Source: Parapedobacter luteus
Lineage (GTDB): Bacteria > Bacteroidota > Bacteroidia > Sphingobacteriales > Sphingobacteriaceae
DNA: 64,000 bases
Assembly: GCF_900168055.1 (NCBI RefSeq)
Contig: NZ_FUYS01000001.1
Location: 124,001 to 188,000, forward strand
Direction: 5' to 3'
Shown: positions 1-64,000 of the stretch, piece by piece
How the letters are laid out: every line of letters begins with the position of its first letter
Numbering within the stretch: position 1 is the stretch's first letter
Program-made: the position numbers and the translations under genes
The notes under the pieces: model-generated
Told to the model about the DNA's origin: nothing
What the model saw: the letters and a program-made list of their open reading frames with translations, nothing else
Database searches by the model: none

Positions 1-1461
1 CACAGCATAATCCTTTTTCGCTGCACTGTACCAGTCGTCTAAAGCCTGTTTGGTCATTTCCGCATCGCCCTTTTCGGCGATCGCCATAAGATGCTTGACT
101 GGCGGAGCTTTGCGGTCGTTGTCACTGTCGTCTGCTGTAAAGATGATTTGGACCTGTACATCAGGATTGGTTTTGAGTATTTCCTCCAATATCGGGTGGG
201 CCTTTGCACAAGGGCCACAGTAAGGATTGCATACTTTGATGATTTTATGGGCCGCATTCGGATTGCCGAGCGTGATGCCCAGTCCGGCGGTGGGTTCGGT
301 GACAAATTTTTGTTTAGCTAGCAGTGCGTTGAAAAGCGCCGGATTACGCTTGAAACGAGCCAGTTCATTCCGATGCATCCGCCCTTCCTTGGCTTGCCTG
401 AATAAGGAAATGCCCCCTGAGCTGATAGCAAACGATATAGCGAAAGCTAAGGCAAGGCGAATAACTTCCTCAAGATCTACAAGCAAGGGCGATAGGGGGT
501 GGCTTCCTACGAAAAATGCCACCGCTTGGGCCAACAGGACGGCCTGTACAGCAAGGCACAGGACGCACCACTGTTTGGCCACGCGCCACTGGTAATATAC
601 CGAAAAGAAAACGTATGGTGCAGCCAAGAGCGTAAGGTATCCCAGTGTCGAGTTTACTCCCCTATTAGGAATATCACTAATCAATAACGTTAATAATTGG
701 CCGCCGAAATAGGTAAATCCAATTATGCTCCAACTGACACCAAAGAGACTGGAGGCCTTGGATTGAAGTATGGCATCACAGTTGACCTTTTTACCTCCGG
801 AACATACCTGCTTTAGCAGCGGATTGTGCCGGTCGACTTCATGCCATAGCAGTAATGAACATACGAAAGTGCCGAATAACGAAAGTACGAGGTATACAGA
901 CGGCCAAAGTGCATGTGTGCCCAAATGGATGGCATAGGTAGCTATCTTCATGATGGCTAAGAGCGGGAGCAATAGCGCGGCAATCGAAGCAATTATTTTC
1001 CCGCGTTGGGTTGTTTGAACATGTCTATTGTAGTCTTTTTCTGGCCTAACGGAGGAAGCATCAGCGATGAGAATTACGCCTGTGAATTTTGCGTGGAAGC
1101 TTTCGTCGGATTCTGTAATCCATTTTCCACGTTCGGGATGAAGATAAATGACGGAATTTGGGGATACCTGCTTTACCACGGTGAAAAGTGCTTGCGCACC
1201 CAATACGGGTTGTATCTGTGCGATGAACGGTCCGACGATTTGGGGTAGTTGCTGTTTCTCTATTTTTGCAGCGACTACTTCCGCGCCAAGTCCATCGAAC
1301 GTGTCATAGATGGCCAGCATGCTGGGGTAGTCCGGATGCCCTTGCAGTGTTTCTACCAGCGAACGATCTGAAATGGGAATTTTCAGGATCTTCGCATAAT
1401 TGACCGTAGCGTTCGAAGCGTTATCATAGGTGTATAATACATTTTCGATTAAGCTTTCCAT
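1..1461 (-). CDS. VKOR / thioredoxin fusion membrane protein, 3' end cut by window edge
   Basis: An open frame runs from an ATG at 1461 down to base 1 with no stop, giving 487 visible residues; the C-terminus lies outside the window. The first ~130 residues look like the C39-peptidase-like N-terminal domain common in this family. A multi-helix vitamin K epoxide reductase (VKOR) domain follows, with the loop cysteines in CSGGKKVNC and the active pair in WCVLC. The visible end is a thioredoxin domain with CNPYCGPC. VKOR-thioredoxin fusions are known to make disulfides in exported proteins by passing electrons to quinone. Beside cysteine-rich precursors and TlpA proteins, the inferred role is disulfide formation in exported peptides. 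It is divergent from the response regulator, and a 21-bp-period direct repeat sits 55 bp before its start. Domain assignment is firm; the substrate is inferred. Confidence 0.85.
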   Translation of the reverse strand, partial: MESLIENVLYTYDNASNATVNYAKILKIPISDRSLVETLQGHPDYPSMLAIYDTFDGLGAEVVAAKIEKQQLPQIVGPFIAQIQPVLGAQALFTVVKQVSPNSVIYLHPERGKWITESDESFHAKFTGVILIADASSVRPEKDYNRHVQTTQRGKIIASIAALLLPLLAIMKIATYAIHLGTHALWPSVYLVLSLFGTFVCSLLLWHEVDRHNPLLKQVCSGGKKVNCDAILQSKASSLFGVSWSIIGFTYFGGQLLTLLISDIPNRGVNSTLGYLTLLAAPYVFFSVYYQWRVAKQWCVLCLAVQAVLLAQAVAFFVGSHPLSPLLVDLEEVIRLALAFAISFAISSGGISLFRQAKEGRMHRNELARFKRNPALFNALLAKQKFVTEPTAGLGITLGNPNAAHKIIKVCNPYCGPCAKAHPILEEILKTNPDVQVQIIFTADDSDNDRKAPPVKHLMAIAEKGDAEMTKQALDDWYSAAKKDYAV

Positions 1462-1516
1462 AATGGCGAATTTCTAATATCGGAATATCGTGAGTTGGGG
1501 CTTATTCAGGAAAAAC

Positions 1517-1548
1517 TTTACGAAAACAGCGCGGATTTTTACGAAAAC
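1517..1548 (-). promoter_or_regulatory. Putative LytTR operator A (21-bp direct repeat)
   Basis: TTTACGAAAAC occurs at 1517-1527 and again, identical, at 1538-1548, a period of exactly 21 bp. LytTR-family regulators bind two direct repeats one 21-22 bp period apart. The repeat lies between the VKOR gene (start 1461) and the response-regulator gene (start 1654). Its orientation and distance match the sites before the other minus-strand genes, so the VKOR gene is the likelier target; autoregulation is possible. Confidence 0.6.
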
Positions 1549-1592
1549 TGATAAAATAAGCAACACCAACCTAAAAAAATAGTTGTGTGAAC

Positions 1593-1623
1593 TTGTATTT
1601 TTATAAGTGAAAGGGTATATTTA
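1593..1623 (+). promoter_or_regulatory. Weak Bacteroidota-type promoter for the two-component operon
   Basis: A TTG at 1593-1595 (context CTTG) is followed after 20 bp by TATATTTA at 1616-1623, one mismatch from the TAnnTTTG -7 consensus. It lies 31 bp before the regulator start. Both boxes are imperfect, so this is tentative. Confidence 0.3.
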
Positions 1624-1653
1624 CCTCATATCAAGGAAGACAAGCCAAAACAC

Positions 1654-2397
1654 ATGAACAACCAAAGCTGTATTCTAATTGATGATGAACCACATGCTTT
1701 AGGGGTATTGGGGGATGTTGTACAAAAAATTCCCGGTTTGGAAGAGCGGGGCAGGCACTCCGGAGCAATAGAGGCACTTGCCGATTTAAAGGAGAAAGGT
1801 CCGGTGGATTTCGTTTTTTCAGATATCGAAATGCCCGATTTATCGGGGATTGAGGCAGCCAGGCAGCTTCGCCCGTATTGCAAATATTTGATTTTCACGA
1901 CAGCTCACAGTAAGTATGCGTTGGATGCCTTTGCTCAATTTGTGGACGGATTTCTGTTGAAGCCACTTAGCTTACCCGCGGTATTGGAATGCGTGGAAGA
2001 AATGCGGCAAAGGACTCGAGCCTTTTCATCGGATCAGAATGATCAGCACAGTATCTTTGTTAAAACCGGGGGCAAATTTGGCTTTGTACGGATTAGTTAT
2101 AACGATATTGTCTGTATTGATGGAGGAGATCACTATCCTTCGATAGTTACCTCGTCGGCCTCGGTGCCGGTTTATGCGACGATGGACGAGCTGGAAGAGC
2201 ACTTTTCTCAACGGAAGGACTTTATTCGTATTCGCAACAATTGCATCATTTCGATGCGAAGTGTGACAAAGGTCGATGGTAATATTGTGCATTTAGCGCT
2301 TGCCCAAAAGAATACCCGGGACATCAGCAGCTCATTCCGAAAGGCTTTTTTTGACAGAATAAACCAGCAAGCTTTTTTTACGAAGAAAAGTAAGTAA
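1654..2397 (+). CDS. LytTR-family response regulator
   Basis: A 247-residue protein with an N-terminal receiver domain (residues ~5-120) and a C-terminal LytTR DNA-binding domain (~140-238). The acidic pocket is at DDE 10-12 and the phospho-acceptor is D57 in FSDIEMPD; the conserved lysine is in FLLKPLS. LytTR domains bind paired direct repeats, and five such pairs with a 21-bp period lie in the surrounding island, so this protein is the obvious candidate regulator. The kinase gene starts one base after its stop, so the two are co-transcribed and probably translationally coupled. The family call is secure; the regulon is inferred from the repeats. Confidence 0.93.
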   Translation: MNNQSCILIDDEPHALGVLGDVVQKIPGLEERGRHSGAIEALADLKEKGPVDFVFSDIEMPDLSGIEAARQLRPYCKYLIFTTAHSKYALDAFAQFVDGFLLKPLSLPAVLECVEEMRQRTRAFSSDQNDQHSIFVKTGGKFGFVRISYNDIVCIDGGDHYPSIVTSSASVPVYATMDELEEHFSQRKDFIRIRNNCIISMRSVTKVDGNIVHLALAQKNTRDISSSFRKAFFDRINQQAFFTKKSK

Positions 2398-2398
2398 C

Positions 2399-3544
2399 AT
2401 GGAAGCAATCGGCAGGCCATATAAATTCAGCGTGTGGGCAATTATTGGTGTTCATGTGTTGTGCTGGATAGTTTATATCGCTTATGAGGTGTTTTTTGAG
2501 ACGGTATTCAGCGGAGCTTGGAATAATTCGACCAATCACATTTATTTCTATATTTTCAATGTCGCGTTGTTTTATTTTCACGCACATGTGATATTGCCTC
2601 ATGCCTTGCGAAGCAAGCTGCATGCCCTCTGGCGATTGCCGCTTTTTGTCCTTGCAGAGATTTTGTTATTTATAGTTCTTCAACTTGTAGAGGGAATTGT
2701 TGCGGGAGATATGGAGCTTCATTTTGACGGGCTTGATAATTTTGTTTTTGATGTGGAGGGGTTTGAATTCTTTGTCGTACCCCTCCTGCCTTATTTGCTT
2801 TACAGCACGGGATATTATTTTCTACATAGATATATACGTGGACAAAGCGAAGCCAAGGAAATGGAAAGGCGGCATTTTGAGCAATTAATCGCCAATCAGG
2901 AACTGGAGGCAAACCTGTTGCGGATGGAGCAGGAATATCTGCGTGCGCAAATAAACCCGCATTTGCTGTATAACACGCTGAATTTTGTGAATTATGCGGC
3001 AAAGCATAATCCAGACGATGCCGAAAAAGCGATTGTGCTGCTTTCCGATGTCATGCGCTATGCCTTGGATCCGATCGGTGATCCTTCCGGATTGGTATGG
3101 CTTGAGCGGGAGATCCAGCAGACGGAAAAACTGATTGAACTGAACCACTTGCGCTTTAATGGCAAACTACATATCCGGTTGTTGGTCGAGGGCGACGCTA
3201 ACCAGGCCCGTGTCATTCCCCTTATGTTGCTCACTTTGGTGGAAAATATTTTCAAACACGGTGAATTGCGAAAGGCTGAAGCGCCGGCGTCAATACGAAT
3301 TGTTTTAGATGGGGACACGCTGTCGGTAAGTGCCGAAAACCGTATCAGGACAGGCCAACAGCTTGACGTGTCTACGAAGACAGGACTCAGAAACCTCGCT
3401 GAGCGATTGGAAATGCAATACCCATCCAGGCACAGCTTTCACCATGGAGCGCACGATGGCATATTTAGCGCGTTTTTGACTCTTCGCCTGCAAAAAGAAG
3501 AGTTACCTGAACAACAGGTATCATCTTCTGTACTGTCAAGGTAG
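2399..3544 (+). CDS. LytS/YehU-type sensor histidine kinase
   Basis: A 381-residue membrane kinase of the His_kinase (PF06580) family. The first ~145 residues hold about four hydrophobic membrane segments with no obvious extracellular sensor domain. A short coiled stretch follows, then the phospho-acceptor region QINPHLLYNTLNF with H188. The ATPase part has the N-box LVENIFKHGE and the later TGLRNLAERL. It starts one base after the LytTR regulator stop and is its cognate partner. In Gram-positive peptide systems such kinases often sense the exported peptide; that could hold here, but nothing in the sequence shows the ligand. Confidence 0.92.
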   Translation: MEAIGRPYKFSVWAIIGVHVLCWIVYIAYEVFFETVFSGAWNNSTNHIYFYIFNVALFYFHAHVILPHALRSKLHALWRLPLFVLAEILLFIVLQLVEGIVAGDMELHFDGLDNFVFDVEGFEFFVVPLLPYLLYSTGYYFLHRYIRGQSEAKEMERRHFEQLIANQELEANLLRMEQEYLRAQINPHLLYNTLNFVNYAAKHNPDDAEKAIVLLSDVMRYALDPIGDPSGLVWLEREIQQTEKLIELNHLRFNGKLHIRLLVEGDANQARVIPLMLLTLVENIFKHGELRKAEAPASIRIVLDGDTLSVSAENRIRTGQQLDVSTKTGLRNLAERLEMQYPSRHSFHHGAHDGIFSAFLTLRLQKEELPEQQVSSSVLSR

Positions 3545-3595
3545 GCTATTTGATATATCTTCGGTATTTTTGAAATGGCGGTTTACATGATACCT

Positions 3596-4804
3596 TTATA
3601 AATGTGTCTTCAAGAATGCTTCCAGTTCGCTGTGACTTAGGTTGATTTTAACAACCTCTCCTTCATGATTAAGCAAGAAATTTGCTGGAATTGTGTAGAT
3701 TTTAAACGATGCGATCGTTGGGTCATCATATCCATATCCTTGAGGCCAAGGGTACGCCAAATTCTCAAGAGCGTTTAACCAAGCTTTTTTGTTTTGATCA
3801 ATTGTTACCGCAAATACTTCAAACTTCCGGTGCTTATAACGTGGATAAAATTCCTCTATTTTTTTACTTTCCTCGATACAGGGGCCACACCAGCTTGCCC
3901 AAAAATCCACCAACGTATACTTGTTATTGCTTACGATTTCAGATAAGCTTATAATTTCAGTCTTTTCGTTTTCTAAGGAGAATTTAGGTAATATCGTGCC
4001 CACCTGCGGCGATGCGCTATCGATCGCACGCACTTGATTTTTTACATAGCTAAATCTTGGATTTAACTTAACGATGTCGGGCAGTTTTTCCAACGCACTC
4101 AATAAGAATTGGCTGTTAAGTACTTCTTCGTTTTTATCGGGATAAGATCTTCTTTTTTTGTCTAAGAGCCCTGCAACCGCATCCAAAATGATAAAGGCTC
4201 CAGGATAATCACGCACATAATTGGAATACTGTGTTTCACGGGCTTTATAAAGATAATCGTTAGCTTTTCTCAATACCCTGGCGCGCGTGCCTGGGTATAA
4301 ACTATCAATCAGGTTGTCTCTGTTTTTTTTATCCATTTCGGCAATGGTGCTGGCATCTATCCCCATGATTTTTGCATATTCTTCATATTGGATGTTTTGG
4401 TATTTTTCGAAAATATCTGACGTTTCTTTGCGATACATTAAGTATAGTGTATTTTGTTCTGAGCTGACCTCAAAAGATTGACGCAGCGATTCTCCCACCT
4501 TTCCCTGGAGCTTAACAGGTACTGTATCCAGGTAAAAATTAACACCCATCTTTTTTCCTTTGACACTGATATCAAAACGTCCAGCATATTTGAGTTTGTC
4601 ATGAATTGAGAAGTTTTCGTTATTATCAATAACAGTCTCCCAACGGGCATGCGGTTCCCCTCTATTTAGGGCTTCCATGTCAAGGAGTACCACTTTTTCG
4701 CCCCGGCCGCCTTTTATGTTTCCTGATACTGAAAAAGTTAAGCTTTCTTGGGAGAAAGCGAGCAAACGAAAATTTATTATTAAGATAAGTAAGAGGTGTC
4801 TCAT
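3596..4804 (-). CDS. Secreted TlpA-like thioredoxin protein (DUF4369-type N-terminus)
   Basis: A 402-residue exported protein. It has a hydrophobic signal peptide (residues 1-18), a beta-rich DUF4369-like region (~20-110), a helical linker (~115-265) and a C-terminal TlpA/AhpC-type thioredoxin domain with WASWCGPC (C306, C309). The cis-proline region is in IYTIPANFLL. Such proteins reduce or shuffle disulfides in the periplasm. It lies 64 bp downstream of the cysteine-rich precursor at 4869-5099 on the same strand and is probably co-transcribed, which suggests it acts on that peptide. The same precursor-then-thioredoxin order recurs at 13082-14805. The fold is clear; the substrate is inferred. 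Confidence 0.88.
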   Translation of the reverse strand: MRHLLLILIINFRLLAFSQESLTFSVSGNIKGGRGEKVVLLDMEALNRGEPHARWETVIDNNENFSIHDKLKYAGRFDISVKGKKMGVNFYLDTVPVKLQGKVGESLRQSFEVSSEQNTLYLMYRKETSDIFEKYQNIQYEEYAKIMGIDASTIAEMDKKNRDNLIDSLYPGTRARVLRKANDYLYKARETQYSNYVRDYPGAFIILDAVAGLLDKKRRSYPDKNEEVLNSQFLLSALEKLPDIVKLNPRFSYVKNQVRAIDSASPQVGTILPKFSLENEKTEIISLSEIVSNNKYTLVDFWASWCGPCIEESKKIEEFYPRYKHRKFEVFAVTIDQNKKAWLNALENLAYPWPQGYGYDDPTIASFKIYTIPANFLLNHEGEVVKINLSHSELEAFLKTHL

Positions 4805-4868
4805 TGCTTGGATATTAGGTTAGATTGGAATCACTGCTATAGCGATTCCAAGCTAATTTACACGTTAT

Positions 4869-5099
4869 TTAGTTAGGGCAAGTAGCTGTTTCTTCTGCGA
4901 TTACATCTCCGTTATCACATTTGCAAGAAACTTCGGTTTGATCTCCGTTTGTTTCGCAGCTCCCTGACCCTGTGCAACCACAGGATACCGGCTCCTCATC
5001 GCCACAAGCAATCGCCGCGACACACGCGAATCCTCCAACTATGTTTTTCATTTGATCTCTGGTTAGGATTTCACCAAAACTTAAATTTAAATGTTTCAC
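4869..5099 (-). CDS. Double-glycine-leader cysteine-rich peptide precursor (8 Cys core)
   Basis: A 76-residue precursor starting at a GTG; no in-frame ATG lies nearby. The 23-residue leader ends in LTRDQMKNIVGG, a double-glycine leader of the Bacteroidota natural-product type (similar to TIGR04149) that C39-peptidase ABC exporters cleave. The 53-residue core is acidic, rich in Gly, Ser and Thr, and carries eight cysteines, two of them as CGC and CKC. An even cysteine number beside VKOR and TlpA proteins suggests a disulfide-bonded exported peptide. No modification enzyme (LanM, radical SAM, YcaO or ATP-grasp) is seen in the window. Activity (bacteriocin, signal or other) cannot be told from sequence. 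The leader matches the precursor at 14593-14805 closely. Confidence 0.85.
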   Translation of the reverse strand: MKHLNLSFGEILTRDQMKNIVGGFACVAAIACGDEEPVSCGCTGSGSCETNGDQTEVSCKCDNGDVIAEETATCPN

Positions 5100-5280
5100 G
5101 GTACTTTTGAAGTTAGTTAATTATTGATTGTTTGAATCTCGAACTTGCCAAACCAATGTTCGTTCGCCTGCTAATTATTATTATCTTCATTTCTTAATCC
5201 TTTTTCCTTACGTTCGACGGTATTACCTCGACAATGAATTATTGTTTAATATAACGCTGTGGTTTATATTCTGGAAAATA

Positions 5281-5311
5281 TTTACGAGAAGGACTGTGTT
5301 TTTTACGAGAA
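5281..5311 (-). promoter_or_regulatory. Putative LytTR operator B (21-bp direct repeat)
   Basis: TTTACGAGAA is present at 5281-5290 and again identically at 5302-5311, period 21 bp. It sits in the gap between the HTTM gene and the peptide precursor, 182 bp before the precursor start; this is further than the other sites (55-86 bp), so the leader may be long or the start of transcription distant. Confidence 0.6.
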
Positions 5312-5372
5312 TCGATGCTTTTTCTATAACGTATTAAATAGATTTATCTCCCACATTCAAGATGGCTATGGG

Positions 5373-6263
5373 TTAGTATATTGACCGTAAACTTCGGTAA
5401 TAGGTGTTCAAATTTGTAAAAGCGACTATATTCAACATGATCATCATCGCCGAAAAGAAGTACAACCGTAGGCTGATAGCAATGCACACATGCATCAAGA
5501 TGATGGCTAAAAGCCAGGTTTTTCTGGTCTTTGGTAGGTTGATAAATAGCGGATATCCTAATTCAAGTAATATAACCACCCAACCAGCCAACGTAAAGAC
5601 GAATGGAAAATAACTCAACACGTCAGCTTGTTGAGCAACGCCGGTGGCCAGATAAGGAAGATGGATAGCCTTCCATATTGCCTCGCCATTATGCCAGTTA
5701 TAGCCAAGTGATTTCTCGGCTCCTGAAAAAAAATATACAATAGCGAGGTGAAGTTGCAGTACGCGTCTAAAGGGTGTGTGGTTATGTATAAGCCAGTTGC
5801 CAACGAAAAAGACCACACAATAGAATAGGGCGATGGTTTTAAAGTAATCAATGCCGTAGGCATAAAGGGGGGAACCCTTGGTCAGTATCAAATGCAAAGA
5901 AAGCACGACTAAGGCGCTTAATGGAGGTATCCATCCGCAACATAACGTAAGGCAGGCAGATATATATAGGGTTTTGAATGCGATGGCGGTAGTTTCTTCA
6001 CTTATGCCTATGGATTTATTGAGCCAATCAGCGAGCTGGCCGAATGAGGGAACCCAGCCGGTTTTAAATAGTCCTATGAGTTCAGCCGGTACAAAGCCAT
6101 CATTGCCATAAAGCTTAAGGAAGTCCTGCCAAATAGCACAGAAATGAACCAGACAGATAAGCGATACTGAAACCCTTAGAAAAGATAAAAAACCAACGTC
6201 TCGTTCGTCCCTACTGAAGAAGAAATTGTCAAAACGGGTGATTGCTGTACCAATAAGGCTCAT
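5373..6263 (-). CDS. HTTM-domain (SdpB-like) polytopic membrane protein
   Basis: A 296-residue protein with about seven hydrophobic segments, opening with FLSFLRVSVSLICL and LYGNDGFVP, typical of HTTM (horizontally transferred transmembrane) proteins distantly related to vitamin-K gamma-carboxylase. The bacterial relative SdpB is needed, with SdpA, to mature the disulfide-containing SdpC toxin of Bacillus. The preceding gene (6282-6878) carries an aromatic FFAPN signature resembling SdpA/DUF5819 partners, only 18 bp away. A role in maturing or exporting a small membrane or secreted peptide is therefore plausible. No His/Lys carboxylase core was recognised, so enzymatic activity is not claimed. 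Confidence 0.7.
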   Translation of the reverse strand: MSLIGTAITRFDNFFFSRDERDVGFLSFLRVSVSLICLVHFCAIWQDFLKLYGNDGFVPAELIGLFKTGWVPSFGQLADWLNKSIGISEETTAIAFKTLYISACLTLCCGWIPPLSALVVLSLHLILTKGSPLYAYGIDYFKTIALFYCVVFFVGNWLIHNHTPFRRVLQLHLAIVYFFSGAEKSLGYNWHNGEAIWKAIHLPYLATGVAQQADVLSYFPFVFTLAGWVVILLELGYPLFINLPKTRKTWLLAIILMHVCIAISLRLYFFSAMMIMLNIVAFTNLNTYYRSLRSIY

Positions 6264-6281
6264 ATTTAACTACATAGGATA

Positions 6282-6878
6282 TTACTTCGCTGAGATGATT
6301 AATTGGTCGATAAACAGCAGGCTCGGTTCCTTGTCGCTAAGTCGGAACATCTCCAAGGAAGGGAAATGATAGAGGTATACAGCTGCTTCGATTTTATCCG
6401 TGGATTCGTCGGCTGCTAACATACTCGTAGCAATGGACCTCATGATGGCATTTAGACGGCGCAAGTTCAAATGTTGCTTTTCGCTCAGTTTATCTTCGGC
6501 GATTAGTTTATCTTGGAAAGCATCTATTAACGAGGAATAACGTATATAACTTTCTTGGTGGGTAAAATCAGGTAACCAGCGAAGATGAGCTGGCGCCCCA
6601 GTGGAGTCACAAGTCTTGAACTCCAAAATAAAACCACTGCTCACATTGGGAGCAAAAAAGCCATAACCGGCATCGACTCCTGCAAAGAACATGTACCAAT
6701 TGACCATTTTAATGCCATTGACTACATGGCTGGCTTTGTGAAGTGCTGAAATTAAGGCGGGGGGCTGCTTACTGTAAAACGAAATATAGCCACCGATGCA
6801 ACTGTCCACGCATACACTGCAAATGATCACAAAGTGAAAAATGATAACGATAGAGAACAAAAGCTTCCTCCTGTCCAC
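6282..6878 (-). CDS. SdpA/DUF5819-like single-pass membrane protein (putative)
   Basis: A 198-residue protein from a GTG start, two bases after the stop of the small gene before it, which suggests coupled translation. One N-terminal membrane segment (~7-30) precedes an extracytoplasmic domain containing GYGFFAPNV followed by a beta-like FILEFKTCDSTGAP. This FFAPN signature resembles partners of HTTM/SdpB proteins (SdpA and DUF5819 families); the match was made by eye and needs a profile search. The HTTM gene follows 18 bp later. It is not otherwise recognised. Confidence 0.55.
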   Translation of the reverse strand: MDRRKLLFSIVIIFHFVIICSVCVDSCIGGYISFYSKQPPALISALHKASHVVNGIKMVNWYMFFAGVDAGYGFFAPNVSSGFILEFKTCDSTGAPAHLRWLPDFTHQESYIRYSSLIDAFQDKLIAEDKLSEKQHLNLRRLNAIMRSIATSMLAADESTDKIEAAVYLYHFPSLEMFRLSDKEPSLLFIDQLIISAK

Positions 6879-6879
6879 C

Positions 6880-7137
6880 TCACTCGTACTTGGCTAATAT
6901 ATGATACACATGTTCGAGTTGCTGTTCATTGATTTGATGACTACTGCCGTCTGTTGTTGTTTTCTTTTGTTTTGTAATAATCGTTTTCCCTTCATCTTCG
7001 TTGGTTGTAGGTCCGTGGCTAACGTGTAAAACGGTTTCTTCAATTGGGTTCAGTGTAGCTTGTTTGCTGATCGTCTTTTCAAGCATAGCAGCAAGAGCAA
7101 TGACGAGGCTCCAGGAGATAACGTTGTACTTTCTCAT
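6880..7137 (-). CDS. Small membrane-anchored peptide, unknown function
   Basis: 85 residues starting at ATG 7137. A longer frame opens at 7248, but that would place a direct-repeat operator (7199-7229) inside the coding region, so 7137 is preferred; it leaves the operator 61 bp upstream. The protein begins MRKYNVISWSLVIALAAM, a signal or membrane segment. The rest is polar and rich in Thr, Lys and Gln with no cysteines. It is the first gene of a three-gene unit with the putative SdpA- and SdpB-like proteins, the position a toxin or substrate would take. No family was recognised. Confidence 0.5.
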   Translation of the reverse strand: MRKYNVISWSLVIALAAMLEKTISKQATLNPIEETVLHVSHGPTTNEDEGKTIITKQKKTTTDGSSHQINEQQLEHVYHILAKYE

Positions 7138-7198
7138 AATGTGTTGATCTGATGAATTATATCTGAAATTAGTTGTTAGGAATGTCCCTTCTAAATTT

Positions 7199-7229
7199 AT
7201 TACGAGAAAGGCCAGAATTATTACGAGAA
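7199..7229 (-). promoter_or_regulatory. Putative LytTR operator C (21-bp direct repeat)
   Basis: ATTACGAGAA at 7199-7208 repeats identically at 7220-7229, period 21 bp. It precedes the small peptide / SdpA-like / HTTM unit with the same orientation and spacing (61 bp) as operators A and D. Confidence 0.6.
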
Positions 7230-7412
7230 TAGGTGTTTTGTGGGGCAATCAGTGCCATTCAAACACTCCAAATAGCGGTTGTAATGGTAGCTGTCTGATG
7301 GCGTGACGAATTTCCGGTTAACGAAGCCGTACGTGGCAGCAAAATCATCGGTCTGATTCAGTGTTGCCATACAATAGAGAGGTACGCCCCTTTTATTCGA
7401 AAAACTTGGTAG

Positions 7413-7443
7413 GTTACGTAAAAAATCTGTACATTTCCGTAAA
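7413..7443 (+). promoter_or_regulatory. Putative LytTR operator E, degenerate, facing the frameshifted TlpA gene
   Basis: CGTAAA occurs at 7417-7422 and 7438-7443, exactly 21 bp apart, in the reverse-complement orientation of the TTTACG core at the other sites. That is the orientation expected for a plus-strand target, here the gene starting at 7530 (86 bp away). Flanking bases are degenerate (TTA and TTTC before the core), so it is weaker than sites A-D. Confidence 0.4.
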
Positions 7444-7529
7444 GTTTTTGATATCCAGGAACCGATGACGTAGCTTTAACACAGGGTCGGTTCCTGTCAT
7501 TTGTTTTCCTGTGCAATAAGCTTGGTTTT

Positions 7530-9060
7530 ATGAAAATATTTTGTTTTTTCGAGGTGCGTAGTTTAGCGCTTTTTATTATCTCCCTTTTTGCTTCTCTCCA
7601 ATTAAATGCCCAACGAAGTTACTATACACAAAGCGGCTATACCTCTTTAACTATAAAGCTGTCCGGAGATTATCCGGAAACTGTTGATATTTCAAACGCT
7701 CACTCATCTAATCCCTTGTCATCTGACAAACCGAGTAAGTTTCAAAGTATTAATGATTCTACCTTCGAAATTTCATTTTTCACTTTTGGACCGACTGCCG
7801 TTTATTTTAATTTTAACAACCAGTATTTAAGTTCGGTTTTATTGCCAAATCAATCGGATGTTTTGTGTATCCATTACACGGACGTTACGAGTTACGACAT
7901 GAATTATCAAGGGCATTTTAAGGAATTCTTCGATAATTCACATTTGTTGCCGAACCTGATTAGAAACTCCTTTGATTTCGGGCTTGGTCCCGTCCCGGAA
8001 AAAACAGGGGCAGCAGCTACGTTTAAAAGTGCGCGCGAGTTCAGGGATGCTCGTCTTCGACATATTAGAGAGATGATAGCAGAGCTGACTAAGGATGTGG
8101 AGTCCGCTGCTTTCAGGGAAGTTTACAGTATTGGTATTGAAGATTTTTTTAAGGCTTATCTTCCAGACTATTATGCGGCTGTCCAAAAATATAATAGCGC
8201 AATCGGTTTAGATTCATTGGATGCGCTTTTGCATATACCAGAGCGTGATATATCCTATTATGACGATATTATTGATGATAAGTACACGGATACGACTTCG
8301 CTAATTTCATCGTCTTATTATCGTTTTTTGAGCAGTATCAGTAAGGATTCGCTGCTTAATCTACCTGTAATCAGCGATGCCGGACCAGATGTTTACCGAA
8401 ACAGATTGAAAGAACTGTTTGGCCGTATTTTTCAAACGGATGATAATTTATTCTATGACATGATGGTTGCAAATGCATACGTTGGTCAAATCGCTGATGG
8501 TCAATTATTGTCCAGTCAGCAAAAATATGATGTAAGGCGGTACTTTAAGAACAAAGCTATTAGCAATTATATTTTGCATCAAAATGATGCGAATGCTCAA
8601 TTGTATAATAATATACCAACCACAAGGAAATATTACTTTCCCTTTGAGCGACAAAAGGATTCGGTGATATCGGACATCGTGTCACGGTATGCAGGCAAGG
8701 TCATTGTCATGGACTTCTGGGCTACCCTGGTGCGGGCCCTGTATAGAAGGATTTGATAAGATGAAAAAGGTAAAAGCTAAATACGCCGAGCAAGACGACG
8801 TGGTATTTGTTTATATAACAGACGAGTCTTCGAATTATGAGAAGTGGAATGAGTATGTCAGCCTTCTAGGGGATGAACACTATTATCTATACGATAGCCA
8901 GCGTTTTGCGCTGGGAGATCTATATGGTTTTAAAAATATTCCCGCCTATTTGATTTTCGACAAGAAAGGAGAATTGTCAAAAATGTACGTCGGCGTCGAT
9001 ATAACTGAAGCAAAGGCCATAACATGGATCGAAAACGCCCGGGCTATGGAATATCAATGA
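7530..9060 (+). pseudogene. TlpA-like thioredoxin protein with a frameshift in its active site
   Basis: The frame from ATG 7530 encodes a signal peptide (cut near LNAQ) and a long helical middle region, then reaches DFWAT at residue 399 and stops at 8756. The overlapping +1 frame continues with WCGPCIEGFDKM and a normal thioredoxin end to 9060. Removing one C from the run CCC at 8725-8727 restores WATWCGPC and a 509-residue protein like its neighbours. So there is a single inserted base (or an assembly error) exactly in the catalytic motif. As written, the product would lack its whole thioredoxin domain. It stands alone on the + strand with a weak direct-repeat site upstream. No peptide precursor is seen directly before it. 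Confidence 0.8.
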
Positions 9061-9105
9061 TCTGACAAAAATGATGTTAGCTTGTGTGTCGTACGTCCAA
9101 CCAAA

Positions 9106-10437
9106 TTATCGTTCATTTAATACCAACCGGATATTTCTGAATAGCCGTTGTAATAAAGAGGCATCTTCCGTGATGATTTCAGCAGTGCCTGACATGCCTG
9201 TGGTCAACTGGACCGTCTTTTGGCTTACCATAGGCCGGAAATCCACACGAGAAAGGAAGATGCTGTCCCGGTATGGCACTGCGCTCAATCGGCCTACCTG
9301 GCCGCTCAATGCCCCATACTCCTCGAATGGGTAGCTATCAAGTTTGACTAACACCTCCTGTCCTTCCTTCACTTTTCCCATATTATATTGAGGTAGGATG
9401 ACCTCTCCGAAGAAATCGGAGCTTCCAGGGTTGACATGAAACACCTCCTGCCCGGCGTCGACATGCTGATTGCGCTGGATGATGCCAGCGAAAACCACCG
9501 AGCCGTTGGCGGGCGCGGTAAGCACATACTGCAATTTCCATTGTTGTATCTCGCTTATCAGACTGTTTAGCGCCTGGAGGAACTTTGAGCGTTCCTCGGC
9601 GATCTGATTGTCCAAGTCGGCAAGTTCCTTTACCTTGGCGGTTTGGCTGGCCTCGTTGGAGAGTAAAGCTGATTGTGTTTGCTGCAAAGGATGCCGCTTC
9701 GCTAACAGGAGGGCCTGCTGCTGCTGATATTCGGCAGGAGATATCACCTTTCGGTCGGCAAGTTGCTGATAACGGTTAAACGCTCCTTCAGCAAGTTCGT
9801 ATTCCTGTTGCTGCAGTTGACCTTGGGACTCAAGTTGTGCGCGTTGCTGTTTCACGTTCTGCAACTCACTCAGGATGTATGCACGCCTTTTCAAATAAAT
9901 ACCTGACCCCGTTGCGGCTTGGTATGTAAGGTAAGATTGGTAAAAGGTCTGGTAACCGGGCTGCAATTCTCCCAGTCGGAGACCTGAGGGCGCTATCATG
10001 TTGGCAGGAACTGTATTCGCCTGGCTATATAAGCCTTCTCGGATATGCTGAAGTATTTCCATCAATCTAGCTACCTGAGCGTGGTCAGCCGTGCTTTCCA
10101 TCCAGGCCAGCGGTTGTCCGGATTTGACGGTGTCTCCTTCGTTTACCAGAATATTCACAATACTGCCTGACAACCTACAGATAACCGCCTTGGGGGCATT
10201 AACGGCATTGATACGTACTGGTGCCCGGACGATGTCCGGGTAGCGGATAAAGGCAGACAGGGCAATGATGCCTATCAACACGAATAATACCCAAGTGATG
10301 CCCCAGCGCAGTAATGCGCTGGGGGGCTGCCCGATGATGTCCTGGATATCTTCGGAATGGGCTTCCCGTCCATTGTAAGAAGCGGATAGTCTGAAGCCCC
10401 TGGTTTGCTGCCCGATGTTCGATGTCTTTCCTCCCAT
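9106..10437 (-). CDS. HlyD-family membrane fusion protein for peptide export
   Basis: A 443-residue periplasmic adaptor. A short cytoplasmic N-terminus is followed by one membrane helix (LLRWGITWVLFVLIGIIAL, ~48-70), a split lipoyl-like domain (first half near SIVNILVNEGDTV, second half near APANGSVVF), a long glutamine-rich coiled coil (~155-290) and a C-terminal beta-barrel region. It lies 18 bp downstream of the C39-ABC transporter gene on the same strand, the usual exporter/adaptor pair for double-glycine-leader peptides in Bacteroidota. An outer-membrane TolC partner is not in the window. The frame is intact even though the transporter is interrupted. Confidence 0.9.
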   Translation of the reverse strand: MGGKTSNIGQQTRGFRLSASYNGREAHSEDIQDIIGQPPSALLRWGITWVLFVLIGIIALSAFIRYPDIVRAPVRINAVNAPKAVICRLSGSIVNILVNEGDTVKSGQPLAWMESTADHAQVARLMEILQHIREGLYSQANTVPANMIAPSGLRLGELQPGYQTFYQSYLTYQAATGSGIYLKRRAYILSELQNVKQQRAQLESQGQLQQQEYELAEGAFNRYQQLADRKVISPAEYQQQQALLLAKRHPLQQTQSALLSNEASQTAKVKELADLDNQIAEERSKFLQALNSLISEIQQWKLQYVLTAPANGSVVFAGIIQRNQHVDAGQEVFHVNPGSSDFFGEVILPQYNMGKVKEGQEVLVKLDSYPFEEYGALSGQVGRLSAVPYRDSIFLSRVDFRPMVSQKTVQLTTGMSGTAEIITEDASLLQRLFRNIRLVLNER

Positions 10438-10455
10438 AATCTTTTTATTTAATAG

Positions 10456-12636
10456 CTAACTTCCCAGTTCGAGCTGGTTTTTGACCAGCTTATAGTACTC
10501 TCCCTGTTGCGCCGCCAATTGACGATGTGTGCCCTGTTCCACCACCCGGCCTTTGTCGAGTACGACAATGTTATCAGCATGGCTCACCGTACTAAGGCGA
10601 TGTGCCACAATGATAGCGGTTCGGCCTGTGAGAAAGCCTTTCAGGTTGTCAATAATAACGCGCTCGTTGTTGGCATCCAACGCATTAGTGGCCTCATCGA
10701 ACAAGATATAATGCGGGTCTTTATATACCGCACGGGCAATAAGCAGCCGTTGTCGCTGCCCTTGGCTGATGCCTTTGCCTGCAACACCGATTTTGGTTTT
10801 TAATCCGAAAGGCTGCTGTTCTACGAACTCATCAAGGTTTGCTATGCGGAGCGCTTGCTCCACACGTTGCCTGTCGGGAGCTTCGTCGCCCACGGCGATG
10901 TTGCGCTCGATGGTGTCGGCAAAGATGAAGCCGTCCTGCATGACTACTCCGCACTCGCTGCGCCATGTGGCAAAACCGATTTGGCTTAATCTGTTTTGCC
11001 CAATGCGCAATTCGCCCGCCTCCGGCTCGAAGAAACGGAGAATAAGCTTAAGGACGGTGGTTTTGCCGCTCCCACTCACGCCCACGATGGCCGTAGTCCT
11101 GCCTTCGGGAAAAATCAAATTGATATTGCTAAGCACAGGCTCGTTTCCTGCGCCCGGATACCGGAAGGTCACCCCGTTGAATAGGATGCTCTTGTCGCGC
11201 GGGAGTTTCCGCAACCACTCCTTCTCCACAGGCTCCTCGTCTTCTTCCCGGTAAATCTCATTGATACGCTCTAGGCTGATTTTTGCATCCTGGTACGATT
11301 GGATGAAGCCGAGCAACTGTTCAATAGGGCTGCTCACCATGCCCACGATGTACTGGATGGCTACCATACCGCCTAGGGTAAGGTCGCCGTCGATAACGGC
11401 TTTGGCGCTCATGAACGTGATGAGGATGTTTTTCAATTGGTTGATGGCCATGGAGCCTGCCTGTTGGTATTGCGAAAGGGCAAGGCTTTTGACTTTGAAA
11501 CGGAACAATCGGGCTTGTATCGTTTCCCAAAGCCAACGCTTCTGCCGTTCTGCATTGTTCAGCTTGATTTCCGGCATAGCGCTTACAAGCTCCACGATGT
11601 TGGTCTGATTGTCTGAGGCTACCCCAAAACGGCGATGGTCCAGTTCGCGCCTGCGCTTAAGAAACAGCAAAATCCATCCCGTGTATAGTACTGCGCTACC
11701 CATGAAGATGAAGAAGATCCCGGCGTGGTAAAAAGCCAGCACAAAGCCGAATACGATGAGATTTATCAAGGAGAATAATGTGCCTAATGTTGAGCTGGTG
11801 AGGAAACTCTCAATACGCTGCTGATCGGCCATTCGTTGCATAATATCGCCGGTAGTCTTCGTCTCGAAGAACTTCATGGGCAGCTTCATCAGTTTGATGA
11901 GTAGGTCGGTGAGTACAGAAATGTTCACTCGTGTACTGATGTGCAGTAATATCCATGAGCGGATGAAATCAACACCCGTCTGTCCGGCGAATAAGGCAAG
12001 CTGAGCGAAGAGAATAAGGTAAATGAAATTTAGATTACGCGTATTGATACCGATATCTACCACTGATTGGGTAAGAAATGGCATGACGAGCTGTAAAATC
12101 GTGCCAACGAACAAGCCGAGCAAAAGTTGGACAAACAGGCGACGATAAGTATAAAAGTATCGAAAAACCGTGCTCCACTGCAGATGTTCACTTTTTTCCT
12201 CATTGCTGTTGTAAAATTGTGGCGTAGGGCTAAGCAATAGTGAAAGACCTTGGTGAAGTTCTTTATGGGCGAACCAGTTATCAGCGAAATCTTTGTTTGT
12301 GTAGGTCTGCTTACCCGAAGCCGGGTCAGCGATATGATAACTGTCATTCTTTATTCGGTAAAGCACCACGAAGTGATTTTGCCTCCAATGCAGGATGCAG
12401 GGTAAGGGCACCTTTTTTAGCTGCGCTAAGGTAAGCCGGACACCCTGTGTACGAAAACCGACTTTTTCCGCTGCCTCACTGATACCAAGTAGGTTTGCTC
12501 CGCCTTAGGTGACTTGAGAGAATTGCCGCAGACGATAAATGTCGATATTGCGACCGTAAAACCGGCATATCATGCGAAGGCATGTTGCTCCGCAATCCAT
12601 TTGGTCTTGTTGACGGTAAAAAGGGAAGGGTTTCAC
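10456..12636 (-). pseudogene. C39-peptidase ABC exporter interrupted by an in-frame stop
   Basis: Read from GTG 12636, which has AGGAG nine bases upstream, the gene encodes a 726-residue bifunctional exporter. The C39 peptidase domain has C15 in QMDCGATC, H88 in NHFVVLY and D104 in IADPASG. A six-helix ABC membrane domain and a nucleotide-binding domain follow, with Walker A VSGSGKTT, signature ISQGQRQRL, Walker B ILFDEATNALD and AHRLSTV. Codon 44 is TAA (12505-12507), between the catalytic Cys and His; the reading frame is the same on both sides. Homologues normally have Lys or Arg-Glu/Gly there, so one base change (such as AAA to TAA) explains it. Restart at GTG 12411 would give a transporter without the catalytic Cys. 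This is the only peptide exporter in the window. Confidence 0.85.
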
Positions 12637-12670
12637 AGTCTTAGCTCCTCGGAATCAGGGTTGAAAAAAA

Positions 12671-12844
12671 TTAATGCTTAAAGATTTCTTGTAAATCTTG
12701 TATAAAACGTGTATTCATATCGCTTCCTACGTATCGTTTTAGAATTTCCTCCGTAGGGCTAGTTAAGATTTTTGTTGGTAATAGATGCACGTCGTATTGG
12801 TCGCTAATATCAAAGTTCGTATTTCTACTTCTAAGAATGTTCAT
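12671..12844 (-). pseudogene. C-terminal remnant of a thioredoxin/TlpA-like gene
   Basis: A 57-codon frame from ATG 12844 ends 34 bp before the exporter start. Its text, with YDVHLLPTKILTSPTEEI and ending LQDLQEIFKH-like residues, matches the end of a thioredoxin fold: the cis-proline strand (LPTKIL), the following hairpin and the last helix. The CxxC half is missing, and no matching upstream frame is found in the next 230 bp. It is read as a truncated relic in the exporter operon; a stand-alone small protein is less likely. Confidence 0.5.
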
Positions 12845-12852
12845 AATAGATT

Positions 12853-12936
12853 TTATGCCTTATCTCGTCTTGCCATCGCAGCACATATGAACAAAAGTGC
12901 AATACAGAGTAAAATTGCAGATATTTTTCTTTTCAT
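12853..12936 (-). other. 27-residue hydrophobic ORF, possible signal-peptide relic
   Basis: ATG 12936 opens a 27-residue frame beginning MKRKISAILLCIALLFIC, a good signal or membrane segment, and ends at a stop eight bases before the thioredoxin remnant. It may be the N-terminal piece of that same lost gene or a real tiny membrane peptide. The rest of 12937-13081 holds only an imperfect inverted repeat (AAGCCGCTT / AAGCGG, 12959-12987), with no T-run. Confidence 0.3.
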
Positions 12937-13081
12937 AGCCGATAAGTAAACAACGTATTAAGCCGCTTGCCGGCTAACTAAGCGGTTTGAATGTACAAAA
13001 GCGTTCTTTCCAAAGGGACTTTTCAGTGTTCAAAGGGTGCTAGTAAGGTGCGTCTCCGCCAGTACATCCAAAACAACGTTG

Positions 13082-14593
13082 CTAATTAATTTTACCGATA
13101 ACTTCTTCCAAACTGCGTAGGTCACTTGGACGAGGCGCATCGTTGTTGATGGTCTTGCCTTGACTATCTGTAAGCATATACCTTGGTATAGTATTTATTT
13201 TGTGCAATGTTTCTAAGTTGTTTTTTAGCACGTCACCCGCATAGACATGCAATCCATTCAATTCTTTCCTTTGGATTATTTCTATCCAACGACTCATCTT
13301 ACCTGGCTCATCGATAGAAACGTATACGGGCATCACATTTTTATCTGCCAATATTTGGTGAGTTTTGGATTTATTATCGAATTCCAAAATGCATGGAATG
13401 CACCAAGTAGCCCAAAAGTCAATATATAGGCTGCTGTTTTCGCTATAATGTTTCGCCAGCTCTTCAAGTGAGCTAAGCGTGGCAGCGCTGTCGATTATCA
13501 CTATTTGTCCGTTTTCATAACGTAGAATTGTCGAGGTGGCTTTGGCGCTGTCATTTGCTGATTCGGTTAATACCTTTAGGGTGACTCTCGATTTAACTTC
13601 AGTAGTTTTGGACGCTATGTAGGGAATAAAGGGGCTTTCCTTGAATTTGCTTTTGAAAAAAGCAAGTGCCTTTTCATAGTCATATGCACTGGCAGCATAC
13701 TTTTCTTGGAGGACGAGATTTGACGCCAAACAAAACTCCTGTTGTATGGGTGATAGCGCCCCATAATATTGATACATGCCAAATATACTGTATTCTGGAA
13801 GCCTCGTGCGGAAATCATTTTTCAATTTAAGGTACCTTCCGTAGCAACTTAAAAAATTTCGTCCTCTTATACAACTTACTGTTAGACTACTATTGATTAG
13901 ATGCTCATCAAAAACATAGGCGAGGAATTTGCCTGATTGATAAAGTGGTATTTGCTCAGTAAGTAGTACAGTTAATAGCGGTCTGTCAAAAAACTCAAGA
14001 TACAATGCGGTATAAAAATACGAATAACTGACTTCGCTCAATTTGCCTTTTTTAAGCAGATCTTCATAAGGTTGAATGGTTTTTTTCCACTCAGCGTTAA
14101 CATATGACACTAAGGAGTCATGGTCATCAAGCCGACTTAAAATTTGCCGTGTTAACCGTTCCCGATATTCGGGAGTTAATCGCTTTTTGTAAAGATTATT
14201 CGCTTCACTGTGGTTGCCTTGAAACGTGACAACGTGTTGTCCTTTTTCTAAAGTTTCAGTCACTGTCACAATATCCCCGGGCTCTATATAGCATAAGTAA
14301 TGATCTTTGCCTAAATAAAATTGTGCGAATGAGGGTGATTCCAAATCAAAAGAAATCTGTACCTGGTGATTCTTTTTTACATATCCGTCGGTGATTGGGA
14401 AATAACGATTAAAAAAACCACCGATCGGTGGAAAAAAAGTGAAGTAATTAGTGCCTGAACGGTTAATATCCTTGATTTCTATTCGGACTTCGGTCTTCAA
14501 GGCTCGCAAAGGACTCGGTTTGTCGTTAATTGACGAACCGAGTGTGGAAAGAAGACCACAAATCAGTGGAATAAACGCCAGTATACTATGCAT
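13082..14593 (-). CDS. Secreted TlpA-like thioredoxin protein paired with a peptide precursor
   Basis: 503 residues from ATG 14593, which shares its A with the TGA stop of the preceding precursor gene (TGATG overlap), so translation is coupled; a longer frame from 14632 would overlap the precursor. A signal peptide (MHSILAFIPLICGLL) is followed by a beta-rich region with the IEPGD motif usual in Bacteroidota TlpA proteins, a long helical region, and a C-terminal thioredoxin domain with WATWCIPC (C398, C401) and IPRYML near the cis-proline. The WCIPC variant differs from WCGPC in the two sister genes. The coupling is strong evidence that this thioredoxin and the precursor at 14593-14805 work together. 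Confidence 0.88.
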   Translation of the reverse strand: MHSILAFIPLICGLLSTLGSSINDKPSPLRALKTEVRIEIKDINRSGTNYFTFFPPIGGFFNRYFPITDGYVKKNHQVQISFDLESPSFAQFYLGKDHYLCYIEPGDIVTVTETLEKGQHVVTFQGNHSEANNLYKKRLTPEYRERLTRQILSRLDDHDSLVSYVNAEWKKTIQPYEDLLKKGKLSEVSYSYFYTALYLEFFDRPLLTVLLTEQIPLYQSGKFLAYVFDEHLINSSLTVSCIRGRNFLSCYGRYLKLKNDFRTRLPEYSIFGMYQYYGALSPIQQEFCLASNLVLQEKYAASAYDYEKALAFFKSKFKESPFIPYIASKTTEVKSRVTLKVLTESANDSAKATSTILRYENGQIVIIDSAATLSSLEELAKHYSENSSLYIDFWATWCIPCILEFDNKSKTHQILADKNVMPVYVSIDEPGKMSRWIEIIQRKELNGLHVYAGDVLKNNLETLHKINTIPRYMLTDSQGKTINNDAPRPSDLRSLEEVIGKIN

Positions 14594-14805
14594 CAAACAT
14601 TGTGGCAAGTGATAGTACTGCCTTCGCCACAATATTCATCGGCGAGAGCCTCTAATGCTTCCACATCAGTGTTTAAACTTGGATGAGGGGAAAAACCCCC
14701 GGAACCGCTGTCACAGAGGCAGGTGAGTTGCATCTCACCGCCATTGACCTTTTTCATTTCATCTTTAGTCAACTCTTGTCCAATTTTTAATTTTAGCGCA
14801 TTCAT
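14593..14805 (-). CDS. Double-glycine-leader cysteine-containing peptide precursor (4 Cys core)
   Basis: A 70-residue precursor. The 23-residue leader ends ELTKDEMKKVNGG and aligns residue for residue with the leader at 4869-5099, while the cores differ. The 47-residue core has four cysteines (TCLC near the start, EYC and ITC near the end) and an internal DVEALEALAD stretch recalling the NVEALA peptides of Bacteroidota. The stop overlaps the start of the TlpA gene. A direct-repeat operator lies 59 bp upstream. The likely product is an exported disulfide-bonded peptide; its activity is unknown. Confidence 0.85.
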   Translation of the reverse strand: MNALKLKIGQELTKDEMKKVNGGEMQLTCLCDSGSGGFSPHPSLNTDVEALEALADEYCGEGSTITCHNV

Positions 14806-14863
14806 AATTTAAGATTTTGAAGCTATTTCGAAGGTGGCAATTCAATCTTTAAACGCGAAAAAC

Positions 14864-14894
14864 TTTACGAGAATAGTGGGGATTTTTACGAGAC
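14864..14894 (-). promoter_or_regulatory. Putative LytTR operator D (21-bp direct repeat)
   Basis: TTTACGAGAA at 14864-14873 is repeated as TTTACGAGAC at 14885-14894, period 21 bp, 59 bp before the precursor start. Same orientation and spacing as sites A and C. Confidence 0.6.
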
Positions 14895-14998
14895 TTGCTA
14901 TTTCTTGCAACCCAAAATGCTGTTATCTATAAGGCCGCAATTTGTCTCTGTGTGTCAAGCGCCTTTTCCGCATCGGGGATATGTCGCTTGAGTGAACT

Positions 14999-15598
14999 TC
15001 AAGCATCCCTAAACTGCCCCTTTATCCGCTCTAAGTTTTCGATCATTTCTTCAATGCGCTCATTTTCATTGCGGATGTATTGTTTCATGAAGACGAAATG
15101 GCAGATAAGGAACCAAAAGACGATGAAAATCACCGAGCCAATGAAGGTCCAGATTGGCAGTGCAAAATACATTTCAACACCATACAGCATGAAGGCGATG
15201 GCAATACATGCTTCATACACCGCATAATTTCGGGTGTTGAAGCGATTGCGCCGCTGTTGGAACGCTTTGAGGTAATCGATGTAATCCTGTGGTTTGGCCA
15301 GTAAATGCTCACTGGTGTTGATATGGCGGTAGTCAGCGATTTGGTTGAAGAAATAGTAGCAGATACAGCCCACCATGATGGCCAGGGCCAAATAGCTCGT
15401 CCAAGTCGAAAAATCGATGGTTATACACATCCAGAGCAACAGCATGATGGTTATTCCAACGGCTACGAGTTGCCAATACAGTTTCCGTGCAAGTGCAGTT
15501 TTGTTGCCCTTGATGCGTTTCAGAATCGTTTCAAAGCTAACGTTTGGTTCGGGCTCTTGCCCTTGCCAAAGCTGTTGTATCTCGTCAAACCCTTTCAT
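14999..15598 (-). CDS. Four-helix membrane protein co-transcribed with an ECF sigma factor
   Basis: A 199-residue protein with a soluble N-terminus (~1-38), two pairs of membrane helices (~40-90 and ~125-172) and a charged C-terminal helix. Its start overlaps the sigma-factor gene by 14 bp, so the two are translationally coupled. Position suggests it modulates the sigma factor as an anti-sigma or sensor, but no zinc anti-sigma motif (HxxxCxxC) is visible and no named family was recognised. Confidence 0.75.
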   Translation of the reverse strand: MKGFDEIQQLWQGQEPEPNVSFETILKRIKGNKTALARKLYWQLVAVGITIMLLLWMCITIDFSTWTSYLALAIMVGCICYYFFNQIADYRHINTSEHLLAKPQDYIDYLKAFQQRRNRFNTRNYAVYEACIAIAFMLYGVEMYFALPIWTFIGSVIFIVFWFLICHFVFMKQYIRNENERIEEMIENLERIKGQFRDA

Positions 15599-16082
15599 TG
15601 CTGTTGTATATTTCAGTTAGCTTGTGTTTTATCCGGTGTATCTTCACCCGTAGATTGCCTTCGGATATGCCTGCTATTTCGGCTATCTCGGGGTAGGGAA
15701 TCTCGTCCAGCACCATGGTGATGATAATGCGTTCGTTTTCTTCCAGCTGTGCAATGGATTTGTACAATAGGGCAATCTGCTCTTGCTTTTCCGACGGTTC
15801 CTCCGTGTAGTTTTCGATGATTTTGTCGTTGAGTTCATCTGTGGCGCGCCGTTTAGCTGTGCGCAGGTAGGAGAGGCAGGTGTTTACCGCAATACGGTAT
15901 ATCCAGGTTGAAAACTGTGACTGATTGCGGAATTTGTCAAGGTTCTGCCAAACCTTGATGAAGGTTTCCTGCATGAGATCATTTGCAGCGTCGCTGTCGC
16001 CGGTATAGCCATAGCAAAGGTGATACACCTTTTTCGAGTTGTCTTCAAATAATCGCTGGAACAGTTGTCGTTGGTTATTCAT
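15585..16082 (-). CDS. ECF RNA polymerase sigma factor
   Basis: 165 residues with sigma-70 region 2 (YTGDSDAANDLMQETFIKVW, then FSTWIYRIAVNTCLSYLR) and region 4 (ERIIITMVLDEIPYPEIAEI, then ISEGNLRVKIHRIKHKL). It is the usual length for an ECF factor and lacks region 3. It is first in a two-gene unit with the four-helix membrane protein, its likely regulator. Targets are not evident. Confidence 0.92.
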   Translation of the reverse strand: MNNQRQLFQRLFEDNSKKVYHLCYGYTGDSDAANDLMQETFIKVWQNLDKFRNQSQFSTWIYRIAVNTCLSYLRTAKRRATDELNDKIIENYTEEPSEKQEQIALLYKSIAQLEENERIIITMVLDEIPYPEIAEIAGISEGNLRVKIHRIKHKLTEIYNSNERV

Positions 16083-16186
16083 GAACGGCTATTACCTCCG
16101 CTTTGACGTATGTTGTGTTGATATGTTACAAAAGTGGGAACCTTTCGCCCCGTGCATTGTCAAAATAATTTCCTAACTTTAGGGCG

Positions 16187-16603
16187 ATGGAAACGTTGAT
16201 TCCCATAATTATAGCCATAGCGGTGTTTGCTTTTCAGGCATATGCCAACTTCCAAAAGGAGCAGGAAAAGGCGCGGAAGCGAAACTTCGGCCAGCCGCCT
16301 TTACCGCCTTTGCCCGAAGAAAACGCGCAGCGGCCGACCGAGGCGTACCCCAAGGAAATTGGGCGCGAACAGCCGCTACCTGCTGGCGCTCGGCAGCCGG
16401 CGCCGCGGCCCGCTTTTGATCGCTTTTCCGGCGTGATGGACGTGGAAGAGGTAAGGCGTGTGCGCAAAGCTCGCCAGCAGCAAAAACAGCAACGCCTGGA
16501 AGTGGTGGAAGACACATCGGCGGGCGCGATAAGCAGTCATACGGATTTTGACCTCCGGGATGCTGTCATTAAAGCCGCAATCCTCGAACGGCCATATCAT
16601 TGA
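16187..16603 (+). CDS. Small membrane-anchored hypothetical protein
   Basis: A 138-residue protein with one N-terminal helix (METLIPIIIAIAVFAFQAY), a proline-rich charged linker and a short C-terminal segment DFDLRDAVIKAAILERPY. The C-terminal RDAVIKAAILERPY form recurs in conserved small Bacteroidota proteins, so it is probably a real gene with an anchor-linker-peptide layout. Function unknown. Confidence 0.7.
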   Translation: METLIPIIIAIAVFAFQAYANFQKEQEKARKRNFGQPPLPPLPEENAQRPTEAYPKEIGREQPLPAGARQPAPRPAFDRFSGVMDVEEVRRVRKARQQQKQQRLEVVEDTSAGAISSHTDFDLRDAVIKAAILERPYH

Positions 16604-16617
16604 TGCCTGCCGGCAAC

Positions 16618-17415
16618 TTACGACTTCCGGCTGACGACCAGATTAAAATCATCCATATCCTTCAGGAACGGCAAATCCCTACGGGTGTCATCCAAATCCC
16701 GCCTGTATATGGTAAACGTATATAAGTCTTCATATTCCGGTTTATAGTACACAACGTCGCCGATGGGTGAAATGCACATAGAACCGCCGGAATAATAGAT
16801 CTCATTGCCATCATGGCCCACGCGGTTTACACCAATGACAAACGCTTGGTTTTCGATAGCCCTTGCGGGGATTAGACTACGCCAATGCGCCGACCGTTTG
16901 TCCGGCCAGTTGGCGACGTAGAGCAGGATGTCATAAGCAGCGTTGAGGTTGCGCGACCAGACCGGAAAGCGCAGGTCATAGCATATCATCGGGCATATTT
17001 TCCAACCATTGAGCTCGACAATCACACGCTTGTCTCCGGGCGTAAAAATCGTGTCTTCTTTGGCCAGACCAAACAGGTGGCGTTTATCATATTTAACGTA
17101 ATTGCCATCTTTGGTCATCCATACAAACCGGTTATAATAGTTGCCCTCTTCTTCGATGATAAGGCTACCGGCCACCACGCAATCGTATTTTTGAGCCATT
17201 TCCAGCATCCAGTGCATGGTCTTTCCATCGGATTTCTCGGCACATTGCGCTACATTCATCGTAAAACCGGTATTAAACATCTCGGGCAAAACAATTAAAT
17301 CGGTTTTTTCGCGTATTGCAGACAGCCTCAGCGCAAGATTGCTGAGGTTCTTATCGATGTTTTCCCAAAAAAGGTAGGCCTGGAACGTTGTGATTTTTAG
17401 TGCATCCATCTCCAT
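16618..17415 (-). CDS. Nitrilase-family omega-amidase (YafV/NIT2-like)
   Basis: The frame opens at 17463, but homology begins at KITTFQAYLFWENIDKNL, so the ATG at 17415 (or 17409) is preferred, giving ~265 residues. The catalytic triad is visible: Glu in LPEMFNTGF, Lys in YDKRHLF and Cys in MICYDLRFPVW. This pattern fits the amidase branch that hydrolyses 2-oxoglutaramate or 2-oxosuccinamate, a metabolite-repair role in methionine salvage and glutamine transamination. It is cytoplasmic and monocistronic as far as seen. Confidence 0.88.
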   Translation of the reverse strand: MEMDALKITTFQAYLFWENIDKNLSNLALRLSAIREKTDLIVLPEMFNTGFTMNVAQCAEKSDGKTMHWMLEMAQKYDCVVAGSLIIEEEGNYYNRFVWMTKDGNYVKYDKRHLFGLAKEDTIFTPGDKRVIVELNGWKICPMICYDLRFPVWSRNLNAAYDILLYVANWPDKRSAHWRSLIPARAIENQAFVIGVNRVGHDGNEIYYSGGSMCISPIGDVVYYKPEYEDLYTFTIYRRDLDDTRRDLPFLKDMDDFNLVVSRKS

Positions 17416-17812
17416 AAGCTCTGGTGTGTTTATATGTGGTGCGCAACTTGCACAAGTTAACAAAAAATATGTAAAAACGAAATGATTTTGTGTGTAGCTG
17501 CAATTATGCTGCCAGTTTCTGATTGGCCACTTGCTATGAAATGATGGCTGACCGATACCACAAATTAATATACGTTAAATAGAATGTAACAGGAATATAA
17601 AAGGTTAGTAAGAGGTGTTTTCCCCTATGAAGTCCCTATAACATCCCTATAATGTCCCTATAAAAACCTAATAAATTGAAGGAAATGTTGGCAGTCAGTG
17701 GCCGGACGGGGTATACCCAGTTTGGTATTGAAAAGCATTTGCTTGCGGGGGTATAAACATTAACAGGTATATATGTATTATTGTACGGAAAAAAGGATTA
17801 GACGTTGGTTGT
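17416..17812. other. Intergenic region between nitrilase and LacI genes
   Basis: About 350-400 bp without a gene. The one clear structure is the phased CCCTAT array at 17623-17661, listed separately. No convincing TTTG/TAnnTTTG promoter for the LacI gene was found. Confidence 0.5.
17623..17661. repeat. Four CCCTAT copies phased at exactly 11 bp
   Basis: CCCTAT starts at 17623, 17634, 17645 and 17656, so the period is 11 bp, about one turn of the helix. The five-base spacers differ (GAAGT, AACAT, AATGT). All copies present the same face of the DNA, 150 bp before the LacI-type regulator start. This could be a cooperative protein-binding array or a young tandem duplication. Confidence 0.6.
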
Positions 17813-18823
17813 ATGGATGCCATAAACATAAAGGTGCTGGCAGAGAAGCTCGGGCTCTCTACCTCAACGGTGTCACGGGCTTTCCGTGGTAACAGCGATA
17901 TCAATGCGAAAACCAAGCAGCGTATTCTCGAAATGGCCGAAACATTGGGGTATCAGCCCAACATGTATGCCAGCAGCCTGCGTGACCAAAAGAGTAAGAC
18001 CATTGCCATCGTAGTGCCCGAATTTGCGAATAATTTCTTTTCGCAGGCGATTCATGGCATTGAGCGGGAGGCGCGCATGAATGGCTACCACACCTTGATT
18101 TATGTGACCGACGATGATTACGAGAAGGAGGCTTCTTTCGTGACCCAGATTTGCAACGGCCGTGTGGAAGGGGTGATCATGTCAGTGTCCGGCGAAGGGC
18201 ACCGGCATCAATACCTGGAGTTGCTGGCAAAGCGGGGCATTCCCTTGGTTTTTTTTGATCGGTATTATGATGATGTCGCGGCGACCAAGGTCACGGCAAA
18301 TGACTATGAGAGCAGCTATGCCGCCACAAAGCACTTGCTTGACAAAGGCTGTTCCAGGGTGGCTTACTTGGTCGTCAACAAACATGTGTCTATCGGCAAA
18401 ATTCGCCTACAGGGCTATGTCGATGCGCTGCGCGACTACGGTATGGCAGCGGATGACGACCTCATCGTGGAATGTACCAATGACCGGTACGAAATCCGCA
18501 GGCGACTGGCCGAATCGTTCGGGCGGCTGCAGCCTGACGGTATTTTTGCCGCCGTCGAGCGGCTGGCGATAGCAACGTACCGGTTCTGTAGCGAAGAAGG
18601 TATCGCGATCCCCGAGAATCTGAAAGTTATCGGATTCTCAAGCCTGGAAATCGCAGACTTGCTTAATCCTGCGCTCAGTACGGTTACTCAACCTGCTTAT
18701 GAGATGGGGGCCACTGCGGCCGCCGTGTTATTTCGCGCACTCAAGGCCGGCGAAAAGCGAACTGGCAATGAAAGTATTATTCTGCCATCGGTACTGATGG
18801 AGCGGAAGTCGAGCGCCGGATAG
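17813..18823 (+). CDS. LacI-family regulator of the maltodextrin locus
   Basis: 336 residues. The N-terminal helix-turn-helix (VLAEKLGLSTSTVSRAFRG) and hinge (TLGYQPNMYASSLR) are followed by a periplasmic-binding-protein-like effector domain. It sits directly before the eight-gene maltodextrin operon on the same strand. A perfect 20-bp palindrome with a central CG, the usual LacI-family operator form, lies 60 bp after its stop. By analogy with Bacteroidota maltose systems it probably represses the operon until a maltose-derived ligand binds; the ligand is inferred. Confidence 0.92.
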   Translation: MDAINIKVLAEKLGLSTSTVSRAFRGNSDINAKTKQRILEMAETLGYQPNMYASSLRDQKSKTIAIVVPEFANNFFSQAIHGIEREARMNGYHTLIYVTDDDYEKEASFVTQICNGRVEGVIMSVSGEGHRHQYLELLAKRGIPLVFFDRYYDDVAATKVTANDYESSYAATKHLLDKGCSRVAYLVVNKHVSIGKIRLQGYVDALRDYGMAADDDLIVECTNDRYEIRRRLAESFGRLQPDGIFAAVERLAIATYRFCSEEGIAIPENLKVIGFSSLEIADLLNPALSTVTQPAYEMGATAAAVLFRALKAGEKRTGNESIILPSVLMERKSSAG

Positions 18824-18846
18824 CTTCAAAAAAAAATCTTTTTTTC

Positions 18847-18876
18847 TTTGAATTCAACGGATGTTGTATACATTTG
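18847..18876 (+). promoter_or_regulatory. Bacteroidota consensus promoter of the maltodextrin operon
   Basis: TTTG at 18847-18850 and TACATTTG at 18869-18876 are separated by 18 bp, matching the TTTG-N17-23-TAnnTTTG consensus exactly. Transcription would start within the LacI-type palindrome just downstream. Confidence 0.75.
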
Positions 18877-18882
18877 TTTAAG

Positions 18883-18902
18883 TTTCGGGAACGTTCCCGA
18901 AA
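18883..18902. promoter_or_regulatory. LacI-type operator palindrome
   Basis: TTTCGGGAACGTTCCCGAAA is a perfect 20-bp palindrome with central CG. It begins six bases after the -7 box, so a bound repressor would cover the transcription start. It lies between the LacI gene and the first operon gene. Confidence 0.8.
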
Positions 18903-18958
18903 ATGCTGACCAGCAAAAGTGATCTTTTGCACCCGATTATATAGCCAAAATTGAGGTC

Positions 18959-21541
18959 ATGAAAGGTATTCTTTTTTGTTTCTTATGGGGGCTGGCCGTA
19001 TTGACAGGCTGTAAGAAGCCGTCAGGAGACGATTCGCCCGGGCCTGATCCGGTGGTCCCGGAAGCCGAAACGGGCCTACTCACATTTATGCCCGCTTTTC
19101 CCACAGCCAATGAGGAAATAACGCTGCGGTTCGACAGCGGCAAAGGTAACCGGGAACTACATGGATATGCCGGCGATGTGTATGCACATATCGGCGTGAT
19201 TACGTCCTTGAGCGGCGGTGCAACGGATTGGCGGTACGTCAAGACGGAATGGGGGGAAAACACCGCCGCCACGCGGTTGGTGGATATTGGAAACGGGGTA
19301 TACGAGCTTAAATTGAAGCCGCGTGTGTATTTTGGGGTGCCTACGGGCGAAAAACTGCTTAAAATTGCGTTGGTTTTGCGCAGTGCGGACGGTTCGAAAG
19401 TGGGCAGAAACAGCGATGGCAGCGATCTGTACGTGCCGTTGTTTGAACAGGGTGGCTTGCATGTCCGTTTTTCTGGTCCTGAAATGCAGCCGCTGTTTTC
19501 CCCGCAGCCTTCAAAACTTGTTTATGCGCCCGGTGAGACCATTGAGCTGACGGCGCTGGCTTCCACGTCCGTCGAGCTGGCGATTCATGTCAACGGAAAT
19601 CTCATCGGGACGGACCGCGGGACGACGTTGCGCGCTACCTATACCTTTACCCAGTCGGGCGAGCACACCTTTACAGCAGTGGCTACGGAAAGCGGAAAAT
19701 CCGGTGAAGCTGGCTTTTCCGTGTTGGTGCTGGGCGATCCGGAAATAGCGGAGCTTCCCGCCGGGGCTGCGCCCAACGGTGTCACCTTCATGAGCGGCGG
19801 ATCCGCAGCGGTATTCGCGCTGACCGCGCCGGGCAAAACGTCGGCCTATTTGCTGGGCGACTTCAATGACTGGTCATTTCAGCCGGAAAGCCTGATGAAG
19901 CGCACGCCTGACGGCAAGCATTGGTGGGTGGCCGTAGACGGCTTGGACCCGCAGGCCGCCTATGCGTACCAGTTTGTGATAGATGGCACTATCCGTGTGG
20001 CTGACCCGTATGCGGAGCTGGTGCTTGACCCTGACCACGACCAGTACATTCCGGGGCATACCTACCCCAACCTGAAATCCTACCCGCACGGAAAAACCAG
20101 CGGGATAGTCGCTGTGACGACGGCCAACGAGCATCGGTATGCGTGGCGTACGCAAGGGTTCCGGCGGCCGCATCCGCACGATTTGGTGATTTATGAATTG
20201 CATGTAAGGGATTTTATCGCGGCCAGAAACTATAAGACGCTGGTTGACACGCTTAACTATTTGACTAACTTAGGAGTCAACGCGTTACAGCTGATGCCTG
20301 TCAACGAATTCGAGGGTAATTCCAGCTGGGGGTATAATCCGTCGTTTTACTTCGCGCCGGATAAATACTATGGCACTAAAAACGATCTCAAGCAATTAAT
20401 CGATGAATGCCATGCAAGGGGGATTGCTGTCATCCTTGATGTGGTGCTGAACCATACGTTCGGCCAGTCGCCCTTGGTGCGGCTTTATGCCGAGAACGGA
20501 AGGCCTTCGGCGGACAATCCTTGGCTTAACACAGAAGCCCGCCATCCGTTCAACGTGGGATACGACTTCAACCACGAAAGTGAATACACGAAAGCTTTTG
20601 TGAGCGATGTGTTGCGGTTTTGGATGGAAGAATACCGTGTGGATGGCTTCCGCTTTGACTTGTCTAAAGGTTTTACGCAAAAAAATACAGGCACGTCTGA
20701 AAGTGGGGTCGCCGCCTGGAGCGCGTATGATGCATCGCGCGTTGCTATCTGGAAAGCATACCATGCGTTTATCCGATCCATTGATGCGGACTTTTTCGTC
20801 ATATTGGAGCATTTTGCCGACGATAGCGAGGAAAGCGAGCTGGCAGCCGAGGGTATGCTACTGTGGAATAACCTGAACCACCCGTTCAACGAGGCTACAA
20901 TGGGCTGGCTGGATCAGTCGGATTTCAGAAGGTTGTTTCATACCGAACATGGTTTTTCCGCGCCCAATTTGGTGAGCTATATGGAAAGCCATGATGAGGA
21001 GCGTATCATGTTCAAAAACCTGGCGTATGGCAACCGATCGGGGGGGTATGACGTACGTCAACTCAATACGGCATTGAAGCGCGTAGAAATGGCCGCGGCC
21101 TTTCTGCTGGCGGCACCGGGGCCGAAAATGATGTGGCAGTTTGGAGAGCTTGGGTATGATGTCTCCATTGAGGAGAATGGGCGCACCGGAGAGAAGCCGG
21201 TGCTATGGGAATACAACAAGGGGCCGCGCCGCGAACTTTACGAGGCTTTCGGCCGTTTAATCGGGTTTAAAACACACAATGAGATTTTCCGTCACGGCAC
21301 ATTTACTTACCAGCTGGCCGGAGCCGTCAAATATATCAGTCTGATGCATGCAGGCCAGCAGGTGGTTGTGGTGGGCAATTTTGACGTGGTGCCGCGCAGG
21401 GCTGATGTCGAAGAGATTTCAGCAGGAGATTGGTACGATAATATGGGCAGGCAGGTGATACGGCTGGACGAGGGGTACGCCAGGTCGCTCGCCCCCGGTG
21501 AGTATTATGTGTACAGCAAAGCGGCATTGGCAAGCCGATAA
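18959..21541 (+). CDS. Surface GH13 alpha-glucan hydrolase lipoprotein with CBM48-like domain
   Basis: An 860-residue lipoprotein (lipobox LTGC, C18). N-terminal beta domains (~30-270) lead to a CBM48-like module (LLGDFNDW) and a GH13 barrel. Its catalytic regions are all present: DVVLNH (D494), GFRFDLSKGF (nucleophile D567), VILEHF (acid/base E617) and MESHDEER (D679). It should cut alpha-1,4- or alpha-1,6-glucosidic bonds of starch-like glucans; the exact subfamily (amylase or pullulanase type) cannot be fixed by eye. As the first gene after the LacI operator and a lipoprotein, it probably degrades polysaccharide at the cell surface, feeding the SusC/D porin next to it. Confidence 0.9.
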   Translation: MKGILFCFLWGLAVLTGCKKPSGDDSPGPDPVVPEAETGLLTFMPAFPTANEEITLRFDSGKGNRELHGYAGDVYAHIGVITSLSGGATDWRYVKTEWGENTAATRLVDIGNGVYELKLKPRVYFGVPTGEKLLKIALVLRSADGSKVGRNSDGSDLYVPLFEQGGLHVRFSGPEMQPLFSPQPSKLVYAPGETIELTALASTSVELAIHVNGNLIGTDRGTTLRATYTFTQSGEHTFTAVATESGKSGEAGFSVLVLGDPEIAELPAGAAPNGVTFMSGGSAAVFALTAPGKTSAYLLGDFNDWSFQPESLMKRTPDGKHWWVAVDGLDPQAAYAYQFVIDGTIRVADPYAELVLDPDHDQYIPGHTYPNLKSYPHGKTSGIVAVTTANEHRYAWRTQGFRRPHPHDLVIYELHVRDFIAARNYKTLVDTLNYLTNLGVNALQLMPVNEFEGNSSWGYNPSFYFAPDKYYGTKNDLKQLIDECHARGIAVILDVVLNHTFGQSPLVRLYAENGRPSADNPWLNTEARHPFNVGYDFNHESEYTKAFVSDVLRFWMEEYRVDGFRFDLSKGFTQKNTGTSESGVAAWSAYDASRVAIWKAYHAFIRSIDADFFVILEHFADDSEESELAAEGMLLWNNLNHPFNEATMGWLDQSDFRRLFHTEHGFSAPNLVSYMESHDEERIMFKNLAYGNRSGGYDVRQLNTALKRVEMAAAFLLAAPGPKMMWQFGELGYDVSIEENGRTGEKPVLWEYNKGPRRELYEAFGRLIGFKTHNEIFRHGTFTYQLAGAVKYISLMHAGQQVVVVGNFDVVPRRADVEEISAGDWYDNMGRQVIRLDEGYARSLAPGEYYVYSKAALASR

Positions 21542-21592
21542 AAAAGAGCGTTGCGGGACGAAACAAAAGCATGGAAACCAAAATGACTGAAT

Positions 21593-24571
21593 ATGATAAT
21601 AAAACACACAAAGCGAATGCTGATGCTGTGCCTGCTGCTGGCGGGCACAACATTCCTGGCCCACGGACAAGGCGGGGCCATCACCGGCCGGGTGGTCGAT
21701 GAACAGGGCCAGCCACTGCTGGGCGCTTCGGTGCAGGTGAAAGAACTGCGCCGAACGGCATCGACCGATGAAGACGGGCGGTTTGCGCTTCCGGATATTG
21801 CCAATGGCACGTATACGGTAGCGGTAACGTATGTGGGGTATCTGCCTGCGGAAAAGCGTGTGTCGGTGAGCGGTGCAGAGCAGGTGGCAGACTTCGAATT
21901 GAAACCGGATGAACAGTTCCTGAGCGAAGTGGTGGTGATCGGCTACGGCACACAGCAACGGCGTGATTTAACGGGGTCGGTGGCTACCGTAAGTTCACGC
22001 GAGTTTCAGTCGGGCACGATTACCACGCCGGAGCAGCTGATAGCGGGCAAGGTAGCCGGCGTGCAGATAACGTCGTCCGGTGGTCGGCCGGGTGCGGGCA
22101 GCACCATCCGCGTGCGCGCCGGGGCGTCATTGAATGCCAGCAACGACCCGCTCATCGTCGTGGACGGGGTGCCCCTCGCCGTGGGCGAAGTGCCGGGGGT
22201 TAGCAACCCGCTGAGCCTCATCAATCCAAATGACATTGAAACATTTACCGTGCTCAAGGACGCCAATGCGACCGCGATTTATGGTTCGCGGGCGTCTAAC
22301 GGCGTAATCCTCATTACGACGAAAAAGGGAACGGGCAGCCGGACAGCCATCAACTTCAGTACGCAGCATGCGCTGGCGACGGTGGACCGGAAGGTCGATG
22401 TGCTTTCGGCGGATCAGATTCGCGACTATGTGAATGCGAATGGCAGCGAGGCGCAAAAGCAGCTGCTGGGCAGCGCTAATACCGACTGGCAAAACGAAAT
22501 CTACCGGCCGGCGTATACGACCGATAACAACCTCAGCATTGCCGGAAGGGCTGGAGATCTGCCCTACCGTGTTTCGGCCGGTTTCCTGAATCAGGATGGC
22601 GTGCTTATGAGCGACCGCCTGCAGCGTACGTCTGCGGCTATCAGTGCCAGCCCGATGTTATTCAACAATACGCTGAAGGTAGATATAAACCTCAAAGGCT
22701 CGCACACCCGTTCCAGGTTTGCCAACCAGGACGGCATCGGGGCCTCAATCCAGTTTGACCCCACCCAGCCGGTACGCACCGACAATGCGTTCGGCGGTTA
22801 CTGGGAGTGGCTGCAATACGATGCGGACAACGACCGGCATGTGCCTAATCCGAATGCGCCCCGAAACCCGGTTGGCCTCATTGAGCTTAAGGACGATCAA
22901 GGCGATGCGTACCGCAGCTTCGGGAACATACAGCTCGATTATGCCCTGCCGTTTGTGGAAGGGCTGCATGCCAACCTGAACCTCGGCTACGATGTGTCCA
23001 GGGGAAAGGGCGGTGTTTTCATTCCGGCTATTGCGGCGCAGCGGTTCAGCACCGCCGGCGAAGTCACCCGCTATCAGACAGATATATTCAACCGGGTAGG
23101 TGAGTTTTACCTCAATTACACCAGGCAGCTCGCCGGAATAAACGGCCATATCAATGCCACGGCGGGTTACGGTTATTACGACAACAAATCAAGGATAAAT
23201 AACTATAACCGTACCAGCGAGGACGGCACCGTATTGAGCGAGCCTGCGTTTCCGTTTGATGAACCGCAGAACCGCCTGATCTCATATTATGGGCGCCTGA
23301 TCTATACGCATGCAGACCGTTATATCCTCTCGGCGACGATCCGTACCGATGGTTCCTCGCGGTTTGCCAGCGAAAACCGCTGGGGGGTGTTCCCCTCTGT
23401 GGGCCTTACCTGGCGCATCAGGGATGAACCCTTCCTGCGGGATAACCGGGTGTTTTCGGATCTGAAACTGCGGCTGAGTTACGGGGTTACCGGCCAACAG
23501 GACGGTATTGCCAACTACTCGTACCTCCCCAACTATGTCAGCAGTGCCAATGAGTCCATGTACCAGTTCGGCGATACCTTCTATTACATGCATACCCCTT
23601 TGGCCTATGACCGTGACATCCGGTGGGAAAGCACGGCCACCTACAATGCCGGGATCGACTATGGTTTCTTGGACGGCCGTATACATGGCAGCGTAGACGT
23701 TTATTTCAAGAAAACGAAAGACCTCCTGAGCGTAATCCCCATCCCTGTTGGTACCAACTTCAGTAACCTGCTGCTCACCAACGTAGGGAATATGGAAAAC
23801 CGCGGCGTCGAGTGGAGTATCAACACCACGCCGGTAAGGGGCGAAGCGTTTACCTGGGACGTGGGGTTCAACTTTACCTTCAATACCAACAAAGTAACCA
23901 ACCTGACCAACGTGGATGACCCGAATTACCTGATTGAACAAGGCGGGATCACCGGAAGCACTGGCAACCACATTCAGGCGCACGTCGTCAACTATGCGCC
24001 TTATAGCTTCCGTGTGCATAAGCAGGTGTACGACCAGAACGGCAGACCATTGGAGGGCGTGTACGCCGACCTGAACGGCGACGGTACGATCAACGATGAC
24101 GATCGTTATTTCTATAAGTCGCCACTACCGCGGTATCTGCTGGGTTTTACCTCTCAGCTCGAATACAGGCAGTTTACGCTCACCACGGTACTCCGTGCCA
24201 ATATCGGGAATTACGTGTATGACAACGTGTCGTCCAACTTCGGAAGCCGGTACAACGTGCTGGACCCCAATGGGCCCATCAACAATGCTCCCGTGGATTT
24301 CCTGAACACGGGCTTTGTGCAAAAACAGTACACCAGCGATTATTATATCCACAATGCATCGTTCCTTAAGATGGACAACCTTTCGTTGAGCTACAGGATA
24401 GACAACCTGCTGCGGGGCAGTGGATCCAGTCTGACGGTTTCCGCCAATGTGCAGAATGTGTTCACGGTGACAAAATATAAGGGGGTAGACCCTGAAATAA
24501 GCAACGGAATAGACAATCAGTTTTACCCGCGGCCCAGGACCTTCACCCTTGGGCTTAATCTGGGCTTCTAA
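21593..24571 (+). CDS. susC: SusC-like TonB-dependent maltooligosaccharide transporter
   Basis: 992 residues. A signal peptide ends near HGQGG; a carboxypeptidase-D-like regulatory domain (ITGRVVDEQGQPLLGASVQV) is followed by the plug with the SusC signature DPLIVVDGVPL and IETFTVLKDANATAIYGSRA, then a long beta-barrel ending in phenylalanine. It imports oligosaccharides across the outer membrane with TonB energy, with SusD as lid. It is 51 bp after the GH13 lipoprotein and 12 bp before SusD. Substrate is inferred from the surrounding glucan enzymes. Confidence 0.95.
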   Translation: MIIKHTKRMLMLCLLLAGTTFLAHGQGGAITGRVVDEQGQPLLGASVQVKELRRTASTDEDGRFALPDIANGTYTVAVTYVGYLPAEKRVSVSGAEQVADFELKPDEQFLSEVVVIGYGTQQRRDLTGSVATVSSREFQSGTITTPEQLIAGKVAGVQITSSGGRPGAGSTIRVRAGASLNASNDPLIVVDGVPLAVGEVPGVSNPLSLINPNDIETFTVLKDANATAIYGSRASNGVILITTKKGTGSRTAINFSTQHALATVDRKVDVLSADQIRDYVNANGSEAQKQLLGSANTDWQNEIYRPAYTTDNNLSIAGRAGDLPYRVSAGFLNQDGVLMSDRLQRTSAAISASPMLFNNTLKVDINLKGSHTRSRFANQDGIGASIQFDPTQPVRTDNAFGGYWEWLQYDADNDRHVPNPNAPRNPVGLIELKDDQGDAYRSFGNIQLDYALPFVEGLHANLNLGYDVSRGKGGVFIPAIAAQRFSTAGEVTRYQTDIFNRVGEFYLNYTRQLAGINGHINATAGYGYYDNKSRINNYNRTSEDGTVLSEPAFPFDEPQNRLISYYGRLIYTHADRYILSATIRTDGSSRFASENRWGVFPSVGLTWRIRDEPFLRDNRVFSDLKLRLSYGVTGQQDGIANYSYLPNYVSSANESMYQFGDTFYYMHTPLAYDRDIRWESTATYNAGIDYGFLDGRIHGSVDVYFKKTKDLLSVIPIPVGTNFSNLLLTNVGNMENRGVEWSINTTPVRGEAFTWDVGFNFTFNTNKVTNLTNVDDPNYLIEQGGITGSTGNHIQAHVVNYAPYSFRVHKQVYDQNGRPLEGVYADLNGDGTINDDDRYFYKSPLPRYLLGFTSQLEYRQFTLTTVLRANIGNYVYDNVSSNFGSRYNVLDPNGPINNAPVDFLNTGFVQKQYTSDYYIHNASFLKMDNLSLSYRIDNLLRGSGSSLTVSANVQNVFTVTKYKGVDPEISNGIDNQFYPRPRTFTLGLNLGF

Positions 24572-24583
24572 AAATCAACGGCG

Positions 24584-26173
24584 ATGAAGAGAACAACGAT
24601 ATTAATGAAAACGGGCTTGCTGGCAGCTTGGATGTTTGCCGCGTGTAGCCAGAATCTGGACCTGGTGCCGACTAACGATATCACAGCAGACATGGCTTTT
24701 AGTACACCTGAGGGGTATAAAAGCGCGCTGGCTAAAGTCTATGGCAGTTTTGCTACAACCAGCGGCAGAGGGCCTGGAGAAAGTGACCTCGGCGGGATCG
24801 ACGCTGGTACGTCTGACTTTTTGCGGCTGTACTGGAATGCGCAGGAGCTGACAACGGATGAGGCTATATGTGCATGGCTTGGTGACCCCGGGATTCCCGA
24901 CCTGAATTACATGAGCTGGAATTCCAGCCATATTATGCTGCGGGGGCTTTATACGCGGAGCATTTACCAGATTACCGTAGCGAATGAGTTCCTACGGGAA
25001 AGCACGGACGAAAAGCTGAACCAACGGGGGATTTCCGGCCCAGAAGCACAGGAAATTGCCCATTACCGTCTGGAAGCTCGTTTTCTTCGGGCATTCCAGT
25101 ATTGGGTGCTGATGGATCTTTTCGGGAATCCGCCGTTTATCACCGAGACGGATGGGATAGGCAAGGTTCCCCCGCGGCAGATAACTCGGGCGGAGCTGTT
25201 TGGATATGTAGAATCAGAATTGCTGGATCTGGAGACACAGCTGACCGATCCCCACCAGAATGAGTACGGACGGGCAGATAAGGCGGCTGCATGGGCCCTG
25301 CTGGCCCGCATGTACTTGAATGCCGAAACCTATCTGGGCACAGGCAATGGAAAGTACACCGAAGCCATCACCTATGCAACGAAGGTGATCGATGCCGGAT
25401 ATGCGTTGATGGAAAACTACCGGCACCTGTTTCTGGCAGATAATGACCAGAACAATCCGGAGGTCATCCTATCCATCAATTACGATGGCATTCAGACCCA
25501 GAACAACGGGGGAACGACCTTCCTGATTAATTCGTCGGTGCATTCGTCAATGGGGCCTGCGTCTTTTGGCATACCGAACGGCGGATGGGGCGGCAACCGC
25601 AGCCGGAGCACACTGCCGCTGGCATTCGACGACCATAGTGGTGCTACAGATACACGGGCCATGTTTATGGGCGATCAGCCGGATATTGAAGATCCCAGTT
25701 TGTTTACCCAGGGATTGGCGGTGGCCAAGTTCAGGAACGTCACGTCTTCGGGCGAAAATGGCCGGTCGGTCAACGGGGTGTTCTGTTCCACGGACTTCCC
25801 CCTGTTCCGGCTTGCTGAGCAATACCTGATTTATGCGGAAGCCGTGCTGCGTGGGGGCAATGGCGGCAGTACTGCCCAGGCGATAGCCTACATCAACAGG
25901 CTCCGTGAAAGGGCTTATGGCAATACTTCCGGTAATGTAACCAGCATCTCGCTGGATGGCATTTTAAATGAGCGGAGCCGCGAACTGTATTGGGAGGCTT
26001 TCAGACGCACCGACCTGATCCGTTACGGCAGGTTTACATCCGGTGATTATCTTTGGCCGTTTAAGGGGGGCGTGGCTAATGGCGCGGGCGTTGAAAGTTA
26101 CCGGACGCTTTTCCCTATTCCGGCGGCTGATTTGATTGCCAACCCGAATCTGACACAAAATACCGGTTATTAA
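24584..26173 (+). CDS. susD: SusD-like surface glycan-binding lipoprotein
   Basis: 529 residues, lipobox FAAC (C21). The helical TPR-like SusD fold is shown by YRLEARFLRAFQYWVLMDLFG in the middle, the EQYLIYAEAVLRGG segment and the C-terminal LNERSRELYWEAFRRTDLIRY signature. It binds glucan chains and caps the SusC pore. Tight spacing with SusC and the SusE-like gene supports one transcript. Confidence 0.95.
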   Translation: MKRTTILMKTGLLAAWMFAACSQNLDLVPTNDITADMAFSTPEGYKSALAKVYGSFATTSGRGPGESDLGGIDAGTSDFLRLYWNAQELTTDEAICAWLGDPGIPDLNYMSWNSSHIMLRGLYTRSIYQITVANEFLRESTDEKLNQRGISGPEAQEIAHYRLEARFLRAFQYWVLMDLFGNPPFITETDGIGKVPPRQITRAELFGYVESELLDLETQLTDPHQNEYGRADKAAAWALLARMYLNAETYLGTGNGKYTEAITYATKVIDAGYALMENYRHLFLADNDQNNPEVILSINYDGIQTQNNGGTTFLINSSVHSSMGPASFGIPNGGWGGNRSRSTLPLAFDDHSGATDTRAMFMGDQPDIEDPSLFTQGLAVAKFRNVTSSGENGRSVNGVFCSTDFPLFRLAEQYLIYAEAVLRGGNGGSTAQAIAYINRLRERAYGNTSGNVTSISLDGILNERSRELYWEAFRRTDLIRYGRFTSGDYLWPFKGGVANGAGVESYRTLFPIPAADLIANPNLTQNTGY

Positions 26174-26189
26174 CAATTAGACTATTGCC

Positions 26190-27206
26190 ATGAACAGATC
26201 ATATTTAAGCAGCTTGTTTTTTGCGGCTATCGGAATGTTGATGATTACCGCCTGCGATAAAGACGAATCACGGCTGGTGCTGCAACCGGGCGATGGTCCG
26301 GCACTGCAGGCATCTGAAAACACACTTGTTCTGGAACGCGAGCATGCCGATGAGGAGGCTATCCGTTTTTCCTGGACGCCTGCTGACTTCGGCTATGCTG
26401 CGGCAGTGACCAACACCCTCCAGGTGGCCCGCAAGGGGACGAACTTCGAACAACCAAGGGAACGCATTGTTACGGCCGGTGAAAACAGTGCAGGCTTCAC
26501 GACCTACGACTTCAACAGCCTCCTGCTGGCCCTTGAACTCCCGGTGGGGGAGGCGAGTGAAGTGGAAGTGCGGATACGCGCGAGGATAAACGAAGCGGTG
26601 GAACCGCTTTACTCAAACGTGGTGCAACTGACGGTGACGCCTTATGCTGCTATCAGTTACCTGTATGTCCCCGGGGCTTACCAGGGGTGGGATCCGGCTA
26701 CGGCCGAAAGCCTGGTGTCGCCAACGAGCAACGGCATTTATACGGGTATTATCCGGTTCCCCGAGGCAGGTTCGGAGTTTAAACTCACCCCGGCCCGCAA
26801 TTGGGATGATTCCTACGGTGAGGATGAACCTGGCTCCATTGTGCTGAATGGAGGTGCCAATATCAAAGCGCCGCGAGCTGGAAACCTTGAGGTCACCGTC
26901 AATACCAACGATAATACCATTGGCTATACCGACCACTCGTGGGGGCTAATCGGCAGCGCTACACCCGGGGGATGGGATACCGATACAGACATGGTGTATG
27001 ACAACGCCAATGCCGTGTGGAAGGTGACCGTAACGTTGAATCCGGGAGAATTTAAGTTCAGGAAAAACCACGACTGGTCGGTCAACTTCGGCGTGCAGGA
27101 CGGTGAACTGGTGGAAGGTGGGCCGGATATCGCGCATACAGAAAGCGGTACGTATGTAATTACGTTTGATCCGGTAGCCAAAGTGTACACCATGGTGAAA
27201 CAATAA
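26190..27206 (+). CDS. SusE-like starch-binding surface lipoprotein
   Basis: 338 residues with lipobox ITAC (C22). The N-terminal SusE-type Ig-like domain (~35-150, FSWTPADFGYAAAVTNTLQV) is followed by two SusE/SusF-like carbohydrate-binding modules (~155-250 and ~252-338), each with Trp and Tyr residues suited to stacking on sugars (YLYVPGAYQGWDP; WGLIGSATPGGWD). It has no catalytic site and most likely helps retain glucan at the surface. It is shorter than Bacteroides SusF, with fewer modules. Confidence 0.88.
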   Translation: MNRSYLSSLFFAAIGMLMITACDKDESRLVLQPGDGPALQASENTLVLEREHADEEAIRFSWTPADFGYAAAVTNTLQVARKGTNFEQPRERIVTAGENSAGFTTYDFNSLLLALELPVGEASEVEVRIRARINEAVEPLYSNVVQLTVTPYAAISYLYVPGAYQGWDPATAESLVSPTSNGIYTGIIRFPEAGSEFKLTPARNWDDSYGEDEPGSIVLNGGANIKAPRAGNLEVTVNTNDNTIGYTDHSWGLIGSATPGGWDTDTDMVYDNANAVWKVTVTLNPGEFKFRKNHDWSVNFGVQDGELVEGGPDIAHTESGTYVITFDPVAKVYTMVKQ

Positions 27207-27222
27207 AAATCAGTTTTACGAG

Positions 27223-29100
27223 ATGAACGTATTGCTCAGAATGAACGTGTTTTTCAGATGGATACCGGCATGTCTCCTGGCGCTGAGCCTGGGGATGCCG
27301 GCAGGCGCGTCCGGCCAGTCCGTAGCGCGCGTAGAGCCGCTCCACTGGTGGGTAGGCATGCACAACCCTGAATTGCAATTGCTGGTATATGGCGAAAATA
27401 TTGCGGCTTATGAGCCGGAAATCGTGTTTCCGGGCGTACAGCTCACCCAGGTGCACCGGGTGGAAAACCCGAATTACCTGTTTCTGGACCTGCATATTGC
27501 GCCCAGTACCACACCGGGTAATGTGCCCATTGTGTTCAATGGATCCGATGGCCGGACCTTCAGTTGGGAGTATGAACTGAAGGCCCGCGAAGCCGACAGG
27601 ACTAAGGCACAGGGTGTCCGTAGCGACGATGTGATTTACCTGATCATGCCGGATCGCTTTGCCAACGGCGACACGAGCAATGACATCGTGCCGGGCATGC
27701 GTGAAACGGCATTAAACCGCGACTCGATGTATTACCGCCACGGAGGCGACCTTCAGGGCATTATCAACAAGCTGGACTACCTCCATGACCTTGGGGTGAC
27801 GGCCCTTTGGCTTAATCCGGTGTTGACGAATGATATGGAACAGGCTTCTTACCACGGCTATGCGGCGACAGAAAACTATCAAGTGGACCCCAGATTCGGT
27901 GACAATGAGCTGTACCGGAAACTGGCAGATGAACTCCACCGAAGGGGTATGAAGCTGATAAAAGATTTAGTGCACAACCACGTCGGGCTGCGGCACTGGA
28001 CCGTTCTTGACCCGCCTGCTCCGGACTGGCTGAACCAATGGCCCACCTATACCAATACGACGTATAAAGATCAGGTGATTTTTGATCCCTATGCCGCCGA
28101 GGCTGACCGGAAACGGATGACCGATGGGTGGTTTGTACCCACCATGCCAGACATGAATCACCGTAATCCGTATGTGCGCAAATACATTACGCAAAGCCAC
28201 ATCTGGTGGGTGGAGTATGCCGGAGTTGATGGCTTCCGCCTGGATACGTATCCGTATAACGATCTGGATTTCATGGCCGATTGGGGTAGGCTCATCAAGG
28301 CGGAATATCCGGAGCTGACGTTCTTCGGCGAAACCTGGGTGCATGGTGTGCCCAACCAGGCGGTATATACCCAGGGCAGCACCATTAACCAGCGGTTTGA
28401 TACGCATATGCCCGGGGTGACGGACTTTCAGACGCACTTTGCCATCATCGAAGCGCTCAATGGGTCGTTCGGCTGGACCGACGGTGTGAATAGGCTGTAC
28501 AGCGTCCTGGCCAACGACTTCGTCTATGAAGATGCGTACCGCAACGTGGTGTTCCTGGATAATCATGATAAGAGCCGCTTCTTTTCAGAAGTGGGCGAAA
28601 ATGTGGATAAGTATAAGTCCGGCCTGGCTTGGCTGATGACGACAAGAGGCATCCCGCAGCTTTATTATGGTGCGGAAATAGCCATGAAGAATTTTGCCAA
28701 TCCGGATGGCATGGTACGGGAGGACTTTCCTGGCGGCTGGCCGGCGGATACCGTGGATAAGTTTACCGAGGCCGGACGCTCGGTACTGGAAAATGACATT
28801 TTCCAGTACATCCGCACGCTGGCTAACTACCGCAAAAGCAATCCGGTGCTGCAAACGGGCCGGATGATGCAGTATGTGCCGGAAGATGCCGTGTATGTTT
28901 ATTTCCGTTACAACGATGAAAAGACGGTGATGGTGGTGATGAATACCGGAGAGGATGAGGCTGAAATCGATGTCTCCCGCTTTGAAGAGCGCATCCGATC
29001 AGCCACGCGTGCCAAGGATATCATCAACGGGAATACTGTAAACCTTACCGCTCCCCTCAGGTTGAACGCCAAATCCACGGCGGTGCTGGAATTACTATGA
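27223..29100 (+). CDS. Periplasmic neopullulanase-like GH13 (SusA-type)
   Basis: 625 residues with a cleavable signal peptide (GASGQ) and no lipobox cysteine, so probably periplasmic. An N-terminal Ig-like cyclomaltodextrinase_N domain (~30-125) precedes a GH13 barrel with KDLVHNH, GFRLDTYPY (nucleophile D341), FFGETW (acid/base E370) and FLDNHDKSRF (D449). This layout is that of neopullulanase/cyclomaltodextrinase enzymes. It should trim imported maltodextrins to maltose and glucose. Its last four bases overlap the start of the phosphoglucomutase gene (ATGA). Confidence 0.92.
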   Translation: MNVLLRMNVFFRWIPACLLALSLGMPAGASGQSVARVEPLHWWVGMHNPELQLLVYGENIAAYEPEIVFPGVQLTQVHRVENPNYLFLDLHIAPSTTPGNVPIVFNGSDGRTFSWEYELKAREADRTKAQGVRSDDVIYLIMPDRFANGDTSNDIVPGMRETALNRDSMYYRHGGDLQGIINKLDYLHDLGVTALWLNPVLTNDMEQASYHGYAATENYQVDPRFGDNELYRKLADELHRRGMKLIKDLVHNHVGLRHWTVLDPPAPDWLNQWPTYTNTTYKDQVIFDPYAAEADRKRMTDGWFVPTMPDMNHRNPYVRKYITQSHIWWVEYAGVDGFRLDTYPYNDLDFMADWGRLIKAEYPELTFFGETWVHGVPNQAVYTQGSTINQRFDTHMPGVTDFQTHFAIIEALNGSFGWTDGVNRLYSVLANDFVYEDAYRNVVFLDNHDKSRFFSEVGENVDKYKSGLAWLMTTRGIPQLYYGAEIAMKNFANPDGMVREDFPGGWPADTVDKFTEAGRSVLENDIFQYIRTLANYRKSNPVLQTGRMMQYVPEDAVYVYFRYNDEKTVMVVMNTGEDEAEIDVSRFEERIRSATRAKDIINGNTVNLTAPLRLNAKSTAVLELL

Positions 29101-29765
29101 CAGGCGACAGGAAGAACTGGAAACAGCTCGCTGCTGGCAAAGAAGCTTTCATCTTTGATTTGGATGGGGTGCTGGTAGACACAGCTACGTTTCACTACCG
29201 GGCGTGGAGGCGGCTGGCCAATGAGCTGGGCTTTGACTTTTCCATGCAGCAGAATGAACTGCTCAAAGGCGTAAGCCGCATGCAGTCGCTGGAGCAAGTG
29301 CTCACCTGGGGACGGATGCAGCAGGCCGGTTTGGACAAGGAGCACCTCGCCGAAAAGAAGAATGCATGGTATCTGGAACTTGTGGAACGTATGGGGCCCG
29401 ACGATGTGCTGCCCGGTGTGCTGGCCTTTCTGCGTGCGGCGAAGGCAACTGGCATCCGCACGGCGTTGGGGTCGGCCAGCAAAAATGCCCGGCTCATCCT
29501 GGATCGCACGGGCCTGCAAGGGTATTTCGACGCGGTTATTGACGGCAACGCGGTAGTGCTGTCCAAGCCGCACCCCGAAGTGTTTCTCCGTGCGGCCGAA
29601 GCGCTGGGCGCTGCGCCGGATGCGTGCCTGGTTTTTGAAGATGCCCAGGCGGGCATCGATGCGGCAAAGGCTGCCGGCATGTCCGCGGTGGGCATTGGCA
29701 GCGGGACAGCGCTGCAACGGGCAGACCTTGTGGTGGCAGGGTTGGCGGACTTGAAGATAGATTGA
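29097..29765 (+). CDS. pgmB: Beta-phosphoglucomutase
   Basis: 222 residues of the HAD superfamily. Motif I FDLDGVLVDTA gives the nucleophile and acid/base aspartates; LGSASKNA, SKPHPEVFL and VFEDAQAGIDAA are the remaining HAD motifs, and the cap domain lies between. It converts beta-glucose-1-phosphate, made by the inverting GH65 phosphorylase two genes later, into glucose-6-phosphate. It overlaps the GH13 gene by four bases, implying coupled translation. Confidence 0.93.
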   Translation: MTGDRKNWKQLAAGKEAFIFDLDGVLVDTATFHYRAWRRLANELGFDFSMQQNELLKGVSRMQSLEQVLTWGRMQQAGLDKEHLAEKKNAWYLELVERMGPDDVLPGVLAFLRAAKATGIRTALGSASKNARLILDRTGLQGYFDAVIDGNAVVLSKPHPEVFLRAAEALGAAPDACLVFEDAQAGIDAAKAAGMSAVGIGSGTALQRADLVVAGLADLKID

Positions 29766-29790
29766 CGAAAGCACATAAAATGAACGTTGG

Positions 29791-32112
29791 ATGAAGAACT
29801 ATATCAAACATGACGAATGGAACATTATCGAAGAAGGATTTAATCCTGCGCTGAACAAAGTTTCGGAAAGTATTTTCAGCATCGGCAACGGACGTATGGG
29901 ACAGCGGGCCAACTTTGAAGAGCGTTACGGCGGCGAAAGCCTCCAAGGGTCATATGTTGCCGGGGTTTATTATCCCGACAAAACCCGCGTGGGGTGGTGG
30001 AAAAACGGATACCCGGAGTATTTCGCCAAGGTGCTGAACGCCCCCAGCTGGATCGGTATCGACGTTTTCGTTGACGGTGAACCGTTGGATCTTCATCGGT
30101 TGGAAATCCTCCGTTTCAGGCGGCAGCTTTGCATGAGGGATGGCTACCTGAGCCGGAGTTTTACTGCGCGTTTCGAGGACGGCAGGGAAGTAGCCGTGGA
30201 AGCCACCCGGTTTTGCAGCTTGGTGGATGACGAATGCGGGGCCCTTAGCTACCGGATAAGTGCCCGGAATTTCGAGGGGCGCTTTGTCGTAATTCCTTAT
30301 CTTGACGGTGGTGTCCGCAATATGGATTCGAATTATGATGAGACGTTCTGGGAGTACGTCGCTGCCAGCACCGCCCCGAACCGGTCGGTATTGACCATGC
30401 GCACCAAAAAAACGGACTTTTGGGTGACCACGGGCATGCACTATGAGCTGCTGGCTGATGAAGGGCGCATCCAGTGCAGTGAACAGGATGTCAGACGGGA
30501 TGATTACATCGGCAAGTCCGTAACATTCGATCTGGCTGCCGGCCAGAGCATCGCCGTACGGAAATATGCCGTCGTCCTTTCGTCTGAAAACCATCCCAAA
30601 GCGGACATGGAGGCACGGGCATCGGCCATGCTGGACCGGGTGGTGGCCAAAGGTTTTGATCGCATGATGGTTGAACAATCTGAAGCTTGGGGTCAAAAAT
30701 GGGAAGAAAGTGATATCCGCATCAGGGGAGACATTGCTGCCCAGCAGGCCATACGGTTCAACATCTTCCAGCTGCATCAGACCTACTCCGGTGAAGATGA
30801 GCGGCTCAATATCGGCCCCAAGGGCTTTACCGGCGAAAAGTACGGTGGGGCTACCTACTGGGATACCGAAGCGTATTGCCTGCCGTTTTACCTGGCCACG
30901 GCGCCGCCGGCCGTGGCTAAAAACCTGCTGCTGTATCGCTACAGGCATTTGCCCAAGGCGATTGAAAACGCCCGCAAACTGGGCTTTGATGGCGGAGCGG
31001 CGCTTTTCCCGATGGTTACAATGAATGGCGAAGAGTGTCATAACGAATGGGAAATCACGTTTGAAGAGATCCACCGCAACGGCGCCATCGCATTTGCCAT
31101 CTACAATTATGTCCGGTACACAGGGGACGATGAGTACCTCGCAGACTATGGGTTGGAGGTGCTCATCGGTATTGCGCGTTTCTGGGCACAGCGCGTCAAC
31201 TGGAGCGAATACCGGCAGCGCTATGTGATACTGGGTGTAACGGGGCCGAATGAGTATGAAAACAACGTCAACAACAACTGGTATACCAATACGATGGCGG
31301 TATGGTGCTTAACGTATGCGCTCGAGGCCCTTACTGCCGTCCGGCATGCTTGGCCTGCCAAGTATGAGGCTGTTATCACCAGGACGGCTTTCGACGAGCG
31401 GCATGAAACCGGCACATGGGAAACGATTGTCGAAAAAATGTACTATCCGGTAGATGGCGAGAGGGGTATTTTCCTGCAACAAGACGGTTTTCTGGATAAA
31501 GAACTGGTGCCGGCCGAATCACTGCCGGCTGAACAGCGGCCGCTGAACCAGCATTGGAGCTGGGATCGCATTCTGCGATCGTGCTACATCAAGCAAGCCG
31601 ACGTACTGCAGGGCATATATTTGCTTGAAGATCGCTTTGATCTGGAGACCATACGGCGGAATGTTGACTTTTACGAGCCGCTTACCGTACATGAAAGCTC
31701 GCTGTCACCGTGCGTGCATGCTATCCTGGCGGCCAAGCTGGGCGATGAAGAGCGGGCTTACCAATTTTATCTGCGCACGGCAAGGCTTGACCTTGACGAT
31801 TATAACAACGATACGGAAGATGGGCTTCACATCACATCCATGGCGGGCACATGGATGAGCATCGTGGAAGGCTTTGCGGGTATGCGCGTTCGGGATGGAC
31901 GGCTGCATTTCAGCCCCATGTTGCCGGTGAAGTGGCAATCGTACGAATTCAGTATCCGGTTCCGGGGTACGGTGCTGACGGTTAAGGTAAGCCGTTCAGG
32001 AGTGTTATTGGCTCATAGTGGCAGCGATCCGCTCACGGTTTTTGTCTTTGGTCATCCGTACCGTGTGCCACGTGAAGCGAGCGTTGAACTGGCGGGAGGG
32101 CAGCGGATATGA
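29791..32112 (+). CDS. GH65 maltose phosphorylase
   Basis: 773 residues, full length for family GH65. The N-terminal beta-sandwich (~1-270) leads to an (alpha/alpha)6 barrel and a C-terminal beta domain. The catalytic acid E488 lies in GVTGPNEYENNVNNNWYTN, text diagnostic of maltose phosphorylases as against kojibiose or trehalose enzymes. It splits maltose with phosphate into beta-glucose-1-phosphate and glucose. No signal peptide, so cytoplasmic. It lies between pgmB and the transporter gene, which completes the route. Confidence 0.93.
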   Translation: MKNYIKHDEWNIIEEGFNPALNKVSESIFSIGNGRMGQRANFEERYGGESLQGSYVAGVYYPDKTRVGWWKNGYPEYFAKVLNAPSWIGIDVFVDGEPLDLHRLEILRFRRQLCMRDGYLSRSFTARFEDGREVAVEATRFCSLVDDECGALSYRISARNFEGRFVVIPYLDGGVRNMDSNYDETFWEYVAASTAPNRSVLTMRTKKTDFWVTTGMHYELLADEGRIQCSEQDVRRDDYIGKSVTFDLAAGQSIAVRKYAVVLSSENHPKADMEARASAMLDRVVAKGFDRMMVEQSEAWGQKWEESDIRIRGDIAAQQAIRFNIFQLHQTYSGEDERLNIGPKGFTGEKYGGATYWDTEAYCLPFYLATAPPAVAKNLLLYRYRHLPKAIENARKLGFDGGAALFPMVTMNGEECHNEWEITFEEIHRNGAIAFAIYNYVRYTGDDEYLADYGLEVLIGIARFWAQRVNWSEYRQRYVILGVTGPNEYENNVNNNWYTNTMAVWCLTYALEALTAVRHAWPAKYEAVITRTAFDERHETGTWETIVEKMYYPVDGERGIFLQQDGFLDKELVPAESLPAEQRPLNQHWSWDRILRSCYIKQADVLQGIYLLEDRFDLETIRRNVDFYEPLTVHESSLSPCVHAILAAKLGDEERAYQFYLRTARLDLDDYNNDTEDGLHITSMAGTWMSIVEGFAGMRVRDGRLHFSPMLPVKWQSYEFSIRFRGTVLTVKVSRSGVLLAHSGSDPLTVFVFGHPYRVPREASVELAGGQRI

Positions 32113-33449
32113 ATGTTGTGAAAAAGCCGCGCCTGCGCCTTGGCCAGATTGTAAGTATGAGCGTTGGGTTTTTGGGTATCCAGTTCGGCTTTGCATTGCA
32201 GAACGGCAACGCCTCCCGTATCTTGCAGACGTTCGGGGCCGATATTGAGCAGTTGTCGCTGTTTTGGCTCGCAGCACCGCTCACGGGCATGGTCATCCAG
32301 CCCATTGTGGGGCACTATAGTGATCGGACGTGGACGCGGCTGGGGCGCAGGCGGCCCTATTTCCTGGCAGGTGCGTTGTGCTCTGCCGTCGCGCTCGTGC
32401 TGATGCCTAATGCGGCCGCGCTGACCGCACTGCTGCCATCGTTGTGGATTGGGGCGGGTATGCTGATGATTATGGACGCGTCATTCAATGTCGCGATGGA
32501 GCCGTTCCGGGCGCTGGTAGCCGATAAGCTGCCCGATGAGCAACGGAGTGTAGGGTATTCGGTACAGTCTTTTCTCATCGGGTTAGGGGCGGTGGCCGGC
32601 TCTTGGTTGCCCTATATCCTGGCGGAATGGGTGGGGGTACCCAAAACCGCGGAGACGGGATATATACCGGACAACGTGCTGTTTTCGTTCTATATCGGCG
32701 GCGCAGTGCTGCTGGGCGCAGTACTGTGGACGGTGGTGACCACGCGGGAATATCCACCCGAAGCGCTGGAACGTTTTGAGGCGGCAAGCGGAGCTGAGCA
32801 GCCGGCCGGCAAGCGCAGCGGGTTATGGGCGATATGGCGGGATTTCCGTGAGATGCCGCCAGTGATGAGGCAGCTGGGATGGGTTCAGTTTTTTTCGTGG
32901 TTTGCCTTGTTTTCCATGTGGGTGTTCACGACGCCGGCTATCGCGCAGCATGTATACGGCGTGCGTGCGGGCGATACGTTCTCCCTGCGATACGCGGACG
33001 CCGGAAACTGGGTGGGCATTTTATTCGGTGTGTACAACGGGGTCGCTGCGGTTTACGCTCTGGCGCTGCCGCTGATTGCCCGGCGGATGGGCACAAAAGG
33101 AGCGCACGCCGTGTCCTTGCTAGCCGGCGGTATCGCCCTAATTGCTATTTACTTCATTCCGGATCCCCGGTTTCTTTTGTTGCCGATGGTTGGGGTCGGG
33201 ATGGCTTGGGGCAGTATACTGGCCATGCCTTACGCCATCTTGTCCGGCAGCATCCCGGCGCGCAAGATGGGGGTGTATATGGGGATTTTCAATTTCTTTA
33301 TCACCTTTCCGCAGATCGTGAATGGCTTCTTCGGCGGCTACCTCGTGAAATACGCTTTCGGTGGGCAGCCAATTTATTCGATTATGATGGCAGGCGTATT
33401 GCTGCTTGTTGCCGCAGCGCTGGTGTTGCGAGTGAAAACGGCGCGTTGA
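32109..33449 (+). CDS. SLC45/GPH-like MFS maltose transporter
   Basis: 446 residues with about twelve membrane helices. The early motif FQ/GFALQNGNASRILQTFGAD and the loop VGHYSDRTWTRLGRRRPYF are typical of the SLC45-like maltose/sucrose branch of the major facilitator superfamily. It overlaps the GH65 gene by four bases and is the last gene of the operon. It probably carries maltose from periplasm to cytoplasm, which lets the phosphorylase act on intact disaccharide. Confidence 0.9.
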   Translation: MNVVKKPRLRLGQIVSMSVGFLGIQFGFALQNGNASRILQTFGADIEQLSLFWLAAPLTGMVIQPIVGHYSDRTWTRLGRRRPYFLAGALCSAVALVLMPNAAALTALLPSLWIGAGMLMIMDASFNVAMEPFRALVADKLPDEQRSVGYSVQSFLIGLGAVAGSWLPYILAEWVGVPKTAETGYIPDNVLFSFYIGGAVLLGAVLWTVVTTREYPPEALERFEAASGAEQPAGKRSGLWAIWRDFREMPPVMRQLGWVQFFSWFALFSMWVFTTPAIAQHVYGVRAGDTFSLRYADAGNWVGILFGVYNGVAAVYALALPLIARRMGTKGAHAVSLLAGGIALIAIYFIPDPRFLLLPMVGVGMAWGSILAMPYAILSGSIPARKMGVYMGIFNFFITFPQIVNGFFGGYLVKYAFGGQPIYSIMMAGVLLLVAAALVLRVKTAR

Positions 33450-33467
33450 GCCGCTGCTCCGGGAACG

Positions 33468-34442
33468 TCAGCTCGTCCGGTTGAGTAAAGTCTGTGCCAA
33501 TGTCCGCAAAGGCGTTTTACGGGTTGTATGAACGCCAATGGCATCCAATGCCGCATAAGCCTGCTCGATGTATCGCTGTTTGGCCAGTTCAGCCGCCTGC
33601 CTGACACCGAGGCGGTCGTATAGCACCGTTACGGCGTTTACCTTCGCTTCCGCCGGACCATCGGTGGCCAGCCACCGGTCCAGTTCCGGCCGGATGTCCG
33701 TGCCTGCCGTTTCAAGGGCCTTAATCAACAGGTACGTCTTCTTATTGGCCAGGATGTCGCCCCCCCTTTGCTTGCCGAACTGTGCGGGGTCGCCATATAC
33801 ATCAAGGATGTCATCCTGCAACTGGAAAGCCAGACCGACATTCACGCCGAAGTCATATAGGTGTTGCGCGTCATTGTCATCCGCATTGCCCAGAATTGCA
33901 CCCATCTTCAGGGCGGTGCCAAGCAAGACAGAGGTTTTTAGCCGGATCATCCGGAGGTAATCATCAATACCCACCGATGCCATGTTTTCGAAATCCATAT
34001 CCAGTTGCTGCCCTTCGCACACTTCGGTTGCCATGGTGTTGAACGCCTCCAAAAGCTGCGGCAATTTTTCAGGTGGGCATTTTGCCAGTTGCCGGTAAGC
34101 CATGATAAGCAGGTTGTCGCCCGAAAGAATGGCCACGTTGGGATTCCATTTTTCATGGACAGTTTGCTGCCCCCGCCGCAACGGGGCATTGTCCATGATA
34201 TCGTCATGCATCAACGAGAAATTGTGGAACAGTTCGACCGCCAGTGCAGCTGGCAGTGCGTTATCCGTGTCGTCAACGGAAAATAGGTCGGCCGCCAGCA
34301 AGGTAAGCAATGGACGGATACGCTTGCCGCCAATTTGCAAGAGGTATTTGATGGGTTCATAGAGGTTTTGGGGAAATTCAGGCATATCAATTTCCTTCAG
34401 CCCTTCTATTATCCGTTGCTGCAATTGGGCAGTATTGTGCAT
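33468..34442 (-). CDS. Polyprenyl (isoprenyl) diphosphate synthase
   Basis: The frame opens at 34505, but family homology starts near MHNTAQLQQRIIEGL, so ATG 34442 is chosen (324 residues). Both aspartate-rich motifs are present: DDIMDNAPLRRG and DDILDVYGD, plus GGKRIRPLLTL. It builds all-trans prenyl diphosphates for quinones or carotenoids. It converges on the end of the maltodextrin operon with an 18-bp gap and no clear terminator. Confidence 0.9.
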   Translation of the reverse strand: MHNTAQLQQRIIEGLKEIDMPEFPQNLYEPIKYLLQIGGKRIRPLLTLLAADLFSVDDTDNALPAALAVELFHNFSLMHDDIMDNAPLRRGQQTVHEKWNPNVAILSGDNLLIMAYRQLAKCPPEKLPQLLEAFNTMATEVCEGQQLDMDFENMASVGIDDYLRMIRLKTSVLLGTALKMGAILGNADDNDAQHLYDFGVNVGLAFQLQDDILDVYGDPAQFGKQRGGDILANKKTYLLIKALETAGTDIRPELDRWLATDGPAEAKVNAVTVLYDRLGVRQAAELAKQRYIEQAYAALDAIGVHTTRKTPLRTLAQTLLNRTS

Positions 34443-34589
34443 GACTCTTAATTTTGCGGCTAAGATAGGGATTATTTTAATGAACGGTCGCCGATTACCC
34501 ATCACGGATCACCAGCCAAATAATCAAAAAAAAGTATTACGTTTGGCAAGGGATATGGGTTACTATTCGGGGTAAAAGCGTATTAATAA

Positions 34590-35165
34590 GTGAGTAAATT
34601 GAATAAGACTGCCATACTGGAAGCTGATCAGAAAACCGTTGACGGTATTGCCCATGGCAATGCCACCGTTTTGGCCGGATTATATAGCGATTATTTCCCC
34701 ATGGTGTTAAACATGGTGCTGCGAAATAACGGTACGGAGGAGGAGGCGAAGGATATCTTTCAAGAGGCAATTATTGTGCTGTACGATAAAATTAGGCAGG
34801 GTAATTTTACGTTGAGCAGTAAGTTAAAAACTTATCTTTACTCGGTGTGCCGCCGGCTGTGGCTTAAGCAACTGGCCAGTCAAGGGCGGGTATATCATGA
34901 TGTAGACAGCTATGAGGAAATCATTCCGGTGGAGGAGGATTTAGCGATGCATCATGAACGTGATTTACAGCTGTCGATGATGGAGCGGGCGTTGGACAAG
35001 CTGGGGGAACCTTGTCGAACCATTATCCATGATTTCTATATATCGAATTTGTCGATGCAGGAAATTTGCGAAAAATTCGGATATACGAACGCGGATAATG
35101 CGAAAAACCAAAAATACAAATGCTTGCAGCGGTTAAAGAAAATATTTTTTACAGCGGTTAAGTGA
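34590..35165 (+). CDS. Sigma-70 family factor of the protease-fusion module
   Basis: 191 residues from a GTG (start uncertain; the first in-frame ATG is much later). Region 2 reads GTEEEAKDIFQEAIIVLYDKI and region 4 covers LGEPCRTIIHDFYISNLSMQ through the DNA-binding helix near NAKNQKYKCLQRL. It is 7 bp before the anti-sigma/protease fusion and so is probably held or released by it. Confidence 0.88.
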   Translation: MSKLNKTAILEADQKTVDGIAHGNATVLAGLYSDYFPMVLNMVLRNNGTEEEAKDIFQEAIIVLYDKIRQGNFTLSSKLKTYLYSVCRRLWLKQLASQGRVYHDVDSYEEIIPVEEDLAMHHERDLQLSMMERALDKLGEPCRTIIHDFYISNLSMQEICEKFGYTNADNAKNQKYKCLQRLKKIFFTAVK

Positions 35166-35172
35166 AACGGAG

Positions 35173-36273
35173 ATGATGAACGAGCAGGAATTTATAACAC
35201 GGGCGGAGCGCTATTTGAACGGCGCAATGGACAACAGCGAGCGAATCGCTTTTGAACAGTATTGTGAAACGCATCCGGAGGCGGCTGAGCAGCTGGCCAC
35301 CCATCGGTTATTTTTACAGCAACTGAAGGAACATGCAGACCGGGTAGCATTTAAACGCACGCTGTCGGCGGTAGCGGCCAACTATCAGGCAAGCCCGGTG
35401 ATTGCTGCCCGGCGTGAACCGATACTGGTGACGCTATGGAATAAATATAAAATCAATTCATTGATTGCGGCGAGTGTTGCCGTGGTCGCCGTATTTTCAA
35501 CATTATGGCTGTCGGGGTATTATAAAACCATCCAAAAGACCACGACCAACTACAGTGAGTTGAAGCGGGATATGAATACCGTAAAGAAAAACGTCAATGC
35601 GCAAAATGCGGTGATACGCAACATCAACAGCGAGAAGCTAAAAGACGGGCAGGCCGAAAGTCACTTTGGCGCTACGGGCTTCCTCTTGTCAGCCAACGGG
35701 TATGTCGTGACCAATTACCACGTGGTGAAAGGCGCTGACTCGGTACATCTCCAAAACACCAAAGGAGAAGTTTATAGAGCGGAGGTGATTTATGAAGATC
35801 CCAGTCATGATGTGGCCATGTTATATATCCGGGACAGTACGTTCAAAGCGTTGAAAGCTACGCCTTACACGTTTAAGGAGACGCCGTCGGAGCTTGGGGA
35901 GGATGTGTACACCATTGGGTTCCCGCGGGATGAAGTGGTGTACGGGCAAGGCTACCTCAGCTCGCGTACAGGATATGCAGGGGATACCACGGCTTATCAA
36001 TTGTCCATTCCTGTCAATCCCGGGAACAGCGGAGGGCCGGTCCTTGACAGTAAAGGTAATGTTATCGGTATTATTAGTGGGAAGCAAACCGGTATCGATG
36101 GAGCTTCATTTGCTATCAAAACCGAGGCCTTGTTGAAATCCATCTCGGCTGTCCCGGTGGATTCATTGGATAACAGGCCAACCATCAACAAAAGGAATAC
36201 ACTCCATGGCCTGCGGCGAACGGAACAAATAAAACGCATACAGGACTATGTGTATTTAGTAAAAGTCTTTTAG
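35173..36273 (+). CDS. Membrane-spanning anti-sigma-like / trypsin-like serine protease fusion
   Basis: 366 residues. The cytoplasmic N-terminus (~1-90) has an anti-sigma-like layout (RYLNGAMDNSERIAFEQYC) and is followed by one membrane helix (~94-116) and a coiled coil (~120-155). An HtrA/S1C-type protease domain outside the membrane follows, with the complete triad H183 (NYHVV), D213 (SHDVAML) and S286 (NPGNSGGPV). No PDZ domain follows. It is 7 bp after a sigma-factor gene. One polypeptide thus joins a periplasmic protease to a cytoplasmic sigma-binding segment; signal transduction by proteolysis is inferred, not shown. Confidence 0.82.
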   Translation: MMNEQEFITRAERYLNGAMDNSERIAFEQYCETHPEAAEQLATHRLFLQQLKEHADRVAFKRTLSAVAANYQASPVIAARREPILVTLWNKYKINSLIAASVAVVAVFSTLWLSGYYKTIQKTTTNYSELKRDMNTVKKNVNAQNAVIRNINSEKLKDGQAESHFGATGFLLSANGYVVTNYHVVKGADSVHLQNTKGEVYRAEVIYEDPSHDVAMLYIRDSTFKALKATPYTFKETPSELGEDVYTIGFPRDEVVYGQGYLSSRTGYAGDTTAYQLSIPVNPGNSGGPVLDSKGNVIGIISGKQTGIDGASFAIKTEALLKSISAVPVDSLDNRPTINKRNTLHGLRRTEQIKRIQDYVYLVKVF

Positions 36274-36292
36274 TGGGCTTTGTGAAATAACG

Positions 36293-36326
36293 AAAGCGGT
36301 TGGTACTGATGTCCAACCGCTTTTTT
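36293..36326 (+). terminator. Rho-independent terminator after the protease-fusion gene
   Basis: A perfect 9-bp stem AGCGGTTGG / CCAACCGCT with a 9-base loop is followed by TTTTTT, 20 bp past the stop at 36273. The A-run before the stem makes it partly usable for the convergent peroxiredoxin gene too. Confidence 0.85.
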
Positions 36327-36360
36327 ATTGCTTGCTTTGTATCTTGCCTTCCCAAGCGGA

Positions 36361-36996
36361 CTAAATATTCGGCTGCGGCGTCGTACGCAGGTAGGGCTTG
36401 ATGATGGTGTGCCCTTTGGGAAACCGCTCCGGAATCTCTTCTGTCGGGACAGCCGGTACCACAATGACATCTTCACCGTGCTGCCAATCTGCCGGTGTGG
36501 CTACACTGTAATCAGCAGTGAGCTGCAGTGAATCAATCACGCGGAGAATTTCCAGGAAATTCCGCCCGGTCGAAGCAGGGTAGGTCAGCGTAAGTTTGAT
36601 TTTTCGATCCGGTCCGATAATGAATACCGAACGAACTGTGGCGGTTGCCGACGCGTTGGGATGTATCATGTCGTACAATTCGGAGACCTTCCGGTCTTCA
36701 TCAGCAATCAGCGGAAAATCGACTTCGCAGTTTTGCGTTTCATTAATGTCGTTTATCCAGCCGGTATGCTTATCCAATGGATCCACACTTACGGCCAGCA
36801 CCTTCACATTCCGTTTGTCAAACTCCGCTTTCAGCTTGGCTGTACGTCCAAGCTCCGTTGTGCACACCGGCGTATAGTCGGCCGGATGTGAAAATAATAC
36901 GACCCAGCTGCCCTCGGTGTAGTCGTAAAAATCGATTTCTCCTATTGTCGTCACCGCCTTGAAGTTTGGTGCGGTGTCACCCAATCGTAAGCTCAT
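36361..36996 (-). CDS. 1-Cys (Prx6-type) peroxiredoxin
   Basis: 211 residues with the peroxidatic motif SHPADYTPVCTTE (C45) and the long C-terminal extension of the Prx6 group (GEDVIVVPAVPTEEI ... YLRTTPQP). A second cysteine (C90, TQNCEVDF) is not in the usual resolving position. It reduces peroxides in the cytoplasm. AAGGAGG lies eight bases before the ATG, an unusually strong ribosome site for this phylum, suggesting high expression. Confidence 0.93.
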   Translation of the reverse strand: MSLRLGDTAPNFKAVTTIGEIDFYDYTEGSWVVLFSHPADYTPVCTTELGRTAKLKAEFDKRNVKVLAVSVDPLDKHTGWINDINETQNCEVDFPLIADEDRKVSELYDMIHPNASATATVRSVFIIGPDRKIKLTLTYPASTGRNFLEILRVIDSLQLTADYSVATPADWQHGEDVIVVPAVPTEEIPERFPKGHTIIKPYLRTTPQPNI

Positions 36997-37024
36997 GTTG
37001 CGTTCCTCCTTATGTTGTAGTCTA

Positions 37025-37054
37025 CAAAGTTAATAGATTTTATCACAATACAAA
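37025..37054 (-). promoter_or_regulatory. Consensus promoter of the peroxiredoxin gene
   Basis: On the minus strand TTTG (37054-37051) and TAACTTTG (37032-37025) are 18 bp apart, an exact TTTG-N17-23-TAnnTTTG match, 28 bp before the ATG. Confidence 0.75.
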
Positions 37055-37096
37055 GCGATGTAACAATATATCACTTTGTTCCATCTAAAAAACACG

Positions 37097-37849
37097 ATGG
37101 AAGGCGAATCGTTTGGAGAAATATCACCGGAGTACCGCAAAAGGGTATTGATCGAATTAGCTTTCTGGCAGCTTAAGATGACCAAAAAGCAGCCGGTCGG
37201 CAGTGTGTGGGCGAAAAACATACAAAGCAAGCTCAACAACCTCATTCCCGAAAAGGTGCATCAGGCGATTACCTACACCATCGAGAAGATGGTAAAGGGA
37301 GTGCTTTTCGGGGCGCAGTATACGATGGCATCGCCGAGGACGTACAGTAGTTTTCAACTGCGCGAGGCGTATGCATTGCGACTTATTGAGACCTACAAAA
37401 AGACGGCCTCCGTAGAAGGTGCGGTTACCGGAGCTGGCGGCATCTTAATGGGGATTGCTGATTTTCCGGCCCTGCTGGCCATTAAAATGAAAATGCTGTT
37501 CGATATCGCAGTGATATATGGTTTTGATGTAAAGACGTATAAAGAACGGCTTTTCCTGCTCACGGTGTTTCAGCTGGCTTTTTCGAGCCATAAGCACCGC
37601 GGCGAAATATATAACCGTCTGCTCCGTTGGGAAGCTTACGCAGCGGAATTGCCCGACGACGTTGACAGCTTCGACTGGCGGACGTTCCAATTGGAATACC
37701 GCGATTATATCGATCTCGCGAAAATGGCGCAACTGATCCCCTTGATTGGTGCGGCTGTAGGTGCTGTGGTCAATTATCGTCTGGTGCAACAATTGGGGAC
37801 GGCAGCGATGAACTGTTATCGGATGCGGATATTGGAGAAGGACGAATAA
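37097..37849 (+). CDS. EcsC-family protein
   Basis: About 250 residues from ATG 37097 (a TTG 21 bp earlier is also in frame). The EcsC family pattern is seen in SVEGAVTGAGGILMGIADFPALLAI, KERLFLLTVFQLAF and the final LIPLIGAAVGAVVNYRLV. Hydrophobic patches suggest membrane association. The molecular role of this family is poorly known. The AraC gene follows after 8 bp. Confidence 0.85.
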   Translation: MEGESFGEISPEYRKRVLIELAFWQLKMTKKQPVGSVWAKNIQSKLNNLIPEKVHQAITYTIEKMVKGVLFGAQYTMASPRTYSSFQLREAYALRLIETYKKTASVEGAVTGAGGILMGIADFPALLAIKMKMLFDIAVIYGFDVKTYKERLFLLTVFQLAFSSHKHRGEIYNRLLRWEAYAAELPDDVDSFDWRTFQLEYRDYIDLAKMAQLIPLIGAAVGAVVNYRLVQQLGTAAMNCYRMRILEKDE

Positions 37850-37857
37850 GCCAAACA

Positions 37858-38673
37858 TTGGATACGCTGACCATCATACGGGCGGGATATAAGCCCATAC
37901 AACCTACCATAACACCGGCGGGCGAGTCGGTGACATACGAAGAAATATTGCCGGATCATAGGCTGCGCCCGTATATTTATTGTTATTGGCAGCTCAAAAC
38001 GAAGGCTCCCCTACAGGCGCCGTTTACTTACCGGGTAGTGGCCGATGGATGCATCGATGTCTTCTTCGAGTTAGACCGACCTGAGGCGAGCTTCGTGATG
38101 GGCTTTTGTAAGCGGTATACGGAGTTTGAACTGGATAATGCGTTTAACTACGTCGGTGTCCGGTTTCTGCCTACGATGTTTCCGCAGTTGTTCAGCGTCG
38201 ACGCATCCTCGTTGAGCAACCGTACCGAGGACTTGGGCGCTGTCATTCCGTCCATGGCCCGTTTCGTTGCGGATCGGTTTGCCCCGGACCTGCCCACCCC
38301 TGCTGTCTGGCAACGGCTGGATGATTATTTTCTTCAGCATCTGGCCGACATCGATTTTAATCAGGACCCGCGCTTATACGGCGCCATTGCCACGATCATG
38401 CAGAAATCGGGTGTGCTGAACCTGGAAAAAGACATCGATAGCGGTATCAGCCCGAGACAGCTGCGGAGGCTTTTCGAATACTATATTGGCGACACGGCAA
38501 AGACGTTTTCCAAAGTGGTGCGTTTCCAAAATATCCTCCGCGCTAAACCTTCAACCCAAAATCTTCGGGAAAATAAGCTGTTTTATGATGCAGGCTATTA
38601 CGATCAAGCCCACTTTATCAAAGAGTTCAAAAGCTTGTATGGCGTGACACCGAGTCGCGCATTTGGAAGGTAA
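37858..38673 (+). CDS. AraC-family transcriptional regulator
   Basis: 271 residues from a TTG start. An N-terminal ligand-like domain (LRPYIYCYWQLKT, VADGCIDVFFEL; DUF6597-like) is followed by the double helix-turn-helix (ISPRQLRRLFEYYIGD and FYDAGYYDQAHFIKEFKSLY). Close spacing after the EcsC gene suggests one transcript; the target may be the VOC gene downstream. Start codon is uncertain. Confidence 0.85.
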   Translation: MDTLTIIRAGYKPIQPTITPAGESVTYEEILPDHRLRPYIYCYWQLKTKAPLQAPFTYRVVADGCIDVFFELDRPEASFVMGFCKRYTEFELDNAFNYVGVRFLPTMFPQLFSVDASSLSNRTEDLGAVIPSMARFVADRFAPDLPTPAVWQRLDDYFLQHLADIDFNQDPRLYGAIATIMQKSGVLNLEKDIDSGISPRQLRRLFEYYIGDTAKTFSKVVRFQNILRAKPSTQNLRENKLFYDAGYYDQAHFIKEFKSLYGVTPSRAFGR

Positions 38674-38785
38674 CTCGTCCGATTTTTACAATTTTAGGTC
38701 GCCATTTCGGTGCATTTTTGCATAGGCAAGACAAAAGAATTATTGCGTGCATGCAAGTAGCAGGCAACACAAAAATCCAGACAAA

Positions 38786-39163
38786 ATGAAGTTAAATGCA
38801 GGAATCATCACCGAAAAACTGGCCGAAAGCAAGGCCTTTTACACCGAAACACTGGGGTTTGGGGTAACATTCGAAAGCGAGTTTTATCTCCTGTTGCATA
38901 CCCCGGGCCATACCGCTGAAATCAGCTTTCTGTTGCCTGATCACCCTTCGCAGCAACCCTTATTCCAGCCTGCATTTGGCGGACAGGGAATCTATCTTAC
39001 CATCGAAGTGGAGGATGTGGATGAATTATACGAAGCGGTAAAAGCGAAAGGGGTCCCGGTAGCAATTGACCTCAGGGACGAACCGTGGGGTGACAGGCAT
39101 TTCGCCATTGTCGATCCCAACGGCGTCGGGGTCGATATTGTTACGTATTCGGCAACGGAATAA
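38786..39163 (+). CDS. VOC (glyoxalase/bleomycin-resistance) fold protein
   Basis: 125 residues from ATG 38786, where homology begins (KLNAGIITEKLAESKAFYTE). The two beta-alpha-beta-beta-beta units of the vicinal-oxygen-chelate fold are clear, ending in HFAIVDPNGVGVDIV. The substrate cannot be told; related proteins include antibiotic-binding and dioxygenase-type members. Confidence 0.85.
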   Translation: MKLNAGIITEKLAESKAFYTETLGFGVTFESEFYLLLHTPGHTAEISFLLPDHPSQQPLFQPAFGGQGIYLTIEVEDVDELYEAVKAKGVPVAIDLRDEPWGDRHFAIVDPNGVGVDIVTYSATE

Positions 39164-39199
39164 ACCCTTTTTGTCCCGCGGACATCGGAGTATGTGTTG

Positions 39200-40816
39200 T
39201 CAAGGGGTCCCCTTTTCCAGATAGGGTCGCAGGTATTTATGATTGTTTTCATCCGAATCCCCATATTGCGTCCGGACAGCGGTTAGCCGTTTATGCATGC
39301 TGTCCCGTACCTCTTTATAAGCGGGATCATCATATACATTTTTCATTTCCCTGGGATCCTCTTGCAGATCATACAGTTCCCACTCGTCGATATCGTAATA
39401 AAAGTGGATCAGTTTATAGCGGTCGGTCCGGATGCCGTAGTGCCGCTTGACGGCATGGATGGCTGGATATTCGTAATACGTGTAGTAGATGGCATCGCGC
39501 CAGTCGTGGCTGCGTCCGGCGGCTAACTCCCGGAATGATTCGCCCTGCATATCCGGCGGGATGGATGCCCCTGCATAGTCCAGGAATGTCGGAGCAAAAT
39601 CAAGGTTTTGTACCAGTGCGTCGATTTTCGTTCCCGGTTTGATTTCTTTGGGATACCGGATCAGCAGTGGGGTGCGGAGCGACTCTTCATACATGAATCG
39701 CTTGTCGAACCAACCATGTTCACCGAGGTAGAACCCCTGGTCGGAAGTATATACCACGATCGTGTTTTCCGCCAGTCCATTAGCTTCAAGGTATTCGAGC
39801 AGTCTCCCGACACCATCATCGATGGAAGCGATGCATCCGAGGTAATCCTGCATATAGCGTTGGTAGCGCCAGCGCATCAATTGGGTGTCCGATAGCTGGC
39901 GGAAATCTCTTCTGAACGCATCATTGATGGGATCATAGACCGCATCCCAGGCCGCACGCTGGGCGGAATCCATGCGCCCGAGATTATTGTTGTAAGCCGC
40001 TTTATCCCATTCAATCGGGCTGATGAGTCCCAGTTCATCCACCACATCCGGCCTTAGCTTGGAATCGCCTGCCCAATTCATGTCTTTCAGGATGTTCATT
40101 TCCGCTGTTTTTGCGGCGGTACCGCGGCCCTGAAAATCATCAAACAGGCTTGACGGCTCGGGAAATTCCATTTGGGTATATTCCGGATAGTGTCGCTCAG
40201 CAGGAAGCCACTCGCGGTGTGGCGCTTTTTGGTGATACAACAGGCAGAACGGTTGATCGGGGTTTCGTTGATCCAGCCAGTCAAGCGCGAGGTCGGTGGT
40301 GATGTCTGTGACATAGCCATGCAACTGCCTTTTTTCGCCGTTGATAATGAAGTCAGGATTGTAATAATGCCCTTGTCCGGGAAATACGGCCGAATAGTCG
40401 AATCCCTGCGGCAGGCCATCCATGTGAATCTTGCCAACCATCGCGGTCTGGTACCCCGCTTGCTGCAGCAGCTTCGCAAAATTGTCCTGATTCCAATCGA
40501 ACGGTTGCTCGTTGTCCACCTTGCCGTTCACGAAGCTGTGCTTGCCGGTCAGCAGTACCGCGCGGCTTGGCGCGCACAGCGAATTGGTCACGGTGGCGCG
40601 GGTGAAAAGTGCACCCTCGTGGGCGATCCGATCGATATTGGGTGTTTTATTCAGCCCGTGGCCATAGGCGCTGACGGCTTGGTAGGCGTGGTCATCGCTC
40701 ATGATGTAAATGATATTAGGGCGTCGGGTATGCTTATCGGCAGGCGGATTACAGGCTATGCATAATAGGTATAATAAAACAAATGTCCAGGGGATGCGTG
40801 ATGACAGTGATTTCAT
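39200..40816 (-). CDS. Type I sulfatase lipoprotein
   Basis: 538 residues with a lipoprotein-like signal (CIAC, C22). The formylglycine site C81-A-P-S-R followed by LLTGKH is the S1 sulfatase signature, and the metal-site text IIYIMSDDHAY and YTSDQGFYLGEHGWFDKR is intact. It removes sulfate from carbohydrate or related substrates and needs a formylglycine-generating enzyme, which is not in the window. No SusC/D pair or sulfated-glycan hydrolase is adjacent, so the substrate is unknown. Confidence 0.92.
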   Translation of the reverse strand: MKSLSSRIPWTFVLLYLLCIACNPPADKHTRRPNIIYIMSDDHAYQAVSAYGHGLNKTPNIDRIAHEGALFTRATVTNSLCAPSRAVLLTGKHSFVNGKVDNEQPFDWNQDNFAKLLQQAGYQTAMVGKIHMDGLPQGFDYSAVFPGQGHYYNPDFIINGEKRQLHGYVTDITTDLALDWLDQRNPDQPFCLLYHQKAPHREWLPAERHYPEYTQMEFPEPSSLFDDFQGRGTAAKTAEMNILKDMNWAGDSKLRPDVVDELGLISPIEWDKAAYNNNLGRMDSAQRAAWDAVYDPINDAFRRDFRQLSDTQLMRWRYQRYMQDYLGCIASIDDGVGRLLEYLEANGLAENTIVVYTSDQGFYLGEHGWFDKRFMYEESLRTPLLIRYPKEIKPGTKIDALVQNLDFAPTFLDYAGASIPPDMQGESFRELAAGRSHDWRDAIYYTYYEYPAIHAVKRHYGIRTDRYKLIHFYYDIDEWELYDLQEDPREMKNVYDDPAYKEVRDSMHKRLTAVRTQYGDSDENNHKYLRPYLEKGTP

Positions 40817-40915
40817 TCGTTGGTTATTGTGAGTCCGCTATGGGTAGGCAAAAGTACACAATTTGGCTGCAAAATGGATATACTCCCGGTGCCGGGCCCG
40901 AAAATCCAACATGGT

Positions 40916-40950
40916 TTTGCTATGCAAGCATAGCATTTTTGTTATATTTG
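40916..40950 (+). promoter_or_regulatory. Likely promoter of the acyl-CoA dehydrogenase gene
   Basis: TTTG (40916-40919) and TATATTTG (40943-40950) are 23 bp apart, at the upper limit of the Bacteroidota consensus; the -7 box is exact. It ends 22 bp before the ATG, with AAGGAG in between. Confidence 0.55.
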
Positions 40951-40972
40951 CTTCGTAAGGAGCCTGTCAATT

Positions 40973-42115
40973 ATGATTTTCGAACTCACCGAAGAACAAC
41001 GAATGATCCGGGATATCGCTCGGGACTTTGCACAAAACGAGTTGAAACCCGGCGTCATCGAGCGCGATGAGCAACAGCGCTTTCCTGCCGAACAGGTCAA
41101 GAAGCTGGGCGAACTGGGCTTTTTAGGGATGATGGTCGCCCCCCAATACAACGGCGCAGGGCTTGATGCGGTATCGTACGTATTGGTGATGGAAGAGCTT
41201 TCGAAGATTGACGCGTCTGCATCGGTGGTGGTGTCGGTCAACAATTCGTTGGTGTGCTACGGCCTCGAACAATACGGCACAGAGGAGCAGAAAGAGAAGT
41301 ACCTAAAGCCATTGGCTGTGGGGGAGCACATCGGCGCATTCTGCCTCTCGGAACCCGAAGCGGGGTCAGACGCCACCTCACAGCGTACCATGGCTGCGGA
41401 TATGGGCGATTATTACCTGCTTAATGGCACCAAAAACTGGATTACCAACGGCAGCACCGCCTCCACGTACCTGGTGATGGCCCAAACCCATCCCGAAAAG
41501 GGGCACCGGGGCATCAACGCGTTCATCGTGGAAAAAGGAATGGAGGGATTCACGGTTGGGCCCAAGGAAAATAAGCTGGGCATCCGCGGGTCAGATACGC
41601 ACTCGCTCCATTTCAGCGATGTAAAAGTGCCCAAGGAAAATCGCATCGGGGAGGACGGTTTCGGATTTAAGTTTGCCATGAAGACACTCGAAGGCGGGCG
41701 TATCGGCATTGCGGCGCAGGCACTGGGTATTGCTTCGGGCGCGTATGAGCTGGCGCTGAACTATGCCAAGGAGCGTCAGACCTTTGGCAAACCCATCGCC
41801 CAGCACCAAGCTATCCAGTTCAAGTTGGCTGATATGGCCACTCAGATAGAAGCGGCAAGGTTGCTTTGCCTAAAGGCTGCCTGGTTGAAAGATCAGGGCC
41901 AGCCCTATGCGCAGGCTGCTTCCATGGCCAAACTGTACGCCTCCGAGGTGGCGATGAAAACTACCGTCGAAGCGGTGCAGATTCATGGGGGCTACGGCTA
42001 CGTAAAAGAATACCACGTCGAACGCCTGATGCGCGACGCCAAGATTACCCAAATCTATGAAGGTACCTCGGAAATCCAACGGATGGTCATCACAAGGGAA
42101 GTACTCAAGGATTGA
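40973..42115 (+). CDS. Short-chain acyl-CoA dehydrogenase
   Basis: 380 residues, standard length. FAD-binding text CLSEPEAGSDA and NGTKNWITNG, the RQTFGKPIAQHQAIQFKLAD helix and the catalytic base Glu in QIYEGTSEIQRM are present. It oxidises a short- or branched-chain acyl-CoA with electron-transfer flavoprotein as acceptor. A pair of short inverted repeats (42134-42150 and 42152-42165) follows the stop without a T-run. Confidence 0.93.
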   Translation: MIFELTEEQRMIRDIARDFAQNELKPGVIERDEQQRFPAEQVKKLGELGFLGMMVAPQYNGAGLDAVSYVLVMEELSKIDASASVVVSVNNSLVCYGLEQYGTEEQKEKYLKPLAVGEHIGAFCLSEPEAGSDATSQRTMAADMGDYYLLNGTKNWITNGSTASTYLVMAQTHPEKGHRGINAFIVEKGMEGFTVGPKENKLGIRGSDTHSLHFSDVKVPKENRIGEDGFGFKFAMKTLEGGRIGIAAQALGIASGAYELALNYAKERQTFGKPIAQHQAIQFKLADMATQIEAARLLCLKAAWLKDQGQPYAQAASMAKLYASEVAMKTTVEAVQIHGGYGYVKEYHVERLMRDAKITQIYEGTSEIQRMVITREVLKD

Positions 42116-42187
42116 AGTTAAAATCGATTCAACAACGGTTAATTTCCGTTAGCCCATAGATGGGCAATGCATTTACCTTTGTCCGGT

Positions 42188-43126
42188 ATGATACACATTA
42201 CCAAGGATCAAGTTACGGCGGCCTTGAACTATCCGGCGTTGATCGACGCCCTGCATGCCATCTTCCAATCCAGCTATACGATGCCGGTACGGCATCACCA
42301 TTTTTATCAGACGGAAGAAGGTGTTGAAAATACGCTTATCTTGATGCCGGTTTGGAATGACCGCTACCTGGGAGTTAAGCAGGTGGTGGTCGCCCCGGCA
42401 AACGGCGGTAAAGCGCTGCCGGCGATACATGCGAGCTATATGTTGATGGATGCCGGCACAGGTGTACCGCTGGCGCAGCTGGATGCCGCTGCGCTCACCG
42501 CACGGCGTACGGCTTGTACGTCGGCGCTTGCCGCTTCCTTTCTGGCTCGCGCCGATGCGGAGTCCTTGTTGGTCGTTGGCGGGGGAAAAGTGGCTCAGCA
42601 TCTTGTGCAGGCCCATGCCGTAGTGCGGGCCTATCAACGTATGGCTGTTTGGGCGCGAAATCCTGAGCAATCGCGCGCGCTTGCAGACCACCTGGCCGGC
42701 CAGGGGTATCGCGTTGAAATTGCTTATGATTTGGAGGAGGCTGTCCGCGAAGCCGATGTGATCTCATGCGCGACCTTATCGCCCTTGCCACTTATCAAAG
42801 GAGCATGGCTGAAGCCCGGTACGCATCTCGATCTTATCGGCTCACATACGCCGAAAACGAGGGAGGCGGATGACCAAGCAATTCAAAGGAGTCGTGTTTT
42901 TGTCGATTCCCGCGAAGGGGCGCTTCACGAAACCGGGGAGCTGGCCATCCCCATTGCCCGTGGTGTACTGGCGCCTGGCGATGTGCGGGCCGATATCGCG
43001 GAGCTGTGCAAGGGAATACACCCCGGTAGAACGCTGCCTGAGGAAATAACACTTTTTAAATCGGCGGGATTGGCTGTTGAAGACTTGGCTGCCGCCCTGC
43101 TGGTCTATCAATCAGTGAAGGGCTGA
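42188..43126 (+). CDS. Ornithine cyclodeaminase / mu-crystallin family enzyme
   Basis: About 312 residues from ATG 42188 (an earlier ATG at 42167 is weaker). The Rossmann motif GGGKVAQHLVQAHAVV, the substrate region KQVVVAPANGG and DLIGSHTPKTREAD place it in the OCD/mu-crystallin family. Members are ornithine cyclodeaminases, ketimine reductases or alanine dehydrogenases; sequence alone does not choose, though delta-1-pyrroline-2-carboxylate reductase is a reasonable guess. Confidence 0.85.
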   Translation: MIHITKDQVTAALNYPALIDALHAIFQSSYTMPVRHHHFYQTEEGVENTLILMPVWNDRYLGVKQVVVAPANGGKALPAIHASYMLMDAGTGVPLAQLDAAALTARRTACTSALAASFLARADAESLLVVGGGKVAQHLVQAHAVVRAYQRMAVWARNPEQSRALADHLAGQGYRVEIAYDLEEAVREADVISCATLSPLPLIKGAWLKPGTHLDLIGSHTPKTREADDQAIQRSRVFVDSREGALHETGELAIPIARGVLAPGDVRADIAELCKGIHPGRTLPEEITLFKSAGLAVEDLAAALLVYQSVKG

Positions 43127-43310
43127 AGGCAGGTCTGGCATTTGCCATAAGGATGTTACACGCCCGGCGCAAATTAGGGTAAGAAAGGTTAATATGCTGC
43201 TATACATATTTGCTTGCCAACACTTATATTTGCCGACTGCTAACCGAATAATTGATTATATACCTGTCGCTAATTGACTCGGAGCGGGCGTTTTATAACT
43301 GACTTTTGCT

Positions 43311-45092
43311 ATGAGGTACCGACTACTTAACTGTTTTTTCGTGGCGTTGCTTGCCACCGGTCTTCCTTTGGCTGCCTTGTCGCAGCTGAACGACCGATTA
43401 TCCAGTTTATACGAACAAGCCACGGAAGTATCCGGTCTTGTAACGCAATATGGCCAAGATGTGCGTGCCATCGAGTATTTTTACGGGCCGATGGCTTCGT
43501 CTTTCGGACGGGGCGGTGGTGTGTCCGTGCATTCGCCTGAGCAGCTGGCCCGGCTGGAGGCATTGAACAAGGAATATTTGGACCAATTGCAGGCGCTTGA
43601 CTTCAATGCGTTCAGTATTTATGGCCAAGTAGACTATATTTTATTGAAACGCAAAATCGAGCGAAGCCAAGAGGCATTGGCGGCGGAAAAAAGTAATTAC
43701 CAGAAAATTGTCCGACGTATACCGTTTGCAGATTCCATTTATGTGTTTGAGCAGCTTCGGCGCCGGGGTACGACAGTAGATGGCGAGGCAATAGCTGGTT
43801 CGTTGCACGGCGCATTGCAGCAACTTCAGCAGGTGCATGGCGCACTGGAAAAGGAAGAGCCGATAGATGCTGAACTGGCGGATTATGCGGTTGGTGTAGT
43901 GCAAGATTTAAAGGCACGACTGAAAAACGCGTTCGATTTTTATAACGGCTATGATCCGTTGTTTACCTGGTGGGTGCCTGAACCCTATAAAGCGTTGGAT
44001 ACCGCATTGCAGGAGTATGCCAAACGGATCGGCAGCAAGAGCAACGCCAAGCCGTTTGATGATGGTAGTAATATCGGCGGTAAGCCCATTGGCCGGGAAG
44101 CGTTTGCGAAGGCGTTGCTTGATGACATGATTCCTTACACGCCGGAGGAATTGCTTAAGCTGGCGGATAAAGAATTTGCCTGGTGCGAAGCGGAATTGCT
44201 GAAAGCGTCGCGCGAAATGGGCTTTGGCGACAACTGGAAAGCGGCGCAGGAAAAGGTAAAGAACAGTTATGTAGCTCCGGGAAAGCAGCCCGAGCTGATT
44301 ATCAAATTGTATAAAGATGCCAATGATTTCATCAAGGCAAACGATCTGGTGACCATGCCACCGCTTTCGGAGGAGACATGGGGGATGATCATGATGACGC
44401 CCGAGCAGCAGCTGGTCAGTCCGTTTTTTCTGGGCGGGCGCAACATCATGGTGTCTTATCCAACCAATACCATGAGCCACGACCGCAAGCTGATGAGCAT
44501 GCGGGGAAATAACCCCTATTTCTCACGTGGCACCGTACAACACGAGCTGGTACCTGGGCACCACCTCCAATATTTCATGAATAGCCGGTACAAACCCTAT
44601 CGTGCGGAGGCATTCCGGACGCCGTTTTGGACGGAAGGCTGGACACTCTATTGGGAGCTGCTGTTGTACGACCTTGGTTTCGCCAAGACGCCCGAGGAAC
44701 GCATTGGTATGTTATTTTGGCGCATGCACCGCTGTGCGCGTATTACCTTTTCCATCAAATATCACTTGGGTGAATGGACACCGCAGCAGTGCGTGGATTA
44801 CCTTGTGGAGCGCGTAGGGCATGAGCCCTCCACCGCCCACGGCGAAGTGAAACGATCCTTCGAGGCCAACTATGGCCCGCTCTATCAACTGGCCTACCTT
44901 ACGGGCGGACTGCAAATGTGGAGCTTGAAGAAGGAGTTGGTTGATTCAGGCAAAATGACCTATAAAGCGTTTCATGACCGTGTTATCAAAGAAAATTATC
45001 TGCCCATCGAAATGCTCCGTGCGACGCTCACGGATCAGAAGCTGAGCCGCGATTTTAAAAGTAGCTGGAAATTTTACGATTTTAGTAATTGA
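43311..45092 (+). CDS. Secreted DUF885 zinc-peptidase-like protein (copy 1)
   Basis: 593 residues with a signal peptide (cut near LAALSQ). The DUF885 core shows HELVPGHH (411-418), with a downstream Glu in WTEGWTLYWE (E442), a zinc-metallopeptidase-like arrangement. DUF885 proteins are often annotated as peptidases on this basis. A -7-like box TATATTTG (43225-43232) lies upstream but without a good -33. The amino-acid permease follows 26 bp later, and two paralogues lie downstream at 46867 and 53549, so it is probably the first step of a peptide-breakdown locus. Confidence 0.88.
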   Translation: MRYRLLNCFFVALLATGLPLAALSQLNDRLSSLYEQATEVSGLVTQYGQDVRAIEYFYGPMASSFGRGGGVSVHSPEQLARLEALNKEYLDQLQALDFNAFSIYGQVDYILLKRKIERSQEALAAEKSNYQKIVRRIPFADSIYVFEQLRRRGTTVDGEAIAGSLHGALQQLQQVHGALEKEEPIDAELADYAVGVVQDLKARLKNAFDFYNGYDPLFTWWVPEPYKALDTALQEYAKRIGSKSNAKPFDDGSNIGGKPIGREAFAKALLDDMIPYTPEELLKLADKEFAWCEAELLKASREMGFGDNWKAAQEKVKNSYVAPGKQPELIIKLYKDANDFIKANDLVTMPPLSEETWGMIMMTPEQQLVSPFFLGGRNIMVSYPTNTMSHDRKLMSMRGNNPYFSRGTVQHELVPGHHLQYFMNSRYKPYRAEAFRTPFWTEGWTLYWELLLYDLGFAKTPEERIGMLFWRMHRCARITFSIKYHLGEWTPQQCVDYLVERVGHEPSTAHGEVKRSFEANYGPLYQLAYLTGGLQMWSLKKELVDSGKMTYKAFHDRVIKENYLPIEMLRATLTDQKLSRDFKSSWKFYDFSN

Positions 45093-45118
45093 TCGGACAA
45101 TCAACCCAAAACGAAAGG

Positions 45119-46546
45119 ATGAATACAACAACGGATAAAGGCTTTAAGTCGTCATTAGGACTGATGGATGCCACGATGCTGGTGGCCGGAAGCATGATCG
45201 GCTCAGGTATATTTATTGTCAGTGCCGATATTGCCCGCAATACCGGCAGCGCGGGGTGGTTAATGGCGGTCTGGCTCATCACTGGATTCATGACGCTCAC
45301 CGCCGCACTGAGCTACGGCGAACTGAGCGCGATGTTTCCCAAAGCGGGTGGGCAGTACATCTATTTACGCGAGGCCTATAATCCGCTGGTGAGTTTTGTC
45401 TTCGGCTGGACATTCTTCACCGTGATACAAACCGCAACGATTGCCGCGGTGGGGGTGGCATTTGCCAAATTCACGGCATACCTGATTCCCGCGCTGGATG
45501 AAGACGTCATTTTGATGGACTTCGGTTTTCTGCAAATTTCGTCGGCTCAGCTGGTTTCCATTGTGGTGATTCTATTGCTCACCATGGTCAATACCCGCGG
45601 AGTAAACAGTGGTAAGGCCGTACAAACGTCCATCACGGTCGTCAAAATTGTCAGTCTGTTGGGTTTGGTCCTTTTCGGTTTGTTTGCGTTCAACGGTGAC
45701 GTGTGGCAAGCTAACTGGTTGTCAGGGAATGCGTGGAATTTACAGCGACTGAACGCAGACGGCTCATTGGCCGATTATACGACATTTGCGGCGCTGGGAG
45801 CTATTGCGGCAGGCATGGTGGGTGCCATCTTCAGCAGTGATTCCTGGCATGCTTCATCCTCCGTGGCCGGGGAAATAAAAAATCCCGGGCGCAATGTAGG
45901 CCTGAGTCTGGCGTTGGGTACCATCATCGTTACCGTGGTCTACTTGTTGACCAACTTGATGTACACGGGTGTGCTCACGATGGAACAGATGGCCGCATCA
46001 GATAAAGACCGTGTAGCGATGACGGCCGCCCAGGAAATTTTCGGTCCCGTGGGCATCACCATTATCGCCATCATGATTATGGTTTCAACATTCGGCTGCA
46101 ATAATGGGCTTATCATGGCGGGGGCCAGGGTATACTATTCGATGGCTCAGGATGGGCTTTTTTTCAAGAAGGTGGGTGAACTAAACAAGTCTGCCGTACC
46201 GGGTGTTGCGTTATGGTTGCAATGTATCATTGCATCGTTATGGTGCCTGAGCGGCAAGTACGGCGACTTACTCGATATGATTTCCAGCGTCGTGGTGATA
46301 TTCTATGTGCTCTGTATCATCGGTATCTTTAGGCTGCGTAAGTCAAGGCCAGAGGCACCGAGACCGTACAAGGCATTTGGTTATCCCGTTTTGCCGATGA
46401 TTTACATCATGATGGGAACTGCCTTTATCATACTGATGGTAATTTATAAACCTAACTATACGTGGCCGGGGATTATTATTGCTTTTTTGGGAGTTCCCGT
46501 CTATTATTTAATCCGGAAAAAAGCGCTCCCTATTGGCGATAGTTAA
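45119..46546 (+). CDS. APC-family amino-acid permease
   Basis: 475 residues from ATG 45119, which has AAAGG directly before it; a TTG 30 bp upstream is in frame but inside the preceding gene's end. About twelve membrane helices and the APC signature ATMLVAGSMIGSGIFIVSADI are present. It likely imports amino acids released by the neighbouring peptidases; specificity is not evident. Confidence 0.9.
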   Translation: MNTTTDKGFKSSLGLMDATMLVAGSMIGSGIFIVSADIARNTGSAGWLMAVWLITGFMTLTAALSYGELSAMFPKAGGQYIYLREAYNPLVSFVFGWTFFTVIQTATIAAVGVAFAKFTAYLIPALDEDVILMDFGFLQISSAQLVSIVVILLLTMVNTRGVNSGKAVQTSITVVKIVSLLGLVLFGLFAFNGDVWQANWLSGNAWNLQRLNADGSLADYTTFAALGAIAAGMVGAIFSSDSWHASSSVAGEIKNPGRNVGLSLALGTIIVTVVYLLTNLMYTGVLTMEQMAASDKDRVAMTAAQEIFGPVGITIIAIMIMVSTFGCNNGLIMAGARVYYSMAQDGLFFKKVGELNKSAVPGVALWLQCIIASLWCLSGKYGDLLDMISSVVVIFYVLCIIGIFRLRKSRPEAPRPYKAFGYPVLPMIYIMMGTAFIILMVIYKPNYTWPGIIIAFLGVPVYYLIRKKALPIGDS

Positions 46547-46554
46547 GTGCTGTT

Positions 46555-46653
46555 ATGAATAAATGGATCTTCTGTGTGTTCGCGCTGATGACCCTCGGGC
46601 CGTGGGCGGCAGCACAATGTCTGGGCGCATTGCTTGAAAAAATAGCAAAGTAA
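46555..46653 (+). other. 32-residue signal-peptide-like ORF
   Basis: A frame starting 8 bp after the permease stop encodes MNKWIFCVFALMTLGPWAAA followed by a 12-residue tail. It has the form of a signal peptide with an AAAQ cleavage site but no mature protein. It may be the stub of a deleted secreted gene or a small peptide; a terminator follows. Confidence 0.3.
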
Positions 46654-46675
46654 CGCATTAAATATTGCGCTTTTC

Positions 46676-46702
46676 AGGGCTGGCCATGGTGCCAGCCCTT
46701 TT
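46676..46702 (+). terminator. Rho-independent terminator after the permease
   Basis: A 9-bp stem AGGGCTGGC / GCCAGCCCT around a 6-base loop is followed by TTT, separating the first DUF885-permease pair from the genes downstream. The T-run is short. Confidence 0.65.
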
Positions 46703-46866
46703 ACGTTAAATTGTGGTTGATATCAGCCAATATGCGATTAGTCCGGTCCCGAGCCTACCGCTATATTTGTAATACGCGGCGTCTTACTGACATTTCTGAC
46801 CAATTATTACGATTAACGAGGTGGATTTTTGTTTGCAGACAAATGAAAATGATGATTGCCATGAGC

Positions 46867-48579
46867 ATGAAAAAGACACTGATATCGGTCCTCTTCGTTA
46901 TAAGCGCCATTCCGGTGATTGGGCGGCAAGAGCTTTCCGCCGTGCCATGTCAGGAAGTTCCTCATCTTATACAGCAATTTGCCGCCGATCGGCGGGCCAT
47001 TAACCGATTTTATGTGGTGGCGATGTCGCCTGAGCGGCGAGCGCGGTTGGTCGCTTTGTATAACGATTATTTAAAGTCTTTGGCACAATTGGATTTCGAT
47101 GCATTGAATCAGGAATGCAAAGTGGATTACATCCTTTTTCAGCGGAATTTGAATGAATACCTCCGGTTTGCCCAAAAAGAGGAGGACGAGTTCACAAAAG
47201 TGAGTACTTGGTTTCCATTTGCCGATTCGGTTTATGCGATGGAGAAAACACGGCGAAGAGGTGCAAGCGTGGATGCCAAGCGTGTTGCGCTGTATTGGAA
47301 CAACCTGACCAAAGAAGTCAAGCAGCTTAGCAGCCAGCTGGTCGAGAGCGATGCCCGGTTTACTACTGGCGAAATACTGACCGCAAAACAGGCCATTGCA
47401 GGTTTCCGGACAGCATTGACCAATGTGTATGAGTTTTACAACGGTTATGACCCATCTTTTACCTGGTGGGCGGAGCGCCCTTTCAAACAACTGGATAGCA
47501 TGTTTAACCGGTTTTCAGTCCAGTTTGAGTCGAAATTGCCACCGCCAGATAGCAATGGGATTGTCTCCCGGGAGCCTGTGGGGCGCGATGAGCTGGTCAA
47601 ACTATTCACCTATGAAATGATACCGTACACGCCCGAGGAGATTTATGAAATTGCCGAAAAGGAAATGGCATGGTGTGATCAGGAACTCATCAAGGCCTCA
47701 CGGGAGTTGGGTTTTGGTGACGATTGGAAAAAGGCCAATGAATACGTAAAGGACCAGTACGTCGATCCGGGTAAGCAACCCGAGGCTATACTGCGGTTAT
47801 ATAATGAATCCATCGATTTTCTTAAAGCGCACGATTTGATAACCATTCCGCCGTTGGCGGAAGAGACCTGGGGGATGATCATGATGACGCCCGATCGGCA
47901 GCGGTATACGGCGTTTTTTACCGGAGGTTGGGAGATTAGTATATCGTATCCCACCAATACCATGGATATCGATCAGCGGTTGATGAGCATGCGTGGCAAT
48001 AATCCGCACTTTTCGCGAGCTACGGTTCATCATGAACTCATTCCGGGACATAACTTGCAGTATTTCATGCGCGACCGATATCGGACATACCGCGCGGAAT
48101 TTTCCACGCCATTCTGGATGGAAGGGTGGGCATTGTACTGGGAACTGTTGTTGTGGGATTTAAAGTTTCCTCAAACGCCGGAAGACAAAATAGGCATGCT
48201 ATTTTGGCGAAGGCACCGTTGTGCACGCATTATCTTCTCGCTAAACTTTCACCTGGGGAAATGGACACCTCAACAATGTATCGATTATCTGGTCGATCAT
48301 GTCGGCCATGAGCGGGCCAATGCGGAAAGTGAAATCAGGGGACCGTTGAGTGCCGGTACACGGGGTGCACCACTCTATCAGATAGCATACCTGCTGGGGG
48401 GTATCCAGATGATGCATATGAAAAATGAGCTGGTAGACAGCGGGCAGCTAAATTACCGTGATTTCCATGACCGCATCATTAAACTGAACGCCATGCCGAT
48501 GGAAATGATACGTGCGATCCTTACCGACCAACCTTTGGCGAAGGAATTTAGGACGAATTGGCGGTTTTATGACGAATGA
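46867..48579 (+). CDS. Secreted DUF885 zinc-peptidase-like protein (copy 2)
   Basis: 570 residues from ATG 46867, where a good signal peptide begins (MKKTLISVLFVISAIPVIG); frames further upstream add an unlikely polar stretch. The metal motif is HELIPGHN (389-396), with Asn where copies 1 and 3 have a second His, and the downstream Glu is E419 in WMEGWALYWE. It shares FYNGYDPxxTWW and RLTDQ-like C-terminal text with its paralogues. It is followed by a 305-bp gap and the first SusC/D pair. Confidence 0.87.
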   Translation: MKKTLISVLFVISAIPVIGRQELSAVPCQEVPHLIQQFAADRRAINRFYVVAMSPERRARLVALYNDYLKSLAQLDFDALNQECKVDYILFQRNLNEYLRFAQKEEDEFTKVSTWFPFADSVYAMEKTRRRGASVDAKRVALYWNNLTKEVKQLSSQLVESDARFTTGEILTAKQAIAGFRTALTNVYEFYNGYDPSFTWWAERPFKQLDSMFNRFSVQFESKLPPPDSNGIVSREPVGRDELVKLFTYEMIPYTPEEIYEIAEKEMAWCDQELIKASRELGFGDDWKKANEYVKDQYVDPGKQPEAILRLYNESIDFLKAHDLITIPPLAEETWGMIMMTPDRQRYTAFFTGGWEISISYPTNTMDIDQRLMSMRGNNPHFSRATVHHELIPGHNLQYFMRDRYRTYRAEFSTPFWMEGWALYWELLLWDLKFPQTPEDKIGMLFWRRHRCARIIFSLNFHLGKWTPQQCIDYLVDHVGHERANAESEIRGPLSAGTRGAPLYQIAYLLGGIQMMHMKNELVDSGQLNYRDFHDRIIKLNAMPMEMIRAILTDQPLAKEFRTNWRFYDE

Positions 48580-48884
48580 CAAGGCCTGTAGAATCAAATG
48601 ATATCAATTTTCAATGTTTATTGGGTAATATACTGTTAGCTAATTGTTTATAATAGAGCTACTTTTGATGTAAATCCTGAAATAATCGATTATTTGAAGG
48701 TTAACCAATTATATGTCGTATTAAATGGAGGCTTAGGGACAGTGGATTCGAGGCTGGATGACAGGATCTATCCATTTAGTTTTGTGTTTTCGATGCGTTT
48801 TAGCTGTTGAAACCACCTTGGGTAGGCGGTCGCCTTGATATTGAGCATCCAAAAACGATGTAACGTAAATTAACCAACAAATTT
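48580..48884. other. Intergenic region before the first peptide-locus SusC
   Basis: 305 bp without a gene. An exact -7 box TAGTTTTG lies at 48777-48784 with no good -33, leaving a ~95-base leader; a second weak pair is TTTG (48664-48667) and ATTATTTG (48689-48696). No riboswitch or strong terminator was recognised. Confidence 0.35.
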
Positions 48885-51800
48885 ATGAAAAAGATTTACA
48901 TGCTTCTATTGAGTTGTATGATGGCAACACAATGGAGTTTAGCGCAACAGCAATTGATTACCGGAAAAGTAACCGATGCTTCGGGAAACCCACTGCCTGG
49001 CGCAACCGTACAGGTGGAAGGGACGGCCACGGCCGCACAGACACGTGAAGATGGCACGTTTAGTCTTCAGGCCTCCAACGGAGCGGTATTAGTGGTCTCG
49101 TCAGTGGGTTATCAACCACAACGCATACCCATTGGGCAGCAGACCAACTATAAAATCACACTCGCCGAAACATTGACCGGCTTGGATGAAGTGGTCGTCA
49201 CCGCCTTGGGGCTGTCCCGTGAACAGCGATCGCTCGGCTATTCAACCCAGCAAGTGGATGGCGAAAACCTGAATACCGTGAATACCGGTAACGTGACGAG
49301 TGCACTATCTGGAAAGGTCGCAGGTGTGCAAATCAGGACGAACAGCGGGTTGGGCGGCTCGGCAAGCATCGTGATTCGTGGAAATAAATCGTTGACCGGC
49401 AACAATCAGGCGTTGTGGGTTATTGACGGAGTTCCCATCGACAATTCCAATAGCTTCTCATCCAACAACGGCTATGATTTTGGGAATTTGGCGGCCGATA
49501 TCAACCCCGATGACATCGAATCCGTTAACGTCCTGAAAGGCGCTGCGGCAACCGCCCTTTACGGATCACGCGCCGCGAATGGGGCCATCATCGTAACCAC
49601 GAAAAAGGGAGCAAAAAAAGTAGGTGTCGGTATCACCGTCAATTCTTCTACGACATTCGGGGTAATCAATAAAAATACGTTTGCTGAATACCAACAGGAA
49701 TACGGTGCTGCATACGGCCCATTGTCAGGCGGTCTGCAATCAGACGTTTATTTCAACGAGCGGGACGTAAACGGCGACGGGATACCCGATTTGGTTCCGG
49801 CGTATGATCAATATGCCGGCTTTGGGGCAGCCTATGATCCCAACCTGATGGTTTATCAGTGGGACTCGTACTATCCCGAATCGCCCTATTATATGCAACC
49901 CAGCCCATGGGTGCCTTCCGAACATGGCCCCCTTGAGATCTTCCAGAATCCATTGACGTTAAACAATAGCATTTCATTTGCGGGCAATAATGACAACGCG
50001 ACTTATCGCCTGTCGTATACGAATTTTCGCGATAAAGGAATCGTGCCGAATGGCTCATTGAGCCGAAATACGTTTTCGTTGAACAGTTCATTCAAGCTGA
50101 CACCCAAATTGACCGCCTCGGCAATGGCCAATTATACGACTTCCGTCACTAATGGGAGGAGTCAGCGAGGACAGGGAAGTTCGTTTAGTAATTTTATCAT
50201 CAATATGCGGCAATATTGGCAGCCCAATATTGATTTCAGGAAAGTAAGGGAGGTATACGAACTTACCGGTAAGAACCTTAGCCAATTTCCGGGAGGGACA
50301 ATCGATAACCCGTTTTATATCATTGACCAAAATCAACAATCGGATGATAGAAATCGGTTCGTTGGCAATGCTGCCTTGTCATACCAGCTGACCGATTGGC
50401 TGGAAATCTTCGGACGAATAGCGGTCGATAGCTATGCGTATAAGATCGAGGATCGGCAGAATGACCTGATCCGTGTGCCGGCGAGGTACAGCGTCCGCAA
50501 TGTCTCCTTTAGTGAGGTAAACTATGACCTCATGTTGAATTACAATAAAGATTTAACCGAAAAATTTAACATAAGCGGTGTTTTTGGGACGAATATCAGA
50601 AGGAACAAAAACCAATCTATCTATAATGCCACGAGTGGGGGATTGATTGTTCCCGGGCTGTACGCTATCAACAACTCATTGGGCAATCCTGTACCGGCAT
50701 CGGAAAGCCTTACGGAAATTGGTATCAACGGTTATTTCGGCTCGGTTTCGTTGGGATACGATAAAACCTTCTTCCTGGATGTAACCGGCCGTATCGATGA
50801 ATCCTCGACGTTGCCAAAGGGCAGTAACGTCTATTTTTATCCCTCTATCGCGGGAAGCTTTGTTTTTTCTGAATTGGTGAGCAGCGACGTGCTTTCCTTC
50901 GGGAAATTGAGGCTCAACTATGCCGAGGTAGGAAACGATGCCCGGCCGCAAAGCCTTGTTGATGTGCTGAACAAACCTACCCCATTCGGGGCAGTGCAGC
51001 TGTATTCCATCAATAATACAAAGAATAACCCCAACCTAAAGCTCGAACGCACCCAAAGTTTTGAAGCGGGAATCGAGACGGCTTTCTATGGGAACAGGAT
51101 CAGCTTAAACGTGTCGGCCTATCAGACGAATACCAAGGATCAGATCATGCCGGTCACCATCACACCTGCTACCGGATACAGCAGTAAGTTCGTCAATGCA
51201 GGTGACGTACGAAACCGGGGGCTGGAAATATCGTTGGGGGGTAAACCATTAGCCAATCAGGACCTCACGTGGGATATCAATGTGAATTGGGCGATGAATA
51301 GAAGTAAGGTCATGTCGCTCTATGAAGGCGTAACCAATCTACGGCTGGCCGGATACAGTACAGACATGTCGTTGAATGCCGAAGTGGGCCAACCCTTTGG
51401 CATGTGGTGGGGTTCGGACTTCGTTTACCTAAACGGGGAGCGCGTTGTCGATCAAACAACCGGTAAGTATTTGAAGACGTCAACGGCAAACAGCGTGCTG
51501 GGCAACATGAATCCGGATTGGAATGGCGGGGTGATGAATACCTTTTCATACAAAGCGATTTCATTGAAATTTTTGGTAGACATGCAAAAAGGCGGCGATA
51601 TCTTCTCAGAGGATATGGCTATTGGCTCGCGAAACGGGCTTTACACGAACACAACGGGGTTGAATGAACTGGGAAATCCCGTACGCGACCCCATTTCAGC
51701 GGGCGGCGGTTTGTTACTGCCCGGTGTGGCGCCGGACGGGTCGCCGAATACCGTCCGCACGGAAATGCGGGACAGAAACCATGCCTTGGGTATGCCCACG

Positions 51801-52070
51801 GCACCGAGTGCAATGTTTATGTATGACGCGTCTTATATTAAGCTTCGGGAAGTGTCGCTTTCTTATACATTGCCTGCCAAGTTTGTCCAGCGGTATGGCC
51901 TATTCGGGGCGCAGCTATCGTTTATCGGCTCAAACTTGTGGATTATACACAAAAATCTGCCCTATGCGGATCCTGAAGCCGGACTGGCTTCGGGTACCTT
52001 GCAGAATTTTCAAACCGGGGTTTTCCCGACTACGCGTAATTTCGGATTTAACCTCAAACTTAATTTCTAA
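48885..52070 (+). CDS. SusC/RagA-like TonB-dependent transporter (peptide locus 1)
   Basis: 1061 residues. Signal peptide (SLAQQQ), regulatory domain (ITGKVTDASGNPLPGATVQV), plug with the SusC signature QALWVIDGVPIDN and IESVNVLKGAAATALYGSRA, then a beta-barrel ending LKLNF. It belongs to the longer SusC branch typically paired with the SusD form that follows 11 bp later. Between DUF885 genes, the cargo is more likely peptide (RagA-like) than glycan; this is inferred from context. Confidence 0.93.
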   Translation: MKKIYMLLLSCMMATQWSLAQQQLITGKVTDASGNPLPGATVQVEGTATAAQTREDGTFSLQASNGAVLVVSSVGYQPQRIPIGQQTNYKITLAETLTGLDEVVVTALGLSREQRSLGYSTQQVDGENLNTVNTGNVTSALSGKVAGVQIRTNSGLGGSASIVIRGNKSLTGNNQALWVIDGVPIDNSNSFSSNNGYDFGNLAADINPDDIESVNVLKGAAATALYGSRAANGAIIVTTKKGAKKVGVGITVNSSTTFGVINKNTFAEYQQEYGAAYGPLSGGLQSDVYFNERDVNGDGIPDLVPAYDQYAGFGAAYDPNLMVYQWDSYYPESPYYMQPSPWVPSEHGPLEIFQNPLTLNNSISFAGNNDNATYRLSYTNFRDKGIVPNGSLSRNTFSLNSSFKLTPKLTASAMANYTTSVTNGRSQRGQGSSFSNFIINMRQYWQPNIDFRKVREVYELTGKNLSQFPGGTIDNPFYIIDQNQQSDDRNRFVGNAALSYQLTDWLEIFGRIAVDSYAYKIEDRQNDLIRVPARYSVRNVSFSEVNYDLMLNYNKDLTEKFNISGVFGTNIRRNKNQSIYNATSGGLIVPGLYAINNSLGNPVPASESLTEIGINGYFGSVSLGYDKTFFLDVTGRIDESSTLPKGSNVYFYPSIAGSFVFSELVSSDVLSFGKLRLNYAEVGNDARPQSLVDVLNKPTPFGAVQLYSINNTKNNPNLKLERTQSFEAGIETAFYGNRISLNVSAYQTNTKDQIMPVTITPATGYSSKFVNAGDVRNRGLEISLGGKPLANQDLTWDINVNWAMNRSKVMSLYEGVTNLRLAGYSTDMSLNAEVGQPFGMWWGSDFVYLNGERVVDQTTGKYLKTSTANSVLGNMNPDWNGGVMNTFSYKAISLKFLVDMQKGGDIFSEDMAIGSRNGLYTNTTGLNELGNPVRDPISAGGGLLLPGVAPDGSPNTVRTEMRDRNHALGMPTAPSAMFMYDASYIKLREVSLSYTLPAKFVQRYGLFGAQLSFIGSNLWIIHKNLPYADPEAGLASGTLQNFQTGVFPTTRNFGFNLKLNF

Positions 52071-52081
52071 ACGGCTTTATC

Positions 52082-53509
52082 ATGAAAACGATCATTAAAC
52101 TATTCCTGATGATAGCGCTATTCCAATGCCTTTCTTGTGCGGATAGCTTGACGTCATTGAACGACAATACGAAAGACGCCACCACCACTACCGGGGACAT
52201 GTTTTTTTCCAATGCGCTGAAAGATTTGGCTGACCACCTTGGCTCGACTACTTACCTGGCTTCAGGCACAGCCTCAGCACGCCTATTTGTGCAATTGATC
52301 ACATCCGTCACTTATGTGGAGGGCGTCACTTACCTCAAAGCCTTTTCGTGGACACCCCTGTATCGCGATATGCTGAAAGACCTTGACGAAAGCAGCCGGG
52401 TGATTGCAGCCAAAGAACCGCTTACGGATGCTGAACGTATCCAAAAGAATAACCAATTGGCTATTGTAGAGTTGATGAAAGTGTATGTGTATGAAATTCT
52501 GGTGGAATCTTACGGCGATATTCCGTATTCGGAGGCATTGGATTTTGAGAATGTCCAGCCGAAATATGACGACGACCGCGAAGTATACCTTGATCTGATT
52601 AATCGGCTGAGTGCAGCCATTGCCAATCTGGATCCTTCTGGTGCTGGGTTTGGTGCGGCAGACTTGGTTTACGGCGGCAATGTGGCTAATTGGGTAAAAT
52701 TTGGCAATTCGTTAAAACTGCGTATGGGCATGCGCATCATGGATGCGGAACCAGCAGTTGGGACTCAGGCCGTGACAACGGCCGTGACGGGAGGGGTCTT
52801 TACGTCAAATGAAGATAACGCGCTTTTCACGTATCTAAATGACATCAACAACGCTAATCCTTATTATGCCTTTCTGGTCAGGCAAAACCTTCGGTACTAC
52901 GTTGCCACGAAGCCGCTTATGGATTATATGAACGCGTTTAATGACCCACGGCGCGGCGCTTATTTTTATTCGGTCAATGGCGAATATAAGGGAGCGGTGT
53001 CGGCCGATGTGGTGCCTTACAATGACTATTCCGCCTTGGGTGATAGATTCCGGGAAATGACCTTGCCTGTTATCTTCCTGGACTATGCTTCCGTGGAGTT
53101 TTTTCTGGCCGAAGCAGCAGAACGAGGTATAGATGGCGTGACGAATGCGGACGAACATTACAATAAGGCGATAGCAGCTTCTTTTGATTATTACGATTTG
53201 GACGGCGTAGATGAATACTTGGCGCAACCTAATGTGAATTACCATACGGCGGAAGGTAGCTGGAAACAAAAGATCGGTATCCAAAAATGGATTGCGTTGT
53301 TCGAACAGGGTTTTGAGGCATGGACCGAATACCGGCGCTTGGATTACCCGGTATTGAAGGCTCCAGCAGCCGCTTTCTCGGACATTGTCCCCCGACGGTT
53401 TACTTATCCGATTGATGAACAATCGGTCAATGGCACCAGCTATGCAGCCGCCGCTGCCGCCATTGGGGGAGATGAATATGAAACGAGGTTATTTTGGGAT
53501 GTCAACTAA
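52082..53509 (+). CDS. SusD/RagB-like surface lipoprotein (peptide locus 1)
   Basis: 475 residues with lipobox CLSC (C19). It fits the SusD/RagB_2 branch (LFVQLITSVTYVEGVTYLKA; the tail with KQKIGIQKWIALFEQGFEAW) rather than the classical starch form. It should act as the lid of the SusC-like protein before it. The third DUF885 gene follows 39 bp later. Confidence 0.9.
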   Translation: MKTIIKLFLMIALFQCLSCADSLTSLNDNTKDATTTTGDMFFSNALKDLADHLGSTTYLASGTASARLFVQLITSVTYVEGVTYLKAFSWTPLYRDMLKDLDESSRVIAAKEPLTDAERIQKNNQLAIVELMKVYVYEILVESYGDIPYSEALDFENVQPKYDDDREVYLDLINRLSAAIANLDPSGAGFGAADLVYGGNVANWVKFGNSLKLRMGMRIMDAEPAVGTQAVTTAVTGGVFTSNEDNALFTYLNDINNANPYYAFLVRQNLRYYVATKPLMDYMNAFNDPRRGAYFYSVNGEYKGAVSADVVPYNDYSALGDRFREMTLPVIFLDYASVEFFLAEAAERGIDGVTNADEHYNKAIAASFDYYDLDGVDEYLAQPNVNYHTAEGSWKQKIGIQKWIALFEQGFEAWTEYRRLDYPVLKAPAAAFSDIVPRRFTYPIDEQSVNGTSYAAAAAAIGGDEYETRLFWDVN

Positions 53510-53548
53510 TCGGTGTATTACTTATTCTAATCAATAAATTAACTCATT

Positions 53549-55297
53549 ATGCGAAAGAAAAAAAAACTGAAAGGGTTGTTTGTAGCGTTGCTGATACTCT
53601 TCACAGCGCACAACGCTGTAAAAGGGCAGGAAGGCGACGAATACGTCCCGTGCCAGGTTATGCCCAACCTCATTACAAATTACAATGAAGATCTGGCATC
53701 ACTGCGGATTGCCTATGTGGTGGAGTATTCCCCCGAACGCCGTGCACGGTTTGAACAGTTGGATAAGGATTATTTGGCAAAACTGGCCAAAATCGATTTT
53801 GAAAGTCTTCCACAAGAGTGTAAGGTAGACTATATTCTGTTCAAACGCGATCGCGAGGAGAATCTCCGGCTGTCGAAAATGGAAGCTGATGAAGTGGCGA
53901 AGGTATCGGAGTGGTTTCCATTTGCGGAGAAGATATACGAAGTTGAGCGGTTTCGGCGGGACGGCAGCAAAATCCCCGATTCGGAGGCGTTGGCATTGCT
54001 TTACGCGGGTTTCACGAAAGAAATACAGTCGCTTCGTGCCCGGCTGCGTGCAGACGAAAGCCTCGGCGTACTCAATGTATACACGGCAGACAACATCATT
54101 ACCGGGTTGAAAACCGCATTGCGGAGTTCGTATGAGTTTTATAACGGCTACGATCCGCTGTACACCTGGTGGATGCCGATGCCTTATGAGAACCTGACCA
54201 AAGCGCTGACTGGTTACGCCAATGATTTCCGTGAGAAGTTAACGGCTGGACGTTTGCAAATGGATGACAGCGGTATCGTGGGCAAGCCTGTTGGCCGCGA
54301 CGAATTGATCAGCCTGTTGCGGTACAATTTCATCCCCTATACCCCGGAGGAACTCATCGACATCGCGATGAAGGAATTTGAATGGTGCGATGCAGAAGCG
54401 CTAAAGGCCTCGCGGGAGATGGGCTTCGGTGACGATTGGAAGGCTGCGCAAGAACAGGTTAAACAAACGTATGTACCGGCCGGCGGCAAGCCTGCGCTCA
54501 TCCGCCGCTTGTTTGACGAGTCTATAGATTTCATCAAAGGGCATGACATGGTGACGATTGATCCCCTGGCCGAAGAAGTCTGGGGCTTGCGGATGATGTC
54601 GCCCGAACGCCAGCTCGTTAACCCGTTTTTCACGGGCGGTACGTCGATCAGCATATCTTATCCCACCAATACCATGGAAGTGGAAGACCGGATGATGAGT
54701 ATGCGCGGAAACAACCCGCATTTTTCCAGGGCAACGGTACACCATGAATCGATAGTAGGGCACCATTACCAACGGATGATGAATAATCGCTACCGTAGCT
54801 ACCGATCGTTTGGTACGCCGTTCTGGACGGAAGGATGGGCATTGTACTGGGAATTTTTGCTTTATAGCATGGACTTTCCGCAGTCCCCGGAAGACAGGCT
54901 GGGCATGTTGTTCTGGCGGATGCACCGATGTGCCCGCGTGATTTTCTCGCTCAACTACCACTTGGGCAAGTGGACACCTCAGGAATGTATTGATTTCCTG
55001 GTAGACCGGGTCGTGTTCGAACGGGCTAATGCCGAGGCAGAGGTTAGGCGTTCTTTCGGTCTTCGTATTACCCCGCTCTATCAGCTGGCTTATATGATGG
55101 GCGGGCTTCAGTTTTCAGGGCTTAAGCAAGAGCTTGTGGACAGCGGCAAAATGGGGTTAAAGGAGTTTCACGATAAGGTGTTGCGGTTAAATGCCATGCC
55201 GGTGGAAATGGTACGTGCCATTCTTACGGATCAAAAGTTAACTAAGGATTTCAAAACCAGCTGGCGGTATTACGAGCAGGCACCGTTTTGGAAATAA
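53549..55297 (+). CDS. Secreted DUF885 zinc-peptidase-like protein (copy 3)
   Basis: 582 residues with a lysine-rich start and a signal peptide (LFVALLILFTAHNAVKG). The metal motif reads HESIVGHH (399-406), departing from HELxPGHH in copies 1 and 2, with E428 in WTEGWALYWE. Overall it is clearly a paralogue. It is in the same transcript as the first SusC/D pair (39 bp gap), which links this family to imported substrate. Confidence 0.87.
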   Translation: MRKKKKLKGLFVALLILFTAHNAVKGQEGDEYVPCQVMPNLITNYNEDLASLRIAYVVEYSPERRARFEQLDKDYLAKLAKIDFESLPQECKVDYILFKRDREENLRLSKMEADEVAKVSEWFPFAEKIYEVERFRRDGSKIPDSEALALLYAGFTKEIQSLRARLRADESLGVLNVYTADNIITGLKTALRSSYEFYNGYDPLYTWWMPMPYENLTKALTGYANDFREKLTAGRLQMDDSGIVGKPVGRDELISLLRYNFIPYTPEELIDIAMKEFEWCDAEALKASREMGFGDDWKAAQEQVKQTYVPAGGKPALIRRLFDESIDFIKGHDMVTIDPLAEEVWGLRMMSPERQLVNPFFTGGTSISISYPTNTMEVEDRMMSMRGNNPHFSRATVHHESIVGHHYQRMMNNRYRSYRSFGTPFWTEGWALYWEFLLYSMDFPQSPEDRLGMLFWRMHRCARVIFSLNYHLGKWTPQECIDFLVDRVVFERANAEAEVRRSFGLRITPLYQLAYMMGGLQFSGLKQELVDSGKMGLKEFHDKVLRLNAMPVEMVRAILTDQKLTKDFKTSWRYYEQAPFWK

Positions 55298-55309
55298 ATT
55301 CGGAAAGAA

Positions 55310-55765
55310 ATGAAAAAGCTGCTCCTGCTATTCCTTTGTGGATTGCCGCTTCAACAGGGATTGGCCCAGTCGCCACATGATGGACAAGCCCTCCACGAAG
55401 GAATGATGAATGCAACTTGGCGAGCCATTAACAACGCAACCAATAGTGGCAACGGCAATGGAACATTTGGCACCAACCTATCGGCCGAAATCCGTGCGTT
55501 GAGTAACAAAGTGGTCAATTTGGCTGGTTACGTCATTCCCATTGAAAGCGGCCGGACCCACAAGCGGTTTATGTTGTCGGTATTGCCGATCATGCAATGT
55601 ATGTTTTGCGGGCAGGACGGGATTCCGCCCATGATTGAGGTGATGATGAAGGATAGGGCCGTACCTTATTCAGATTTTCCGGTAGAGCTGAAAGGGCGAT
55701 TGTATCTCAAGGAAAGCGCAGATGGAAGCGGTGGTATCCAACTGCTGGATGCCGAGTTGTATTAG
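55310..55765 (+). CDS. Secreted DUF3299-like protein
   Basis: 151 residues with a signal peptide (LLLLFLCGLPLQQGLAQ). The text VVNLAGYVIPIE and LSVLPIMQCMFCGQDGIPPMIEV matches the DUF3299 pattern, a small periplasmic family with a CxxC pair that may bind metal. It lies 12 bp after the third DUF885 gene, whose product needs zinc or a similar metal, so a metal-delivery role is possible but unproven. Confidence 0.7.
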   Translation: MKKLLLLFLCGLPLQQGLAQSPHDGQALHEGMMNATWRAINNATNSGNGNGTFGTNLSAEIRALSNKVVNLAGYVIPIESGRTHKRFMLSVLPIMQCMFCGQDGIPPMIEVMMKDRAVPYSDFPVELKGRLYLKESADGSGGIQLLDAELY

Positions 55766-55894
55766 TTGCCAACCGCAATGTGATAATTTAAGGGACTACC
55801 GGAGGTAAAAAATTCAACGAATATGTTGATAACACGACTCGCATGGATTTAGTGATTCGTTTAAGATTATAATTTTTACTAAAAGTTAAATTTT

Positions 55895-58800
55895 ATGAGA
55901 TTACATTTTATTATAGCTGCAATAATCTGTTTATACTGCTATCGGACTTATCCACAACAATTAGGCGTCCAGGGAAAAATAGTGGATGAAAACAATCAGC
56001 CCGTCTCCGGGGTGTCGGTCGTTATAAAAGATACCGGTACGGGTACGACAACGTCTGCCGAAGGCCTGTTTAGGATAAACGTGCCCGGAAACGCCACACT
56101 GGTGATTACCGCTTTAGGATATATAAGACAAGAGGTTGCTGTGGCAGACAGGACATCACTGGAAATAGTACTTTTAGCAGAAGAGACGGCGTTGGAGGAG
56201 GTCATTATCAATGCCGCCTATGGCAGTGCTAACCAAAAGTCGTTTACGGGCTCAGCAACAATGGTGAGTAGTGACGAAATCTTGGCGACCCAGCCGACAA
56301 ACATCACGCAGGCGATACAAGGCACAAGCCCGGGGGTACAAGTGCTAAACACCAATGGGGCTCCCGGAAGTGATGGCACGATTGTGATTCGGGGGCTTAG
56401 TTCCGTTGGCGGAGGGAATAACCCGTTGTATATTTTGGATGGGATGCCGTATGACGGCAATTTAAATTCAATTAATCCGAATGATATTGCCGACATGACG
56501 ATTTTGAAAGACGCGGCGGCGACTACGTTGTATGGTTCACGTGCAGCAAACGGTGTAATTGTGATCACCACAAAGAAAGGCAATACGCCCCGGCCGGTAA
56601 TCAATGTGAGAAGCAATTTCGGCTATTCAGACATGGCGGTACCCTATCCGGACAAGCTCAGTCCGCAGCAGCTGTTGGAACTTGCCTGGGAAGCATTGCG
56701 CAATGGGCAAACCGACCGCGGTGTTGCGTTAGATGTTGCCTCGCAGTATGCTACCGATCGCGTGGTTCAGGAGTACTTCCAAGATCCCAATAAGAACGTT
56801 TATAATACACCTACTCCGATCGGCACAGACGGTAGACTCATACCCGGCGCACAACAACTCTACTATGGCGATTGGTTTGGGGAATATTTTACCCCACGCT
56901 TGAGACAGGAACATACCGTGGACATCAGTGGCGCGACAGGGCAGGAAAATAGGACGTCATATTTCGTTTCCGGGTCTTACTTGAATGACAAAGGCAGTTT
57001 CAAGGTACAAGAGTTTGAACGATTTTCGGGACGGGCAAATGTAAATTCACAGGTGAATAATTGGTTGAACTTAGGAACCAATGTGTCGTACAGCCATTCA
57101 TTCCAACAAAACCCGAACGTTCAAGCCCGTTTTACGCGGACCATGCCCACGTTGTATCCGGTATATCAATGGGATTACGACAACAACACGTATATGCGCG
57201 ATCCTTTCGGTAACCTGATGCCCGATTACGGTGACGCCACACGTACCGAATGGCGCGGTTGGAATCCCGGCTTTGTAGGTGACTATAAAAATCCATACGA
57301 TTGGCATTTCGCTGGCAACAAAACGGACAACCTATCGACAAGAAGTTTCATGGAAATTCGATTTATCCCCGGGTTGACACTGCGGAGCGGGATAAGCACG
57401 GATTTCCAATTGAACTACAACCATTCTTACCAATCAGCAACGCTTACTTCCACCGCAGCCCGCGGCGGTAATGCGACACGTAGTGGAAATAGGCGGTTTT
57501 CGTATACCTTCAACAACCTGTTGACCTATGACCGTGATTTTGGCCTTCACCATATCAATGTGCTGGTGGGCCAGGAGGCCTATAAAGCACTTTACAATAA
57601 CTTAAGCGCTTCAAAACGGGAATTTGCATTGGGAGGGCTTTTTGAGTTGGGTGCAGCAGCGGAAATGACGGCTTCTTCATCGTCTGAAGATAACTATCGT
57701 TTGCAGAGCTACCTTTCTCGTTTGGAATATAATTGGAGCGGAAAATACCTGTTGTCGGCAAGTTATAGGATGGATGGATCGTCGCGGTTTGCGCCTGACA
57801 ACCGCTGGGGGAATTTCTGGTCTGTTGGTGGGGCATGGGTGCTATCCGACGAGGAATTCGTGAAAAACACGAGTTGGGTCGATTACTTGAAGTTGAGAGG
57901 GAGCTACGGCGCTGTGGGAAATGACCAAGTAGCAGTAGGCTATTACGCCTATCAAGGTCTTTATGCCACCGGCCGAAACGACTATACGAATCCTGGCGTG
58001 ACGCTTTCCAGACTCCCTACCCCCAACCTGGTTTGGGAAAGTAACGTCCAGGCCGATATTGGTGTGGAATTCCAGTTATTTGGCCGCCGTTTGCACGGGG
58101 CGATAGATTGGTTCAACCGGACATCAAAAGACCTGATTTTTGATAAACCCCTGCCGCCTTCGGTAGGCCTTAGCACCATCGCTGAAAATATCGGCGACGT
58201 CGAAAATCGCGGAATTGAATTGGATTTGGGTACTACCGTAATAAGTAACAGCAATTTTCTGTGGAGTGTCGACTTCAATGCCTCGCATTATAGAAACGTA
58301 ATTACGCGGCTTCCCCAAAACGAGATCATAGACGGCCGGTTCAAAATGGTTGAGGGAAGGTCCCGGTATGAGTTTTTCTTGGTGGACTGGGCAGGTGTCA
58401 ATCCCATAACTGGGAACAACACGTGGTACAGGTATAATGAAGACGGCACGCGCGAGGCAACCGAGCTTTACACGGAAGTGAATAACAATGACCAGAAACG
58501 GTTTCAGGGAAGCTCCCTGCCCGATTTGTTTGGTGCACTGACCAATTCCTTCCGATATAAAGGTATTGATTTGTCATTCATGCTGTATTACAGCATTGGC
58601 GGTAAGATGTATGACGGCGACTATGCCGAAGGGGTACGATACCGGAGAGGATTTAATATGAGCACACAAATTTTGGATCGCTGGACGCCGGAAAACACCG
58701 ATACGCGTATCCCCAGGCTATCCGAATTTACGCAAAATAACGTGGGTTCAAGCTCCACACAATACCTGTTTGACAACAGCTTTTTGCGGCTACGGAATGT

Positions 58801-59023
58801 ATCAATTGGTTATGAACTTCCAAGACAATTAACGGAAAGGTGGTCTATACATAGCGTCAAGCTATTCGCCCAGGGTACTAATCTCTTTACATGGGGAAAA
58901 GCTGCTGATCGTGGTACCGACCCAGAAACAGCAATCAACGGCGTAGTTTCTAACGGAACCAATGGCAACGGCGCCGGTTCTATACGGAAAAGCTGGTCTT
59001 TTGGACTCCGAGCTTCCTTCTAA
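55895..59023 (+). CDS. SusC/RagA-like TonB-dependent transporter (peptide locus 2)
   Basis: 1042 residues. Signal peptide, regulatory domain (GVQGKIVDENNQPVSGVSVVI), plug with NPLYILDGMPYDG and IADMTILKDAAATTLYGSRA, and a beta-barrel ending LRASF. It is only distantly similar to the SusC at 48885. It pairs with the SusD gene 32 bp later. Substrate unknown; a protease-like gene is coupled downstream. Confidence 0.93.
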   Translation: MRLHFIIAAIICLYCYRTYPQQLGVQGKIVDENNQPVSGVSVVIKDTGTGTTTSAEGLFRINVPGNATLVITALGYIRQEVAVADRTSLEIVLLAEETALEEVIINAAYGSANQKSFTGSATMVSSDEILATQPTNITQAIQGTSPGVQVLNTNGAPGSDGTIVIRGLSSVGGGNNPLYILDGMPYDGNLNSINPNDIADMTILKDAAATTLYGSRAANGVIVITTKKGNTPRPVINVRSNFGYSDMAVPYPDKLSPQQLLELAWEALRNGQTDRGVALDVASQYATDRVVQEYFQDPNKNVYNTPTPIGTDGRLIPGAQQLYYGDWFGEYFTPRLRQEHTVDISGATGQENRTSYFVSGSYLNDKGSFKVQEFERFSGRANVNSQVNNWLNLGTNVSYSHSFQQNPNVQARFTRTMPTLYPVYQWDYDNNTYMRDPFGNLMPDYGDATRTEWRGWNPGFVGDYKNPYDWHFAGNKTDNLSTRSFMEIRFIPGLTLRSGISTDFQLNYNHSYQSATLTSTAARGGNATRSGNRRFSYTFNNLLTYDRDFGLHHINVLVGQEAYKALYNNLSASKREFALGGLFELGAAAEMTASSSSEDNYRLQSYLSRLEYNWSGKYLLSASYRMDGSSRFAPDNRWGNFWSVGGAWVLSDEEFVKNTSWVDYLKLRGSYGAVGNDQVAVGYYAYQGLYATGRNDYTNPGVTLSRLPTPNLVWESNVQADIGVEFQLFGRRLHGAIDWFNRTSKDLIFDKPLPPSVGLSTIAENIGDVENRGIELDLGTTVISNSNFLWSVDFNASHYRNVITRLPQNEIIDGRFKMVEGRSRYEFFLVDWAGVNPITGNNTWYRYNEDGTREATELYTEVNNNDQKRFQGSSLPDLFGALTNSFRYKGIDLSFMLYYSIGGKMYDGDYAEGVRYRRGFNMSTQILDRWTPENTDTRIPRLSEFTQNNVGSSSTQYLFDNSFLRLRNVSIGYELPRQLTERWSIHSVKLFAQGTNLFTWGKAADRGTDPETAINGVVSNGTNGNGAGSIRKSWSFGLRASF

Positions 59024-59055
59024 CGATTAGGGTAAAAAGCATAAAACATAAAACG

Positions 59056-60498
59056 ATGAAACTAAGAAAAATTATTGTATTCAACATCTTCACGGCATTT
59101 GCATTCTTTTTTGCAGGATGTGATGATGATTTTTTAAATACCAATCCTTCGACTTCGATTTCTGATGAATTGTTGTTCAGTACCATGGACGGCGCGCAGA
59201 ATGCGATCAATGGTGTTTATTACCTTATACGCCTTCGCAGCACAGACATCGAATTTGGTTCTATTATCCAGTTCAATAACGGATTTGACATCATGGGGCA
59301 AGATTTGATCGTACGCAATTCCATGGGACAAATGCAGGTTTATTATGCCCACAATACCAACCCCACCCGGGCAGACGGAGGGATGACGAGCCAAGTTTGG
59401 TCTTACTTTTATACGATTATCAATAATGTCAATATGATTTTGGACAATATCGATAGTATCGATGGCGATCAAACACAGAAGAACCATATTAAGGGGCAAG
59501 CGCTTGCAATCAGGGGCTGGGCCTATTTTTACCTGGTGAGGTTTTATCAGCAAACGTATGCCATTGCCCGTGATATGCCCGGCGTCCCGTATTATAATCA
59601 AGGGGGCAATACCGAAGGTCGGCCGAGGGAACAGGTCTCCGTAGTGTATGGAAATATCGTGAGTGATTTAAATGAAGCCATCAACCTCTTGGCAGGTTTT
59701 AACAGGGCCTTTAAAAGCCAAGTCAATCAATCCGTGGCTCAAGGCTTTTTGGCGAATGTCTATTTAACGATGGAAGATTGGGCAAGCGCCGCAGCTGCGG
59801 CTAATGCTGCCAAAAGCGGGTATCCCTTAATGACGAAGGAAGAATTTCAGTCGGGTTTCAACGAATGGGCGCTTGAAGAATGGATGTGGGGTGTACATCA
59901 ATCGACCGTACAAAACTTGGGCAATGGATCACCTTTCACCCTTTGGGCAAATCAGACTCGGGGGACACAATGGACTTTTGATTTCCTGTATGTAAATGAT
60001 ACCTTCATGGGCCTGTTTGAAGAAGGGGATGTGCGGAACCAATTTTGGTATCGGGAGGATCATGGGCATTGGACTTCAGACAAATTCAGGGAGGCCCAAG
60101 ATGATTTTTATGGTGATATCGTGTTGATGCGCTCGGCGGAAATGTATTTGGTAGAAGCGGAAGCCTTGGCAAGACAAGGGAGGGAGGATGAGGCAAAGAC
60201 CGTATTATGGCAATTGCAGGATCAACGCCAAGCAACTCGGACATCAAGTACGGGAAGTGCGCTGATTGAAGCTATTCTTGTCGAGCGAAGAAAAGAACTT
60301 TACGCCGAAGGCGTGGCGTGGTTTGATTTAATCAGAAACCAAAAGCCTGTGTCGCGTACTGGCGACCATCCTTCCATCGTGGAAATACCAAGCCGATCGT
60401 GGCGGTTTATCTTGCAGATACCGGTGAATGAGTTTAACAGCAATACAAACCTGGTGTCTACAGACCAAAATCCATACGACGGTATTTATCAGCCATGA
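59056..60498 (+). CDS. SusD/RagB-like surface lipoprotein (peptide locus 2)
   Basis: 480 residues with lipobox FAGC (C22). The SusD pattern includes IKGQALAIRGWAYFYLVRFY, RSAEMYLVEAEALARQGRED and the C-terminal VERRKELYAEGVAWFDLIR. Its stop overlaps the next start (ATGA), coupling it to the secreted HExxH protein. Confidence 0.93.
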   Translation: MKLRKIIVFNIFTAFAFFFAGCDDDFLNTNPSTSISDELLFSTMDGAQNAINGVYYLIRLRSTDIEFGSIIQFNNGFDIMGQDLIVRNSMGQMQVYYAHNTNPTRADGGMTSQVWSYFYTIINNVNMILDNIDSIDGDQTQKNHIKGQALAIRGWAYFYLVRFYQQTYAIARDMPGVPYYNQGGNTEGRPREQVSVVYGNIVSDLNEAINLLAGFNRAFKSQVNQSVAQGFLANVYLTMEDWASAAAAANAAKSGYPLMTKEEFQSGFNEWALEEWMWGVHQSTVQNLGNGSPFTLWANQTRGTQWTFDFLYVNDTFMGLFEEGDVRNQFWYREDHGHWTSDKFREAQDDFYGDIVLMRSAEMYLVEAEALARQGREDEAKTVLWQLQDQRQATRTSSTGSALIEAILVERRKELYAEGVAWFDLIRNQKPVSRTGDHPSIVEIPSRSWRFILQIPVNEFNSNTNLVSTDQNPYDGIYQP

Positions 60499-61409
60499 GT
60501 AAGTGTAGTGATATGATATGGACTAAAAGTAAGCGAAGAGCTTATCTGCTCGCGTTGGCCGTATTATTGGGATCGAATTGCGTTTTCGGCCAGAAGCATC
60601 CATTGCCGGATTCGTTGGTTAAAAACTATGTAAATTTTATCGTCCGAACTCCCCCTGACTCGTTAGAAGCAGACACAGGTTTTTACAAAAAATACTGTGA
60701 CGCAAGGGGGATTCCCATTCTTTCATCCGCAAATACGCCAGACGATGCCTTATTGGTCGCCCGTGACATCGTAAACCAAATGCTCGAAAAACGATTGGAC
60801 ATCCGGAAAGGGCTGGTAGAAAAGGGGGCTCGTGTCCTGATCATCGCCCATACGGAAGGCGAGATGGATCTTCCGGAAAGAAGGAACTGGAGAAAGCCCG
60901 CTAAGGACGACCGTAGGCTTACCCCTAAGGAGCGAGAAAATTATGACAAGCCCGGCGGAATTGGAAGCATGGATCCGAGGACCTATTGGAACCAACGCGC
61001 ACGCGGCATGGGCGGAACGCTGACATCCTGCGCGGAAGAGAACCTTCTCGGGTATGCAAATACCAGGTATTATGGTGAAAATATTTTGGTACATGAATTT
61101 AGCCATAACATAATGAGTACAATACGGACCGTTGATCCAAAACTGTATGCAGAAATTGAGGAAGCATACGAAATCGCAAGAGCGAACAATAGGTATGCAG
61201 GGCAATACGCCATAAACACAAAGGAGGAATATTGGGCAGAAGGTACACAGTGGTGGTTTGGTTCAAACTTTCCCTTTAAAGATGGAGACCTCACACTCAA
61301 ATCCGCCCGTGATTTGAAACAGTACGATTTGAAACTGTATTTACTGTTAGATCAGGTCTATTCTGCGGATACTATCGCAGCCGACGTTTACAGTGGATTT
61401 TATAAATGA
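60495..61409 (+). CDS. Secreted HExxH...E metallopeptidase-like protein
   Basis: 304 residues with a signal sequence (LLALAVLLGSNCVFGQ). HEFSH (200-204) and a Glu 45 residues later in EEYWAEGTQWWF (E249) form a gluzincin-like zinc site. The upstream half is not a recognised peptidase domain. Co-translation with the SusD lipoprotein suggests it processes material captured by that SusC/D pair. Family name uncertain; metallopeptidase activity is inferred from the motif. Confidence 0.7.
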   Translation: MSKCSDMIWTKSKRRAYLLALAVLLGSNCVFGQKHPLPDSLVKNYVNFIVRTPPDSLEADTGFYKKYCDARGIPILSSANTPDDALLVARDIVNQMLEKRLDIRKGLVEKGARVLIIAHTEGEMDLPERRNWRKPAKDDRRLTPKERENYDKPGGIGSMDPRTYWNQRARGMGGTLTSCAEENLLGYANTRYYGENILVHEFSHNIMSTIRTVDPKLYAEIEEAYEIARANNRYAGQYAINTKEEYWAEGTQWWFGSNFPFKDGDLTLKSARDLKQYDLKLYLLLDQVYSADTIAADVYSGFYK

Positions 61410-61455
61410 ATGTTGGTATGACGCCCAATTAGATAGGGTTGAATAGTATTAGATT

Positions 61456-61584
61456 GACCAATATGGATGGAATCAAAGCCGCTTGCATGCATGAATTCGG
61501 ATAATATCAGGGTTTATATGGTTAAAATATAGCTTTAGGCGGACCAATATCGTAGCTATTTTTATAATCCAATGTCATATTGGA
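61456..61584. repeat. Repeated GACCAATAT motifs and inverted copy before the S9 gene
   Basis: GACCAATAT occurs at 61456-61464 and 61542-61550, and TCCAAT-N5-ATTGGA forms a hairpin or palindrome at 61568-61584. These lie in the 238-bp gap before the S9 peptidase gene and may be a regulator site; chance is possible in AT-rich DNA. Confidence 0.25.
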
Positions 61585-61647
61585 AATCGATGACTTGTAT
61601 CCGCTGAAGCACAGCGTAAACTAACCACTTAACGAATAATAGAGTAT

Positions 61648-63924
61648 ATGAAAAAAAGAAACTGTTACACGCTTTGTCTACTGGTTTGTGGCTTTATTGT
61701 CGCCCATCGAGCTACTGGCCAAGGCACAGCAGCAGATTACCGCCGGGCCATTGCTTTCGGCGAAACGACACGGGATAAGGTATTTTATTCGCCAACCCGG
61801 TTTTCGTGGCTGGAAAATCGGCAACAATTTTGGTATGCAAACAACACGCCCGAAGGCAAGCGATTCATGCTGGTGGATGCGTCCAAGCGGCAAAAGCGCG
61901 AAGCCTTTGACCATGGACGGATAGCTACAGCATTGCAGGCGGCTAGCGGCGAAAAGGTTGATGCGGACAGCCTCCCTTTTGACAACATCGTCTTCAAATC
62001 TACCAATCAGATTGAGTTTGATGCATTTGGGAAAATATGGAGTGCAAGCTTGGCGGACTACAAGGTTTTGGACACGGGGAGGAAGCCCGAGCCGCCGCGG
62101 TGGGGCCGAGGCAGCGGCCGTTATTGGGGCGATTCCGATGATGGCAGTGTCCGGGAAACCCCTTCGCCTGACAGCAACTGGGTGGCATATATCAAAAATT
62201 ACAACGTATATATCCGCCGCAGAAACGACAAAGGAGAAGAGATACAGTTGAGCTATGACGGGGCGCTCGGCCATCACTATTCGCCAATGATTGCCTGGTC
62301 GCCGGATTCAAAAAAACTGGCCGTAAATAAAGTAAGGCCCAATACGCAACGGAAAATTTATTTTGTTGAATCTTCGCCAAGCACGCAATTGCAACCTATC
62401 CTGCAAGAGCGTAATTACCTAAAACCTGGCGATGCGTTGCCGCAAAACCAACCTGTACTTTTCCTGATAGAAAGTAAACAGTCTTTTGCGGTAGATCCGT
62501 CATTGATTCCCAACCAGTACAGTATCTCCCGGTTGGAGTGGCGCAAGGACAGCAGGGCATTCACGTTTGAATACAATCAGCGGGGACATCAACGGTATGA
62601 AGTGTTTGCCATGGATGCCGGCAACGGTTCGGTGAAGCCATTGATCACAGAGACCAGCAAGACGTTTGTTGAATATAGTGGCAAGCGATACCGGATGGAT
62701 ATCAATGACGGCAAGGAAATCATATGGGCTTCGGAGCGAGATGGTTGGAATCACCTGTACCTGTACGATGGGGAGAGCGGCGCCGTAAAGAATCAAATCA
62801 CCAAAGGAGAATGGGTGGTTAGAGAGGTCGTGCATGTAGATGAAGACAAGCGGCAGCTCATTTTTGCTGGAAGTGGGCGCGAAGCTGGACAGGATCCCTA
62901 TTTTACCCAATATTACCGCATAAATTTCGACGGCAGCGGCTTGATGCCGTTGACTAAAGAAGACGGGAATCACCGAGCAACTTTTTCTGCTGATTATTTG
63001 ACCTTTGTAGACACCTATTCACGGGTGGATGCCCCGCCTGTATCGGTGCTTCGCAGCGCGACGGACGGCAAGGTATTGTTGGAACTGGAAAAGGCAGACG
63101 ATAGCGCCTTGCTGGCCACGGGCTGGCGGTACCCGGAAGTATTCCACGCAAAAGGTCGCGACGGCGTGACGGACATCTGGGGCGTCATCATCCGGCCTTC
63201 GAATTTCGATCCGAATAAGTCATATCCTGTTATTGAAAATATTTACGCTGGGCCGCAAGGCTCATTTGTGCCTAAGAATTTCAGCACACAACAAGGCATG
63301 GCCGCATTGGCCGAGCTGGGTTTTATTGTCGTCCAGATCGACGGTATGGGTACATCAAACCGCTCGAAGGCTTTCCATGACGTATGTTGGAAAAATTTGA
63401 AGGATGCGGGATTCCCCGATCGTATCCTGTGGATGAAGGCAGCAGCAGCCAAGTATTCGTATATGAATCTTAGCCGGGTAGGGATTTATGGCACATCGGC
63501 AGGTGGGCAAAATGCTGCGGGCGCAGTGCTGTTCCACCCTGAATTTTATAAAGTAGCGGTCTCTTCCTGTGGCTGCCATGACAACCGGATGGACAAAATG
63601 TGGTGGAATGAACAATGGATGGGATACCCCATCGGTCCGCAATACGCTGAATGCTCCAATGTCGAAAACGCCCACAAATTAGAAGGTAAATTGATGCTTA
63701 TCGTGGGCGAGGTGGATGACAATGTAGACCCTGCATCTACCATGCAGGTTGTGGACGCTTTGATTAAAGCCAACAAGGAACACGAACTGGTGGTGCTACC
63801 TGGTGCAGCACACACATCCGGGGGACCATATGGCGAACGTAAGCGACGTGATTTCTTTGTAAAACACCTTTTAGGCGTAGATCCGCCGATTTGGGAAGGA
63901 CAGCAGGCGATTGCCACCCGTTAA
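61648..63924 (+). CDS. Secreted S9 (DPP4-like) prolyl oligopeptidase family peptidase
   Basis: 758 residues with a signal peptide (cut near ATGQG). A beta-propeller domain (~90-490) is followed by the alpha/beta-hydrolase domain with the triad Ser617 in YGTSAGGQ, Asp near 691-694 (GEVDDNVDP) and H722 (GAAHTS). DPP4-type enzymes release dipeptides from peptide N-termini. It closes the peptide locus and could act on peptides brought in by the two SusC/D systems. It may have its own promoter. Confidence 0.92.
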
Positions 63925-64000
63925 ATTTCGGGTTACATTCGTCAATATCCGGGTAATCTTATTTAAGTGTCACTATTACATTTGTAAAGACGGGGTCATT

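Follow-up and report, generated by a model that had tools for sequence, protein, structure and literature searches.

A probable recent nonsense mutation in the exporter gene of a double-glycine peptide locus in a Parapedobacter species

Can a bacterium that keeps a whole set of genes for double-glycine (GG) peptides still cut and export their products? This question is raised by a 64,000-nucleotide stretch of the Parapedobacter luteus genome (the window), in which the gene for a C39-peptidase/ABC exporter (PCAT) is interrupted by an in-frame stop codon. The exporter frame and its parts are as follows.

10456-12636, minus strand: C39-peptidase/ABC exporter frame of 726 codons, broken at codon 44 (assigned from read-through domain matches and alignment)
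12505-12507, minus strand: in-frame TAA, codon 44, between C15 and H88/D104
12505-12636, minus strand: open reading frame of 43 residues, the N-terminal peptidase piece, with Q9 and C15 only
10456-12411, minus strand: open reading frame of 651 residues from GTG 12411 (codon 76), with H88, D104, the membrane domain and the ATPase, and without the catalytic Cys

On the minus strand, the frame begins at GTG 12636, reads VKPFPFYRQQDQMDCGATC...SQVT-TAA-GGANLLGISEAAEK...NHFVVLY...IADPASG... and ends at 10456. An earlier note on this DNA had placed the stop at codon 44, between the catalytic Cys and the His and Asp residues, and both the coordinates and the residues proved correct, with C15 at 12594-12592, H88 at 12375-12373, D104 at 12327-12325 and Q9 present as well. 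The AGGAG site that it had described for the GTG start is likewise there, in the form of GAGGAG located 10 nt upstream, in a phylum that makes little use of Shine-Dalgarno sequences (Bacteroidota; PMC6847099). When the stop is read through, the frame matches the Pfam families Peptidase_C39 (E = 8.8e-37), ABC_membrane (4.7e-27) and ABC_tran (7.9e-27), so that a full transporter does follow in the same frame. However, these three domains share one chain only if the TAA is read through. As sequenced, the uninterrupted reading frame typical of a PCAT is lacking, no single polypeptide is encoded, and just the 43-residue (C15) and 651-residue (H88, D104, transporter) open reading frames are translatable. 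Because codon 44 is the sole stop within 726 codons and the frame is conserved along its whole length, the read-through frame is not a product of chance. In PCAT1, cutting involves C21, H99 and D115 together with Q15 (PMC6959990). The residues Q9, C15, H88 and D104 are all present in the window and near invariant among 90 relatives, but they are set apart by the stop.

The relatives of the exporter are intact. The read-through frame aligns over its full length with uninterrupted genes of 725-728 residues in sister genomes (80-82% identity), and the orthologues in G003, G005, G006, G007 and G014 (71-82% identity) are intact as well. None of the 94 full-length relatives extracted (90 distinct) contains an internal stop, and the disabling lesion is thus absent from the intact orthologues, as is typical of a pseudogene. 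At codon 44, the 90 distinct relatives have a sense codon that varies, encoding R in 68 and K in 18 of them and N, D, I and Q in one each. Parapedobacter indicus, P. koreensis and other sisters share the pairing of the exporter (71-82% identical) with an HlyD protein and mostly have a C39-VKOR gene nearby; unlike the window, they combine an intact exporter with at most one or two precursors, as counted with the same profile. In one sister locus (L051 3882-8085, G006), the intact exporter adjoins genes for two LanC-like proteins and a glycosyltransferase-like protein (named by eye), which were not seen in the window cluster.

The stop had been described as affecting the only C39-ABC exporter. 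This statement holds within the window but not for the genome: a search of its 28 contigs with the exporter protein and the Pfam C39 model, a check that the earlier note had proposed, identified just one other copy, located at C16:301105-301673 on the same contig, 165 kb away. This copy is far more decayed than that in the window. Its residues 1-131 are joined out of frame to residues ~645-706, with ~132-644 deleted; an ATT stands at the codon where others start, the first in-frame ATG lying just before the catalytic Cys; and its HlyD gene is split over two frames and contains an internal TAA. The proposal that the stop leaves the precursors without cleavage and export is supported by these findings, as little is left of the transporter in the other exporter and its HlyD partner is broken. 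The two remaining C39 matches are C39-VKOR fusions of 545-556 residues, with a C39 match that begins only at position 17 or 26 of the model. They are not exporters and, on visual inspection, seem neither catalytic nor able to stand in for the peptidase. The following protein of this type lies at the edge of the window.

1-1461, minus strand: C39-like/VKOR-type protein, part of 545 residues, intact, crossing the left end of the window

By these protein and Pfam C39 searches, the 99.99%-complete draft encodes no intact C39 exporter. Compensation by a second exporter was rejected, as the only other copy is defective and neither C39-VKOR fusion looks catalytic. The second GG locus (L049 8013-12928; C16:298-303 kb) comprises GLPGLI, precursor and C39-VKOR fusion genes alongside the decayed exporter and HlyD genes, and it adjoins parA-, parB-, dapB- and lepB-like genes (named by eye).

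The peptides that would depend on this export route are encoded by a large gene set, two members of which lie in the window.

14593-14805, minus strand: double-glycine precursor of 70 residues (...LTKDEMKKVNGG...), intact
4869-5099, minus strand: double-glycine precursor of 76 residues (...LTRDQMKNIVGG...), intact

The stops listed for these two genes are their terminal codons, and the earlier description of both precursors as intact stands, although it undercounts the family: a profile search detected ten intact precursors and a truncated one (C16:114226) in the genome, with nine of the ten on C16 and one on C19. Sister genomes yielded at most two each with the same profile, which was built from sequences of the genome itself, so that the sister counts may be low. 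The copy-2 precursor passes TIGR04149 (26.2 versus a cut-off of 25 bits), and the window precursor at 14593-14805 scores below curated cut-offs of the TIGR04149/TIGR01847 type. Precursors sit beside GLPGLI (TIGR01200) or TlpA-like genes, and the units to the left of the window occur in duplicate, with 79-96% identity. One GLPGLI duplicate pair shows a dN/dS of about 0.10, which indicates that selection has acted on the accessory genes since the pair arose. The adjoining region on the left (L050; C16:114000-124000) is a duplicated array of GG precursor and GLPGLI genes with short remnant reading frames, in which one precursor ends before its GG. Elsewhere, a lone pair of a precursor and a GLPGLI-like gene (L173; C19:22499-23694) lies far from any C39 exporter.

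The surroundings of the exporter comprise both intact and damaged genes.

9106-10437, minus strand: HlyD-family membrane fusion protein, intact, directly downstream of the exporter
13082-14632, minus strand: TlpA/thioredoxin-like protein, intact; the listed start overlaps the precursor gene, and the true start is probably lower
12671-12844, minus strand: remnant, the C-terminal end of a TlpA-like protein, 57 residues (411-residue open frame with a match in G007)
12854-12936, minus strand: short signal-peptide-like open reading frame, by eye probably the N-terminal remnant of the same TlpA-like gene
7530-9060, plus strand: TlpA-like gene, split in two: a frameshift near 8725 immediately precedes the CxxC motif
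1654-3544, plus strand: within the cluster, genes for a LytTR-type response regulator and a sensor histidine kinase (from inspection of the sequence)

As had been claimed, the HlyD gene downstream of the exporter is intact. Upstream, the middle of the TlpA-like gene represented by the remnants at 12671-12936 is missing. In L165 and L085 (Pedobacter namyangjuensis), the homologues of the split TlpA-like gene continue collinearly through the frameshift point. Long reading frames cover a fraction of 0.72 of the cluster, compared to 0.90 and 0.92 on either side, a difference that stems in part from the short precursor genes expected in such clusters. The TlpA frameshift, the TlpA remnant and the truncated precursor are unrelated lesions, and they speak for real local decay. 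The cluster also includes a gene at 5373-7248 (minus strand) with weak similarity to SdpB (TIGR04033, E = 7.5e-6, below cut-off), which adjoins two small genes without family matches and may form an Sdp-like set with them.

The sequence of the exporter outside the stop bears on the age of the lesion. The protein is altered at just 2 of the 218 columns with a conservation of 95% or more in the alignment of relatives, its branch length (0.111) falls within the range of its four closest sisters (0.103-0.152), and it carries 24 private substitutions, compared to 20-25 in the sisters. Neither branch length nor private-substitution count reveals an acceleration after the lesion, and based on these two measures and the conserved columns, we rejected an old pseudogene. 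The dN/dS ratio was measurable for one pair only (0.067), synonymous sites being saturated between species. If constraint had been absent over more than a small percentage of the branch, this would, by a rough estimate, have been expected to show. Given normal evolution outside the stop, three readings are left: the stop arose very recently, it is not real, or it is tolerated. The branch, substitution and column tests would come out the same for an exporter lost too recently to show it as for one never lost. Private changes do fall somewhat more often in the peptidase part (11:13 against 22:69, p = 0.045). However, this is one of several comparisons, and the branch lengths of the two partitions are unconvincing, so that we do not claim a peptidase-specific relaxation.

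Taken together, the sequence data suggest that a recent nonsense mutation has probably inactivated the exporter of a locus for GG-peptide processing and export in this Parapedobacter species; the change is probably of very recent origin, a base-call error being the less likely alternative. In the normal state, the N-terminal C39 domain would bind the GG leader and cut after the GG, and the ABC core together with HlyD would pass the mature peptide out of the cell; in PCAT1, the leader is bound by the peptidase domain and not by the membrane domain (PMC6959990). With translation now predicted to end after 43 residues, no fused peptidase-exporter would be produced. The second exporter had decayed earlier, through an internal deletion, loss of its start and lesions in its HlyD gene, and the ten remaining precursors would be expected to stay uncleaved inside the cell or to be unexpressed.

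A counterpoint to this loss is that the rest of the exporter gene and HlyD look fully functional. A healthy gene, an equally healthy HlyD and an expanded precursor family would fit a working exporter and point to a base-call error or a tolerated stop. The first of these options, a sequencing or assembly error with an exporter that is intact in the living strain, is unlikely. In its favour, a single wrong base would be enough, and the remainder of the exporter, HlyD and the precursors show no relaxation. On the other hand, the draft is good (28 contigs, 99.99% complete, 0.18% contamination), and no other internal stop was found among the 42 ABC places in this genome, two further places flagged with stops having ordinary terminal ones. 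Moreover, substitutions are a rarer kind of assembly error than indels, there are further lesions only a few kb away, and the second copy shows unmistakable decay.

We consider it distinctly less probable that translation restarts at GTG 12411 (codon 76) and yields a 651-residue exporter without the catalytic Cys, which would act like exporters with an inactive C39-like domain, its peptides being exported uncleaved or trimmed elsewhere. The restart product would presumably bear a loose resemblance to exporters with a Cys-less C39-like domain (HlyB type), with the difference that its own domain would be truncated at the N-terminus. No in-frame start lies between the stop and GTG 12411, which is preceded by the sequence AAAAAAG, with A at positions -3 and -6, an arrangement that favours initiation in Flavobacterium (PMC6847099). 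The AAG-GTG sequence is created by the exchanges E75K and I76V (12409-12414, minus strand), which none of the closest sisters shares, and the slight concentration of private changes in the peptidase part could be read in the same direction, despite the reservations stated above. However, a start-like codon between positions 45 and 90 also occurs in 87 of the 90 relatives, so its presence means little. In addition, the product would lack residues 1-75 of the leader-binding domain (for its role, see PMC6959990); the absence of these 75 residues and of the nucleophile excludes cutting and makes recognition doubtful. It is more improbable still that the stop is tolerated, with a 43-residue fragment bearing the Cys and a restarted 651-residue exporter side by side, in a lineage that exports GG peptides uncut while expanding its precursors. 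Least probable of all is read-through that provides some full-length exporter, since, normal constraint downstream of the stop notwithstanding, TAA is generally the least leaky stop, the 120 nt downstream show no unusual RNA structure (z = +0.56), ARAGORN detected no tRNA genes in the window, and no relative keeps a stop at codon 44.

The favoured reading, a recent loss of the exporter, has a precedent in the pneumococcal blpA gene, in which frameshifts or gained stops truncate a C39-ABC exporter, leaving ~75% of strains without functional BlpAB (PMC12150690). In both cases, the bacteriocin or peptide cluster is kept despite a truncated GG-peptide exporter. However, the pneumococcus exports via the paralogous ComAB system (PMC12150690), whereas the sole paralogue is broken as well in the present case, and the loss of BlpAB is known as a frequency across strains, compared to one genome of the species here. 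GG-leader precursors next to a C39-ABC exporter, often accompanied by a membrane fusion protein, are common in Bacteroidales, and the PCAT-GG and bacteroidetocin clusters of that group show the same pairing of precursor and exporter (PMC10352776). In contrast to these clusters, the precursors described here are paired with GLPGLI (TIGR01200) and TlpA-like genes, the array is duplicated and the exporter is interrupted. A search for literature on Parapedobacter bacteriocins returned nothing relevant. That an exporter can be lost while the peptide genes persist is already known, and the new element is the additional loss of the paralogue, together with the large precursor set. The case is thus ordinary in kind, an instance of gene decay with a mildly interesting twist. 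If the stop is real, this bacterium keeps, and has expanded, about ten genes for exported peptides, while both dedicated exporters have been lost, the last one very recently. The locus would then show a peptide export system in the course of its decay and serve as a warning for genome mining that intact precursor and HlyD genes do not prove a working cluster.
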